Positions 1-48,227 of a stretch of 48,227 bases of DNA are shown here, one piece after another. Source of the stretch: a candidate division WOR-3 bacterium (GTDB lineage: Bacteria; SDB-A). The notes below the pieces were generated by a model. The model did not search any database, was not told the DNA's origin, and saw only the letters and a program-made list of their open reading frames with translations. The stretch covers positions 1 through 48,227 of the forward strand of contig JAFGSQ010000049.1 of the NCBI GenBank assembly GCA_016934535.1, given 5' to 3'. How positions within the stretch are numbered: the stretch's first letter is position 1; the number at the start of each line of letters is the position of its first letter. Made by a program: the position numbers and the translations under genes.

Positions 1-18
1 ATCGAGCTCTTATTTAAT

Positions 19-1962
19 TTATCTATTCCTGTCCGAATTCCTGTCTGTGCTCTGCCTCCTGTTGTTTTCCTCGCGGTCGTTCTGCGGAGGGCGCTGGTTT
101 TGCGGAGGATTGTTGTTCCTAGTGTCGTTGTTTGTTTCAGGCCTGGTGTTGTTGTTTGTCGGCGGTGTGTAGTTTCTCTGATTGTCGTTGGACTCGTTTC
201 TCTGGTTGTTGTTGGTCGGAGGATTGTTGTTCCTGGTGTCGTTGTTTGTTTCAGGCCTGGTGTTGTTGTTTGTCGGCGGTGTGTAGTTTCTCTGATCGTC
301 GTTGGACTCGTTACTCTGGTTGTTGTTCGTCGGAGGATTGTTGTTCCTTGTGTTGTTGGTTTCAGGTCTCGTGTTATTATTTGTCGGAGGGTTGTTGTTC
401 CTTGTGTCGCTGTTGGTTTCAGGTCTGGTGTTGCTGTTTGTCGGAGGATTTGTTCTCGTCGTCGGCTGTGTCGCAGTGACGCGCGAGTTGTTTTCCTGTG
501 GAGGAGTTCTCGTCGTTATGTCTCCCTGTCTGGGTGGTCTCATATCGGAGTTTACCGTTGGTGTTCTTTCGTTGACGGGACGGGAAGAAGTCAGAGATCC
601 GTTGTTTCTTGCAGTGAGATCGTTGCCTGATCTCGTATTTAGAGTCGGACTGCGGTCGTTCGGATTGGCAGGTGACCTGTTTTCTATATTCTCTCTGACC
701 GGTTCCAACTGTCTGCTGGAAATCTCGGGAATTTCTCTGACTGGAGTATTTGGGTTTACACTCGTCAAACGATCGTCCAGGGATGGATTTCTGCTTGAAA
801 TATCGGGACCTTCAGGCGATCTGACCATGCTTCCGCTGCTTATATCGGGGAAGTCAACAGGATCGTATGTTCGCGTCGGCTTGTCGCCGACAAAACCGTA
901 CAGAGGATCGTGGTATCTGTATCTCGGCCTGTAGAATGATTCATGAGAGACGCAAATCCACCAGTGGTCGTAATACCAAGGGTACCAATAATAATAAGGA
1001 TAAGGATACCATGCTATCCAGCCGGGTCCCCACCACCAGACCACTCTCGCAGGATACCATCTTGCGCCGGGAACCCAAATCCATCCCCAGCTGTTGGAAT
1101 AAACCCAATAGCCGTAATGATAGGTCCACCAGCCCCAGGGTTCATAGGAAACCCAGGTCCAACCCCAGGCTGACGTCCAGACCCATTCACCGTCGTAATA
1201 AGGCTTCCAGTTCACATGAGCAGGTTTGGGTTTCCAGCAATAACCGTGAGAAGAAACGTATATCCAGGTGCCGTTTTCATCCAGTGTCTGAGAACTGTTC
1301 TCTATGTTTTTGGGGACGTAAGCCCTACTGGGAGAACTCGCTGTTTCGTAAGTAGAGGATTTGTAAGGCAGAGAAGTTATTGATGAATTCTGAGGGACCG
1401 GTTTGGTCACGATTGAACCGATTCCAGTGGAATTTATGGTGACGCAATCACCGGCTTCGAGGAGTTTTTCCTCTCTTTTCGTCTTGTAAGCGCCCGAACC
1501 TTTGATCACTTCGGCTTCAATTTCACCTGCACTGTTGACATTGGCGCGAATCACACCGGAAGGAAACGAAGTTATTATTCCAACATCGGTTTCAAGATCG
1601 AGGTAACTTTTTGAGCTTTCGTCGGATGAAGAGAACATCTCAAATTCACCGAAATTTGCGTAAACTCTCGTCGAAAGAGAATTGTCGTCTTCGCTTTGAC
1701 CTGTGTGAATTATCAAACAGGAAGAATTTTCACCAATTCGTATAGTCGAACCGTCTTCGATGTCTATTTCGAGGTATCCGCTTTTCACATAAATTGAATC
1801 GCCGGATTCGACCGGAAGATTGACTATGCCGTATTCGGGATTGTCCGAATACGACTTCAATATTATCACTTCACCTGAAACCACGCTCATTCTCGCCGGT
1901 AATTGTCCGGAAATAAGTAAGGTTGGTAACAGGCATAAAATAATCGCAGAGAATATCTTCAT
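19..1962 (-). CDS. FecR-domain / DUF6600-like exported protein with Asn-rich repeat tail
   Basis: The function is unknown; the protein is probably exported to the envelope or surface. It has an N-terminal signal peptide (MKIFSAIILCLLPTLLISG). A FecR-like region follows over about residues 20-165, with 'GDSIYVKSGYLEIDIEDGSTIRIG' character split over two beta strands. At about 230-350 comes an extraordinarily Trp/Tyr/Pro-rich block that matches the DUF6600 pattern (repeated W-x-P-Y-x-x-G-x-W-x-W). The remaining roughly 270 residues are low-complexity Asn/Pro/Thr/Arg. I start it at the ATG at 1962 rather than 1980, because GGAGG sits just upstream of the 1962 ATG and this places the signal peptide at the N-terminus. 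FecR domains elsewhere act in signalling or sit in periplasmic proteins of unclear role. The tail is encoded by tandem DNA repeats, so its length may vary between strains. Confidence 0.8.
   Translation of the reverse strand: MKIFSAIILCLLPTLLISGQLPARMSVVSGEVIILKSYSDNPEYGIVNLPVESGDSIYVKSGYLEIDIEDGSTIRIGENSSCLIIHTGQSEDDNSLSTRVYANFGEFEMFSSSDESSKSYLDLETDVGIITSFPSGVIRANVNSAGEIEAEVIKGSGAYKTKREEKLLEAGDCVTINSTGIGSIVTKPVPQNSSITSLPYKSSTYETASSPSRAYVPKNIENSSQTLDENGTWIYVSSHGYCWKPKPAHVNWKPYYDGEWVWTSAWGWTWVSYEPWGWWTYHYGYWVYSNSWGWIWVPGARWYPARVVWWWGPGWIAWYPYPYYYWYPWYYDHWWICVSHESFYRPRYRYHDPLYGFVGDKPTRTYDPVDFPDISSGSMVRSPEGPDISSRNPSLDDRLTSVNPNTPVREIPEISSRQLEPVRENIENRSPANPNDRSPTLNTRSGNDLTARNNGSLTSSRPVNERTPTVNSDMRPPRQGDITTRTPPQENNSRVTATQPTTRTNPPTNSNTRPETNSDTRNNNPPTNNNTRPETNNTRNNNPPTNNNQSNESNDDQRNYTPPTNNNTRPETNNDTRNNNPPTNNNQRNESNDNQRNYTPPTNNNTRPETNNDTRNNNPPQNQRPPQNDREENNRRQSTDRNSDRNR
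104..331 (-). repeat. Two 114-bp tandem repeats within the FecR/DUF6600 gene
   Basis: Two directly adjacent, near-identical 114-bp units (104-217 and 218-331) encode 38-residue Asn/Pro/Thr-rich units. Shorter degenerate copies, starting again with GGAGG[A/G]TTGTTGTTCC, continue to about 450. The length is a multiple of three, so copy-number change would keep the reading frame. Confidence 0.85.
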
Positions 1963-1988
1963 TTGTCCTCCTTTTATCATCTGTCAAA

Positions 1989-2017
1989 ATTATATGCAAT
2001 AAATATGCCTTAATGAA
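1989..2017 (-). promoter_or_regulatory. Possible promoter of the FecR/DUF6600 gene
   Basis: On the minus strand, a TATAAT (1994-1989) lies 17 nt from a weak TTCATT -35. It would start transcription about 20 nt before the ATG at 1962. The -35 match is poor (3 of 6), so this is a weak call. Confidence 0.3.
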
Positions 2018-2151
2018 ATAAATGATATAAGCCACGATATAAAGAATGAAATATATGTAATTCCATTTTTTGTTGAATTTTGAGTAATGATAGAAGCACA
2101 AAATATGTGCGACACCTTGACAATGGACATCATATCTTGAGAAGATAAAGC

Positions 2152-3039
2152 ATGGATGAAAAATTCAAAAGCGGATACGTGGGTATTTTCGGTCTTCCAA
2201 ACGCGGGTAAATCAACTCTGCTCAATAATCTTATAGATTTTGAGCTTTCTCCTGTGTCGAAAAAACCTCAGATGACCAGAAACCGGATACTCGGTATTTT
2301 AAACGGAAATTCCTATCAGATCATTTTTGTTGATACACCGGGTTTTCTGGAGCCCAGATATAAACTGCAAGAACGCATGTCTGAAGAGATAAACAAAACG
2401 GTAAAAGATTGCGATGCGGCTCTTTATATCACGGATCCCGTAATGCCTGCCGAAAAAGATGTTGACCTGGCATTGTCCCTCAAAGTTCCAGTGATTTTGT
2501 GCGTCAATAAAACTGACAAAGTGAAAGACAAAAGAGAGCTTCTCCCTGTCATTGACGAGTGGAGGAAAAAAAGAGATTTCAGCGACATAATTCTAATATC
2601 GGCTTTGAAGGGTGAAAATACAGGAAAAATACATGAGTCTGTTTTAAAACTTTTGCCCCCGGGACCGAAGTATTTTGACGATGATGCAATAACGGACAAA
2701 CCCGAAAGATTTTACACGGCGGAGATTATTAGAGAAACTTGCTTTGGTCTGTACGAAAAAGAAATACCTTATTCAATATCAGTAGTCGTCGAAGATTTCA
2801 AAGAAAGAACAGGCGGCAAGAAACATTACGTAAAAGCATCTCTTTATGTTGAGAGAAAATCTCAAAAAGGTATTGTGATAGGACAAGACGGCAAAATGAT
2901 AAAAAAACTCGGAACACTGTCGAGAGAAAAAATTAAATCATTTCTCGGTCAGGATGTTTTTCTCGATTTAAGCGTAAAATTGATGAAGAACTGGAAAGAC
3001 GATTCTGATAAAATTTCCAAGCTCGGATACAATAATTAG
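2152..3039 (+). CDS. era: GTPase Era
   Basis: Era is a ribosome-assembly GTPase that binds the 3' end of 16S rRNA during 30S maturation. The P-loop GLPNAGKST is at residues 14-22, followed by the switch segment with DTPG and the G4 motif NKTD. The C-terminal third carries the KH RNA-binding domain, including the 'GIVIGQDGKMIKKLG' loop. At 295 residues it has the usual Era length. It is the first gene of a long same-strand run of housekeeping genes. That run includes a second translation GTPase (der) further on. The identification is secure. Confidence 0.96.
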   Translation: MDEKFKSGYVGIFGLPNAGKSTLLNNLIDFELSPVSKKPQMTRNRILGILNGNSYQIIFVDTPGFLEPRYKLQERMSEEINKTVKDCDAALYITDPVMPAEKDVDLALSLKVPVILCVNKTDKVKDKRELLPVIDEWRKKRDFSDIILISALKGENTGKIHESVLKLLPPGPKYFDDDAITDKPERFYTAEIIRETCFGLYEKEIPYSISVVVEDFKERTGGKKHYVKASLYVERKSQKGIVIGQDGKMIKKLGTLSREKIKSFLGQDVFLDLSVKLMKNWKDDSDKISKLGYNN

Positions 3040-3048
3040 GAGGCTCCG

Positions 3049-3258
3049 TTGGATAAAATCCTGATCGGCGAGATATTGATCGATCAAGGTCACATAGACA
3101 GTGAAACTCTGAAAGAGGCGCTTCAAATCCAAAAAGATAAAAAGAAGAACGGAGAAGAAAAGAAGTTGGGAGAAATACTTATAGACCAGGGCTGGATAGA
3201 AGAAGGCATTCTGTTCGACGCTCTGTTCACTCAGAGTAAAAAGAAAAATGAAAATTGA
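3049..3258 (+). CDS. Stand-alone MshEN-like mini protein (GspE/PilB N-terminal domain type)
   Basis: This 69-residue protein consists of two similar halves, 'IGEILIDQGHIDSETLKEALQIQK' (residues 5-28) and 'LGEILIDQGWIEEGILFDALFTQSK' (about 40-64). This is the repeat pattern of MshEN/GspE-II N-terminal domains (LGxxLxxxGxxxxxxLxxALxxQ), which in several type II secretion and type IV pilus ATPases bind cyclic di-GMP. Here no ATPase follows. It starts with TTG preceded by AGGAGG, 9 nt after era, and overlaps the next gene by 11 nt, so it is translated within the operon. Cyclic di-GMP binding is an inference from family resemblance. A GGDEF protein is encoded at the other end of the window. Confidence 0.65.
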   Translation: MDKILIGEILIDQGHIDSETLKEALQIQKDKKKNGEEKKLGEILIDQGWIEEGILFDALFTQSKKKNEN

Positions 3259-3730
3259 AATTGTGCCGGTTTTTTCGGCAATGTTGATCCTGTGTATCGG
3301 CTGCAGTGAAAACGATCGGACTTTATCTTCCGAGAGCGATTACTCGCCTGAATATTACGGATACTCGCCTGATTTCGATGATGCGGTCGCCGTCATAAAC
3401 GGAGAAACCCTTTTCATAGAAATCGCGGACGACGACAATGAGAGATCTTTGGGTCTTATGTTCAGGGATTCCCTCGAGGGTGATGCAGGTATGCTCTTTG
3501 TATTCGAAGAACCTCAAAAATTGAATTTTTGGATGAAGAACACTTCTCTGGAACTCGATATAGCCTTTGCCGATTCTCAATTCATAATAAGGGAAATAAA
3601 GCCTCTGGAGCCCTATTCTGTAGAAAACATTTTTTCCGGTTTCGACGCCCAATATGCTCTCGAAGTCAACAGAGGCTGGTTTTCGTCAAAAAATGTTTCT
3701 TTGGGTGATAAGATTCAAATAATCAAATAG
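3248..3730 (+). CDS. DUF192 (UPF0127) family lipoprotein
   Basis: This 160-residue protein has a lipoprotein-type signal, MKIEIVPVFSAMLILCIGC, whose Cys19 is a likely lipidation site. The C-terminal 100 residues match DUF192 well: an 'ERSLGLMFRDSL' segment, then 'GMLFVFEEPQKLNFWMKNTSLELDIAFAD', and a closing 'ALEVNRGWF'. The biochemical role of DUF192 is unknown; members are exported beta-rich domains. The gene overlaps the preceding mini protein and is followed after 9 nt by another lipoprotein gene, so these belong to one transcript. Confidence 0.85.
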   Translation: MKIEIVPVFSAMLILCIGCSENDRTLSSESDYSPEYYGYSPDFDDAVAVINGETLFIEIADDDNERSLGLMFRDSLEGDAGMLFVFEEPQKLNFWMKNTSLELDIAFADSQFIIREIKPLEPYSVENIFSGFDAQYALEVNRGWFSSKNVSLGDKIQIIK

Positions 3731-3739
3731 GAGGTTTTT

Positions 3740-4594
3740 ATGCGCCGAGTAATCATACTGATTCTGGTTTTTGGATTTGCCGTTTCTTTTTTTTCATGTT
3801 CGAAAAAAACGACATCTCCCGTGGAGGAACCTAAAAGATGGGAGCCGACGGATCCCGCACAGGGAGGATCAGGTCTGCAGATATATTACCTGATGGGTTT
3901 TTTCCCGGATGATTATCCCGGCCTTCCGTTTCAACTGCCGTTAGACGGTTTTTTGAGAACCGCTTTTGCCAAAGTCATGAGAGGAAATTCCGACGTCACC
4001 GGGCTTCATATATATTTCAAGGAGCAGGGCGGAGATTCGGCTTTTCTTAAGTGCTTCACAGATCTCGACAGTTTTTATTTTCCTACTATGGCATTGCCGT
4101 ATTATCCTTTTGAAATTCTTTATCCTTTCCAGATAGGCAAGACTTATTCAATTAAATTCAAAACAAACGAGGGAGAGGCAAACGGAAGTGTTGTTATGCC
4201 TTACATTGACATGACCTATCCTTCAGCTTCAGACACTGTCATTTCTTTATCCAGTATAAACAGCGCAGGCTACCTCAGGCTCAGATGGTCAACGAATTAC
4301 GGATCCGTTTCAACAAATCCGGCACTAGCGCTCATTCAGATAACCGGATCTTCAATCTTCGGACCTGTACCTGTACCGCTGCCGCATGCAGTGAATCAAA
4401 TTGATATACCCGCAACATTCTTCAACGCGGGCAACATGACTGTCTATATTCAGGCGTTGAACCTGGACACTGTCAGCGGCAATATCCTTCTCTATGACAC
4501 CATAATTTTACCTGGTAACATAGACACGATTATAGGCAATTACTGTTTCCCGGCGGCAACTTATGTCAGTTACAGAAAAATAAGAATAAACTGA
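3740..4594 (+). CDS. Hypothetical lipoprotein
   Basis: I do not recognise a family for this 284-residue protein. It begins with a lipoprotein signal (MRRVIILILVFGFAVSFFSC, Cys20), followed by a Lys/Thr/Pro linker and a beta-rich body. There is an Ig/fibronectin-like stretch around residues 155-270 ('GYLRLRWSTNYGSVSTNPALALIQI'). AGGAGG precedes the ATG. It lies between the DUF192 lipoprotein and a cupin gene in the same run. It is presumably anchored in the outer or inner membrane facing the periplasm; no function can be read from the sequence. Confidence 0.75.
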   Translation: MRRVIILILVFGFAVSFFSCSKKTTSPVEEPKRWEPTDPAQGGSGLQIYYLMGFFPDDYPGLPFQLPLDGFLRTAFAKVMRGNSDVTGLHIYFKEQGGDSAFLKCFTDLDSFYFPTMALPYYPFEILYPFQIGKTYSIKFKTNEGEANGSVVMPYIDMTYPSASDTVISLSSINSAGYLRLRWSTNYGSVSTNPALALIQITGSSIFGPVPVPLPHAVNQIDIPATFFNAGNMTVYIQALNLDTVSGNILLYDTIILPGNIDTIIGNYCFPAATYVSYRKIRIN

Positions 4595-4607
4595 ACGGAG
4601 TACATCT

Positions 4608-4955
4608 ATGATAAAAATAATAGCCGAAAACGAAGCGATAAAATCCGTCATGAACGAAGGGGAGATAAAAGGATTGACAAAGAATCTTTTAATTGGCTCC
4701 AGGGAGGGAAACCCGTCGATGGCTCTCAGAGTCATGGAACTCGAAGAAGGGGGATACACTCCATTCCACGAACATCAGTGGGAGCACATCAACTACGTAC
4801 TCGACGGTGAAGGGATCATTAAGACTGAACAGGGCGATAAAAAGCTCCAGAAGGGTTCAGCTGTGCTTGTTCCTGCAGGAGAAAAACATCAGTATCTCAA
4901 TGGAGGAAAAGAAAAATTTCGATTTATATGCCTGGTGCCGGTGGAAAGGGAATGA
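4608..4955 (+). CDS. Cupin-domain protein
   Basis: This 115-residue single-domain protein has the conserved cupin motif 1 (G-x-Y-T-P-F-H54-E-H56-Q-W-E-H60-INYVLDGEG) and motif 2 (G-SAVLVPAGEKH94QY). His54, His56, His60 and His94 are candidate metal ligands. Members of this small-cupin group act as metal-dependent enzymes or sugar/ligand binders, so the substrate cannot be stated. There is no signal peptide, which implies the cytoplasm. Its stop codon overlaps the start of the next gene (ATGA). Confidence 0.85.
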   Translation: MIKIIAENEAIKSVMNEGEIKGLTKNLLIGSREGNPSMALRVMELEEGGYTPFHEHQWEHINYVLDGEGIIKTEQGDKKLQKGSAVLVPAGEKHQYLNGGKEKFRFICLVPVERE

Positions 4956-5497
4956 AGAAAGGCTTATTTCCGCTTGTTTCAGCGCTGATCCTCTCATCAT
5001 GTTCGTCCCCGAGCGAATTCAGGAGTTTGAAAACAATCAAGCTTATGCCGGAAATAATAAGAGTTTCGTCTCCGGATACTTTTTTGATGCAGGCGGAAGC
5101 CGTTTCGAGAGGAGAGCTCGCATACATTCTTGAGACGAGAATTTCCTCTCGCGGTCTGCTTGAGCTTTTTGCCGTAAAAAGTTACACCCCCTCCGTGGAC
5201 ATCTCGGCGCATTGGGCAGGTGAATTCATTGAAAAAGTCACAGAAAGAAACATAATGTCCGCTTTTCCGGACGGAGGATTTTATCCGGATGATCCGGTAA
5301 AGGAATTTCAGCTCGCGATTATTCTCTACAGAATGTTTATAGGGGTCGCCTCACCCGGTTACAAGAGTGACGTTTACAACGAAAGCTGGGATTGGGCTAA
5401 GGAGAACGGCTTTGTTACGGGAGACAGGAATGATTATGTCTCCGGCTCCCAGGCCATGGAAAGCGTAAAAAGATTCTGCGACTATCTCGCCAATTGA
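4952..5497 (+). CDS. SLH-like domain lipoprotein
   Basis: The start chosen is the ATG at 4952 (ATGA overlap with the cupin stop). This puts a lipoprotein signal at the N-terminus: MKKGLFPLVSALILSSC, Cys17. The 181-residue protein carries an SLH-like segment in its second half, 'HWAGEFIEKVTERNIMSAFPDGGFYPDDPVKEFQLAIILYRMF'. This includes the 'FPDG-x-F-x-P-x-x-x-V' signature and is followed by a partial second unit. SLH domains usually bind secondary cell-wall polymers, but in lipoproteins of diderms they can contact envelope components. The specific partner is unknown. Confidence 0.75.
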   Translation: MKKGLFPLVSALILSSCSSPSEFRSLKTIKLMPEIIRVSSPDTFLMQAEAVSRGELAYILETRISSRGLLELFAVKSYTPSVDISAHWAGEFIEKVTERNIMSAFPDGGFYPDDPVKEFQLAIILYRMFIGVASPGYKSDVYNESWDWAKENGFVTGDRNDYVSGSQAMESVKRFCDYLAN

Positions 5498-5505
5498 ATG
5501 ATAAA

Positions 5506-6804
5506 ATGCCTGTAAAAGTCGTAAAAATCCACAAGAAAGGACTTTTCCGGGATTTGGGAATCCGGACCGGGGACGAAATAATTTCAGTGAACGGCAACGA
5601 AATCAGTGATTACTTTGATCTGTCTTTCTGGTCGTCGTCATATAAAGGTAAAATAATCTGGAAGAACGAAGGCGTTCGTAGAATCGCTGATCTTAGTGAA
5701 TTCAAGCAAACTCACCTCGGTGTCGACATTGAACCTTTTAAATACAAAATGTGCGCAAACAGATGCGCATTTTGTTTTGTAGACCAAAACCCGAAAAATT
5801 CGAGGGTAACTCTGAATTTCAAAGACGACGACTACAGGCTTTCTTTTCTCGGCGGAGCATACATAACAGGGACCAATCTCACTGAAAGCGAAATTATAAA
5901 GATTACAAAAATGAGGCTTTCTCCCATATACATCAGCGTCCACGCGAGCGATGCTGAAATCAGAGGAAAAATGTTCGGCAGAGACCGCCCCGCGCCTGTT
6001 ATGCCGTTGCTGAAAAGACTTGTAAACTCAGGAATCGCCGTACATACACAGGTTGTCGTCGTGCCTGGTATAAACGACGGAAAAATTCTGGAAAAAACGC
6101 TCTCTGATCTCACCGGTTTGAAAGTCAGGTCGGTCGCTCTTGTTCCCGTTGGTTTGACAAAACACAGAAAGAACCTTGCGCCCCTGAAAGAAGTTTCAGC
6201 TGAAGCGGCGCGTGGGATAATAAATCTCGCATCTTCAAGCACGGTGCAAAAATTAAAATTTTCGACTCCGGTGTACTGCACGGATCAGATGTTTTTGACT
6301 GCAAAACTTGACGTTCCGGAAAGATGTTATTACGGGGATTACCCGCAGCTCGAGAACGGTGTCGGCGGTATCAGGCTTTTCCTGGAAAGCATTAAAAAGA
6401 TAGGAAAAATCAAAATAAATTTTCCGCTTTTCATAATGACCGGAGAGGCTATGCACCCTTTCGTTCAAAGACTGGCTGATAAGATATCGACGGGCAGATT
6501 AAAAGCGATGGCTGTTCCTGTCGCAAACGCGTATTTCGGAAAGAAAGTGAATACCGCCGGGCTTATCTCGGGAAATGATTTTTTAAAAGCCGCCGCCAAA
6601 TTGGATGACGGCCTGATCACTCTGCCTTGCAGATCTATAAATCACGACGGTTATTTTATAGACGACCTGAAACCCGTTGACATAACATCCGCAACGGGAA
6701 GAAATGTTTTAATTTGCCCGGAGAAACCGGGTATTTTTTTCAACAAACTTGATAAATTGACCAAAGCGAGTATAAAATCAAAGCATGCCAAAACCTTTAA
6801 TTAG
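5506..6804 (+). CDS. PDZ / radical SAM / DUF512 protein
   Basis: This is a protein of about 432 residues. An N-terminal PDZ-like domain ('GLFRDLGIRTGDEIISVNGNEI', residues about 11-32) is followed by a radical SAM-like Cys cluster, C-x3-C-x2-C (Cys83, Cys87, Cys90 in 'CANRCAFC'), and a C-terminal DUF512 region. The arrangement matches the conserved PDZ-radical SAM-DUF512 family, whose reaction is not established. I use the ATG at 5506, because family members begin just before the PDZ motif. A TTG at 5494 that overlaps the previous stop is an alternative. It often occurs next to der and plsY in other genomes, as it does here. Confidence 0.88.
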   Translation: MPVKVVKIHKKGLFRDLGIRTGDEIISVNGNEISDYFDLSFWSSSYKGKIIWKNEGVRRIADLSEFKQTHLGVDIEPFKYKMCANRCAFCFVDQNPKNSRVTLNFKDDDYRLSFLGGAYITGTNLTESEIIKITKMRLSPIYISVHASDAEIRGKMFGRDRPAPVMPLLKRLVNSGIAVHTQVVVVPGINDGKILEKTLSDLTGLKVRSVALVPVGLTKHRKNLAPLKEVSAEAARGIINLASSSTVQKLKFSTPVYCTDQMFLTAKLDVPERCYYGDYPQLENGVGGIRLFLESIKKIGKIKINFPLFIMTGEAMHPFVQRLADKISTGRLKAMAVPVANAYFGKKVNTAGLISGNDFLKAAAKLDDGLITLPCRSINHDGYFIDDLKPVDITSATGRNVLICPEKPGIFFNKLDKLTKASIKSKHAKTFN

Positions 6805-8098
6805 CATAATAGGAAGACAGAACGTCGGAAAATCCACATTGTTCAACAGACTGTTGGGCAAGAGAAAAGCGATCGTCGACGATAAGCCTGGTGTGACCAG
6901 GGATTTCAATTACGGAGACGTCGATTGGTGCGGTGAGATGTACAGTTTCGTAGACACCGGAGGATTGTTCGGCTTCGATGCTAAAGCCGGAATAATGGAA
7001 GAAATTTCAGGCATATTGTTGAATCTTCTCGCAAGATCAGCCGCCGCGTTGTTTCTCGTTGACGGAAAAGCGGGATTGAACCCCGGAGACAGTGTGATAG
7101 CAGACATTCTCCGGAAATCAGGAGTAAAGGTAATTCTTGTCGTGAACAAAGCCGACAATCCGTCTTATATTGGCATGGATTTCCCTTTCTTTGAACTCGG
7201 ATTAGGTGAACCTTTGACTATTTCGGCGGGACAGGGAATCGGTATAGGTGAACTTCTCGACGCCGTAAAAGATGCGGTTGCAGGAACAAAGATTGATGAA
7301 AATAATAAATCACTGAAAATAATAATTGCAGGCAGACCGAACGTAGGCAAATCGTCCATTATGAACGCGATTCTGAATAAGAAAAGATCAATAGTGCATA
7401 ACGAACCGGGAACGACAAGAGATCCCGTCAGTGAAGACATAAAATACCACGGACTCGATTTCCAGATTGTCGACACGGCCGGATTCAGAAGAATGGCGAG
7501 AATAGAAAGTTCGATAGAGTATTACAGCATAAAAAGAGCTTGGGACGAATATAAAGAAAGCAGTATAACGCTTGTAGTTGCAGACGCAAGCCAGGGTTTT
7601 GTCAGAGGAGACTGGAGAGTGTTAAAGGAGGTCGAACACTCTGCGGGCGGTTTGATAGTCTGCCTGAACAAAATAGATTTAGTTGATCCTGAACTGCGTG
7701 ATTCTCTGCTGAAAAACGTCAGAACCGCTTTAAAAGCGAGATCTTATATTCCGGTTCTCCTTGTGTCTGCTCTCAGGAAAACGGGGATATCGAGGCTGGT
7801 AAAGAAGATATACGATGTTTACCTCACCGGCACTGCCGAAGTGGACAAATTGAAATTGGAAGAAACTCTTCAGAATTCAGTTCTCCTTCACCATCCTCCT
7901 CTCATAGGGACGAAGAGGGTGAATATAAATTCTTTCGAATTGGTTCACAAACTGCCGCACATAATAGTTGCTCACACTAATCTTCCGGAAGGCCTGACTG
8001 AACCTTATCTTAAATATTTGGAAAAATCGGCGCGATCCGCTTTCGATTTCGAGGGCGTCATGCTAAGGATTAAACCCGTTAAAAAAGCGAAAAAATGA
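6785..8098 (+). CDS. der: GTPase Der (EngA)
   Basis: Der is the double-GTPase factor for 50S ribosomal subunit assembly. Two complete G domains are visible: the first P-loop is GRQNVGKST near residue 9, with DKPGVTRD and DTGG. The second P-loop is GRPNVGKSS near residue 185, with NEPGTTRD, DTAG and NKID. The KH-like C-terminal domain ends in '...FDFEGVMLRIKPVKKAKK'. At 437 residues it has the normal length. It overlaps the upstream radical SAM gene by 20 nt and the plsY start by ATGA. Confidence 0.97.
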   Translation: MPKPLISIIGRQNVGKSTLFNRLLGKRKAIVDDKPGVTRDFNYGDVDWCGEMYSFVDTGGLFGFDAKAGIMEEISGILLNLLARSAAALFLVDGKAGLNPGDSVIADILRKSGVKVILVVNKADNPSYIGMDFPFFELGLGEPLTISAGQGIGIGELLDAVKDAVAGTKIDENNKSLKIIIAGRPNVGKSSIMNAILNKKRSIVHNEPGTTRDPVSEDIKYHGLDFQIVDTAGFRRMARIESSIEYYSIKRAWDEYKESSITLVVADASQGFVRGDWRVLKEVEHSAGGLIVCLNKIDLVDPELRDSLLKNVRTALKARSYIPVLLVSALRKTGISRLVKKIYDVYLTGTAEVDKLKLEETLQNSVLLHHPPLIGTKRVNINSFELVHKLPHIIVAHTNLPEGLTEPYLKYLEKSARSAFDFEGVMLRIKPVKKAKK

Positions 8099-8739
8099 TC
8101 TTTTTGATTTTATTCGCCACAGTATCTTTTTTTATTGGCGGAGTTCCGACGGGGCTTTTAATATCCAGGCTTTACGGCAAAGATCCTCGCAAAGAGGGCA
8201 GTAAAAACATCGGAGCGACAAACGTACTCAGGACAGTTGGTCCTGTGCCTGGTCTTATTACTTTTGTTCTCGATATCCTTAAAGGTTTTTTACCCGTTCT
8301 CGCGGCGAAAATCGTCTCAGGGATGATTTTTCCCCGGGGATCGTTCCTTGCTGAGTTCACTCCGGCGATAACAGCTCTGACGGCTGTTTTGGGTCATATA
8401 TTTTCTCCGTATTTAAAATTCAGAGGAGGAAAAGGCGTGGCTACAGGGTTAGGTACGATCATAGTTTTAACCCCGCTTCTTTCCGTCGTGTGTTTTTGTA
8501 TTTTTGCTCTGCTCATGGCTGTATTCAGAATTGTTTCGGTGGGTTCGATTATTTCAGCCCTGTCTTACGCCGTTCTTCTCACGGCAATTAAATATTTTGC
8601 CCTACCGTACGATTTGTCGGAGGGAGAACTTTATTACGGATTGGCAGTCGCTTTTTTCGTAGTAATAACTCACAGAAAAAACATATCGAGGCTTTTTAAG
8701 GGTCAGGAGAAAAAAATAAATTGGAAAAAGAACCGGTAA
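8095..8739 (+). CDS. plsY: Glycerol-3-phosphate acyltransferase PlsY
   Basis: PlsY is an integral inner-membrane enzyme. It transfers an acyl group from acyl-phosphate to glycerol-3-phosphate, the first step of phospholipid synthesis. Conserved loops are present: 'GSKNIGATNVLRTVG' (residues 38-52), 'LGHIFSPYLKFRGGKGVATGLG' (about 101-122) and a C-terminal 'THRKNISRL' segment. Several hydrophobic helices separate them. The 214-residue length is usual. It is directly followed by gpsA, which supplies its glycerol-3-phosphate; the pair overlaps by 19 nt. Confidence 0.95.
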   Translation: MIFLILFATVSFFIGGVPTGLLISRLYGKDPRKEGSKNIGATNVLRTVGPVPGLITFVLDILKGFLPVLAAKIVSGMIFPRGSFLAEFTPAITALTAVLGHIFSPYLKFRGGKGVATGLGTIIVLTPLLSVVCFCIFALLMAVFRIVSVGSIISALSYAVLLTAIKYFALPYDLSEGELYYGLAVAFFVVITHRKNISRLFKGQEKKINWKKNR

Positions 8740-9725
8740 AAATAATCGGTGCGGGGAACTGGGGGACAACTCTGGCAATTTATCTTTCAAAACTCGGTGT
8801 AAAATCATATCTTTTTGAACCGGTAAAAGAGCGAAGAATTGAGCTGAGAGAGAAAAGAGAAAACGTCCTGTTCCTGCCAGGTTTCAAGTTCGACGAATCA
8901 GTCAAGATAATAGATTCTCCGGTTGATGAAGGCGAAGACGCAAAATTCGTTTTTTTGACTGTCCCTTCGAAATTTTTTAAAGAGACCGTCGAATCCGTTT
9001 CACCCCTCAAAAGCTCCGGTGCTTGTGTAATCAATTTCACTAAAGGTTTGGGAGAGGACGGTATAACGCTTCTCAGCGATGTAATGAAATCATTTTTTCC
9101 TGAAAACAATATCGCCGTAGTCTCGGGTCCGACAATAGCGAGCGAAATCGCTGCAGGATTGCCTGCTTCGTGTGTCGCCGCTTCGACTAATCCATCTCTC
9201 GCCACCGAAATACAGAAAGTACTTTCTTCGAAGAGATTTAGAATATATACATCAGACGACGTAAAGGGAGTTGAACTCGGAGGAGCCCTGAAAAACATAA
9301 TAGCTCTTGCGGCGGGTATTCTCGACGGGATGGAACTTGGCACAAACGCAAAAGCTGCTCTGATGACGAGAGGCCAATACGAAATTGAAAAACTTGGAAC
9401 AGCGCTGGGAGCACGAAAAGAGACTTTTTCGGGACTTTCCGGATTCGGGGATCTGATTACCACGTGTTTTTCAGGACACAGCAGAAACAGACTTTTGGGA
9501 GAGAGGTTGGGGAGAGGAGAAAGTCTCTCTGACATTCAAAAAGACATGATTATGGTCGCCGAAGGAGAGAGAACCGCGAGAATAGCCAAAATGATTTCGT
9601 TGAAACTCGGAATAGAAATGCCGATTACGTCAATAGTCGTTGCAATTCTCGATGGGAAAATAAGACCCTTGGAAGCGATTGACAGACTTATGGAGAGAGA
9701 CTTGAAACCGGAGATAATTGTTTGA
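8721..9725 (+). CDS. gpsA: NAD(P)+-dependent glycerol-3-phosphate dehydrogenase GpsA
   Basis: GpsA reduces dihydroxyacetone phosphate to sn-glycerol-3-phosphate for phospholipid synthesis. The dinucleotide-binding motif 'IIGAGNWGTTLA' is near the N-terminus. It is followed by 'VVSGPTIASEIAAGLP', the catalytic-Lys region 'GVELGGALKNIIALAAG' and the 'GLSGFGDLITTC' segment. The 334-residue length is standard. The start is TTG, with AGGAG 12 nt upstream, inside the end of plsY. The stop overlaps the next start (TTGA). Confidence 0.96.
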   Translation: MEKEPVKIIGAGNWGTTLAIYLSKLGVKSYLFEPVKERRIELREKRENVLFLPGFKFDESVKIIDSPVDEGEDAKFVFLTVPSKFFKETVESVSPLKSSGACVINFTKGLGEDGITLLSDVMKSFFPENNIAVVSGPTIASEIAAGLPASCVAASTNPSLATEIQKVLSSKRFRIYTSDDVKGVELGGALKNIIALAAGILDGMELGTNAKAALMTRGQYEIEKLGTALGARKETFSGLSGFGDLITTCFSGHSRNRLLGERLGRGESLSDIQKDMIMVAEGERTARIAKMISLKLGIEMPITSIVVAILDGKIRPLEAIDRLMERDLKPEIIV

Positions 9726-10183
9726 AAAAATTTTTCTCTCAAAAAAGAGTTTATTATTCTATAGGCGAAGTGTCGGAAAAAGCCGCGGTCAATCCTTATG
9801 TTCTGAGGTTCTGGGAAGAGAAATTTTCTTTTTTCCTTCGTCCTAAAAAAGATAAATCGGGCAGAAGAAGATACACGCCGGACGATCTGGATGTTGTCCT
9901 GGTAATAGTTGATCTTCTCTACAGCAGAAAGTACACTATTGAAGGAGCGATTCAGGAACTCGAAACCAGATTTTCAACCAAAGCCAGGGTGGCGAAGCTG
10001 TCTTCCGCCCAGAAGACAAAACTTGTTATAAAAGAAGTGCGAAAATCACTCAGGGAATTGAGGGCTGAACTCAAAAAATCCGGCTTTTACTCTGTTTCAG
10101 AAACACGCGAGGACGGAAAAATAGTAAAAATAAGAGAACTCGATTCCGTTCAGCTCAATTTATTTTCCGACGACATTCCTTGA
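9722..10183 (+). CDS. MerR-family transcriptional regulator
   Basis: This 153-residue protein has an N-terminal MerR winged helix: 'YSIGEVSEKAAVNPYVLRFWEEKF' followed by 'SGRRRYTPDDLDVVLVIVDLLYSRKYTIEGA'. A helical region follows that would form the dimerisation coiled coil. No Cys-rich metal site is visible, so it resembles the metal-independent MerR/HspR-like group often found near lipid and cell-division genes. It starts with TTG overlapping the gpsA stop. Its target cannot be read from the sequence. Confidence 0.85.
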   Translation: MKKFFSQKRVYYSIGEVSEKAAVNPYVLRFWEEKFSFFLRPKKDKSGRRRYTPDDLDVVLVIVDLLYSRKYTIEGAIQELETRFSTKARVAKLSSAQKTKLVIKEVRKSLRELRAELKKSGFYSVSETREDGKIVKIRELDSVQLNLFSDDIP

Positions 10184-10208
10184 CAAGAAAACTGTTATTA
10201 TCTATATT
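10180..10208 (+). promoter_or_regulatory. Promoter of tRNA-Pro
   Basis: TTGACA (10180-10185), a 17-nt spacer and TATATT (10203-10208) form a near-consensus sigma-70 promoter. The expected start is about 7 nt downstream, just before the tRNA 5' end. The -35 overlaps the end of the MerR gene. Confidence 0.85.
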
Positions 10209-10217
10209 GATAGGAAT

Positions 10218-10293
<76 letters not shown>

Positions 10294-10333
10294 TTTTAAC
10301 TAGCTTTATGAATATTCCGGGTGAAAATGTATG

Positions 10334-12688
10334 TCAAAGCATCCTTAACGGATCGATGTCTAAATAAATTCTGGCTTTCGTTTTCAGTCTCCAAATACCG
10401 GAATTCATTATCCTTTCTCCCAGCAATATATTTTTTGGAGCTTTTACAAGAAGATGCCATCTGTAGTTACTGCGGATTTTTTCAAGAGGACAAGGCGCCG
10501 GTCCAAGAATCTCAATGTTTTTAATGGATTTTTCAAGTGTTGTTTTGACGATTTTTACCGCTTTCTCGGTATCTGAGCTATTTGTTGAAGACGTCACAAT
10601 CCTCGCCAGTCTGGAAAAAGGAGGATAGCGTACTTCTTCCCGAAGTTTCAGTTCTTTTGCCATGAAGCCGTCGTAATCGTGATTTTTGGCATAAACGAGA
10701 ACCGGATCTGAAGGATTGCTGGTCTGTATCAGCACTTTACTTTCCTGGCCGACCCTTCCAGCTCTTCCGGCTGTCTGGACAATGAGCTGAAACGCGTTCT
10801 CGGAAGCTCTGAAGTCCGGAAAAGAAAGGGCGCTGTCTGCGTCTATTATACCGACAAGAGACACTCCGGGAAAATCGAGACCTTTGGATATCATCTGTGT
10901 GCCGACCAAAACAGGATATTTACCAGAGTGAAAATCTTTGAAAAAAGTATCGTGACCGTGTTTGGTTTTTTTCAAAACGTCTGTGTCGAGTCTCAGAATC
11001 TCTCTGCCGGGGATCGCTCTTTTAAGCTCTTTTTCGATTTTTTCCGTGCCGGCTCCATGCAGATGGAGTTTTCCGTACGAGCATGATGGGCAACTTTCAG
11101 GTAATTTTTTTTCTTTGCCGCAGTAATGGCAGATGAGCTTACCCGCATTTTCATGAAAAGTCATGGATACGTTGCAACACTGACAGTTTATGACAGCTGA
11201 GCAGGCAGGGCAAATGACGTAATTAGAGTGACCTCTCCTGTTGATGAATAAAATTGCCTGCTGATTGTTTGCGTAATTTGATGCCAGTTCTTTTTTTAAT
11301 TCTTCGGATATCACATTGTTTCGAGATTTGGAAACAGGGACAAGTGTGCAGACAGGCATTTTTGTGTCAGAAATTCGTTTAGTTAAACTAAGCAATCTGT
11401 ATTTTCCTCTTTTCGCGTTGAAAATAGTTTCCGCCGAAGGTGTAGCACTTCCGAGAATCACAGGTATTTTCCGTTTTTTACCTTTCCAGACTGCGATGTC
11501 TCTGGCAGAATAAAAAGGACCGGAATCCTCCTCTTTGTAATGCGGCGAATGTTCTTCGTCCACCACAATAATTCCGGTGTTTTTCAAAGGCAGAAATATG
11601 GCGGATCTGGTTCCCACGAGGACCGAACAATTGCCGTCTCTTGCTTTTCGGAAGGCGTCAAATCTCTTTTTCGGAGTCATCATGCTGTGATAGGACAGGA
11701 TTTTTTCAGACGGGAAAATTTTTGAAAAAAAACGCAGAGTTTGCGGAATCAGCGCGATCTCAGGAACGAGATAAAGAGCCGAACTTCCTTTCTCGACTGC
11801 TTTTTCAATGCAGCGGGAGTACACGAATGTTTTACCGCTTCCTGTGACGCCGTGAAGCAGGAATGTTTCGTCACAGCCGTTTGTAATTGAATCAGCGCAT
11901 GATTTCTGATCCGGTGTCAATTCAATGCTTTCCCGGATGAGAGTTTGATTTACTCTTGAGGTTCGAAGGACTTTTTTTCTGACAAGACGTGATAGAGCCG
12001 GAACTGTTCTCTCTCCGAAGTTTCCTTCGAGTTTGGACAGTTCGCAGTTGTCTCCGCACGAAAGTATGAAATCAAAGACAGTTTTATCGAAAGCGTCTTC
12101 GAATTTTGAGGGGGGTGTCAAAACAAAGACAGTTTTTTCAGGCAGATCGGAATCAGGCGAGGCGGGAATGTCGAGAGATGTTTCCAAAAAACCTCCGGAG
12201 ATTGATTTTTTATACAATTCCGTGTTGTTCTCGGATTTTATTTTTTTCAAAAAATTGTCAAAATTCATTTTTTCTCTTTTTTTCAACTGAGCAAATGTTT
12301 TTGAGGCGTTTGAAAATAAAGCGGGTGCATCGGTTTTTAAGGACACGGTTTTTATTACGCAAGAGAAAAGTCCGGGAGGGAAAATTTTGAGAAGACAAGA
12401 TTCAAGAGGGTATCCGTAATAAGATCTCATAAAATCAGCCAAGTACAAATTTTCTTCGTCTATAAAGCGTTCTTTTCCTATAAATCTCCCGATTCCGAGG
12501 ATTTTTATGTCATCAGGCTTTTTAACTTCTCCGATGATACATCCTAAAGCTGTCCCGCTCCTGAGCGGTATTTCCACCAGTCTCCCGGAAATATCTTCTG
12601 TAAAGCAGTCGTTTTCAACTGAGTATGTCAGGACTAATTTTCTTTTTAAAACGAAAACGTCGACGTATTTAAGGGAACGCGAGGTCAA
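10334..12688 (-). CDS. priA: Primosomal replication helicase PriA
   Basis: PriA restarts stalled replication forks by recognising branched DNA and loading the replicative helicase. From the N-terminus it has the 3'-DNA-binding domain ('YVDVFVLKRKLVLTYSV'), the helicase Walker A 'GVTGSGKT' and the DEEH box. The zinc-binding insert has several CxxC pairs ('CPACSAVINCQCC...CHYCG...CPSC'). It ends in helicase motifs such as 'GTQMISKGLDFPGVSLVGI' and 'QTAGRAGR'. I start it at the TTG at 12688, because GGAG lies 6 nt upstream and the domain begins there. An ATG at 12769 would add 27 unrelated residues. It overlaps the upstream gene by 20 nt. Confidence 0.95.
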   Translation of the reverse strand: MTSRSLKYVDVFVLKRKLVLTYSVENDCFTEDISGRLVEIPLRSGTALGCIIGEVKKPDDIKILGIGRFIGKERFIDEENLYLADFMRSYYGYPLESCLLKIFPPGLFSCVIKTVSLKTDAPALFSNASKTFAQLKKREKMNFDNFLKKIKSENNTELYKKSISGGFLETSLDIPASPDSDLPEKTVFVLTPPSKFEDAFDKTVFDFILSCGDNCELSKLEGNFGERTVPALSRLVRKKVLRTSRVNQTLIRESIELTPDQKSCADSITNGCDETFLLHGVTGSGKTFVYSRCIEKAVEKGSSALYLVPEIALIPQTLRFFSKIFPSEKILSYHSMMTPKKRFDAFRKARDGNCSVLVGTRSAIFLPLKNTGIIVVDEEHSPHYKEEDSGPFYSARDIAVWKGKKRKIPVILGSATPSAETIFNAKRGKYRLLSLTKRISDTKMPVCTLVPVSKSRNNVISEELKKELASNYANNQQAILFINRRGHSNYVICPACSAVINCQCCNVSMTFHENAGKLICHYCGKEKKLPESCPSCSYGKLHLHGAGTEKIEKELKRAIPGREILRLDTDVLKKTKHGHDTFFKDFHSGKYPVLVGTQMISKGLDFPGVSLVGIIDADSALSFPDFRASENAFQLIVQTAGRAGRVGQESKVLIQTSNPSDPVLVYAKNHDYDGFMAKELKLREEVRYPPFSRLARIVTSSTNSSDTEKAVKIVKTTLEKSIKNIEILGPAPCPLEKIRSNYRWHLLVKAPKNILLGERIMNSGIWRLKTKARIYLDIDPLRML

Positions 12689-14432
12689 AATAGACTCCGA
12701 TGGCTTTATTGTTTCCTGCAATATCGGCGAAAATTGAAAAATCAATGTTTCCGGTTTTTTTTCTCGCAATAATTCTCAGGGCTTCTCCTTTTCCGTTTGC
12801 GTTCAAAAACCCGTAGGAACCGGGATTCTGAGGCTGGTAAATGTATATCACCGAAGCGAAAGACGGAGTGGAATATGATGAGGCAGACAGGATAAAATTC
12901 CACCCGAAAGCCGGAAAATTGTGCTTAACAGAAATAGCTTCTCCCGTTTCACTGAAAGCGCTGTCCGATGCCGAGGTCAGATAATACGCAAGGGATGATT
13001 CTTTGAAATCGAGAGAAACCGAATAAGTTTCTTTTTTCGGACGAATCCCCGGAAATCCGCTGTATTTTCCGTTAAGAAATCTATGATCCGCCGAAACAGT
13101 AAGAAACAGTTCTCCGGTGATTTTCTTTTCAATATCGACGTCAAAATCACCTCTGTATTTTTTTTCTACACTGTCGGCTCGGATTTCCTGAAAATAACTG
13201 AAAGAAAATGTCGTTTTAACTATGGGAGATGGTAAAACGAGAGATGAAATTATTCCCTGTTCGTTGTTTGCTCCCAATTCTGAAGGTGGGTCAGAAAAAA
13301 AGCAGATGAAATTTTCGGCGTACCTTAAAAGTGATAATTGGACTCTGGCTTTTCCTATGTAGCTTGAAAAAGCGAAATAAGCGCCGAAATCTCCCGGTTG
13401 GGAAAATGATAATTCGGCAAAAAACCTCGACTTTTCGAAGGTTTTATTGAGAATACACTCGATCGCCCAATATTCCTTTTGGTCTGAAAAGTTTTCGAAT
13501 CTGACGGGGGATTTAAAGCGAGTAAAAGTTCCCGCTACAGTTGCCGTGTTTTCATAGGAGACCGCGAAGTCGGCTTCTGAAGTCCAGAAATTCCGTTTTC
13601 TGTTTTTCTGAGTCCGGGTGACGTGATATCCTTCATCGTGCAGACTCAAAACCGTGCCATTGGAATCCAGAGTCGCGTCGTAAAATCTTAATGCAGTCAA
13701 ACAGGCGAACGAAAATTTTCCGGTTTCGTATTGTACTGAAAATCCGTGTGGTATGCCGCTTTCAATGTTGCCTGAGTAAGGTGAAATTCTGTAAGGATTC
13801 GAAGGCATAATTACAGTGCCGAAGCCTGATCCGCCGAAAACAAGTCCTGTTCCAACCCAAATTTTCTGAGTTCCGGCAACGGCGACAATATTTTTACCTG
13901 TATAAAGAATGTTTACGTTCAAAAAGTCAGGATAACCGGTTTCGCCGGCGTCGAGACCGGCCGAAGCTGAAAAAACCTGTTTTCCACGCGAGACTTTGAA
14001 ATAGTTTGAAATTCCAAAGGGCTGAGCCCTGTAGAGACTGTCGTCGTAGTCTTTGTAAACAATCGAATTTCCGATACTTATCTCAACAGGCGTGACCGCT
14101 TTTGGTAAATGTTCAACGATCATAAATTCTCTGAGAAAAGTCATTTGTTCGGGAGAAAAACCCCCTGTAAGCAAAGCCTGATCGACGGAAGAATACGGTC
14201 TGTTGTCAATTATAAGCTTGGCTTTTTCTCTGTCCATGTAAGGAAGATAAAGCAGACTTTCTTCCGGCGAGGAATTTACATTGATTTTGTTTGTTCCCAG
14301 TTCTTCGAGAACGTTCTGAAAGAAGTTTTCTTCGTGGCTAAAAGTTATGTCGTCAGCAAAAACCGAAACTGCTGAAAATAAAGACAACAGAAAAATGATT
14401 TCGGGTATTTCAGCCAATTTTTTCAAGAGCAA
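12669..14432 (-). CDS. Helix-hairpin-helix plus predicted outer-membrane beta-barrel protein
   Basis: This 587-residue protein has a signal peptide (about residues 1-27). It is followed by a ComEA-like helix-hairpin-helix region: 'INVNSSPEESLLYLPYMDREKAKLIIDNRPYSSVDQALLTGGF'. A long region of alternating polar and aromatic beta strands then runs to a terminal Phe-Pro, as expected of an outer-membrane barrel. HhH-barrel proteins of this design are common in the FCB group and their function is unknown. The start is TTG at 14432 with AGGA 7 nt upstream. It lies between a NUDIX gene and priA with overlaps on both sides. Confidence 0.7.
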   Translation of the reverse strand: MLLKKLAEIPEIIFLLSLFSAVSVFADDITFSHEENFFQNVLEELGTNKINVNSSPEESLLYLPYMDREKAKLIIDNRPYSSVDQALLTGGFSPEQMTFLREFMIVEHLPKAVTPVEISIGNSIVYKDYDDSLYRAQPFGISNYFKVSRGKQVFSASAGLDAGETGYPDFLNVNILYTGKNIVAVAGTQKIWVGTGLVFGGSGFGTVIMPSNPYRISPYSGNIESGIPHGFSVQYETGKFSFACLTALRFYDATLDSNGTVLSLHDEGYHVTRTQKNRKRNFWTSEADFAVSYENTATVAGTFTRFKSPVRFENFSDQKEYWAIECILNKTFEKSRFFAELSFSQPGDFGAYFAFSSYIGKARVQLSLLRYAENFICFFSDPPSELGANNEQGIISSLVLPSPIVKTTFSFSYFQEIRADSVEKKYRGDFDVDIEKKITGELFLTVSADHRFLNGKYSGFPGIRPKKETYSVSLDFKESSLAYYLTSASDSAFSETGEAISVKHNFPAFGWNFILSASSYSTPSFASVIYIYQPQNPGSYGFLNANGKGEALRIIARKKTGNIDFSIFADIAGNNKAIGVYFDLAFP

Positions 14433-14940
14433 TGATGAGTCCTATGATTGTCTTGGAGTCTTTAATGAGCCCTTCTTTGAGACACGAGGCGATATCGGAG
14501 AACGTGAAAATCTTTTTTTCTATGTTTTCATCGGGATCGGGATCGAGTGACGAATCGGGTGAAAGTTCGCGGGACATGAAGACAAAAACCTCTTCGTTTG
14601 AAAATCCCGGAGTAGTGAAAAAACGGCAAAGCAGTTCCAGTTTTTCCGGTCTGTATCCTGTTTCTTCGATGAGCTCTCTCTCGGCGGTTTCTTCGGGTTT
14701 TTCATCTTCTTCCATTATCCCTGCCGGTATTTCCCATAAAAATTCGCCGGTAGCGTATCTGAATTGCTTTACTAGAAGAACGCCATCATCGAAAACCGGC
14801 ACAACGGCGACAGCCGGCATGTGGAGCGCTATTTCTCTTGAAGCTGTCATGGATTCTGAAATTTCAACCAAGTCTTTTTTTACCGTGATTATTTTGCCTT
14901 CGAATATAGTTTCAGATTTTATCAACTTTTCAATTTTCAT
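14410..14940 (-). CDS. NUDIX hydrolase, ADP-ribose pyrophosphatase type
   Basis: This 176-residue protein has a full Nudix box, G-x5-E-x7-REL-IEETG ('GIMEEDEKPEETAERELIEETG', about residues 89-110). The upstream strand 'VLLVKQFRYATGEFLWEIPAG' is characteristic of the ADP-ribose/GDP-mannose pyrophosphatase subgroup (NudF-like). The expected reaction is hydrolysis of ADP-ribose to AMP and ribose-5-phosphate. The exact substrate is inferred from subgroup resemblance only. It is the first gene of the leftward priA operon, and its 3' end overlaps the HhH gene by 23 nt. Confidence 0.88.
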   Translation of the reverse strand: MKIEKLIKSETIFEGKIITVKKDLVEISESMTASREIALHMPAVAVVPVFDDGVLLVKQFRYATGEFLWEIPAGIMEEDEKPEETAERELIEETGYRPEKLELLCRFFTTPGFSNEEVFVFMSRELSPDSSLDPDPDENIEKKIFTFSDIASCLKEGLIKDSKTIIGLIIALEKIG

Positions 14941-15052
14941 CGGTGCCTCCGTCGGTTTTCAGGAAATTATATACCAACGGCAAAATTCTTGCCGGAAAAA
15001 ATTTAAAAAATTTCCGTTTACTGTTTTAACTTTATTTGGTAGAAAAACCATT

Positions 15053-15457
15053 ATGATTGCCCATGTTGCGGTTACGGTATCCTCTGCGGATAAAGCCAAT
15101 GAGTTTTTCAAAGAAGTCCTTAATTGTAAATTCATGTACAGCTACGGTCTCGACGCGACTGCTTCCAACGCTCTTTTCGGCATCAATTTGCCTACACAGG
15201 TTTACATTTACATGTCCGAAGAAGACTGGATAGAAGTATTCGTCCAAACTGCCTACAAAAGAGCAAACGGGAATTTCGATCATGTTTGTTTTCGAACAGA
15301 GGACATACCTGGAGTGGTCGCGAGGGGTCAGAAACTCGGATATTCCTTCATAAGACACAGGACAACCAACAAAACAGTTTTGTTTGTAAAAGATAAAGAC
15401 GGAAACCTCTACGAACTGAAAAAAACCGCATCTGACGAAAAAAGCCCGTTAAGTTAA
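15053..15457 (+). CDS. VOC-superfamily (glyoxalase-like) protein
   Basis: This 134-residue single-domain protein has the vicinal-oxygen-chelate fold pattern: 'IAHVAVTVSSADKANEFFKEVLNCKF' at the start, 'FDHVCFRTEDIPGVVARGQKLGY' in the middle and 'VLFVKDKDGNLYEL' at the end. His4, His near residue 75 and the terminal Glu are candidate metal ligands. The substrate is unknown. The start is the ATG at 15053. The reading frame is open far upstream, but only antisense to the NUDIX gene, so that extension is not real. Confidence 0.85.
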   Translation: MIAHVAVTVSSADKANEFFKEVLNCKFMYSYGLDATASNALFGINLPTQVYIYMSEEDWIEVFVQTAYKRANGNFDHVCFRTEDIPGVVARGQKLGYSFIRHRTTNKTVLFVKDKDGNLYELKKTASDEKSPLS

Positions 15458-15464
15458 TTTATTT

Positions 15465-15494
15465 TTAACAATTTTATTATTCAATTTTTATAGT
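15465..15494 (+). promoter_or_regulatory. Promoter of the lamin-tail protein genes
   Basis: TTAACA (15465-15470), an 18-nt spacer and TATAGT (15489-15494) lie in an AT-rich gap, about 20 nt upstream of a strong AGGAGG and the ATG at 15522. Confidence 0.5.
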
Positions 15495-15521
15495 TCAATC
15501 GGACTTTCAAAAGGAGGCTGT

Positions 15522-17459
15522 ATGAAAATTCTGTCGTTTTTGATCTTCTTCATGACAGCGTTGTGTTTGAATTCGCAGGTTCCGGATGTATTAATAAATG
15601 AATTCGCTCCAAAAGGCACTGAATGGGTCGAACTCTACAACACTACATCAGACCCGATAGATTTGACAGGTTGGAAATTGACTTCTGCAGTTGACGGGGA
15701 TTCTTTCATGATAACCGGCACAATTGGCGCCAATTCTCTGTTTTTATGCAGTATATCGACAGCCATAATGGACAATGACGGGGATTCGGTCTTTCTTTAT
15801 AAACCCGGAGATACTCTGGTGGATCATGTCGCTTTCGGAGACGTTGGACCGGCGCCTGTTTCAATAACAACATGGTCAACGGCAAGAATAACTGACGGTT
15901 ATTGGTCGGGAAGCATGGCGCGGGATTTCAACATCGACGCCACGCCGACTCCTAACGCGCCGAATGACGCGAAACCAGCCCCGCTCGACGGCTATCTTAT
16001 TATTAATGAAATAGATCCCTTTCCAACTGCGGGCAACGATTCAATCGAGCTCCTCAACCTTTCTTTCACCGATACAATAAATACCTCGGGCTGGGTGATA
16101 TCTGACGGTGATGAAGTCGACACGCTCTTCGAGCACATAATTCCTCCGAGGTCGTTTCTCGTAATTGATGAAGCCGAATTCGGATTCGATTTCGCCGCTC
16201 AAGATGTTTGCTATCTTTTTTCGCCCGACACTTCGAGGCGGGATCAACTCGGTTGGGCAGGTGAGTATAACGATTTTTCAATCCAGAGAATACCGAACGG
16301 CGGCGGACCAAATGACGGTTACAACTGGGCATCATCTGGAGGCGGCACTTTCATTTTCGACACGACGGCCACTTGGGGTGCTCCGAACGGTTTCACAACC
16401 ATCACTTTGGATTTCCCCGCTGGAGGCGAAACTCTGTATTCAGGCGACACAGTTTCAATTTCGTGGACGGGTAATGCAATGGCTTACGATCTGTTTATAA
16501 GTTACGACGGCGGATTTAACTGGGAAATGGCAGGAGATTCGGTACTTTCATCTCCGCTTTTGTTTGAAATACCAAGAATCCCTTCGAATCAATGTCTTGT
16601 TTCCATTTTCAGCAATATAGACTATTTTTTTTCCGACACTACGGGCAGTTTTTTTTCGATTATAGACTCCCTCCCTTTCGGAGACACAATAGAGGTCTAT
16701 TACGATTCATCGGCGGCGACAGACTACTATCACTGGACTACAGCTGACTGCGGATCAGGCATGAGACTGACTGCGCCCCTTCAAAGGGGGCCGTTCAGAC
16801 TCATAGGTGCGAAATACATGCTTTCCGACGCTTCTGTCGGAAATAACATTTTCGACTGCAAAGTATTCCGGTGGGCAGGAACCGAACCGGGAACCGAAGA
16901 ATTTACTCAGAAAGACACTTTTCCTGTTCTCGGAACACCCCAATGGTATACAGTCGATGTAACTCATCAGGGAGTTACCCTGGAAACCGGTGAAGATTTC
17001 GTAGTCTGCATATTCTACGACGGAGTAAACCAGCCGGGTTGGGGATTTTACACCCAGACCAATGACAGAGCATGGGATTACGACGCTGGATGGTCTTTGT
17101 GGCCTTCTGAAATGTACTGCATTAGGGCTCTTCTCGCGGATATGAATGGCGTCGTTGAGGAGATAGGGGAGGGAATTGAAATCGATTTACCAAAATTATT
17201 CTTTTCTGAAGCACTTTTCGGCAACGGAACTTATATTTCGTACGCTTTGCCTGTTTCAGGCAGGGTCGTCATAAAAATTTTCGACGTCACGGGCAGAGAA
17301 GTGAGAACACTTCTGGACAGGTTCGAAGAGCCTGGATTGAGGCACATTCCCTTCGACGGCAGGGACGAAGAAGGATATCTTTTGTCGAAAGGTGTGTATT
17401 TCTGCAGAATGGAAAGCCCATCGGGGAACATGTCCTGTAAAATATCAATTGTCGAATAA
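15522..17459 (+). CDS. Secreted protein with two lamin-tail domains and a FlgD/T9SS-like C-terminal domain
   Basis: This 645-residue protein has a signal peptide (MKILSFLIFFMTALCLNSQ). Two lamin-tail domains follow, each with the marker 'INEF/INEID...WVELYN/SIELLN...L-x-GW' (residues about 24-145 and 160-275). A middle beta region is next. The C-terminus is the FlgD-Ig/T9SS type A-like domain, 'GRVVIKIFDVTGREVRTLLDRF...LSKGVYFCRMES'. Lamin-tail domains in bacteria occur in surface or secreted proteins, often with nucleases, but no nuclease motif is visible. A role in the cell envelope or matrix is an inference. Its neighbour downstream is a paralogue. Confidence 0.8.
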   Translation: MKILSFLIFFMTALCLNSQVPDVLINEFAPKGTEWVELYNTTSDPIDLTGWKLTSAVDGDSFMITGTIGANSLFLCSISTAIMDNDGDSVFLYKPGDTLVDHVAFGDVGPAPVSITTWSTARITDGYWSGSMARDFNIDATPTPNAPNDAKPAPLDGYLIINEIDPFPTAGNDSIELLNLSFTDTINTSGWVISDGDEVDTLFEHIIPPRSFLVIDEAEFGFDFAAQDVCYLFSPDTSRRDQLGWAGEYNDFSIQRIPNGGGPNDGYNWASSGGGTFIFDTTATWGAPNGFTTITLDFPAGGETLYSGDTVSISWTGNAMAYDLFISYDGGFNWEMAGDSVLSSPLLFEIPRIPSNQCLVSIFSNIDYFFSDTTGSFFSIIDSLPFGDTIEVYYDSSAATDYYHWTTADCGSGMRLTAPLQRGPFRLIGAKYMLSDASVGNNIFDCKVFRWAGTEPGTEEFTQKDTFPVLGTPQWYTVDVTHQGVTLETGEDFVVCIFYDGVNQPGWGFYTQTNDRAWDYDAGWSLWPSEMYCIRALLADMNGVVEEIGEGIEIDLPKLFFSEALFGNGTYISYALPVSGRVVIKIFDVTGREVRTLLDRFEEPGLRHIPFDGRDEEGYLLSKGVYFCRMESPSGNMSCKISIVE

Positions 17460-17473
17460 ACACGGAGGAATAT

Positions 17474-18676
17474 ATGAAAATCATTAATTTCGCTTTTCTT
17501 ATCCTTTTTGCGACTGTTATTTCGGCTCAGATTCCTCAGGTTGTAATAAACGAGTTCGCTGCCAAAGCCAATCCGGAATGGATTGAAATTTACAATACAA
17601 CCTCTTCGCCCATAGATCTTTCCGGTTGGTGTTTGATAAACACTCCGAACGACACTACTTTTCTTTCAGGAACGCTGGCCGGAAATGCTTATATGCTCGT
17701 TACACTTTCTTCATCTCAACTAAGTAACGACGGAGATATTATATCGCTTGCAAATTCTGCAGGAGACACTGTTGACTACGCAGGATACGGGACGAGAGGT
17801 CCTGCTCCTGTCGGTATATACAATTCAAACAATCCCGCCTTCAGCACTGCAAGAATAACTGACGGCTGTTACACTTCTCCAAACAACGGCCGAGATTTCA
17901 ACATAGACGGAACTCCGACACCGGGAACGGCGAACGATGCTCATCCGGCGCCTCTGAATGCTCAGGTTTCAATAAACGAACTGGACCCTTATGGGGGGAC
18001 TACTGTTTACGATTCTGTTGAATTGTTCAACTCTACCTCTTCCGACATAGATGTTGGCGGCTGGTTTATCTCCGACGGAGACGACTTTAAAGTTATTACA
18101 GGAACTCAGATAGTTCCCGCGAACGGATTTCTTGTTATAGACTCAAGCGATTTCAGCGGCGTCAATTTTACGAACGTCGATGTATGTTATCTCTTTATGG
18201 CCGACACGCAGAGAGTTGATCAACTTGGATGGTACAGCGATTCAAGCGAATATACATATCAACGTGTACCTGACGGCGGAGGTCCTCACGACGGATATAA
18301 CTGGGTAACCTCGGGAGGCGGAACCACGCTTTTCGACAAGATAGAAACCTGGGGCGAAACGAACGGAACTGTTCACGTCGTCGAAGAAACACCTGATGCA
18401 GTATTTCCCGAAGGATACTTCCTTGCCTGCCCATCTCTTTCAGGAAGAGGCGGAATTGAAGTGTCTTTTATGGCTCCCGGAGATTTTACCCTCGGAGTGT
18501 ATTCTCTGGACGGAAGACTTGTGAAAGAAATGTTTACCGGCAGAACCGAAAACCGATCATATTTAACATGGGATTTAAGCGACAGTGAAGGCAGACCGGT
18601 ATCACAGGGTCATTACATTTTGATGTTGTCCGACGACGATCAAAGAATATCTATTAAACTCGAAGTTATATACTGA
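17474..18676 (+). CDS. Secreted lamin-tail protein, paralogue of the preceding gene
   Basis: This 400-residue protein repeats the design of its neighbour: a signal peptide ending SAQ, two lamin-tail domains ('INEFAAKANPEWIEIYNTTSSPIDLSGW' and 'INELDPYGGTTVYDSVELFNSTSSDIDVGGW'), and a short C-terminal FlgD-like domain ('FTLGVYSLDGRLVKEMF...SQGHYILMLS'). It lacks the roughly 250-residue middle section of the larger paralogue. The gap between the two genes is 14 nt with a GGAGG. The pair looks like a tandem duplication followed by divergence. The gene ends just before a strong hairpin. Confidence 0.8.
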   Translation: MKIINFAFLILFATVISAQIPQVVINEFAAKANPEWIEIYNTTSSPIDLSGWCLINTPNDTTFLSGTLAGNAYMLVTLSSSQLSNDGDIISLANSAGDTVDYAGYGTRGPAPVGIYNSNNPAFSTARITDGCYTSPNNGRDFNIDGTPTPGTANDAHPAPLNAQVSINELDPYGGTTVYDSVELFNSTSSDIDVGGWFISDGDDFKVITGTQIVPANGFLVIDSSDFSGVNFTNVDVCYLFMADTQRVDQLGWYSDSSEYTYQRVPDGGGPHDGYNWVTSGGGTTLFDKIETWGETNGTVHVVEETPDAVFPEGYFLACPSLSGRGGIEVSFMAPGDFTLGVYSLDGRLVKEMFTGRTENRSYLTWDLSDSEGRPVSQGHYILMLSDDDQRISIKLEVIY

Positions 18677-18682
18677 TTAAAA

Positions 18683-20914
18683 TCAAGGGGCGTTATAAAA
18701 ACGCCCCTTGTAAAATTTCATAGAAAGTGAATTCATAACAACGCTGACAGACGAAAATGACATGGCCAGGGCTGCAAAAACAGGATTTAAAAGCCAGCCG
18801 GTCAGCCAGTAAAAAGCTCCCGCGGCAAGAGGAATACCGAGCAGATTGTAGAAAAAAGCCCAGAAAAGATTCTGTTTTATCTTTTTCATTGTAAATCTCG
18901 AAATATCCAGTGCCGTTATAACATCTCTCAGATCGTCTTTGACGAGAATTATATCGCCCGTTTCTATGGCTATATCTGTTCCGCCGCCGAGAGCGATACC
19001 TATATCGGCGGTAGCCAGCGCCGGGGCATCGTTAATTCCGTCTCCGACCATTGCGATTTTTTTTCCCGAACGTTTTATCTCTTCAATTTTTTTGGATTTT
19101 TCATTTGGCAGAACTTCGGCGAGAACATTTTCAATTCCGGTTTTTTCAGCGATTGAAGATGCCACCCTAAAACTGTCACCCGTTATCATGGACACCTTTA
19201 TTCCTCTGGTTTTTATTATTTTTACAACTTCAGCCGCTTCTTCTCGCACCGGATCGGAAAAAGTGAATATCGAAGCAGGTTTGCCGGACACCGACAACAG
19301 AACTACCGTCGCGTTTCCCGCTGAATCCAGCGTTTCTTTGATCCCTGTGACATCTGTTCCTGACAGCTCATGAAATTTCGGTGTGCCTATGAGTATGTCA
19401 GATCCGCCTATGACTCCTCCGATGCCTTTGCCGGGTGAAATGACAATTTTTTCGACTTCTTTAAACTCTGCATTTTTTTCAACAGCATAAACCGCCAAAG
19501 CTTTCGCAACGGGATGTTCTGATTTGGTTTCCAGTGAAAGCGCATACGAAAGTATTTCTTTCTCGTTAAAGTCACCCAACAAGGTGATGTCGCTCAAGGT
19601 AATTCTGCCTTCAGTAAGAGTTCCTGTTTTGTCGAACACGATTTCTTCGACCTTGAAAGCTTCTTCGAGAGCCTCGCTTTTTTTTATGAGAATGTTTCTT
19701 TTCGCGGCTAAACCCATCCCCATCATCACAGCAGTAGGAGTCGCAAGTCCCAGCGAACAGGGACAGGCGATAATCAGGATTGAAACGAACGAAGTCAGAG
19801 CGAATACAAACGGTTTTCCCAAAATCATCCAGACCGCAAATGAAACAACAGCAATAATAAGCACTGCCGGTACAAAGTAAAACGATATTCTGTCGGCGAG
19901 CAACTGAACGGGTGCTTTTGTGTTAAGGGCTTGATAAACGGTTTTAATTATCTGAGCGAGAACAGTTTCTGAACTCGATTTAGTGGCGGTGAATTTAATG
20001 AAACCGTTTAAGTTGACAGTGCCCCCGATAACTTTGTCTCCAACATTTTTTTCAATCGGAACACTCTCTCCTGTAATTGCCTTTTCGTCTACGTACGAGC
20101 TTCCAAACACTGTTTCGCCGTCAATAGGAATGGTTGTTCCTGGCCTTACCACGACGATGTCGCCCGGTTTTATCGAAAATGTATCAATCTCGATTTCGAC
20201 GCCGTCTTTTTCTATGAAAGCTTTTTTCGGCTGAAGATCTACTAGTTTTCTCACTGCGTCGTGTGTTTTTTTCTTCGCGAGGCTTTCGAGATATTTGCCG
20301 AGAGAAATGAAAACAAGAATAAAAGCGGCGCTTTCGAAATATAGATGATTCATGTGGTTTCCGGAATCTGTCAAAGAATGCAATGAAATGGCTACAGAAT
20401 AGAAATAGGCTGCCAAAGTACCGATTTCAACAAGAGAATCCATGTTCGGATTCCTCATCAAAAGCTTTTTTATTCCCGATGCGTATATATTCCAGTTTAC
20501 AGCCATTATCGCAGTTGTCACGGCGAATTGAAAAATAGCGTTGAACACAGTGTTTATTCTGGGAACATAAAGACCTGCCATAGGACCCATGGCAAGATAC
20601 AAAACAGGCAATGCGAGTATTAACGAAGCGATAAATCTTATAAAGAGTTTTTTTACATCGTCGCTATGCGACTGGTTTGAAAAGGGATAAGCGGATAAAC
20701 CGTTTGTTTTCAACGCCTTATACCCGAGCGAGTTTATTGACAGGATTATATCGTTCTCAGAAAGAAAGACGGGATCGAATTCAAAAAAACCTGTTTCGGT
20801 GGCAAGGTTAACGGCGACAGTGTTTATTCCTTTTTTGGAAGCAATGAATTTTTCAACGCCGGCGGCGCATGAAGCGCATGTCATTCCGGAAATTCTTAAA
20901 GTAGTACTTTGCAT
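18683..20914 (-). CDS. copA: Copper-translocating P-type ATPase CopA
   Basis: CopA exports Cu(I) across the inner membrane using ATP. It has one N-terminal heavy-metal-associated domain with GMTCASC (residues 9-15). The transmembrane region contains the ion-binding CPC motif ('IIACPCSLGLATP'). The phosphorylation site is DKTGTLTEG, the nucleotide-binding SEHP motif is present, and the hinge reads 'GDGINDAPALA'. The 743-residue length is normal. The CPC with downstream CopA-type helices favours Cu(I) over Zn/Cd. It lies directly downstream of a CsoR-type copper sensor in the same orientation, which supports copper control. Confidence 0.95.
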   Translation of the reverse strand: MQSTTLRISGMTCASCAAGVEKFIASKKGINTVAVNLATETGFFEFDPVFLSENDIILSINSLGYKALKTNGLSAYPFSNQSHSDDVKKLFIRFIASLILALPVLYLAMGPMAGLYVPRINTVFNAIFQFAVTTAIMAVNWNIYASGIKKLLMRNPNMDSLVEIGTLAAYFYSVAISLHSLTDSGNHMNHLYFESAAFILVFISLGKYLESLAKKKTHDAVRKLVDLQPKKAFIEKDGVEIEIDTFSIKPGDIVVVRPGTTIPIDGETVFGSSYVDEKAITGESVPIEKNVGDKVIGGTVNLNGFIKFTATKSSSETVLAQIIKTVYQALNTKAPVQLLADRISFYFVPAVLIIAVVSFAVWMILGKPFVFALTSFVSILIIACPCSLGLATPTAVMMGMGLAAKRNILIKKSEALEEAFKVEEIVFDKTGTLTEGRITLSDITLLGDFNEKEILSYALSLETKSEHPVAKALAVYAVEKNAEFKEVEKIVISPGKGIGGVIGGSDILIGTPKFHELSGTDVTGIKETLDSAGNATVVLLSVSGKPASIFTFSDPVREEAAEVVKIIKTRGIKVSMITGDSFRVASSIAEKTGIENVLAEVLPNEKSKKIEEIKRSGKKIAMVGDGINDAPALATADIGIALGGGTDIAIETGDIILVKDDLRDVITALDISRFTMKKIKQNLFWAFFYNLLGIPLAAGAFYWLTGWLLNPVFAALAMSFSSVSVVMNSLSMKFYKGRFYNAP
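18684..18710. terminator. Perfect 10-bp hairpin between convergent genes, overlapping the copA 3' end
   Basis: CAAGGGGCGT (18684-18693) pairs perfectly with ACGCCCCTTG (18701-18710) across a 7-nt loop. It lies 8 nt after the lamin-tail gene stop and also encodes the last nine codons of copA on the other strand. T-runs on both sides are short (TAAAATTT and ATTTTAA), so it may act weakly in both directions. Confidence 0.6.
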
Positions 20915-20953
20915 TATATTTTCCTTTTAAAAGCAGATTTCCTGTTTAAAATT

Positions 20954-21226
20954 TCAACGGTTGAAAAGTTTTGAGACAGCGAGAACCTCTTCTATCATTT
21001 TATTTTTTGTTTTGGTGCTTCCTGAATCAAAAGCCCTGCCGAAGCATTTTTTAAGGTGACGACGAAGCATCATTTCGTGAGAAGATCTCAGCAGTCCTAT
21101 GACTGCCAGGTTCTGCTGCATAACTGAAATGCATTCTTTGTCGTTTTCGACCATTTCTATTATTTTTTCAACGTGACTGCGGGCTTTTTTCAAATTCAGC
21201 AGTATATTATTTTTATCTTCTTTCAT
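20954..21226 (-). CDS. csoR: Copper-sensing repressor CsoR (DUF156 family)
   Basis: This is a 90-residue all-helical DUF156 protein. The Cu(I) ligand triad of CsoR is visible as Cys32, His57 and Cys61. The spacing (25 and 4) is exactly that of the M. tuberculosis CsoR ligands Cys36, His61 and Cys65. FrmR/RcnR-type members differ at these sites. I start it at the ATG at 21226, because GGAGGT lies 5 nt upstream; an ATG at 21238 would be inside the untranslated leader. Copper binding is expected to release it from DNA and derepress copA, the next gene. Confidence 0.9.
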   Translation of the reverse strand: MKEDKNNILLNLKKARSHVEKIIEMVENDKECISVMQQNLAVIGLLRSSHEMMLRRHLKKCFGRAFDSGSTKTKNKMIEEVLAVSKLFNR

Positions 21227-21237
21227 TAACACCTCCA

Positions 21238-21250
21238 CCTATGGTATAGG
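21238..21250. promoter_or_regulatory. Candidate CsoR operator
   Basis: The imperfectly centred palindrome CCTAT-GGT-ATAGG overlaps the expected transcription start of csoR, 3 nt downstream of its -10 box. A repressor bound here would block initiation. It is shorter and more AT-rich than characterised CsoR operators, so the call rests on position and symmetry only. Confidence 0.45.
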
Positions 21251-21252
21251 AT

Positions 21253-21281
21253 AATATAATAATTATTGTGTCGCTCGTCAA
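21253..21281 (-). promoter_or_regulatory. Promoter of csoR-copA
   Basis: On the minus strand, TTGACG (21281-21276), a 17-nt spacer and TATATT (21258-21253) form a good sigma-70 promoter 27 nt before the csoR ATG. Confidence 0.75.
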
Positions 21282-21313
21282 GATTAATCAGAACAGAAAA
21301 TGAAATTCATTTA

Positions 21314-21342
21314 TTGTCTGATATGTCGATTCTTTGTATAAT
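21314..21342 (+). promoter_or_regulatory. Promoter of the mntP gene run
   Basis: TTGTCT (21314-21319), 17 nt and a perfect TATAAT (21337-21342) stand back to back with the csoR promoter. Transcription would start near 21349. Confidence 0.6.
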
Positions 21343-21345
21343 TCT

Positions 21346-21936
21346 GTGAAAAATTTCACTAAAAAGGCGATAATTCTGAATTTAATTACATTGCTGGCCC
21401 TGTCAGTAGCGCTCGCTTCCGACGCATTCGCGGTTTCTGTCGTTACCGGATTTTCTCATAAAAATTCCGGAAGAACTATGGCTCTTATATTGGCCTTTTA
21501 TTTCGGACTTTTTCAGACTCTGATGCCGGTGGCGGGGTGGATAACGGGCAAATACCTGTTGAATTTATTTTCAAATATTGATCACTGGATCGCTTTTGTA
21601 TTGCTTTTTGCAGTTGGAGTAAAAATGATCTGGGGTGCGTTCAAAAAAAATGAAAAAAATCCCGAAACTCTGAAAAAAGGATACATCATTTTACTCGCTT
21701 TAGCTACAAGCATAGATGCTTTCGCCGTAGGATTGACTTTCGAATTCCTCCTGAAAGGCATAATATTATCAATCACTGTGATCGGCGCAATTACAGCCCT
21801 TTTGACATATTGCGGTTTTTTTCTTGGAAAAAAATTCGGTGAATTCGTTGGAAGAAAAGCGGAAATATTCGGAGGTTTGATTTTAATTGCAATAGGTGTA
21901 AAAATAGTTGTTGAGCATCTTTTAAACGAAGGATGA
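21346..21936 (+). CDS. mntP: Manganese efflux pump MntP family protein
   Basis: This is a six-helix inner-membrane protein of the MntP (DUF204) family, which exports Mn(II). The duplicated signature is clear: 'LALSVALASDAFAVSVVTGF' in the first half and 'LALATSIDAFAVGLTFEF' in the second, each with the conserved Asp-Ala-Phe-Ala core. The start is uncertain. A TTG at 21334 overlaps the predicted -10. The GTG used here lies close to the predicted transcription start and has no ribosome-binding site. A CTG at 21376 with AAGG upstream would give 'MNLITLLALS', the closest match to family N-termini. No yybP-type riboswitch is visible. Confidence 0.85.
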   Translation: MKNFTKKAIILNLITLLALSVALASDAFAVSVVTGFSHKNSGRTMALILAFYFGLFQTLMPVAGWITGKYLLNLFSNIDHWIAFVLLFAVGVKMIWGAFKKNEKNPETLKKGYIILLALATSIDAFAVGLTFEFLLKGIILSITVIGAITALLTYCGFFLGKKFGEFVGRKAEIFGGLILIAIGVKIVVEHLLNEG

Positions 21937-21943
21937 ATTGTTT

Positions 21944-22624
21944 ATGAAATCAGACAGAATATTAATGTCAGGCCTGTTTATTTTGGCAATGTTCCCCGCG
22001 ATCAGTTATTCTCTTCATCCGGAAGAAAAGGCGTTGCTTTCTTCATGGGAGGAATATCAGAAAAGCAATCCCAAAACAGTTGTGTTCGAAAAAGTTTCGG
22101 AAATGACCTATGAGTTCAAAACCGAATTGTTCCCTTTCGATGGAATCGTTAAAGTACTTAACGTTGTCATTGACGAAGATATGCCATCAAACGAAGGATA
22201 CAAGGTAGGATTCATCGAAACGGAGCTTGTCGGAGTCCCGGAAGATTTCTTTGAGAAGCATTATTACAGTTATTCAATATGGCAAAGAGACAACACCCTC
22301 TATTTCAGCGATGAAACAGACAGCTGGATCAGGTTAAGCGATCTGAGCGTTCAATGTAATTCGTGCGCTTATCCGGTTCAACCCCTGACGTCTTTTTTTT
22401 CTGTGCTTTCGGCCTTGTTTCCAGTGGTTGTAATGATCGGAATTCTATTGATTGTCTTTGTCTTATCCATGGTGATTCAAAAGAAAAACAGTAAATACAT
22501 GGAATACGCGAGAAAAGCGACTCAAAGATCTCTCGAAATCGCCGAAAAATCGATTGTGTTGAACGAAGAAAACAATGTCATTCTCAAAGAAATTCTCGAA
22601 GAAATAAAAAAACAGGCAAAATGA
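21944..22624 (+). CDS. Membrane protein with periplasmic domain and C-terminal coiled coil, unknown
   Basis: I do not recognise this 226-residue protein. An N-terminal signal (residues about 8-24) leads to a soluble region of about 130 residues. This contains a single Cys pair ('QCNSCAYPV') just before a strong transmembrane helix ('FFSVLSALFPVVVMIGILLIVFVLSMVI', about 148-175). A charged helical tail rich in Lys/Glu follows. The topology suggests an exported domain and a cytoplasmic coiled coil. It sits between mntP and a ferritin-like gene, so a link to metal homeostasis is possible but only by position. I use the ATG at 21944, with AAGGA upstream. Confidence 0.65.
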   Translation: MKSDRILMSGLFILAMFPAISYSLHPEEKALLSSWEEYQKSNPKTVVFEKVSEMTYEFKTELFPFDGIVKVLNVVIDEDMPSNEGYKVGFIETELVGVPEDFFEKHYYSYSIWQRDNTLYFSDETDSWIRLSDLSVQCNSCAYPVQPLTSFFSVLSALFPVVVMIGILLIVFVLSMVIQKKNSKYMEYARKATQRSLEIAEKSIVLNEENNVILKEILEEIKKQAK

Positions 22625-22633
22625 GGAGGAAAA

Positions 22634-23131
22634 ATGGGAGAGAAAGGAATTCAGATACTGAAGATCAACGTAGATCAGCTTTTGAAAATTCTTAACAAGG
22701 CATTTTCAGACGAATGGCTGGCGTATTATCAATACTGGATAGGTTCTAAAGTCGTGAAAGGTCCGATGAAAGAATCTGTCATAGCCGAACTCGTTCAGCA
22801 TTCTGCGGACGAACTGCGCCACGCCGATATGCTCACTCTGAGAATTGTTCAATTGGGAGGAACTCCTGTTCTCAGGCCGGAAGACTGGTATAAAATGACA
22901 AATTGCGGATACGACGCTCCCGAAGACCCTTACGTGAAAAATATCCTTGAACAGAACGTCAAGGGCGAGCGCTGCGCGATAGATACTTATTCGGACATAC
23001 TTGAGCTGACTAAAGACAAGGATCCGGTGACTTACAATATCATTCTGCAGATACTTCAGGATGAAATCGAACACGAAGAGGATCTTCAGGCTCTCTTGGA
23101 AGACTTTGAAATGATGATGAAGAAAAAGTAA
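22634..23131 (+). CDS. Ferritin-like diiron protein, thioferritin (Dps-like) type
   Basis: This 165-residue four-helix bundle has bacterioferritin-type diiron ligands: Glu27, Glu60-x-x-His63, Glu112 and Glu144-x-x-His147. Cys91 ('TNCGYDAP') and Cys114 ('GERCAIDTY') flank the third helix. A Cys pair beside a bacterioferritin-like site is the hallmark of the DPSL/thioferritin group, which uses peroxide to oxidise and store iron and protects against oxidative stress. The assignment to that group is from remembered motif resemblance. The gene has GAGGA upstream, and an FAD-dependent reductase gene begins immediately after its stop. Confidence 0.8.
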   Translation: MGEKGIQILKINVDQLLKILNKAFSDEWLAYYQYWIGSKVVKGPMKESVIAELVQHSADELRHADMLTLRIVQLGGTPVLRPEDWYKMTNCGYDAPEDPYVKNILEQNVKGERCAIDTYSDILELTKDKDPVTYNIILQILQDEIEHEEDLQALLEDFEMMMKKK

Positions 23132-24214
23132 ATGCCTTTCGACATAGCCGTAATAGGAGGAGGTCCGGCGGGAGCGACCTTGGCGAGACTTGTTTCGAAA
23201 AAATTCAAAGTTCTCATCATGGACAAAAAAAATCTTGAATCCGGTTATCCGCAATGTTTATCCGAGGAAAAAAACTGCGGCGGCCTCCTGGCTCCTGACG
23301 CACAAAAAATGCTGGCTAAATTCGGATTGGGTCTTCCGAAAGATGTTCTCGTCGAACCCCAGCTTTTTTCAGTCAAAGCCATAGATATTAAAACCGGTTT
23401 GATGCGGCACTATCAAAGGCATTATATCAACATCGACAGATTAAAATTCGACAGATGGCTTTTATCGCTCGCTTCGGATTCGGTCGAATATGAAACAAGC
23501 GCTTTTTATCTCTCACACTCTGAAAATGACAGAGGTTGCGATATATTTTACAGAAAAAACGGAAATGTAAAGAAGGTCTTTGCGAAAATAGTCGTCGGTG
23601 CCGACGGGGCGTCCTCTTCAGTGAGAAGAAATACTTTTCCCGAAAAGAGGATTAGAAGATATTTATCGGTTCAGGAATGGCACGAAACCGGCGATACGAC
23701 TCCGTATTTTTCTTCAATCTTCGACGGGGAGACGACTGATTTTTATTCATGGACTATTCCGAAAAACGGATCGTTGATTCTCGGCTCTGCTTTCTATGAT
23801 CCCCGCGGAATATCGGAAAAATTTCTTTCTCTAAAGAAGAAACTTGTTGAATTCGGATTTACGTTCAAAAAAGATTTCAGAAATAAAGGGTGTTACCTTG
23901 AAAGGCCGGCAAGTATTTCAGAGCTCGCTTTTTCGAGAGGAAAAACGGCGATGATCGGTGAAGCTGGGGGCTTTATAAGTCCGAGCTCAGCCGAAGGATT
24001 GAGTTACGCGTTCTGGAGCGCCCTGAATTTGTCAAAGAGCCTGGAAGATGGAACAGAGAAGTTTTCCGCGAAGTACGCAAGGAATTCAAGAGGCATAGCC
24101 GCCAACATAGCCGGAAAAATACTTAAATCCCCTTTTATGTTCAATCCTTTCCTCAGGGAGACTATTATGAAATTAAAGTTGAACAGTGTTGAAGTTCTCG
24201 ATGAAAATGTATGA
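23132..24214 (+). CDS. FAD-dependent oxidoreductase, geranylgeranyl reductase-like
   Basis: This 360-residue flavoprotein has the N-terminal Rossmann motif 'VIGGGPAGATLARL' (residues 7-20), the second FAD segment 'VVGADGASSSVRR' (about 154-166) and the C-terminal 'IGEAGGFISPSSAEGLSYAFWSA'. This layout is that of the geranylgeranyl reductase/CbrA-like family, members of which reduce isoprenoid chains or have unknown substrates. The Cys-containing stretch 'CLSEEKNCGGLL' occupies the place of the family's conserved Cys region. It starts directly after the ferritin-like gene without a gap, so the two are translated together. Confidence 0.82.
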   Translation: MPFDIAVIGGGPAGATLARLVSKKFKVLIMDKKNLESGYPQCLSEEKNCGGLLAPDAQKMLAKFGLGLPKDVLVEPQLFSVKAIDIKTGLMRHYQRHYINIDRLKFDRWLLSLASDSVEYETSAFYLSHSENDRGCDIFYRKNGNVKKVFAKIVVGADGASSSVRRNTFPEKRIRRYLSVQEWHETGDTTPYFSSIFDGETTDFYSWTIPKNGSLILGSAFYDPRGISEKFLSLKKKLVEFGFTFKKDFRNKGCYLERPASISELAFSRGKTAMIGEAGGFISPSSAEGLSYAFWSALNLSKSLEDGTEKFSAKYARNSRGIAANIAGKILKSPFMFNPFLRETIMKLKLNSVEVLDENV

Positions 24215-24254
24215 ATTTTGTTGGATATAAATCAAATTCAATGAAACAAAACTT

Positions 24255-25289
24255 ATGACTGCTCAAAAAGAAATCGAAAAAAGCGTTCTGATACCCAGCG
24301 CAGCCTACACTGTGAGCAAAAATACCATTAATTCTGTTTCCTGGACTTTAAAAAAACCGTCCGCCGGAGATCTCGTATACTGCATTGTGGATAAAATCGG
24401 TCAGCACACTCAGATAGAAAACAAATCCGGAAGGATACACAGACTCAGGGAGGGGATGGAGATAGTCTGTGTTTTCGGGAACAGATACGCGGCTGATTAT
24501 TACGAAGGGATAGTCCCTCTATCAATGCCTGAGAAAGCGAATGTTCTATCGAGATCGGGAATTATCGGATTAGTCAGAAAAAAGAGTTCCAAAGTGATTT
24601 TTCCCACGGATGTGAAATGTCTGGGTTATATCTCTGACAATTCGGGAAAAACTATAAATACAGCTGATTTCTCTCTAATAAATCCCAGATCCTGCGTCAA
24701 AAAATATCCGAGGGCTAAAATGATACTTGTATGCGGGTCTTCGATGAACTCGGGAAAAACTACGGCGGCGGCGGCGTGCTGTACGGCTCTTTCAAAATCC
24801 GGTAAAAACGTCAGGGCTTCAAAGATAACCGGAACTGCAGGGCTCAAAGATATTCTTCTTATGAACGATTCCGGAGCCAGGAGATTCGCGGATTTCAGTT
24901 TTCTCGGTTACCCATCCACTTATATGCTCGGCGAAGAAGAGCTTTTGAAAATTTTCAACTCCTTAGATTTGAAATACGCCAACAATAAGGAGAATTACTG
25001 GGTGGTTGAAACGGCAGACGGCATAATGCAGAGAGAGACCTCTATTCTTCTGCGTCATGAAACCGTCAGGGAAAGGATACACAGACTTATTTATTGCGCT
25101 CTCGATCCATTAGGCGTCCATGGAGGAATTGAAGTTATGGCTAAAGAATACGACCTAAAACCGGATTTAATATCGGGAGTGGTCTCCGGTTCTCCTGTTC
25201 ACCTCGAGGAATGCGCTGAAATGACCCAAATACCTTTGGTGAACTCAATGTTATTCGATAATGCGTATCTTTTTGAACTCTTGAAATAA
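24255..25289 (+). CDS. P-loop NTPase of unknown function (DUF1611/MobB-like)
   Basis: This 344-residue protein has an N-terminal beta-rich domain of about 120 residues ('GDLVYCIVDKIGQHTQIE', 'EIVCVFGNRYAADYYEGIVP'). This is followed by a P-loop NTPase domain whose Walker A is 'CGSSMNSGKTTAAAA' (about residues 160-174). A later 'VVETADGIMQRET' strand resembles the Walker B region of the SIMIBI class. It recalls the DUF1611 and MobB-like proteins. No function is established for this arrangement. It follows the flavoprotein by 40 nt and may belong to the same transcript. Confidence 0.65.
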   Translation: MTAQKEIEKSVLIPSAAYTVSKNTINSVSWTLKKPSAGDLVYCIVDKIGQHTQIENKSGRIHRLREGMEIVCVFGNRYAADYYEGIVPLSMPEKANVLSRSGIIGLVRKKSSKVIFPTDVKCLGYISDNSGKTINTADFSLINPRSCVKKYPRAKMILVCGSSMNSGKTTAAAACCTALSKSGKNVRASKITGTAGLKDILLMNDSGARRFADFSFLGYPSTYMLGEEELLKIFNSLDLKYANNKENYWVVETADGIMQRETSILLRHETVRERIHRLIYCALDPLGVHGGIEVMAKEYDLKPDLISGVVSGSPVHLEECAEMTQIPLVNSMLFDNAYLFELLK

Positions 25290-25300
25290 AGGAGATGAAA

Positions 25301-27259
25301 ATGCAATTCATTATTTTCGCTCTATTGATTTCTGCCGGATATAATGGCGCGTTTTTTCTGCATGATGTATTTTCAGAGGCTTTGGATAGATGCAGATTTC
25401 TGAAAACCGGAATATACGCTGACGAAGAATCCATAGGGATACCAATGATACCGAGCGGATTTCATGCATCATCTTGCGATCAGATCACATTGAGTGAAGA
25501 AACGTTTTCTATAAAAGCTCCCGAAACCTATTATCTCACCGACACTCTCGTAATAACGAGTGACACTTCAATAAACGAGGACATAATAATTTTTCAAAAC
25601 GGTCTGCTTGTTGTCAGTTCGTGTTCGCTCAGAATGAGAGGAGACATCGTACTATCTGACGAAGGCATGATGAAGCTCGATAATGCCGTGTTTTTTCTCG
25701 ACGAATCATACGTGTATCAGTATTCGATAAATTCATACGGGAATTCGTCTTTTGAGGCAGAACATTCAACTCTGAGGTCCAATTCGAAACCCTTTGGATT
25801 CTCACTTTATGACAGCTCATCCACCGTTTTCGACTCTGTACGCATGGACAAGTCATTCATCACTTTTTCATTGACCGGCAAATCTGCGATCGAAATAAAA
25901 GATTCTGACAAAGCCGGCGAATTCGTCCTGTTCACTGAGGATTCTGCTGAACTCAGGATCAAAAATTCCGATTCAGTCCTCGTATGGCTCGGATTTCCGA
26001 TAAATTCATCCGGAACCGTCAGGGGACCTCATTCCCCTTCGATGTTCATAGAGCATTTCAGATATCCGGATACTTCCTGTTCAGGGATAAATTATTCCGT
26101 AGAGATTGACAGTGTCTTTGCACTGTTTTTGGCGACAATGGCCTGCGACAGCACAAACGTTATAGTTTTCGACGTCGATCTCAGGGCGGTAGGGTCTCTT
26201 TTCACTGGGCAGGTCAGCGACACGTTGTCCGGTTTTGTAGACAACACCCATTACGTCGATTTCACGGCGCCTTTTCCAGGAAGGTCTTACAGGCTTGTAA
26301 ATACGAGTGTTCAGTCCTGGAATTTCTATTTCTGGGGGAGACACGACGTGACGCTCAAAAACTCGATTTTCGGAGAATTTCTCTGCGGAGACAGTTCAGT
26401 CGCTTTTTTGAGCAACGTAATCTGCGATGGTTCCGGGGGCCATATAGGAAACGCAGATTCTTCTTTTCTCATATGTGCCCTTTCAAGCTTCTACACAGAC
26501 GCGCTTCTCGAAGGGAAATCTTTATCTCTTTTCTACAATGCCAATTTCTTCTACGGCAGGGTGATAGCCGCAGACAGGTCGCTAGCCATAAGTTACAACA
26601 CAGCGCATTCGACTGCTCCTTTCGCGGAAGATTCCGGGGCGGTATTGATCGCCGGATTTTATCCTCCGGACCCGTGCTGTTCAAACGATTCTGTTCCTAT
26701 ACCCGGCAGTGCATACTGCGTCAGAGCGCCTTTTTCGCCATTCAATTTTGCGGGTTACCGCATTGAATATGCACCTCTGGCAGACACTTTCGAGTTTTTT
26801 GAAGTATCTCCATTCACGGCAAATCCGGTTGTCAACGGCGAGCTTTGTGTTTTCAATACATCCGGGCTCAGCGCCGGTTCATATCTTCTCAGAATGTGGT
26901 ATTTATTCACGGGATACTCCTACTCTGACAGTATGCCGTTCACGGAAGATATCGAAATCATTGAAGGGACAGGCACTGAAGAACTCAAAGATACTGAACC
27001 CCCGAAGATTTTTTCCGTGTCCTGTCTACGTGGCGCGATTCAAATCGATTTTCAGCTCTTGTATCCGGAAGAAGTAGGATTTATTATATTCGACGCCGCA
27101 GGCAGAAAGGTTCTGGAAAAGGAAAAAAGATACTTCTCTTTGGGTCGACACAGTGAAAGGTTGATGACGGAAAGATTTTCGAGCGGAATCTATTTTGTCT
27201 CGATCTCTTTTAGCGGGACGAAACTCTTGACTGAGAAAATACTTTTGTTTGATAATTGA
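25301..27259 (+). CDS. Large secreted protein with FlgD/T9SS-like C-terminal domain
   Basis: This protein of about 652 residues is of unknown function. It has a short N-terminal signal (MQFIIFALLISAGYNGAFF), then about 450 residues of beta-solenoid-like repeats rich in Ser/Asp, such as 'NGLLVVSSCSLRMRGDIVLSDEGMMKLDNAVFFLD'. It ends in a C-terminal domain 'EEVGFIIFDAAGRKVLEKEKRYFSLGRHSERLMTERFSSGIYFVSI'. I use the ATG at 25301, 6 nt after GGAG; an in-frame ATG at 25295 touches the ribosome-binding site. The solenoid suggests a surface or adhesin-like protein. This is an inference from repeat character. Confidence 0.7.
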   Translation: MQFIIFALLISAGYNGAFFLHDVFSEALDRCRFLKTGIYADEESIGIPMIPSGFHASSCDQITLSEETFSIKAPETYYLTDTLVITSDTSINEDIIIFQNGLLVVSSCSLRMRGDIVLSDEGMMKLDNAVFFLDESYVYQYSINSYGNSSFEAEHSTLRSNSKPFGFSLYDSSSTVFDSVRMDKSFITFSLTGKSAIEIKDSDKAGEFVLFTEDSAELRIKNSDSVLVWLGFPINSSGTVRGPHSPSMFIEHFRYPDTSCSGINYSVEIDSVFALFLATMACDSTNVIVFDVDLRAVGSLFTGQVSDTLSGFVDNTHYVDFTAPFPGRSYRLVNTSVQSWNFYFWGRHDVTLKNSIFGEFLCGDSSVAFLSNVICDGSGGHIGNADSSFLICALSSFYTDALLEGKSLSLFYNANFFYGRVIAADRSLAISYNTAHSTAPFAEDSGAVLIAGFYPPDPCCSNDSVPIPGSAYCVRAPFSPFNFAGYRIEYAPLADTFEFFEVSPFTANPVVNGELCVFNTSGLSAGSYLLRMWYLFTGYSYSDSMPFTEDIEIIEGTGTEELKDTEPPKIFSVSCLRGAIQIDFQLLYPEEVGFIIFDAAGRKVLEKEKRYFSLGRHSERLMTERFSSGIYFVSISFSGTKLLTEKILLFDN

Positions 27260-27307
27260 TAAAAAGCACGCAAAATGTAACATCCCTGAGACAAAAGGAG
27301 AAAAGAA

Positions 27308-28342
27308 ATGAGGATTCTGGTTACCGGCGGGTCGGGTTTTTTAGGCATAAACATGATAAGAAAACTTATAGAAAAAAATTGCCGCGACATAGTTTCTTTT
27401 GACATAGAACCTTTCGACTATCCTGAAAAAAACTCTGTGAAAGCAATTCTCGGGGACATTAGAGATGCTGAAACCGTGACGAAAGCGTTCGATGGTGTGG
27501 ACCAGGTAATCCACTGCGCGGCGGCTCTGCCCCTTTATAAAAAGCAGGATATTTATTCAACCGATGTTGACGGGACCAGGATTTTGCTTGAAGAAGCGCA
27601 CAAAAGGAAAATCGACAGGTTCATTCACATATCGACGACTGCAGTATACGGAGTTCCGGATCATCATCCCATTATGGAAGACGACAGTCTTTCAGGCGTC
27701 GGCGACTATGGAAAAGCGAAAATTCTGGCTGAAAAAGTATGTTTTGAATTCAGGGAAAAAGGCATGTGTGTACCGGTTTTGAGACCAAAATCGTTTATAG
27801 GGCCGGAGCGTCTCGGAGTTTTTACTCTATTTTACGATTGGGCTCTCGACGGCAGGAACTTTCCTCTGATAGGAAAAGGAAAAAACAGATACCAGCTGCT
27901 CGATGTCGAAGATTTCTGTGACGCGATTCAAATATGCGTCGAAAAAGACAAAAACACGGTCAACGACACTTTCAACATCGGTGCGAAAGTGTTCGGTACA
28001 ATGAAGGAAGATTATCAGGAGGTTCTAGACGAGGCAGGATTCGGCAAAAAGATAATAACTCTGCCCGACAAACCGGTTGTTGCCGCTTTGAAAATGCTCG
28101 AATTTTTCAAAATTTCGCCTTTATACATGTGGGTTTACGAAACAGCGAGCAAAGATTCATTCGTCAGCATTGAAAAAGCGGAGAAAAAAATCGGCTACGC
28201 GCCCCGTTTTTCAAATAAAGACGCTCTTTTGAGAAATTTCAGATGGTACAAAGACAATCAGGTGTCTTTTGTAAAAACTGGAGTTTCGCACAGAGTCCCT
28301 TGGAGTCAGGGAGTGCTCAAACTCGCAAAACTCGCATTTTAA
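27308..28342 (+). CDS. NAD(P)-dependent epimerase/dehydratase (extended SDR)
   Basis: This 344-residue extended short-chain dehydrogenase has the N-terminal 'VTGGSGFLGINMIRKL' nucleotide motif and the catalytic Tyr-x-x-x-Lys within 'GDYGKAKILAEK'. A Ser/Thr-rich 'HISTTAVYG' segment lies ahead of it. The C-terminal part, with 'FFKISPLYMWVYE', resembles the 3-beta-hydroxysteroid dehydrogenase/epimerase branch. The substrate (a nucleotide sugar or a terpenoid/lipid alcohol) cannot be told. AAGGAG precedes the ATG. It is the last gene before the next promoter region. Confidence 0.82.
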   Translation: MRILVTGGSGFLGINMIRKLIEKNCRDIVSFDIEPFDYPEKNSVKAILGDIRDAETVTKAFDGVDQVIHCAAALPLYKKQDIYSTDVDGTRILLEEAHKRKIDRFIHISTTAVYGVPDHHPIMEDDSLSGVGDYGKAKILAEKVCFEFREKGMCVPVLRPKSFIGPERLGVFTLFYDWALDGRNFPLIGKGKNRYQLLDVEDFCDAIQICVEKDKNTVNDTFNIGAKVFGTMKEDYQEVLDEAGFGKKIITLPDKPVVAALKMLEFFKISPLYMWVYETASKDSFVSIEKAEKKIGYAPRFSNKDALLRNFRWYKDNQVSFVKTGVSHRVPWSQGVLKLAKLAF

Positions 28343-28361
28343 ATACTACCGTTTTAAAAAT

Positions 28362-28375
28362 CAGGAATATTCCTG
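28362..28375. promoter_or_regulatory. 14-bp perfect palindrome next to a -10 box
   Basis: CAGGAATATTCCTG is a perfect palindrome immediately upstream of TATAAT (28376-28381), which lies 30 nt before the hybrid kinase gene. The position, between -35 and -10, is typical for a dimeric repressor operator. Confidence 0.5.
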
Positions 28376-28410
28376 TATAATAAACGAAATGTCACGGGCA
28401 AAGTGATTTT

Positions 28411-31122
28411 ATGACGCGTATAAACAACAAGATAACCCTACCGTCTGTATTGGTTGTCACCACAGTCCTCGGTGTTGTTTGTTATTTTAATTCCGTTGCG
28501 GCTGTTTATGTTTCCACAACATTGAGATTAACAGCTTTCATTATTGCGCTTGTGGTTTTGATTAAAAGATGGAACTGGACCCTTTTTATTTTGTCTTTGC
28601 TTCTGCCATTTTCTTCATTTTTCATTCTTTTTGATTTTATCAAAAAAGATAGCACGTACGAAATGTTTTATTTTCAAGAACACATTAGACAGGCAGTAAC
28701 TTATACTGTCAGCGTCTTTATTTTTTTCGGAACTATTTACGTCAGAAAATTCTACCAAAAAGCCTTGAAAATGAGATGTCTGGAAAAAGAACTTAACGGA
28801 AAAATAAAAACTTTCGAGACCATATTTAATATTATCCCGGAACTTATTTTCATAATTGATAAAGACGGATATTTCAGAGATGTCATCGCCAATAATGATG
28901 AAGAGCTTTACATTCCGAAAGATGAAATTATTGGTCGAAATTTAAAAGGGACGCTTCCGGATCATGTTGTATCTAAATCACTTCAAGCCATAAAAGAGAC
29001 TTTGAAAACAGGCGAGAAAACTGTATTTGAGTACGATCTTGAAATGAAAAGCGGAAAAAAATATTTTTCAGCAAATCACGCCCCTTTTTTAGAAGACAGG
29101 GTTCTTGTGACCGTAAAAAATATAACGGATTACGTTGATGTAAACAAATCACTCGCCGAAAGCGAAGAGAAATACAAGTATTTGATAAAAGAAAGCGCCG
29201 ACGGAATAATGCGGTTCGAAATTGAAAAGCCCATGTCAATTAAATGCCCGGTGGAAGAACAATTAAAAATTTTTTTCAATCAAGCGCGTCTCGCTGAATG
29301 CAATGACGCTTATGCGAAAATGTACGGTTACGACAAGGCTTCTGACGTGATAGGAAAAAAACTGGATAACTTTATGCGAATGAATGCCAGTGACAGCGAA
29401 AAATTCTTGATAGAATTCGTCACTTCAGGATACAAATTACGGGATGTTGTTACGATTGAAAATGATATACACGGGAAAAAAAGAATATTCAGCAACAATT
29501 TGTTCGGATATGTGGTTGACGGAATGATTTCCCATGCATGGGGAATACAGCGCGATATAACAATAGAAGCTACTCTCGAAGAAATTTCCAAAAAAGAAAA
29601 AGAACTCATGGGCAAGATACTTTCTTCTCTCGAGATCGGCTTGACAATTTATGACAGAAACATGGAAGTTCTGTGGGTAAATGAATTCATAAAAAAAATG
29701 TTCCCGTTCGGGGATCCTGTTGGGAAAAAATGCTACGTTCATTTCGTTAAAAAAGACACTGTTTGCGAAAAATGCTCTGTTGCGAAGACTTTTGAGACTC
29801 AAAAGAATCAGAATGAGATGCGTTTCAGCAAAGTCATCAACAAATGGTACAACAGCAGGACATTTATAATTTACGATGAGAATCAAAAGGATTTTCAGGT
29901 GCTCGAATCGATAGTAGACATAACTGATCAGATTAAAAGCGAAGAGAATAAAATCAGAATTGAACAACAGATGCTTCAGTCTCAAAAACTCGAAAGCCTC
30001 GGAGTCCTCGCCGGAGGAATCGCTCACGACTTTAACAACCTTCTGATGGGAATATTGGGCAACGCGGATCTGCTTTTATCAAAATTGAAAGGTTCTTCAA
30101 CAGAAAAATCCTATGTTTCAGAAATAATACAAGCGTCCAAAAACGCATCCCAACTCACTAAACAGTTGTTGTCTTATTCAGGAAAGGGTAAACTCGAGCT
30201 TGAGGAAGTAGATGTCAACGGGATGATAAGGGAAATGGCACCTATTTTGCTTTTATCAATATCGAAAAAGGCGACAATCAAATACGATCTGACCGAAGAC
30301 ATACCTTGTGTTTCCGGCGATCTTTCGCAGATCCGACAGATAATCATGAATCTTATAATAAATGCGTCTGAATCCCTAAACGGCAGACACGGTTTGATAT
30401 TGGTCAGAACCAACGTCAGCAGAGGAACCCACGCGTCAGACGAAGAGGGTATTCTCGGTAATTTGGATCAAGATGTAAATTATGTTTATATAGAAGTAAC
30501 AGACAGCGGAGCAGGAATGGATGAGGAAACCAAAGCAAAAATATTCGAACCTTTCTATTCAACAAAATTTATTGGAAGGGGACTAGGGCTGGCTGCAGTC
30601 CTTGGTATTGTGAAAGCTCACAAGGGAGCAATAAAAGTGGTTTCCGAACAGGGACAAGGTTCGACCTTCAGGATTTTTCTTCCCTCTGGAGGCAGAATTA
30701 AAGAAAAAAAACCCGATGATGTTGAAACGAAAACTCTCGAAAAAGGCAGAGGCACGATTTTACTCATAGACGACGAAAAACTCGTCAGGGACATTTGCGC
30801 TAAAATGCTTGATTCTTTGGGTTTCAAAGTTCTCACAGCCAGGGACGGAATCGAAGGGATCGATGTGTTTATTTCGGAAAAAGATGCTGTCGAATGTATT
30901 ATTTTGGACCTGACTATGCCGAGAATGGACGGAGAGGAGTGTCTTTCCAGGATCAGGGAGATAAAACCGGACGCTAAAGTAATAATGTCCAGCGGATATG
31001 ATGAACACGACATTTCAAAAAAATTCATGGGCAGGGAGATTAACGGATTCATACAAAAACCTTACAATTTAAAAACCCTTTCAAAGACGCTGTCTGACAT
31101 TTTTGAAGTGAGAAAATCGTGA
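28411..31122 (+). CDS. Hybrid sensor histidine kinase with PAS domains and receiver
   Basis: This 903-residue signalling protein has about four N-terminal transmembrane helices (residues 8-115). Roughly three PAS-type sensor domains follow (about 130-510). The dimerisation/phosphoacceptor helix has His539 in 'GGIAHDFNNLL', then a HATPase domain ('NLIINASES', 'DSGAGMDEE', 'GRGLGLAAVLGI'). The C-terminal receiver has phospho-acceptor Asp833 ('IILDLTMPRMDG'). The third PAS carries clustered Cys ('KCYVHFVKKDTVCEKC'), which could bind metal or sense redox; this is an inference. No DNA-binding output exists, so a partner must be elsewhere. The stop overlaps the next gene (GTGA). Confidence 0.92.
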   Translation: MTRINNKITLPSVLVVTTVLGVVCYFNSVAAVYVSTTLRLTAFIIALVVLIKRWNWTLFILSLLLPFSSFFILFDFIKKDSTYEMFYFQEHIRQAVTYTVSVFIFFGTIYVRKFYQKALKMRCLEKELNGKIKTFETIFNIIPELIFIIDKDGYFRDVIANNDEELYIPKDEIIGRNLKGTLPDHVVSKSLQAIKETLKTGEKTVFEYDLEMKSGKKYFSANHAPFLEDRVLVTVKNITDYVDVNKSLAESEEKYKYLIKESADGIMRFEIEKPMSIKCPVEEQLKIFFNQARLAECNDAYAKMYGYDKASDVIGKKLDNFMRMNASDSEKFLIEFVTSGYKLRDVVTIENDIHGKKRIFSNNLFGYVVDGMISHAWGIQRDITIEATLEEISKKEKELMGKILSSLEIGLTIYDRNMEVLWVNEFIKKMFPFGDPVGKKCYVHFVKKDTVCEKCSVAKTFETQKNQNEMRFSKVINKWYNSRTFIIYDENQKDFQVLESIVDITDQIKSEENKIRIEQQMLQSQKLESLGVLAGGIAHDFNNLLMGILGNADLLLSKLKGSSTEKSYVSEIIQASKNASQLTKQLLSYSGKGKLELEEVDVNGMIREMAPILLLSISKKATIKYDLTEDIPCVSGDLSQIRQIIMNLIINASESLNGRHGLILVRTNVSRGTHASDEEGILGNLDQDVNYVYIEVTDSGAGMDEETKAKIFEPFYSTKFIGRGLGLAAVLGIVKAHKGAIKVVSEQGQGSTFRIFLPSGGRIKEKKPDDVETKTLEKGRGTILLIDDEKLVRDICAKMLDSLGFKVLTARDGIEGIDVFISEKDAVECIILDLTMPRMDGEECLSRIREIKPDAKVIMSSGYDEHDISKKFMGREINGFIQKPYNLKTLSKTLSDIFEVRKS

Positions 31123-32246
31123 GATATGTCAAATTCGGAAAGACCGGTGAGGAGATTTCGGCACTGGGGATGGGTTGTATGAGACTGCCGGTGAAGAATT
31201 CTATCAATGAAATAGACCGGCAGAAAGCGATAAAGGTCCTTGAAAAAGCAATCGAATCCGGGATTAATTATTTCGACACAGCTTATCCGTATCACGGAGG
31301 TAACAGCGAATCGTTCCTCGGCGAGTTTTTGAAAAATGGTCTGAGAAAAAAAATTCACGTTGCGACGAAACTTCCAGTTTGGAAAGTCGGGAAAGATGAC
31401 GATTTTGAAATATATCTCGATGAGCAAATGAAAAAGCTCAGGACCGATTTTATTGATTATTATCTTCTGCATTCCCTTCATGATTCATCGTGGAAAAAAG
31501 TCAAGGAGCTGTCTGTCCTCGAAAAGGCGTTCAAGGCAAAACGACAGGGAAAAATAGGGCATGTTGGATTTTCTTTCCACGATGAGTTCAAGGTTTTTAA
31601 GGATATATTGGAATATTGCGGGGAATGGGATTTTTGCCAGATCCAGTACAATTTCATGAATGAAGAATTTCAGGCGGGCACCAAAGGCTTGGAACTGGCT
31701 TACTCGAAAGGCATCCCCGTTATAGTAATGGAACCGCTTTTGGGCGGAAATCTTGTCACTCCTCCGGAAAGTGTGCGGAAAATATGGGAACTGAGTTCTG
31801 TGCAAAAAACACCGGCGGAATGGGCTCTTTCATGGCTTTGGAACAAAAAGGAAGTGTCTTTGATCCTGAGCGGAATGAATGATGTCAGGCAGATCTCTGA
31901 GAATGTCCGCACCGCAGAGGATTCAAAGCCGGGTTTTCTTACCGAAGAGGATTTGCTTTTGTTTGAAAAAGTTAAAAACACTTACGACCAAATGAAGCAT
32001 TTTCAGTGCACAGGTTGTTCATACTGCATGCCATGCCCTTCCGAAGTTTTCATTCCCGGAGTATTGAGTCTTTATTCCGATCTTTTGATGTACAAAAACG
32101 TTAATAACGTCAAAAACAGATATCAATTCATACCCGAAAAGAACAGGGCGGATAAATGCGTTAAATGCGGTCTCTGCGAAACGAAATGCCCTCAGCGTTT
32201 GAATATCATGGCTTTGTTGGACGAGTTCAAAGAAGCGGTAAAGTGA
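31119..32246 (+). CDS. Aldo/keto reductase with C-terminal 4Fe-4S ferredoxin domain
   Basis: This 375-residue protein has an aldo/keto reductase barrel: 'GKTGEEISALGMGCMRLP', catalytic Asp and Tyr in 'NYFDTAYPYHGG', Lys in 'VATKLP' and His in 'DYYLLHSL'. After the barrel come two Cys clusters, CxxCxxCxxCP ('CTGCSYCMPCP') and CxxCxxCxxxCP ('CVKCGLCETKCP'), which should hold two 4Fe-4S clusters. This Fe-S branch of the family is common in anaerobes. The start is GTG overlapping the kinase stop, so translation is coupled. The substrate is unknown. Confidence 0.92.
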   Translation: MRYVKFGKTGEEISALGMGCMRLPVKNSINEIDRQKAIKVLEKAIESGINYFDTAYPYHGGNSESFLGEFLKNGLRKKIHVATKLPVWKVGKDDDFEIYLDEQMKKLRTDFIDYYLLHSLHDSSWKKVKELSVLEKAFKAKRQGKIGHVGFSFHDEFKVFKDILEYCGEWDFCQIQYNFMNEEFQAGTKGLELAYSKGIPVIVMEPLLGGNLVTPPESVRKIWELSSVQKTPAEWALSWLWNKKEVSLILSGMNDVRQISENVRTAEDSKPGFLTEEDLLLFEKVKNTYDQMKHFQCTGCSYCMPCPSEVFIPGVLSLYSDLLMYKNVNNVKNRYQFIPEKNRADKCVKCGLCETKCPQRLNIMALLDEFKEAVK

Positions 32247-32296
32247 TCGCGATATATTTTTAACATAACGCGCTGACAAGGCGGGGAAAGGCTCTG

Positions 32297-32740
32297 ATGA
32301 ATGAAGAAGAAATAAAAAAAATCATCAAGGAAAAATCGGCAGGAAGCACGAGGCGTTTTGAAAAACTTGTGTTTTCAGATCCATGCGGGATCCTTGGGCT
32401 CGAAAATATATTTTGGGATGCGTTTGAAAAATATATAAGTGAATCGAGAGTCAAAATTAGCCCGGCTGAAGAAGGCGAAACCGTTAAATACAGTTTGGCG
32501 GAAGACGGATCCTTTGCGGCAGTTTCGAATTACCGGTCAAAGAATCCGGCTTCCAGGATTATCATTCTGTTTTTTGTTCCGGATATTTTTATATCCGCCA
32601 ACCTGAACACGGATTATTTTGAGCCTTGCATTGAAGTCGAAATTAAATCTGAGGAACAAAAACGAATCGACAGGGTTTTTTACTTACTGACGGATTTTTT
32701 TGCAAAAAATTCATGCGAATTGCTTCAGATCTCGTCATGA
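32297..32740 (+). CDS. Hypothetical protein
   Basis: This 147-residue protein matches no family I recognise. It is acidic at the start ('MNEEEIKKIIKEKSAGS') and has no signal peptide or transmembrane segment. A mixed alpha/beta pattern with a hydrophobic strand ('RIIILFFVPDIFISANL', about residues 88-104) runs through the middle. GGGGAAAGG lies upstream of the ATG. It follows the Fe-S aldo/keto reductase and precedes a small secreted protein, all on the same strand. Codon use is like that of its neighbours. Confidence 0.6.
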   Translation: MNEEEIKKIIKEKSAGSTRRFEKLVFSDPCGILGLENIFWDAFEKYISESRVKISPAEEGETVKYSLAEDGSFAAVSNYRSKNPASRIIILFFVPDIFISANLNTDYFEPCIEVEIKSEEQKRIDRVFYLLTDFFAKNSCELLQISS

Positions 32741-32778
32741 AAACCGCTTCGATAAACCTCAAATATAAAGGAGATATC

Positions 32779-33252
32779 ATGAACTTCCTTAAAGTTGCCC
32801 TGACAATGTTCTTTTTATTCTCATTCCGGATAATTGAAGCTGAAACAATAGAATATAAAGAAGGCGGAATTTCATTCTATCTTCCTGAAACATGGGAGTC
32901 GGATTCTGACGAGTTCGGATTGCTCATTTTTCCTTCTGACGAAAGCCTGGTCATAGGATTTTTTCCGACGACGCCAGATGATATGTTTGAATACTTCGAT
33001 TGTTTGATTGAAGAGCTCAAGGAGCAGATTGGTGAAATTGAGTTCGATAAATCCGAAGAAGAATACTTCAACGGCATGAAAGCCCTTTACGGAGAAGGTT
33101 CGACCTTGGAAGGCGATATAATGGTCGCGTACTTCATATTCGAAACAGGAGAAGGGAATGCCCTCATCATGTTAGGTTTCGGAAGTGAAGAAGAAGCCGA
33201 AATACACGAGGATGAAGTGGAGCTTCTACTGGAGAGTATCAAAGCTCTTTGA
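32779..33252 (+). CDS. Small acidic exported protein
   Basis: This 157-residue protein has a signal peptide (MNFLKVALTMFFLFSFRIIEA). A strongly acidic body begins 'EYKEGGISFYLPETWESDSDEFGLLIF', a pattern seen in PsbP/DUF1795-like beta-sheet proteins ('f.i.lP.gW'). The start is the ATG at 32779, because AAAGGAGA lies 5 nt upstream and the signal peptide begins there; an in-frame upstream start at 32713 would bury it. The function is unknown. Resemblance to the PsbP-like fold is tentative. Confidence 0.68.
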   Translation: MNFLKVALTMFFLFSFRIIEAETIEYKEGGISFYLPETWESDSDEFGLLIFPSDESLVIGFFPTTPDDMFEYFDCLIEELKEQIGEIEFDKSEEEYFNGMKALYGEGSTLEGDIMVAYFIFETGEGNALIMLGFGSEEEAEIHEDEVELLLESIKAL

Positions 33253-33296
33253 TTTTTTCATTGTCAGTACATAAGACATCCTATCTTCAATGTTTA

Positions 33297-35123
33297 TCAA
33301 ACTCCGAGGTATTCCAGCTCTTTTTCATGTATGAACTGATTTTTATACAGCTTATAGTATCTGCCTCGTGATTTGATCAGATTGCCATGAGTTCCCTGTT
33401 CGAGTATTTTTCCGTTTTCAATGAGGACTATTCTGTCCACCGATGTTATTGTCGAAAGCCTGTGAGCTATTATTATGCTTGTCCTTCCGTGCATAAGTTT
33501 CTTAATGCCTGTCTGAATGAGTTTTTCTGTCTCCGTGTCGACAGAAGAAGTCGCTTCATCGAGAATAAGTATTTTGGGATCACTCAGAAGCGCTCTCGCC
33601 AGCGATATAAGCTGTTTTTGTCCTACTGACAGAAATCCACCGCCTTCTCCGACTTCGGTTCTGTATCCGTTGTCCAGTTTGTTTATAAATCTGTCGGCGA
33701 AGACCGCATGTGCCGCTTCTCTGATTTCATTTTCTGCCGCCTCAAGTTTTCCGTATCTTATGTTATCTGAAATAGTACCGCTGAAAAGGTGAGGTGTTTG
33801 AAGCATGACACCTATGTTGGATTGAAGCGTATGAAGACTCATTTCTTTGTAATCTTTCCCGTCGATGAGAATTTTTCCTGATACGGGTTCATAAAATCTG
33901 CAGACAAGACTGGCGATTGTTGTTTTTCCTGAACCGGTTTCACCTACCAGAGCTACGCTTTCTCCTTCATTTACCTTGAAGTTAAAGTTTTCGAGAATTG
34001 AATATCCTGTGCCGTATCTGAAGAAGACGTTTATAAATTCGACCTCCCCTTTTATCTTGTTTGAAGAGGATAGATTCATAGAATCTGTCTGAGTAGCGAG
34101 TACTTGGGGCGAATCTTTTATTTCGGGTTCAACGCCGAGAAGAGAAAAAACTCTTTCAGCCGACGCCTGGGCGTTTTGAAATTCGGCGAAAATCCTTGCG
34201 AGTTCCTGAACGGGTTCAAAAAACCTGATCGAATAGGATATGAAAGCCACCAGAGTTCCGTACGTGATAAAGCCGGCAGTTACTGATGTTCCGCCATAAA
34301 TAACTGCGATTGCGGTGCCGGCGCTCGATATGAACAGGACAACAGGCAAATACATGGAAGAACGCAGAGCGGCCGTGAATGACGCTTTGAACATCTTGCC
34401 GGTCAGTCCTTTAAATTCGGCGAGGTTTTCAGTTTCTCTGACCAGAGTCTTGGTCGTCTTCGCACCTGTTATCCCCTCGTTGTACGAACCGGTAATCTGC
34501 GAGTTTATTTTTCTGACAGACCTGTAGCTTTTGAGTATCAGTTTTTGGAATTTGAAGCTGATATATACAAGCACCGGCACAGTCACCAGAACTGATAAAG
34601 CGATTTTCCAGTTCAGATAAAACATTATAAAACTTATTGCTGTCATCATTGTCAGACCCCAGATGAGATCCACAAAACCCCACGCGAAAGTGTCGGCGAT
34701 TCTTTCGACGTCTGATGTCATTCTTGCCATTAACCATCCCACCGGCGTTTTGTCAAAATACGAAAAAGACAGCGATTGAAGCTTGTCGAAGGCTGATTTT
34801 CTTATGTCGTAACACATCCACATATCTATCCTGCCGGCCAGGGCGATAAGCAGAAAAACATTGACGCTTTGAAAAAGGACCAGAATAGTATAAAGGAGCA
34901 CGAATTTGACTACGAAAGTGAAATCTCTGGCTATGATAAGCCTGTCAATGGCGTATTTTGTCATGAGAGGGAACACGGCATCAATCAAAGCGACAAATAT
35001 CATGACGACAAATAGAAAGAATACGAGTTTTGAATAAGGCTTTGAAAAACCGAGAACTTTTTTCCAGAGCTCAGGCCTGAAAACCTTTGTGAATTCTTCT
35101 TCCCGGAATGAATATTCATTCAT
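33297..35123 (-). CDS. ABC exporter half-transporter (second subunit)
   Basis: This 608-residue protein has six transmembrane helices (about residues 30-310) fused to an ABC ATPase. The ATPase has Walker A 'GETGSGKTT', signature 'LSVGQKQLISLARAL' and Walker B 'ILILDEATSSVD', then the switch 'IAHRLS'. The signature reads LSVGQ rather than LSGGQ, a common deviation in heterodimeric exporters. I use the ATG at 35123 with GGAGG 6 nt upstream. It overlaps the end of the upstream half-transporter by 8 nt, so the two should form a heterodimer. The exported substrate (lipid, peptide or drug) is unknown. Confidence 0.9.
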   Translation of the reverse strand: MNEYSFREEEFTKVFRPELWKKVLGFSKPYSKLVFFLFVVMIFVALIDAVFPLMTKYAIDRLIIARDFTFVVKFVLLYTILVLFQSVNVFLLIALAGRIDMWMCYDIRKSAFDKLQSLSFSYFDKTPVGWLMARMTSDVERIADTFAWGFVDLIWGLTMMTAISFIMFYLNWKIALSVLVTVPVLVYISFKFQKLILKSYRSVRKINSQITGSYNEGITGAKTTKTLVRETENLAEFKGLTGKMFKASFTAALRSSMYLPVVLFISSAGTAIAVIYGGTSVTAGFITYGTLVAFISYSIRFFEPVQELARIFAEFQNAQASAERVFSLLGVEPEIKDSPQVLATQTDSMNLSSSNKIKGEVEFINVFFRYGTGYSILENFNFKVNEGESVALVGETGSGKTTIASLVCRFYEPVSGKILIDGKDYKEMSLHTLQSNIGVMLQTPHLFSGTISDNIRYGKLEAAENEIREAAHAVFADRFINKLDNGYRTEVGEGGGFLSVGQKQLISLARALLSDPKILILDEATSSVDTETEKLIQTGIKKLMHGRTSIIIAHRLSTITSVDRIVLIENGKILEQGTHGNLIKSRGRYYKLYKNQFIHEKELEYLGV

Positions 35124-36978
35124 AAATTGCCTCCTTTGTTCTCGAAGGCGTTTCGCCAAAAACATCTTTTTCGAACTCGGATTGTATTTCCCATACTCTT
35201 TTGTAAAGACCTTGTTCTCTGATCAACTCTTTGTGAGTGCCCGACTGAACTATCGAGCCGTTTTCCATAACGAATATCCTGTCGGCGCTTGAAATAGAGG
35301 ATATCCTGTGGGATATTATCAGAGTCGTTCTTCTTCCTTTTCTACCAATGAGAGCGCTTCTGATTCTGACGTCTGTTTCGGAGTCGAGTGAACTGAAGGA
35401 ATCGTCGAAAATCAGCACAGGAGGGTCTTTCAGAAGAGTTCTCGCAATGGCTATCCTCTGCTTCTGACCGCCTGAAAGAGTCACTCCTCTTTCGCCGACG
35501 AGCGTGTCGTATCCTTTCTCGAAGGACAGTATGACGTCATGGATGGCCGATAATTCAGATGCTTTGTGCAGTTCGTCGTCGGATGTGACTTTTTTTCCCA
35601 TCAAGAGATTTTCTCTTATTGTCTTGGAGAACAAAAAAGGTTCCTGCAGGACTATGCCGATGTTTTTTCGTATATGATGAAGATCTGTGTCTTTTAACTC
35701 TCTGCCGTCAATCAGGATCGAACCCTTGGAGTAATCGTAAAGCCTGGGAATGAGACTTACCAAAGCTGTTTTCCCCGAGCCCGTCGGTCCTATAAGCGCG
35801 ACAGTCTGTCCCTTTTTGATCCTGAAAGAGACCCCTCTCAGAGCCGGTTCAGAAGATTTTGGAAAATAATACCAGACGTCTTTGAATTCAATGTCACCCA
35901 TGACATCAAAGTCTGAAATTCGGGTTTGATCAGGTAAGACGGTGTTGTTTTCGGCTATCAAGTACTCTGTTTTTTCGGCGAGAATTTCATTTACTCTTTC
36001 AACGGATACGAACGTCTTTCCCATGTCCGTGATTATCCTGCCCATCTGCCTTATTGGCCAAAGAAGAAGATTTTCGTAGGTCACGAAAACCACGAGAGTT
36101 CCAATAGACAAATTTCCGCCAAGAGCCATTTTTACACCGACAACCGTGACGAGTGCTATTTGTGCCATACAAAGCAGGTCCGACGATGACCAGTAGAGGG
36201 ATAATAATATTATAAGTTTGTAAGTCAGATCTCTGAAAGATGTATTCTTTTCATCGAATTTCTTGACCTCAAATTCCTGTCTCGCGAAAGCTCTGACAAT
36301 CCTAATGCCGGTCAGGTTTTCCTGAAGCATTGATGAAAGCACTCCTTCGGACTCGTCCGAAATTTTGAAAGCCTTTTTTACCTTGACGAAGAACAGAACC
36401 GAAAAACCGAAAATCACGGGGATGATGAGCATGGAGTACAAAGTCATTGTGGTGTTCAAATTTATCATAATCGGCAAAACGAGACCGAGCATTACCAGGG
36501 CTCTTCCAACTTCAATAAACTGAACTGAAAAAAACCTTCTTATGGTTTCGACGTCCGAAGAGCATCTTTGTATTAAATCACCCGTTTTGACTGCCGTGTG
36601 ATAAGAAAAAGGCAGGTACTGGATGTGGTTGTACAGTCTGTTTCTCAGGTCTCTTGTCGCTCCTTCAGATGATTTTGAAGAAAGAGTCCCCTTTAGTAAA
36701 GTAAAAATTCCCTGAAAAAGAGTCGCCGTTATGAGCAGAACTCCGGCGAAGTAAAGATTGCTGCTAAGAGGACTCTTTCCGTTAAAGAAGAATAGATTTC
36801 TGACAAAAAACGGAATTTGAGCCTCGTTCCTGCCTATTGTAAAGTCAATGACGTGTTTTATTATCAGAGGAGTCAAAAAACTGAAGACTGCGGCAAGGGA
36901 CATACATACTATGGATAAGAAGAACGGAATGCGATGCCCTCTCATAATATTATTCATTTGTTTTATTTTATCGAACAT
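35116..36978 (-). CDS. ABC exporter half-transporter (first subunit)
   Basis: This 620-residue protein has a transmembrane domain of six helices and a C-terminal ABC ATPase. The motifs are Walker A 'GPTGSGKTA', a canonical signature 'LSGGQKQRIAIARTL', and Walker B 'VLIFDDSFSSLD'. An Asp replaces the usual catalytic Glu after Walker B (DD rather than DE). In heterodimeric exporters such as TM287/288-type proteins, one site is commonly degenerate, so this subunit probably contributes the non-catalytic Walker B. It is followed by its partner with overlapping start and stop codons. Confidence 0.9.
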   Translation of the reverse strand: MFDKIKQMNNIMRGHRIPFFLSIVCMSLAAVFSFLTPLIIKHVIDFTIGRNEAQIPFFVRNLFFFNGKSPLSSNLYFAGVLLITATLFQGIFTLLKGTLSSKSSEGATRDLRNRLYNHIQYLPFSYHTAVKTGDLIQRCSSDVETIRRFFSVQFIEVGRALVMLGLVLPIMINLNTTMTLYSMLIIPVIFGFSVLFFVKVKKAFKISDESEGVLSSMLQENLTGIRIVRAFARQEFEVKKFDEKNTSFRDLTYKLIILLSLYWSSSDLLCMAQIALVTVVGVKMALGGNLSIGTLVVFVTYENLLLWPIRQMGRIITDMGKTFVSVERVNEILAEKTEYLIAENNTVLPDQTRISDFDVMGDIEFKDVWYYFPKSSEPALRGVSFRIKKGQTVALIGPTGSGKTALVSLIPRLYDYSKGSILIDGRELKDTDLHHIRKNIGIVLQEPFLFSKTIRENLLMGKKVTSDDELHKASELSAIHDVILSFEKGYDTLVGERGVTLSGGQKQRIAIARTLLKDPPVLIFDDSFSSLDSETDVRIRSALIGRKGRRTTLIISHRISSISSADRIFVMENGSIVQSGTHKELIREQGLYKRVWEIQSEFEKDVFGETPSRTKEAIYE

Positions 36979-37033
36979 ACAAAAATCCTCTGCAAATACG
37001 CATGGTTAATCGTTTTAATTTCTGTTGGAAATG

Positions 37034-37062
37034 ACGAAAATTTCTCTGTCAGAAATTTTCGT
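37034..37062. repeat. 12-bp perfect inverted repeat upstream of the ABC exporter operon
   Basis: ACGAAAATTTCT (37034-37045) and AGAAATTTTCGT (37051-37062) are perfect inverted arms with a 5-nt spacer, 56 nt before the first ABC gene. No T-run follows in either direction, so it is unlikely to be a terminator. It could be an operator or a leader hairpin. The rest of the 248-nt gap holds a TATAAT on the minus strand (37152-37147) with no properly spaced -35. Confidence 0.6.
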
Positions 37063-37200
37063 GTGCCCTATGCGGGCGGAAACGACTTTGAGTTTTTAAA
37101 TTATAACGTCGGTCTTAATCATCTGCACCTCACCGCTAAAAAGTGAATTATAGATGATTTAACAAAATAAATTTTTTGTCAAGCGTTTTTTGAAGGAGAA

Positions 37201-37222
37201 ATGGCACGGACCACCGTGCCAT
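37201..37222 (-). terminator. Terminator hairpin after the Omp28-like selenoprotein gene
   Basis: ATGGCACGG and CCGTGCCAT form a perfect 9-bp stem with a 4-nt loop, 4 nt after the TAA of the minus-strand gene. It is flanked by A/T runs that extend the stem. The T-run is stronger on the plus strand (TTTTTTT); on the minus strand TTTCTCCTTC follows. Confidence 0.65.
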
Positions 37223-37226
37223 TTTT

Positions 37227-38276
37227 TTATATCATTTTAGCTACGATTTTCGAGATTCTCTTGCCTTCACATGCAAGTTCTATTCTGTACATTCCCGCAG
37301 AAAGTTCTTTTCCGGATTCGTCCCTTCCGTCCCAGCTAAGAATATGATTTTCAATGAAAAGATCGCCGGAAGAAAATCTCCTGACTGCTCTGCCGGTCAT
37401 GTCATAGACAGTCACCGTGACATTTGCAGAGTTTTCAGCGTAGACCGGAAGAAATAGAACTGATGCAAAAGGGTTAGGATAGGGATTGCCGAGGTTAAGG
37501 AGAATGGGACCGTTGTTGGGAGTTTCTTCAACTCCTACAAAACCGGATATGTCTATATTTTCGCTCTGATGAATTTGCTTGTCTGAAACAGTGAATGTCT
37601 GGAGGCATACTATAAAATAGACGTCGTCAGGTTCGAAATTCCACCAGGAGGAGGAAAATGTGAAAGGGATATCGATCAAAAGTGTTTCAGGATAAATACC
37701 GGAAAAAGTAATTGGAGTTCCGTTGAAATCCGGGAACATCTTTCTCGCCGGTCTGTGAAATTCTGAAAAAATCCCCCAACTGTGCGGAACCAGATGTGAA
37801 ACGGCTGCGATATAAAGATAGTAAGGGGGAGCGCCAAGATCCTGTTCTGCAATGATTGTCACGTTTAGAATTCCCGACATGAGATCTGGTTCAGCTGTTC
37901 CTTCAAGGAATAAAGTCACGTAACAGGACTCTGCCATGGCTCTCGAATAAGCCAGGTTCAGGGCTGAAAGAGAAGTCGGGGAAAACAGGGGGCATCCGTC
38001 CATACTTGCTACAGGTATGTAAGAGCCTCCGTAAAACTGGAATCTTCCCCAGGCGTCCGGGTTGAAAAGGGGTTCGCCGGATTCTACCTGGTACTTTAAA
38101 GCGCTCAGGCTTTCCTGATTGTCTTCAATGAACGTGTTCTGCAGTCCTGCAGAAGTTGCGCAGTCAATTCAAGTGGCTCCGCTGAATATTTCAAGCAGAG
38201 GTTTTCTTACGGCACTGAACAGCGAAACAGCCAAAAGCATATAAACGATGAAAAGAAAAAAACGCTTGGCAATCAC
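37227..38276 (-). CDS. Putative exported selenoprotein: Omp28/thioredoxin-like with UxxC motif and T9SS-like C-terminal domain
   Basis: Read from GTG at 38276 (AAGGAGG 4 nt upstream), the frame gives a signal peptide (VIAKRFFLFIVYMLLAVSLFSA) and then 'KPLLEIFSGAT-[TGA]-IDC'. It continues without another stop for 349 codons to a TAA. Omp28-related and thioredoxin-like proteins have CxxC at this place; here TGA at codon 36 takes the first Cys and Cys39 is the second. Downstream, 'NPDAWGRFQFYGGSYIPVASMDG' matches the cis-Pro loop of the fold. A FlgD/T9SS-like C-terminal domain ('VTVTVYDMTGRAVRRF...SAGMYRIEL') ends the protein. A SECIS-like hairpin follows the TGA. The likely role is an exported thiol/selenol oxidoreductase. 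A recent nonsense mutation remains possible. Confidence 0.75.
38137..38154 (-). promoter_or_regulatory. Putative bacterial SECIS element
   Basis: On the minus strand, TTCTGCA-GGAC-TGCAGAA forms a perfect 7-bp stem with a 4-nt GGAC loop that starts 21 nt after the in-frame TGA. Bacterial SECIS hairpins lie within the coding region about 16-37 nt after UGA, with a G among the first loop bases. The core TGCA-GGAC-TGCA differs by one base from the TGCA-GGTC-TGCA core of the E. coli fdhF SECIS as remembered. Confidence 0.7.
38169..38171 (-). other. In-frame TGA, putative selenocysteine codon
   Basis: Codon 36 of the Omp28-like gene. It occupies the first Cys position of a CxxC motif (context A-T-U-I-D-C). 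It is the only stop codon in 350 codons of the frame. Confidence 0.72.
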
Positions 38277-38300
38277 TTTTCCTCCTTATTATACCTTGTA

Positions 38301-38329
38301 TATTTATGAGAAACAGGAACTTATGTCAA
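38301..38329 (-). promoter_or_regulatory. Possible promoter of the putative selenoprotein gene
   Basis: Tandem TTGACA boxes (38335-38330 and 38329-38324) on the minus strand precede a weak TAAATA (38306-38301) at 17 nt from the second box. The gene may also be read from the MFS promoter upstream. Confidence 0.35.
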
Positions 38330-38372
38330 TGTCAAAATTATATAAGCATCCCTTTGCATGGGGTTACAAAAT

Positions 38373-39782
38373 TCACTTTCGTGACACAAATTCACGCAAC
38401 AGTAATGCCGTGTTTATAATTCGCATTTTAACTGATGACATCATGTACAACAGAGCAAAACCGAGGGGTTTTGCTCTGCTTTCATCGACCCAGGAGAGAG
38501 GTATTTCGGCAGTCAATCTAAGAAATCCTGTCAAGGCGAATAAAATCTGTTCAGGCTCGAGGTTCAACCGGGCATGTTTCAAAGCAGGCGGCATAAAAGC
38601 ACCGGATAAAAGAGCGCTGACGACTATGCCGAGTGCTGTAAAAGCGCCGAATATGCCCGAATAAACCTGGTTTTTCCCTTTGGGAGATATAGAAAGCACG
38701 AAGTTAGTGAAGATAATGTTCGTCGCAGACCACATAATCCCAGAAGTTACAGCTTCGATGTAAATCAGCCAAAAATTACTTTTGTTTAGAAAAATCCAGA
38801 CCAGGGGATTTAAACCGCCCAGTATAACTGTAATCCTCATCGTCGTCTTGTTGCCGAACCTGTCTATAAAACGACCCCAGTATCTCAATGATATGACGGA
38901 TGATATGACGCTGACAGTCCCGTATATCTGAATTAAAAAAAGATTCATCTTCAGTTTCTGGATCATGAAAGGAGTCCAGAAAGGTGACCCGACACCTATG
39001 GCCAGAGTAAACCACGTCGCAAATAGAAGGAGTTTTAAAAAATTTCTGTCGCGGAAAGGGGAAGAGAATGTCTCCGAAAGCTTCTCGGGGAAGTTTTTTT
39101 TCGTTTTTTCAATTTGCTTCGACAGTATCTTGGCGCTAATCAGGCCGGATACAGCCGCAATTGCGAAAATCGCGGCAAAGGCGTAAACTAGATTTTCGGT
39201 CTTGAAAAATGAGGAAAGGAATTCCGAATACCCCCTTATTCTTGCAAAAACCGAACCGTCGGATTCGAAAAGGTCGAAGGCGAGACTGAAAACAAATCCT
39301 GTCAATAGCGCAGTTACCATGAGAAACTGAGTTCTGTACGAGAAAAATCTCCCTCTTATTCTCTCAGGTATGAGGTCGGCGATCCAGGAGATCCATATAT
39401 TTCCAGCCGCGGCCTGAACTGCGGTGACTGAAAAAAAGAGCAAAGCGAACAGAAGGCGAGACATGGAATCGGACATTAAAAAAGGAATAACGCCGAATAA
39501 AAGTGTGGCTGATCTGCTGTAATAAAGCATTTTGACGAGAATAGATTTTCGGGTCGAAAGTTTCCTCGTTATGACGAAACCGAGAGGCTGAAAGAGCTGT
39601 GAAAGTTGACCTATGGCTGTCAACAGGCCAAAATAAAACGGTCCGGCTCCCAGAAAAATTGCGAACTTTGTCACAAAAATACTGCCGGGCGCCGACAGAG
39701 ATGAGTATATCTGTGCGAATACGCCTTCTGTGAACGAAATTTTCACGAGAGAGGCGCTTGATTTTATTTTTTCTTTTTCCAT
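38373..39782 (-). CDS. MFS transporter
   Basis: This 469-residue membrane protein has about 12 hydrophobic helices. MFS-like features include 'GAGPFYFGLLTAIGQLSQLFQPLGFVITRKLSTRKSILVK' between helices 2 and 3 and the equivalent 'YWGRFIDRFGNKTTMRITVILGG' in the second half. It resembles the uncharacterised MFS_1-type group found with secreted proteins. The substrate is unknown. It starts at the ATG of MEKEK. It lies 96 nt upstream of the putative selenoprotein gene on the same strand. Confidence 0.85.
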   Translation of the reverse strand: MEKEKIKSSASLVKISFTEGVFAQIYSSLSAPGSIFVTKFAIFLGAGPFYFGLLTAIGQLSQLFQPLGFVITRKLSTRKSILVKMLYYSRSATLLFGVIPFLMSDSMSRLLFALLFFSVTAVQAAAGNIWISWIADLIPERIRGRFFSYRTQFLMVTALLTGFVFSLAFDLFESDGSVFARIRGYSEFLSSFFKTENLVYAFAAIFAIAAVSGLISAKILSKQIEKTKKNFPEKLSETFSSPFRDRNFLKLLLFATWFTLAIGVGSPFWTPFMIQKLKMNLFLIQIYGTVSVISSVISLRYWGRFIDRFGNKTTMRITVILGGLNPLVWIFLNKSNFWLIYIEAVTSGIMWSATNIIFTNFVLSISPKGKNQVYSGIFGAFTALGIVVSALLSGAFMPPALKHARLNLEPEQILFALTGFLRLTAEIPLSWVDESRAKPLGFALLYMMSSVKMRIINTALLLREFVSRK

Positions 39783-39803
39783 ATACTTGAAGAAGTTTCA
39801 ATG

Positions 39804-39831
39804 ATGTTATGTCATAATTTCATTGTGTCAA
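39804..39831 (-). promoter_or_regulatory. Promoter of the MFS transporter gene
   Basis: On the minus strand, TTGACA (39831-39826), a 16-nt spacer and TAACAT (39809-39804) lie 22 nt before the MFS ATG. Confidence 0.5.
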
Positions 39832-39862
39832 TATCAATCTGATAAACAGAGGCGGATGTTAA

Positions 39863-40720
39863 ATGAGTATCATTTCGGCTTATTATTTGGCGGGAAAAAT
39901 ACTTGAAAACAAAAGTGAAAACGACGCACTGCGCCTTGCTGAAAAAACCGCTCGGGCAGCGCGTCTGCTGATGAATAAAAATTATTCAATACTGCTCGAA
40001 AATCTTTCTCTTGCCTTGAACAGAAATTTTAACGACAGTGATATAACCGACATTGCGGACAGAAATTTTTCAAATTTCGCTTTCAATCTTACCGAATTCC
40101 TCAGACGTAAAAGAGATGATAAAGAAACCTTTCAACCGTTGATAGAGGGTGACATCGAAGCCGTGAAAAAGCTTCTTGACAAAGGCGACAGAGTCATAGC
40201 CGTAAGCGGCCACTTGGGCAACTGGGAGCTTCTGGGCAGTTTCGGTGCATTCCTGGGATATCCCCTTTATGCCGTCGCCGCAAGACACAGGTTTAGAGGT
40301 GACACCAGATATTTCGAAAAAAAAAGAGAAGAGAGGTGTGTGAAGAGTATTTGTCCGGAAAATATATATTCTTTTCTAAAAAACAAAGCAGGAGAAGGCA
40401 GCTATATATTTGCAGTCATGGCCGACAGGCCGATTTTTGGCAGTGCTGTCCACGCGGACATGTTCGGCAGAAAAGCGATTCTGTCCGGATCATGCTTCAA
40501 ACTCGCTCAGCGATTCTTCAAACATGCGGTTTTTCCTTTTGCTTTAAAAGTAGGAAATGGTAAATATATAGTTAATATTAACGGACCCTATGAAATTAAC
40601 GACAAAAAGAACGCGAAAGAAGCTCAAAAAGAGCTGATAAAAAAATATGCGGAAATATATCAGAACTACGCCGGGAAATACCCGGAACAGTGGTATTGTT
40701 ACAAAAGATTTTTCGTGTAA
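39863..40720 (+). CDS. LpxL/HtrB-like lysophospholipid acyltransferase
   Basis: This 285-residue protein belongs to the lipid A biosynthesis acyltransferase family. It has the catalytic HX4E motif 'HLGNWE' (about residues 114-119) within 'VIAVSGHLGNWELLGSFGAFLG', a 'MADRP' segment, and a typical ending 'YPEQWYCYKRFF' (the family's 'P.qW.w...rf'). It would transfer a secondary acyl chain to a lipid A precursor or a related glycolipid, on the cytoplasmic face of the inner membrane. Its presence implies an outer membrane. A GT2 glycosyltransferase gene overlaps its 3' end. Confidence 0.88.
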   Translation: MSIISAYYLAGKILENKSENDALRLAEKTARAARLLMNKNYSILLENLSLALNRNFNDSDITDIADRNFSNFAFNLTEFLRRKRDDKETFQPLIEGDIEAVKKLLDKGDRVIAVSGHLGNWELLGSFGAFLGYPLYAVAARHRFRGDTRYFEKKREERCVKSICPENIYSFLKNKAGEGSYIFAVMADRPIFGSAVHADMFGRKAILSGSCFKLAQRFFKHAVFPFALKVGNGKYIVNINGPYEINDKKNAKEAQKELIKKYAEIYQNYAGKYPEQWYCYKRFFV

Positions 40721-41384
40721 TATAGCCGTAGTCATACCGGCTTTCAACGAAGAGAATTCTATCGGAGACATAATAGAAAAAATCCGAACGCTTTACGGCC
40801 TGAGCGTCTGTGTCGTAGATGACGCCTCTACCGATGAGACAACTACTATGGCTCAAGAGAAAGGTGCGCACGTCATCAGGTCTGATAAAAACATGGGAAA
40901 AGGAGCGGCAATAATAAGAGGAATGAGATGGGCTGCGGATAACAGCTTCAAAGGAGCCGTGCTGATGGACGGAGACGGACAGCATTTACCTGAAGATGTG
41001 GCAAGCTTTCTTGATGTTCTCGACAGGAGATTTGATTGCATCGTAGTCGGCGTCAGGAATTTTAGCCACAGAAACATGCCTCTTCCGAGGATATTTTCCA
41101 ACAAGACAACGTCATTGGTTTGTTCCATCTTGTCCAACAAGAGGATTAGAGATTCTCAATGCGGATTCAGGTATGTTTCCTGCGGAATTTTCAGGAGAAT
41201 ACGTCTTAAAACAAAAAGGTTTCAGACAGAGACCGAGATCCTCATAAGGTCGGCTAAATTGAATTCCGAAATCAGGGAAGTGGAAGTTACTACGGTTTAC
41301 GGAACCGAAAAAAGCCACATAAATCCTTTTCTGGACACTTTGAGATTTCTAAAAATGATATTCATGTTTATCGGTGAAACGTGA
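40647..41384 (+). CDS. Family 2 glycosyltransferase, polyprenyl-phosphate type
   Basis: This protein of up to 245 residues has the GT2 fold. It starts in 'NIAVVIPAFNEENSIGDIIEKI', followed by 'VVDDASTDET', the nucleotide-sugar/metal motif 'LMDGDGQH' and 'SQCGFRYVSCGIF'. It resembles dolichol/undecaprenyl-phosphate mannosyl- or glucosyltransferases (DPM1-like) without the membrane domains. The start is uncertain. The only ATG that fits overlaps the acyltransferase gene by 74 nt and adds about 28 residues before the conserved core, while rare ATT or ATA codons lie nearer. The pairing with an LpxL-like enzyme suggests glycolipid synthesis. Confidence 0.85.
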   Translation: MRKYIRTTPGNTRNSGIVTKDFSCNIAVVIPAFNEENSIGDIIEKIRTLYGLSVCVVDDASTDETTTMAQEKGAHVIRSDKNMGKGAAIIRGMRWAADNSFKGAVLMDGDGQHLPEDVASFLDVLDRRFDCIVVGVRNFSHRNMPLPRIFSNKTTSLVCSILSNKRIRDSQCGFRYVSCGIFRRIRLKTKRFQTETEILIRSAKLNSEIREVEVTTVYGTEKSHINPFLDTLRFLKMIFMFIGET

Positions 41385-41385
41385 A

Positions 41386-42126
41386 ATGAAAATCCTTTTG
41401 ACAAACGACGACGGAATAAATGCGGTCGGTTTGAAAGCATTGAGGCAAGCCCTGACCGGACTTGGAGAGATATGCGTGGTTGCTCCAGAGGAAGAACAGA
41501 GCGCTTCAAGCCATGGCATAACTCTGAGAAAACCGGTCGTGGTGAAAAATCCTGAACAAGGAATTTACACAGTGTCCGGAACTCCGACAGACTGCATAGT
41601 ACTCGCCCTGAGAGCCGGTTTGTGCCCCGATCCCGACATTGTGCTTTCCGGAATAAACTCTGGCTACAACATAGGAGAAGACATTCTTTATTCTGGCACT
41701 TTCGCGGCGGCGGCTGAAGCTTCTCTTTCCGACATTCCGTCGATGGCTGTTTCAAGCGAGTATTCGAAGGATATTTCCTCTTTCGAAAAATGCGGAAAGA
41801 TAGCCAGAAAACTGATCCCCGCAGTTCTCGAACTGGGTGGCCTTTGGAATTTGAATGTCCCGAGCAGACTTCTTTCAGAGAAAATCAAGGTCACGTTTAT
41901 GGGACACAGAAAATACGACAGAGCCATATCACCGAGATTCGATCCGATAGGCAGAGCTTATTACTGGCTCTCCGGCGACAAACCCCTCTGGGACGTTGAG
42001 GAAGGAAGCGACATAAGCGCTGTGGAATCAGGCGCAGCTTCCTTGACGCCTTACAAAATAAAAAATCTCCTGGATGTCGACCTCGCGGAAAAGATCAAAG
42101 TTCTTCTCGAAAAGGATACAAAATGA
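41386..42126 (+). CDS. surE: 5'/3'-nucleotidase SurE
   Basis: SurE is a metal-dependent nucleotidase acting on nucleoside 5'- and 3'-monophosphates. The N-terminal metal motif 'ILLTNDDGINAVGLKAL' is present with the adjacent Asp8-Asp9, followed by 'APEEEQSASSHGITL', 'TPTDCIVLAL' and 'SGINSGYNIGEDILYSGTFAAAAE'. The 246-residue length is normal. I start it at the ATG at 41386, with GGTGA 8 nt upstream, just after the GT2 stop. The next gene is pcm, and surE-pcm adjacency is well known across bacteria. It overlaps pcm by ATGA. Confidence 0.96.
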   Translation: MKILLTNDDGINAVGLKALRQALTGLGEICVVAPEEEQSASSHGITLRKPVVVKNPEQGIYTVSGTPTDCIVLALRAGLCPDPDIVLSGINSGYNIGEDILYSGTFAAAAEASLSDIPSMAVSSEYSKDISSFEKCGKIARKLIPAVLELGGLWNLNVPSRLLSEKIKVTFMGHRKYDRAISPRFDPIGRAYYWLSGDKPLWDVEEGSDISAVESGAASLTPYKIKNLLDVDLAEKIKVLLEKDTK

Positions 42127-42770
42127 GGATCTCAAGGGAAAAGATGGTCAGAATCCTGCAGAAAAAAGACGATCCTGTCAAAAATCCCGAAGTGTTAAAA
42201 GCGATGATGAATGTACCCAGGCATCTTTTTGTCGGCGAGGATTTCAGAGCGAGAGCTTACGACGATGGTCCTTTGCCTATAGGAAAAAACCAGACCATTT
42301 CTCAGCCATACATGGTCGCCAAGATGACCGAGCTTTTGAAACCAAAAAAAGGAGATGCTGTCCTGGAAATCGGAACTGGCAGTGGCTATCAGTCAGCAGT
42401 ACTCGCGGAAATTGTTGATAAGGTTTATACTATTGAAAGGATTCCTGAACTCGCGGAAGCGGCGAAGAAAAAATTTGATGAACTCGGTTACAGAAATATA
42501 AACGTCAGAATAGGAGACGGGTCGGTAGGATGGCCTGAAATGGGTCCGTTTGACGGAATAATTGTCACCGCAGGATGCCCCGAGATTCCCGAACCTCTGC
42601 TCGAACAGTTGAAAGAGGACGGACGCCTCGCGGTTCCTGTTGGATCGATGAGTTATCAGGAACTCATTGTTGTTACGAAGAGAAAAGACGGTTATTATGT
42701 ATCCAAAAAATTCGGATGTATTTTCGTCCCTCTTATAGGAATAAGAGGCTGGAAACAAGGAGGAAACTGA
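42123..42770 (+). CDS. pcm: Protein-L-isoaspartate O-methyltransferase
   Basis: Pcm methylates isoaspartyl residues in damaged proteins using S-adenosylmethionine, which allows their repair. The family motifs are clear: 'MMNVPRHLFVGEDFRARAYDDGPLPIGKNQTISQPYMVAKM', the SAM-binding 'VLEIGTGSGYQSAVLAE', and 'DGIIVTAGCPEIPEPLLEQLKEDGRLAVPVG'. The 215-residue length is usual. It overlaps the surE stop (ATGA) and the next gene's start (TGATG), so the whole block is one operon. Confidence 0.96.
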   Translation: MRISREKMVRILQKKDDPVKNPEVLKAMMNVPRHLFVGEDFRARAYDDGPLPIGKNQTISQPYMVAKMTELLKPKKGDAVLEIGTGSGYQSAVLAEIVDKVYTIERIPELAEAAKKKFDELGYRNINVRIGDGSVGWPEMGPFDGIIVTAGCPEIPEPLLEQLKEDGRLAVPVGSMSYQELIVVTKRKDGYYVSKKFGCIFVPLIGIRGWKQGGN

Positions 42771-43183
42771 TGTGGTGGTTAGGAAAAATTGTGACTTGGA
42801 GAGAAACAGTATATTTTTTAATATTACTCGCAGGAGCTGTTTGGGGAGCGGCAAGATGGCTGAAAATCAGAAACGTCAAAACTTCAGATTCAGATAAATA
42901 CAAAGCTTTGTCTGCCCTTTATATCTTTCTCGGTTTTTCTTCAGCTTTTTTAGTGTATATTTTTCATCTTGTCGCCGACGTTTCTGCCGCCAGGGCAGCC
43001 TCTTTCCAGGGTCTCGATAACGCACCTCCAATTCCAATCTGGGGTTCGCTCAGGGTTCTGGAATGGGCTCTTCTCATTGCCGGCGCTGTTGTAAGCGTAT
43101 TTTACGGCATGCAAGCTCAAAATCGTATTCAAAGGAGCCACTCTGATGAAGACGGAAAAAATGATAGTTTACTTCAAGGTTGA
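42770..43183 (+). CDS. Small membrane protein, unknown
   Basis: This 137-residue protein begins at an ATG overlapping the pcm stop, with AGGAGG 7 nt upstream. It has three predicted transmembrane helices ('TVYFLILLAGAVWGAARWL', 'LSALYIFLGFSSAFLVYIFHLV', 'VLEWALLIAGAVVSVFYGM') and short hydrophilic loops. I do not recognise a family. The genuine start excludes the longer upstream frame that runs through pcm. The next gene overlaps it by 38 nt. Confidence 0.7.
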   Translation: MWWLGKIVTWRETVYFLILLAGAVWGAARWLKIRNVKTSDSDKYKALSALYIFLGFSSAFLVYIFHLVADVSAARAASFQGLDNAPPIPIWGSLRVLEWALLIAGAVVSVFYGMQAQNRIQRSHSDEDGKNDSLLQG

Positions 43184-43499
43184 CGAATACGAAAAATGCC
43201 TTGAATTCGCCGTAAATATCCTCGGATTCTCTTTGTTCAGGAAAGAAGAGAATTGTGAAATATATCTAAATGAAAGCGAAAACTTCGGCATAGGTTACTG
43301 CAGGGCGCAGGGAGAAGACACCTCATCTTCCGGATGCCTCGTGTCCTTCAATGTCGATAATGTCGACGAATGCCACAAAAAAATAAAAGAAGCCGGATAC
43401 GCTCTCACTGATCCGAAAGAGAGTTCCAGGCACGGAGTGTATCATTTTTATGCCGCGGACCCGGCAGGAAACACTTTAGAATTCATGAGATTCATCTGA
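43146..43499 (+). CDS. VOC-superfamily (glyoxalase/bleomycin-resistance-like) protein
   Basis: This 117-residue single-domain protein has the VOC pattern: 'MIVYFKVDEYEKCLEFAVNILGFSLF', 'GCLVSFNVDNVDECHKKIKEAGY' and a final 'VYHFYAADPAGNTLEFMRF'. The conserved Glu near the end and a mid-domain His ('RHGVYHFYA') are candidate metal ligands. The start is the ATG preceded by AAGGAG. Its 3' end overlaps that of the convergent ygiQ-like gene by 24 nt. The substrate is unknown. It is not closely similar to the VOC gene near 15 kb. Confidence 0.86.
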   Translation: MKTEKMIVYFKVDEYEKCLEFAVNILGFSLFRKEENCEIYLNESENFGIGYCRAQGEDTSSSGCLVSFNVDNVDECHKKIKEAGYALTDPKESSRHGVYHFYAADPAGNTLEFMRFI

Positions 43500-45179
43500 T
43501 TTTTTGAAAACTCCCTGACGTGAAAAATCTTTTCTTCTGGCATTTCTTACACCCTGACTTTTTATTGTTTTCACAGGTTTTTTGGTCAGGGATTCCATTT
43601 CCGAGTAATGAGCGCATGTCGAATCTGTCATCGGAGTCGGCGTGAAGTCCTGAAAAGCCCTGTTGAAAATTTTTCTTTTTTTTGTGAATTCGAGCAATTC
43701 CGAGAATTCATTTTCTCCTTCTCCCGGATGTGACAAGATGAAATAAGGCACGAGTTCAACGTGCAGGCCGAATTGTTTTTTTATTCTCTCGAATCGGACG
43801 ATAAAATTCTCGAAAACTTCAGGTTTGTATTTCTTCATTATCTTCAGCACAGGCTGACTGACATGCTCGGGGGCGACTTTCAGAATTCCGCTCGTGTATT
43901 TTTCCGAGATCTCTTTCAGCAACTTGTCGTCGGCGAGTGAGATGTCCAGCCGCAATCCGGAACCGATGCTTATTTTTTTTACGTCTTTTCTGCCGGCGAT
44001 CTTATCGAGCAAAGCCAGGTATTTTTCCGGATCGGTTTTGAGATGCCGGCATTTTTCAGGATAGAGGCAATCTCTGTCGTTACATCCCGCTTCCGGGAAT
44101 TTCGTACAACAGCTGAAGTACATGTCAGCGCTTGGTCCGCCGACGTCCGATATCCGTCCTCTATAAAACGGATTTCTTGCTATGCGATCGATTTCATCCA
44201 TTATGGAATCCTGCGAGCGCGATACTATTGTCCTACCCTGATGAAGCCTTATGGAGCAAAAAGAACAGGATCCCAGGCAGCCCCTGTGTGAAGTTACAGA
44301 ATTGGCTATCATTTCGAGAGCGGGAACCCCCCTGTTTAGAGCGTGCGATTTTCTCGAATAAGGGAAAGCATAGAGGCTGTCGAAAAATTCAGATTTGACA
44401 GGCATCGCGGGAGGATTGCAGACGACTAAACGCGAATCCTGACGCTGGAAGATCGCTTTTCCGAAGACGGGATGGCAGTTCTCGTTCAATATTGCCTGTG
44501 CTTCAGCGAATGCCGCAGTATCTCTTGAGACATCGTCGAAGGAAGGCAGTTCCACTCCTGAAGGTTCTCCGGAAACATAACACGTTCCGGGTATTCCGGA
44601 CTTGTCGAAGTTATCAGGATTTTCGCTTATCCTTCGTGCAATTTCCATTATCTGAGATTCACCCATTCCGAAAACCAAAAAATCTGCTTTTGAATCCGTG
44701 AGCACCGATTTTCTCAATTGATCGCTGTAGTAGTCGTAATGAGCTATTCTTCTCAGAGAAGCTTCAATCCCTCCAAGCACAACAGGTAAGCCCTTGAAAG
44801 CTTCTTTGACCCAGTTAGTATAGACTATGACGGCTCTGTCGGGTCTTTTTTTTGAGCCGTCTTTTCTGAAAGGGTCTCCTCGTGATGAATACTTGTCGTC
44901 GGTTCTTATCTTTCTGTTGCCTGTATAATTTGATACTATCGAATCGAGATTTCCGGCTGTGACACCGACAAACAGACGTGGGGGAGGGAATTTTTTAAGA
45001 CTTTCCCTTGTCGGTTGAGAACATACTGCGGTTTTGTATCCTTTATGCTGAAGGAGTCTCGCTATAAGCGAGACTCCGAATGAAGGATGGTCTATATAAG
45101 CGTCTCCGGTCAAGAGAAGAATGTCGTAGCCGTTTTTGTAGACGGAAAGAATTTCGTCTCTCGACGCGGGTAAAGTCAT
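43476..45179 (-). CDS. YgiQ-family radical SAM protein (UPF0313)
   Basis: This 567-residue protein matches the YgiQ/UPF0313 family. It has a B12-binding-like N-terminal domain ('YDILLLTGDAYIDHPSFGVSLIARLLQHKGYK'), the radical SAM Cys motif C-x3-C-x2-C in 'SHRGCLGSCSFCSI', and a C-terminal region with several further Cys ('CCTKFPEAGCNDRDCLYPEKC'). Its reaction is unknown. It is the last gene of the leftward run, with its start overlapping the AIM24 stop by ATGA. It ends inside the 3' end of the convergent VOC gene. Confidence 0.9.
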   Translation of the reverse strand: MTLPASRDEILSVYKNGYDILLLTGDAYIDHPSFGVSLIARLLQHKGYKTAVCSQPTRESLKKFPPPRLFVGVTAGNLDSIVSNYTGNRKIRTDDKYSSRGDPFRKDGSKKRPDRAVIVYTNWVKEAFKGLPVVLGGIEASLRRIAHYDYYSDQLRKSVLTDSKADFLVFGMGESQIMEIARRISENPDNFDKSGIPGTCYVSGEPSGVELPSFDDVSRDTAAFAEAQAILNENCHPVFGKAIFQRQDSRLVVCNPPAMPVKSEFFDSLYAFPYSRKSHALNRGVPALEMIANSVTSHRGCLGSCSFCSIRLHQGRTIVSRSQDSIMDEIDRIARNPFYRGRISDVGGPSADMYFSCCTKFPEAGCNDRDCLYPEKCRHLKTDPEKYLALLDKIAGRKDVKKISIGSGLRLDISLADDKLLKEISEKYTSGILKVAPEHVSQPVLKIMKKYKPEVFENFIVRFERIKKQFGLHVELVPYFILSHPGEGENEFSELLEFTKKRKIFNRAFQDFTPTPMTDSTCAHYSEMESLTKKPVKTIKSQGVRNARRKDFSRQGVFKKSDESHEF

Positions 45180-45865
45180 TTTTTAGGCAAGAAAGGTATT
45201 ATCAGACCTGCAAGACCTTCAATTTGCCTGGTTTGCAGATAAAGTTTTCCGGGACCTTTGTATCTGCACACAAAACCTTCACCTGATGTGACTGATGATA
45301 TGAATCCTTTGGCTGCTTTTTCGATTGTGTACTGGATGGAAGCGTCGAAGGCTACTATGTGGCCGTTATCGACAATGTATTCTTCTCCCTGAGCTATTTC
45401 GACCTGATGAATGGCTCCGAAACTCGACACAAGAAGGGTTCCTGTTCCCGTAATTTTCATCATGAAAAGGCCTTCCCTGGCGAAAAAGCTTTTGCCTCCC
45501 GTGAACTTCGTGTCTAACTCAAGTGTAGGGGACGAAGCGAGATATGAGCCGGATTGAACCATGAAAGACTGACCCTGGATTTCAATGCCTGTTATGTCGC
45601 CCACCCCGGTAGGAGCGAGAAGAATATGACCTGGTCCGTTCAAGGCCGTGTATTTTGTCTGGAAAAAACTCTCGCCGACAAAAGATCTCGCTGCGGCTTT
45701 CATTAAACCGCCGAATCCTTTCTTACCTCCGCCCATTTCCGACTTTATCTCTATGTTGGGCGTCATGCCTACCATAGCGCCTGATTCACCTGTAATGGAT
45801 TCGTCTTTTTCAAGAGATACTTTTACCACCGAATAACTCGGTTGATACATGATCTCATACTTCAT
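45176..45865 (-). CDS. AIM24 / TIGR00266 family protein
   Basis: This 229-residue protein is beta-rich and matches the AIM24/DUF124 pattern: 'ESGAMVGMTPNIEIKSEMGGGKKGFGGLMKAAARSFVGESFFQTKYTA' and 'VGDITGIEIQGQSFMVQSGSYLAS'. The function in bacteria is unknown; the fold is shared with the mitochondrial AIM24 protein. The start is the ATG at 45865, with GGAGG 5 nt upstream, inside the end of the NYN gene. An upstream in-frame start in that gene is not supported. Neighbours are NYN (before) and YgiQ (after). Confidence 0.86.
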   Translation of the reverse strand: MKYEIMYQPSYSVVKVSLEKDESITGESGAMVGMTPNIEIKSEMGGGKKGFGGLMKAAARSFVGESFFQTKYTALNGPGHILLAPTGVGDITGIEIQGQSFMVQSGSYLASSPTLELDTKFTGGKSFFAREGLFMMKITGTGTLLVSSFGAIHQVEIAQGEEYIVDNGHIVAFDASIQYTIEKAAKGFISSVTSGEGFVCRYKGPGKLYLQTRQIEGLAGLIIPFLPKK

Positions 45866-46331
45866 CGATGCCTCCTTTTTTAAATACTTTAAGCCAATAA
45901 TCGAGGTTGACGTTCGGATTGATTTTATCATCATTTATTTCTGCTTTCTTCTTTTTTTTCAATACATTTTCCAATTTTGAGACAACTGACGCTCCGAGAT
46001 ATTTACATCTTTTTGAAAGCAGTCTGTCAGCTGTGACTACAGTGTAAATGTTTTTTTTGCATCCGTTTTCAATAAGTTTTACTATAAGATCGTCAGCTTC
46101 GTCTTTTTCTCCCGAGAAAATGATCTCTGCGCCCGGACGTTTTTCCCTGCTCGAAGATTTACCTTTTCCGTCGAAAACCAAAACAGGATAGTATTTCCCG
46201 GAAGCAGTTACGGCTTTCACCTTTGACAGGAGCTTTTCTCTGCTTTGCTCGTCGAAAGATTTTTTAAAACTTCTTCCAAGCATATTATATCCATCGACTA
46301 TGAGGATTTTTTTCAATCGCGACTCCTCCAA
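45855..46331 (-). CDS. NYN-domain protein, YacP-like RNase
   Basis: This 158-residue PIN/NYN-fold protein has the N-terminal 'ILIVDGYNMLG', mid-domain 'VLVFDGKG', and 'EIIFSGEKDEADDLIVKLI' followed by 'VVTADRLLSKRCKYLGASVV'. The Asp residues form the expected metal site. YacP/Rae1-like members cleave RNA, Rae1 doing so on the ribosome in B. subtilis. An RNA substrate is inferred from the family. The gene is the first in the leftward run and overlaps the AIM24 gene by 11 nt. Confidence 0.86.
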   Translation of the reverse strand: MEESRLKKILIVDGYNMLGRSFKKSFDEQSREKLLSKVKAVTASGKYYPVLVFDGKGKSSSREKRPGAEIIFSGEKDEADDLIVKLIENGCKKNIYTVVTADRLLSKRCKYLGASVVSKLENVLKKKKKAEINDDKINPNVNLDYWLKVFKKGGIDEV

Positions 46332-46395
46332 TAATGTTGATGCTATAAATTTTATTATACTTTATAATCAGTACCGGATATAAAGTATTTTAACT

Positions 46396-47844
46396 ATGGA
46401 CTTGGACAAACCGAACATGAAAAATTTGACTCCCAATAAAAATACTGCGAAATCTCCGCGAGTTATATTGGTACAGAACAAGCGGGTCAAAGAATCCGAA
46501 ATCAAACGCCTTCTCTCAGAGAGGGGATTCGAAGTTCTTCCGTGCGACAATATCTTTGATACTCTCGATAAACTCAAATCTCCTGGATATACCGCGGGGG
46601 CGGTTTTTGATGTTGATGAATTGAGCGGCGACGCTATGGAAATACTCGAGGCGATAAGAAGTGAAAAATCTAAAACAGAATTCCCTGTCGCTTTAATCAC
46701 GAACCGTAAAGACTTCGACATTGAGGATTTTTTCAGGTCAGGCGCCAACGAATACATTGAACGAAGCAAAGCCGCCAAAGAATTTGTTCCGAGATTTTTA
46801 AACCTGGTTTCGACCGCGGAATCTTTCAGGTCCCTTCTTAAAAACTCGGACAAAATTAAATTCCTTTTTGAAACATCAAACATTTTTAATTCGACTCTGG
46901 ACATAGACGTCATAATGGATCACATTCTCAAGCTTACGGTCGAGGCGACAAATTCTCATTCCGGAACAGTTTTTCTCACGGACGCAAAAGGGAACGTAAT
47001 AAAACAGATACTTTCTAACAATTACCCTTCTCCTCTTCAGCAATCCGTCATAGTGGACAAAATTATGCATAAAGGATTGGCGGGATGGGTTTTCGAAAAT
47101 AAAAAACCCGGAATAATAAGCAACACAGACACTGACGAGAGATGGTACAAAATGAAATGGAACGGCCCTGACCTGAAATCCGTTGTCTGCATGCCTATGA
47201 TAAGACGCGATCATATTCTCGGCGTCCTTACCCTTCATCATCCTGAAGAATCATATTACAATGAGAATCACATCGAGATTCTGAATCAGATAGCCAATCA
47301 GGCCGCGATTTCCATAGAGAACTCGCACATTTTCAATCAGCTTCACCATCTTTCCATAACCGATGAATTGACGGGGCTTTTCAACAGAAGGCTTTTCTTC
47401 ACTCTTGCCGATAAAGAATATTTTAAGGCTATTAAGTTCAACGAATTTCTCTCAATGATGATGATAGACATCGACGACTTCAAATCTATAAATGACGTTT
47501 ACGGTCATTTCGCCGGAGACATTGTTCTGGAAACAATTTCGAAGATTTTTCAGACAATAATCAGGAATTACGACATTCTCGCCAGATATGGAGGCGACGA
47601 ATTTGTCGTGCTAATGCCTAAAACGCACATTCAAGGAGCCATAGATCTTGCCAAAAAGATTCACAAGGAAGTTGAATGCTGCGAGATAAAAGTGGATGAA
47701 AAGAAAATAAGAGTCACTTTGAGCATCGGTGTCGCTGAAAAAGATGACAAGACGGACAGCTTTTCACATTTGCTGAAAAAAACAGATCAAGCCCTTTACA
47801 GGGCAAAGGCCAAAGGTAAAAACCGCATTGATATTACCTGTTGA
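46396..47844 (+). CDS. Diguanylate cyclase with receiver-like, GAF and GGDEF domains
   Basis: This 482-residue protein has a receiver-like N-terminal region (about residues 22-145, 'AGAVFDVDELSGD') and a GAF domain (about 165-310). The GGDEF domain has its signature GGDEF at residues 399-403 and an RxxD I-site ('RNYD') five residues before it. It should make cyclic di-GMP and be subject to product inhibition. The receiver's Asp position is preserved, but other conserved residues are weak. A TATAAT at 46363-46368 lies upstream without a clear -35. There is no membrane anchor. Confidence 0.92.
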   Translation: MDLDKPNMKNLTPNKNTAKSPRVILVQNKRVKESEIKRLLSERGFEVLPCDNIFDTLDKLKSPGYTAGAVFDVDELSGDAMEILEAIRSEKSKTEFPVALITNRKDFDIEDFFRSGANEYIERSKAAKEFVPRFLNLVSTAESFRSLLKNSDKIKFLFETSNIFNSTLDIDVIMDHILKLTVEATNSHSGTVFLTDAKGNVIKQILSNNYPSPLQQSVIVDKIMHKGLAGWVFENKKPGIISNTDTDERWYKMKWNGPDLKSVVCMPMIRRDHILGVLTLHHPEESYYNENHIEILNQIANQAAISIENSHIFNQLHHLSITDELTGLFNRRLFFTLADKEYFKAIKFNEFLSMMMIDIDDFKSINDVYGHFAGDIVLETISKIFQTIIRNYDILARYGGDEFVVLMPKTHIQGAIDLAKKIHKEVECCEIKVDEKKIRVTLSIGVAEKDDKTDSFSHLLKKTDQALYRAKAKGKNRIDITC

Positions 47845-47860
47845 CCCGGCTCATTCAATC

Positions 47861-48227
47861 CTATTGTTTATATCTCCACCCGTATGTCAGATTGAGATGC
47901 GCCAGATGTCTATCGGGATTCAGCGCCTGATCAATCATGTAATTTGATCCGGTAAGAACGACGATACAGTCGTCTTTTTTCAAAGTCAAAGCCCTTTTTA
48001 GCGCTTCGGAAGGATTTTCGACTATTTCTGCGGTTTTACCTGTGATTTTATCCAATTCTCCGGCGATTGAGGCCGGTTCGACAGAATTATACGAAGCTTT
48101 GGTAACAATTATCTTTTCGGCTAATCCTGCCAGATTTTTGAAAACCCTTTCTGGTGAGCGAAAATTGGACAGCGCGATAACCAGTATTATTTTTTTTTCA
48201 TTATATTTTGTCTTTAAATGTTTGGAA
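47861..48227 (-). CDS. folC: Folylpolyglutamate/dihydrofolate synthase, C-terminal part (partial)
   Basis: The gene runs off the right edge, and only about 121 C-terminal residues are present. In frame, the visible part includes 'KKIILVIALSNFRSPERVFKNLAGLAEKIIVTKASYNSVEPAS' (split strands and helices of the Mur-ligase C domain), then 'DDCIVVLTGSNYMIDQALN'. This matches the end of FolC ('vlvtGSlylvgevr'). FolC adds glutamate to dihydropteroate or folates. The assignment rests on the C domain only; a related Mur-type ligase cannot be fully excluded. Confidence 0.72.
   Translation of the reverse strand, partial: SKHLKTKYNEKKIILVIALSNFRSPERVFKNLAGLAEKIIVTKASYNSVEPASIAGELDKITGKTAEIVENPSEALKRALTLKKDDCIVVLTGSNYMIDQALNPDRHLAHLNLTYGWRYKQ

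What the first reader, a model, noticed from the sequence alone, without database searches (positions are those of the whole stretch)
37227..38276. Undescribed exported selenoprotein: Omp28/thioredoxin-like UxxC protein hidden behind an in-frame TGA
Seen: a frame of 350 codons with a GTG start, AAGGAGG and signal peptide, interrupted only by TGA at codon 36. The TGA falls where the first Cys of a CxxC motif is expected (T-U-I-D-C). The downstream 'GGSYIPVASMDG' cis-Pro loop supports a thioredoxin fold. The protein ends in a T9SS/FlgD-like domain. Known: Sec usually replaces catalytic Cys in redox motifs. Inferred: an exported selenol/thiol oxidoreductase. Gene callers would keep only residues 92-349.
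Basis: partly seen in the sequence, partly recalled or inferred. Interest (0 to 1): 0.92.

Follow-up and report, generated by a model that had tools for sequence, protein, structure and literature searches.

The report
Surface-exported Omp28-like selenoprotein with UxxC motif
A gene in a poorly known bacterium of the candidate division WOR-3 lineage reads a TGA "stop" as the rare amino acid selenocysteine, making a thioredoxin-like redox protein that is probably displayed outside the cell; it is a divergent, unannotated branch of a little-known selenoprotein family that proves more widespread than its current model shows.

Summary
On the MINUS strand, 37227-38276 encodes 349 residues broken only by TGA at codon 36, in T-U-I-D-C. 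Four lines show this TGA is selenocysteine. (1) The same genome carries selA, selB, a selenocysteine-type selD and a UCA tRNA-Sec. (2) Two paralogues in this genome and homologues in three relatives, one at a syntenic locus, carry TGA at exactly this position; other paralogues carry Cys (CxxC). (3) A hairpin fitting the bacterial SECIS model follows the TGA and is absent from close Cys homologues. (4) Coding constraint runs on both sides of the TGA, and TGA is an ordinary stop elsewhere. The protein is signal peptide, thioredoxin domain, beta-sandwich, T9SS-type sorting domain; closest solved structure is HBP35, a T9SS-exported thioredoxin of Porphyromonas. This genome encodes the T9SS translocon SprA and sortase PorU. 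Most likely it is a surface or secreted selenol/thiol-disulfide oxidoreductase. "Undescribed" needs correcting: it is a divergent relative of the known Omp28-related selenoproteins (GOS_C, NF045500), whose model does not detect it. Twenty-five further TGA members turned up in 386 sampled genomes; no hit in a 290-genome scan reached that model's cut-off. New variant of a known kind.

The parts
37227..38276 (-). Selenoprotein gene, GTG start to TAA stop, 349 residues with Sec at codon 36
   Evidence: paralogues and orthologues with TGA at the same column
38281..38287 (-). AAGGAGG ribosome binding site, 4 nt before the GTG
   Evidence: sequence
38211..38276 (-). Signal peptide, codons 1-22
   Evidence: K/R n-region, hydrophobic core, LFSA end by inspection; AF2 helix 2-20
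38169..38171 (-). TGA codon 36, read as selenocysteine (UIDC motif)
   Evidence: Cys in paralogues L004, L045, L046
38137..38154 (-). SECIS hairpin UUCUGCA-GGAC-UGCAGAA; loop 38144-38147, 21 nt after the TGA
   Evidence: 7 bp, -7.4 kcal/mol against -1.1 mean of shuffles; centroid fold is this hairpin; one compensatory pair among 7 sequences
37929..38207 (-). Thioredoxin-like domain, codons 24-116, Sec36/Cys39 at the start of helix 37-52, Pro88 loop
   Evidence: AF2 model pLDDT 84.5; alignment
37551..37919 (-). Beta-sandwich (Omp28-type) domain, codons 120-242
   Evidence: AF2; hhalign to Omp28-like Sec proteins over residues 3-249
37236..37499 (-). C-terminal T9SS type A / FlgD-Ig sorting domain, codons 260-347
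   Evidence: TIGR04183 31.4 bits (cut-off 23), PF13860 35.7 bits (cut-off 27); AF2
37201..37222 (.). Inverted repeat ATGGCACGG-ACCA-CCGTGCCAT just after the stop; possible terminator, gene probably monocistronic
   Evidence: sequence; not tested against chance

Best explanation
A genuine selenoprotein gene. SelB with Sec-tRNA decodes UGA-36 with the help of a hairpin 14 nt downstream, giving a protein with a Sec-pathway signal peptide, a thioredoxin-like domain carrying U-I-D-C, an Omp28-type beta-sandwich and a T9SS sorting domain. After export across the inner membrane and T9SS passage it most likely acts on the cell surface or outside as a selenol/thiol-disulfide oxidoreductase: Sec36 attacks a disulfide (or peroxide) and Cys39 resolves the selenenylsulfide. 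Shown by comparative sequence: Sec decoding, fold, presence of T9SS. Inferred: actual secretion, electron donor (a DsbD/CcdA-type membrane protein is encoded) and substrate.
For: Machinery in the same genome: selA 505 bits, selB 309 bits, both over cut-off and adjacent; selD 361 bits with its own in-frame TGA in the catalytic GUAAK motif; tRNA-Sec with UCA anticodon spanning two contig ends next to selA. TGA at the same column in 2 paralogues of this subfamily, in G001-G003, and at the CxxC position in a fourth, more distant member in this genome. Cys at that column in paralogues, all CxxC. Profile search: 25 further TGA members with TGA in UxxC. SECIS-like hairpins: 34 Sec forms median -7.0 kcal/mol against -2.3 shuffled; 26 Cys forms -0.25; p 4e-8. 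selB over cut-off in 24/24 genomes with Sec members against 15/29 with Cys only, p 6e-5. dN well below dS in codons 22-91, spanning the TGA. Fold: AF2 pLDDT 84.5; best PDB match HBP35 5y1a, E 2.5e-12, also found by sequence profile, with Omp28 2r2c. T9SS: SprA 339 bits (cut-off 200), PorU 479 bits (cut-off 420). DsbD_TM/CcdA-like protein.
Against: No protein or reads were examined. SECIS stems are weak (4 bp) in the L003, L026 and L054 sequences, and only one compensatory pair supports the structure in the close clade. The genome is a 76-contig assembly with estimated 3.9% contamination, though selB is also over cut-off in the three close relatives. The HBP35 match has TM-score 0.52 and 12% identity, so the function transfer is loose. 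No redox partner gene lies beside it.
Confidence: 0.83

Rival explanations
1. Selenoprotein, but it stays in the periplasm or outer membrane and acts as a disulfide isomerase or peroxidase there; the C-terminal Ig domain is structural, not a sorting signal.
For: FlgD_ig scores higher than the T9SS model in Pfam (35.7 over cut-off against 26.9, just under the cut-off 27). Many Sec members in other genomes lack a detected sorting domain, although most were scanned only over the N-terminal 250-340 residues.
Against: TIGR04183 is over its cut-off, the T9SS translocon and sortase are encoded, and the closest structure is the T9SS cargo HBP35 (PMC3120885).
Confidence: 0.3
2. The TGA is a true stop: decaying pseudogene, or a sequencing error, with the downstream 258-residue ORF at most reinitiated.
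For: Standard gene calling yields only the 258-residue ORF.
Against: TGA conserved in several paralogues and independent assemblies; dN well below dS on both sides; no ribosome binding site before Met92; complete Sec machinery.
Confidence: 0.02
3. TGA is reassigned genome-wide to another amino acid.
For: An in-frame TGA in a conserved frame.
Against: TGA ends 29 of 41 plausible window genes while TGG is used 149 times; TGA falls at the CxxC cysteine position, followed by a SECIS hairpin.
Confidence: 0.01

Closest known systems
Omp28-related selenoprotein, NCBIfam NF045500 = hypothetical protein GOS_C (PMC2398784, PMC13188914)
   Same: Thioredoxin-like fold, UxxC, Cys homologues, SECIS hairpin; Cys paralogues of this subfamily match the model weakly (E 6e-8 and 4e-5), and the subfamily aligns by profile with TGA members most of which do match it
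   Different: The window protein gives no match to the model; T9SS-type C-terminal domain; its close relatives were found only in WOR-3-lineage genomes
HBP35 of Porphyromonas gingivalis (PDB 5y1a)
   Same: Thioredoxin domain followed by a C-terminal sorting domain; best structural match. Reported thioredoxin activity needing both cysteines (PMC2907840) and T9SS-dependent surface export (PMC3120885)
   Different: Cys, not Sec; 12% identity; HBP35 also binds hemin, untested here
Omp28 (Pfam PF11551; PDB 2r2c)
   Same: The family profile finds 2r2c (E 1e-4); 19 of 33 Sec members match PF11551, including the distant member in this genome
   Different: The window protein itself does not match PF11551

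Membership tests
Bacterial selenoprotein | selA, selB, selC and selD in the genome | tested here: met
Bacterial selenoprotein | TGA aligned with Cys in homologues and with TGA in other homologues | tested here: met
Bacterial selenoprotein | bSECIS: loop 3-9 nt, stem 4-16 bp, G in the first two loop positions, 16-37 nt from UGA, MFE at most -7.5 (model in PMC13188914) | tested here: met
   loop GGAC, 7 bp, 21 nt; hairpin alone -7.4, 62-nt MFE -10.2 kcal/mol; energy borderline, and the 62-nt fold as a whole is no better than shuffles (z -0.06)
Bacterial selenoprotein | Selenium in the protein | not testable with these tools
   needs 75Se labelling or mass spectrometry
NF045500 Omp28-related selenoprotein (GOS_C) | Score over the curated cut-off of 200 bits | tested here: not met
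   no match for the window protein; none of 290 genomes reaches the cut-off
NF045500 Omp28-related selenoprotein (GOS_C) | Thioredoxin fold with UxxC | tested here: met
Omp28 (PF11551) | Pfam gathering score | tested here: not met
   met by the paralogue L019:3107-4138
T9SS cargo | T9SS type A sorting domain over cut-off (TIGR04183) | tested here: met
   31.4 bits against 23; PF18962 26.9 against 27
T9SS cargo | T9SS in the genome | tested here: met
   SprA 339 bits, PorU 479 bits, both over cut-off; other components not searched
T9SS cargo | T9SS-dependent export | not testable with these tools
   needs experiment

The most novel reading that the evidence does not exclude
A class of selenoproteins delivered by a type IX secretion system to the cell surface or medium, multiplied to at least four Omp28-type selenoprotein genes in one 2.2-Mb genome, so that the bacterium does selenium-based redox chemistry outside its outer membrane.
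Probability: 0.6. Interest if true: 0.68.

Novelty: new variant of a known kind. Interest (0 to 1): 0.55.

Why it matters
The gene is truncated by standard annotation, and the existing family model misses it and its close relatives, so this exported selenoprotein family is undercounted. At least 25 more TGA members surfaced in a modest genome sample, with apparent repeated switches between Sec and Cys (12 changes on the tree, at least 5 forced by well-supported branches), which makes it useful for asking when selenocysteine is kept or lost. A T9SS-exported selenoprotein would put selenium chemistry at the cell surface; the search of the held papers found none described.

Tried and rejected
Rfam scan of the region: no SECIS family match. 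ARAGORN missed tRNA-Sec because it lies across contig ends; the covariance model and direct reading found it. Full-length protein searches were swamped by the common sorting domain, so an N-domain profile was used. Minimum-energy folding of fixed 62-nt windows was not discriminating for several sequences, so hairpins were scored within the published bSECIS geometry, with shuffles and Cys homologues as controls. Foldseek matches to transglutaminases and arrestins are beta-sandwich similarity only. The single genome-contig scan found only one relative, the WOR-3 orthologue. Literature searches for Omp28 with selenoprotein, and for T9SS with secreted selenoprotein, found no description.

Full report
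OBSERVATION. The frame lies on the minus strand. From GTG 38276, preceded by AAGGAGG, it runs 349 codons to TAA 37229-37227 with one interruption, TGA at codon 36, within LLEIFSGAT-U-IDC. Ordinary calling gives only the 258-residue ORF from Met92, and no ribosome binding site precedes that ATG.

SELENOCYSTEINE MACHINERY. The window's own genome (G000, 2.23 Mb, 76 contigs) encodes SelA (TIGR00474, 505 bits) and SelB (TIGR00475, 309 bits), adjacent on contig C53. SelD (361 bits) is itself of the selenocysteine type, with TGA in FSEKAG-U-AAK. A tRNA-Sec with TCA anticodon lies across the ends of contigs C71 and C53, just before selA; only the covariance model and reading by eye found it. TGA terminates 29 of 41 plausible window genes, so it is not reassigned.

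HOMOLOGUES. Two paralogues in the same genome have exactly one TGA, at the same column: SGAF-U-SGC (L002) and GASQ-U-TYC (L003). A third paralogue has NHT-C-SFC (L004). A further family member in this genome, 20% identical to the window protein, has SHT-U-PSC (L019:3107-4138). Relatives G001, G002 and G003 carry TGA members at 46-58% identity as well as, in G001 and G003, Cys members. One TGA member, on JAFGIG010000101.1 of a candidate division WOR-3 bacterium, lies at a syntenic locus in which the flanking ABC and MFS transporter genes are 71-76% identical and this gene about 56%. Codons 22-91, largely dropped by gene callers, show dN 0.24-0.45 with dS above 1 or saturated.

SECIS. The window mRNA has UUCUGCA-GGAC-UGCAGAA 14 nt after the UGA, loop at 21 nt, within the published bacterial model. 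In its clade the loop is always at the same distance and usually GGUC. The closing pair A-U becomes U-A in three sequences, with an accompanying Leu-to-Gln change. Over 34 Sec forms the best model-conforming hairpin has median -7.0 kcal/mol against -2.3 for shuffles; over 26 Cys forms it is -0.25 against -1.6 (p 4e-8). Weakness: three sequences have only 4 bp, and the energy of the whole 62-nt segment is not exceptional.

WIDER FAMILY. A profile of the N-terminal domains (A2) searched in 386 genomes matched 51. Twenty-five further members were read with TGA at the motif. In one of them, L080, the TGA sits two codons after an aligned Cys (CGUAAC). Profile-profile comparison of the window clade with these distant members gives probability 100%, E 9e-41 over residues 3-249. 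selB is over cut-off in 24 of 24 genomes with TGA members and in 15 of 29 with only Cys members (Fisher p 6e-5). The window clade is all Sec (SH-aLRT 96) with Cys paralogues outside it; the family tree needs 12 Sec/Cys changes, at least 5 forced by starred branches (quick tree, direction unknown).

STRUCTURE AND LOCATION. AlphaFold2 on A1: mean pLDDT 84.5. Thioredoxin order E27-32, H37-52, E58-63, H73-81, E89-92, H103-115, with U36 just before the first core helix and Pro88 just before the strand at 89-92; then a beta-sandwich and a C-terminal Ig domain. The best Foldseek match is HBP35 (5y1a, E 2.5e-12, TM 0.52). A profile search of PDB sequences finds HBP35 (6e-7) and Omp28 2r2c (1e-4). HBP35 has reported thioredoxin activity dependent on its two cysteines (PMC2907840) and is exported by the Por/T9SS system (PMC3120885). 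The window protein carries a T9SS type A sorting domain, and this genome encodes SprA (TIGR04189, 339 bits) and PorU (NF033707, 479 bits), both over cut-off. A DsbD/CcdA-type membrane protein could supply electrons to the periplasm.

MECHANISM. Shown by comparison: Sec decoding, fold, UxxC, T9SS in the genome. Inferred: export to the surface, selenol attack by Sec36 with Cys39 resolving, and the substrate.

KNOWN OR NEW. Omp28-related selenoproteins are known: GOS_C, 74 marine sequences, described as Trx-like with UxxC (PMC2398784), modelled as NF045500. The window protein gives no match to that model; its Cys paralogues match weakly; 25 of 33 Sec members match at E below 1e-3, but nothing in 290 genomes reaches the cut-off. 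So this is a new, divergent branch with a T9SS-type end: a new variant of a known kind.

VERDICT. Observation confirmed; selenoprotein reading strongly supported; 'undescribed' only at the level of the subfamily and its T9SS-type architecture.

Noticed in passing
L019:3107-4138 (G000 contig C32): Another selenoprotein gene in the same genome, SHT-U-PSC, from a different Omp28 subfamily; it lies about 4 kb from L002 on the same contig.
   Followed up: partly
L002 (end of C32), L003 and L006 (C38): Two Sec paralogues are probably in tandem; nearly identical C-terminal parts seem to have broken the assembly between C32 and C38.
   Followed up: partly
G000 C71:3-82 and C53:1-75 (L009, L010): The tRNA-Sec gene is split by a contig break right before selA-selB and is missed by ARAGORN.
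   Followed up: yes
L080 (G137:C176): Variant motif C-G-U-A-A-C: the TGA sits two codons after the usual first Cys column, or after a two-residue insertion.
   Followed up: no
L090 (G107:C186:36500-46500): Cluster of four related Omp28-like genes side by side, two with TGA/UxxC and at least one with Cys.
   Followed up: partly
window 15522-18676 and 25295-27259, + strand: Further proteins that look by eye to end in T9SS/FlgD-like domains; many such C-terminal domains in this genome, plus nine over-cut-off C25 (gingipain-type) peptidases.
   Followed up: no
window 19-1980, - strand: Protein with an aromatic-rich middle (repeated W/Y) and a long N/T/R/P repeat tail.
   Followed up: no
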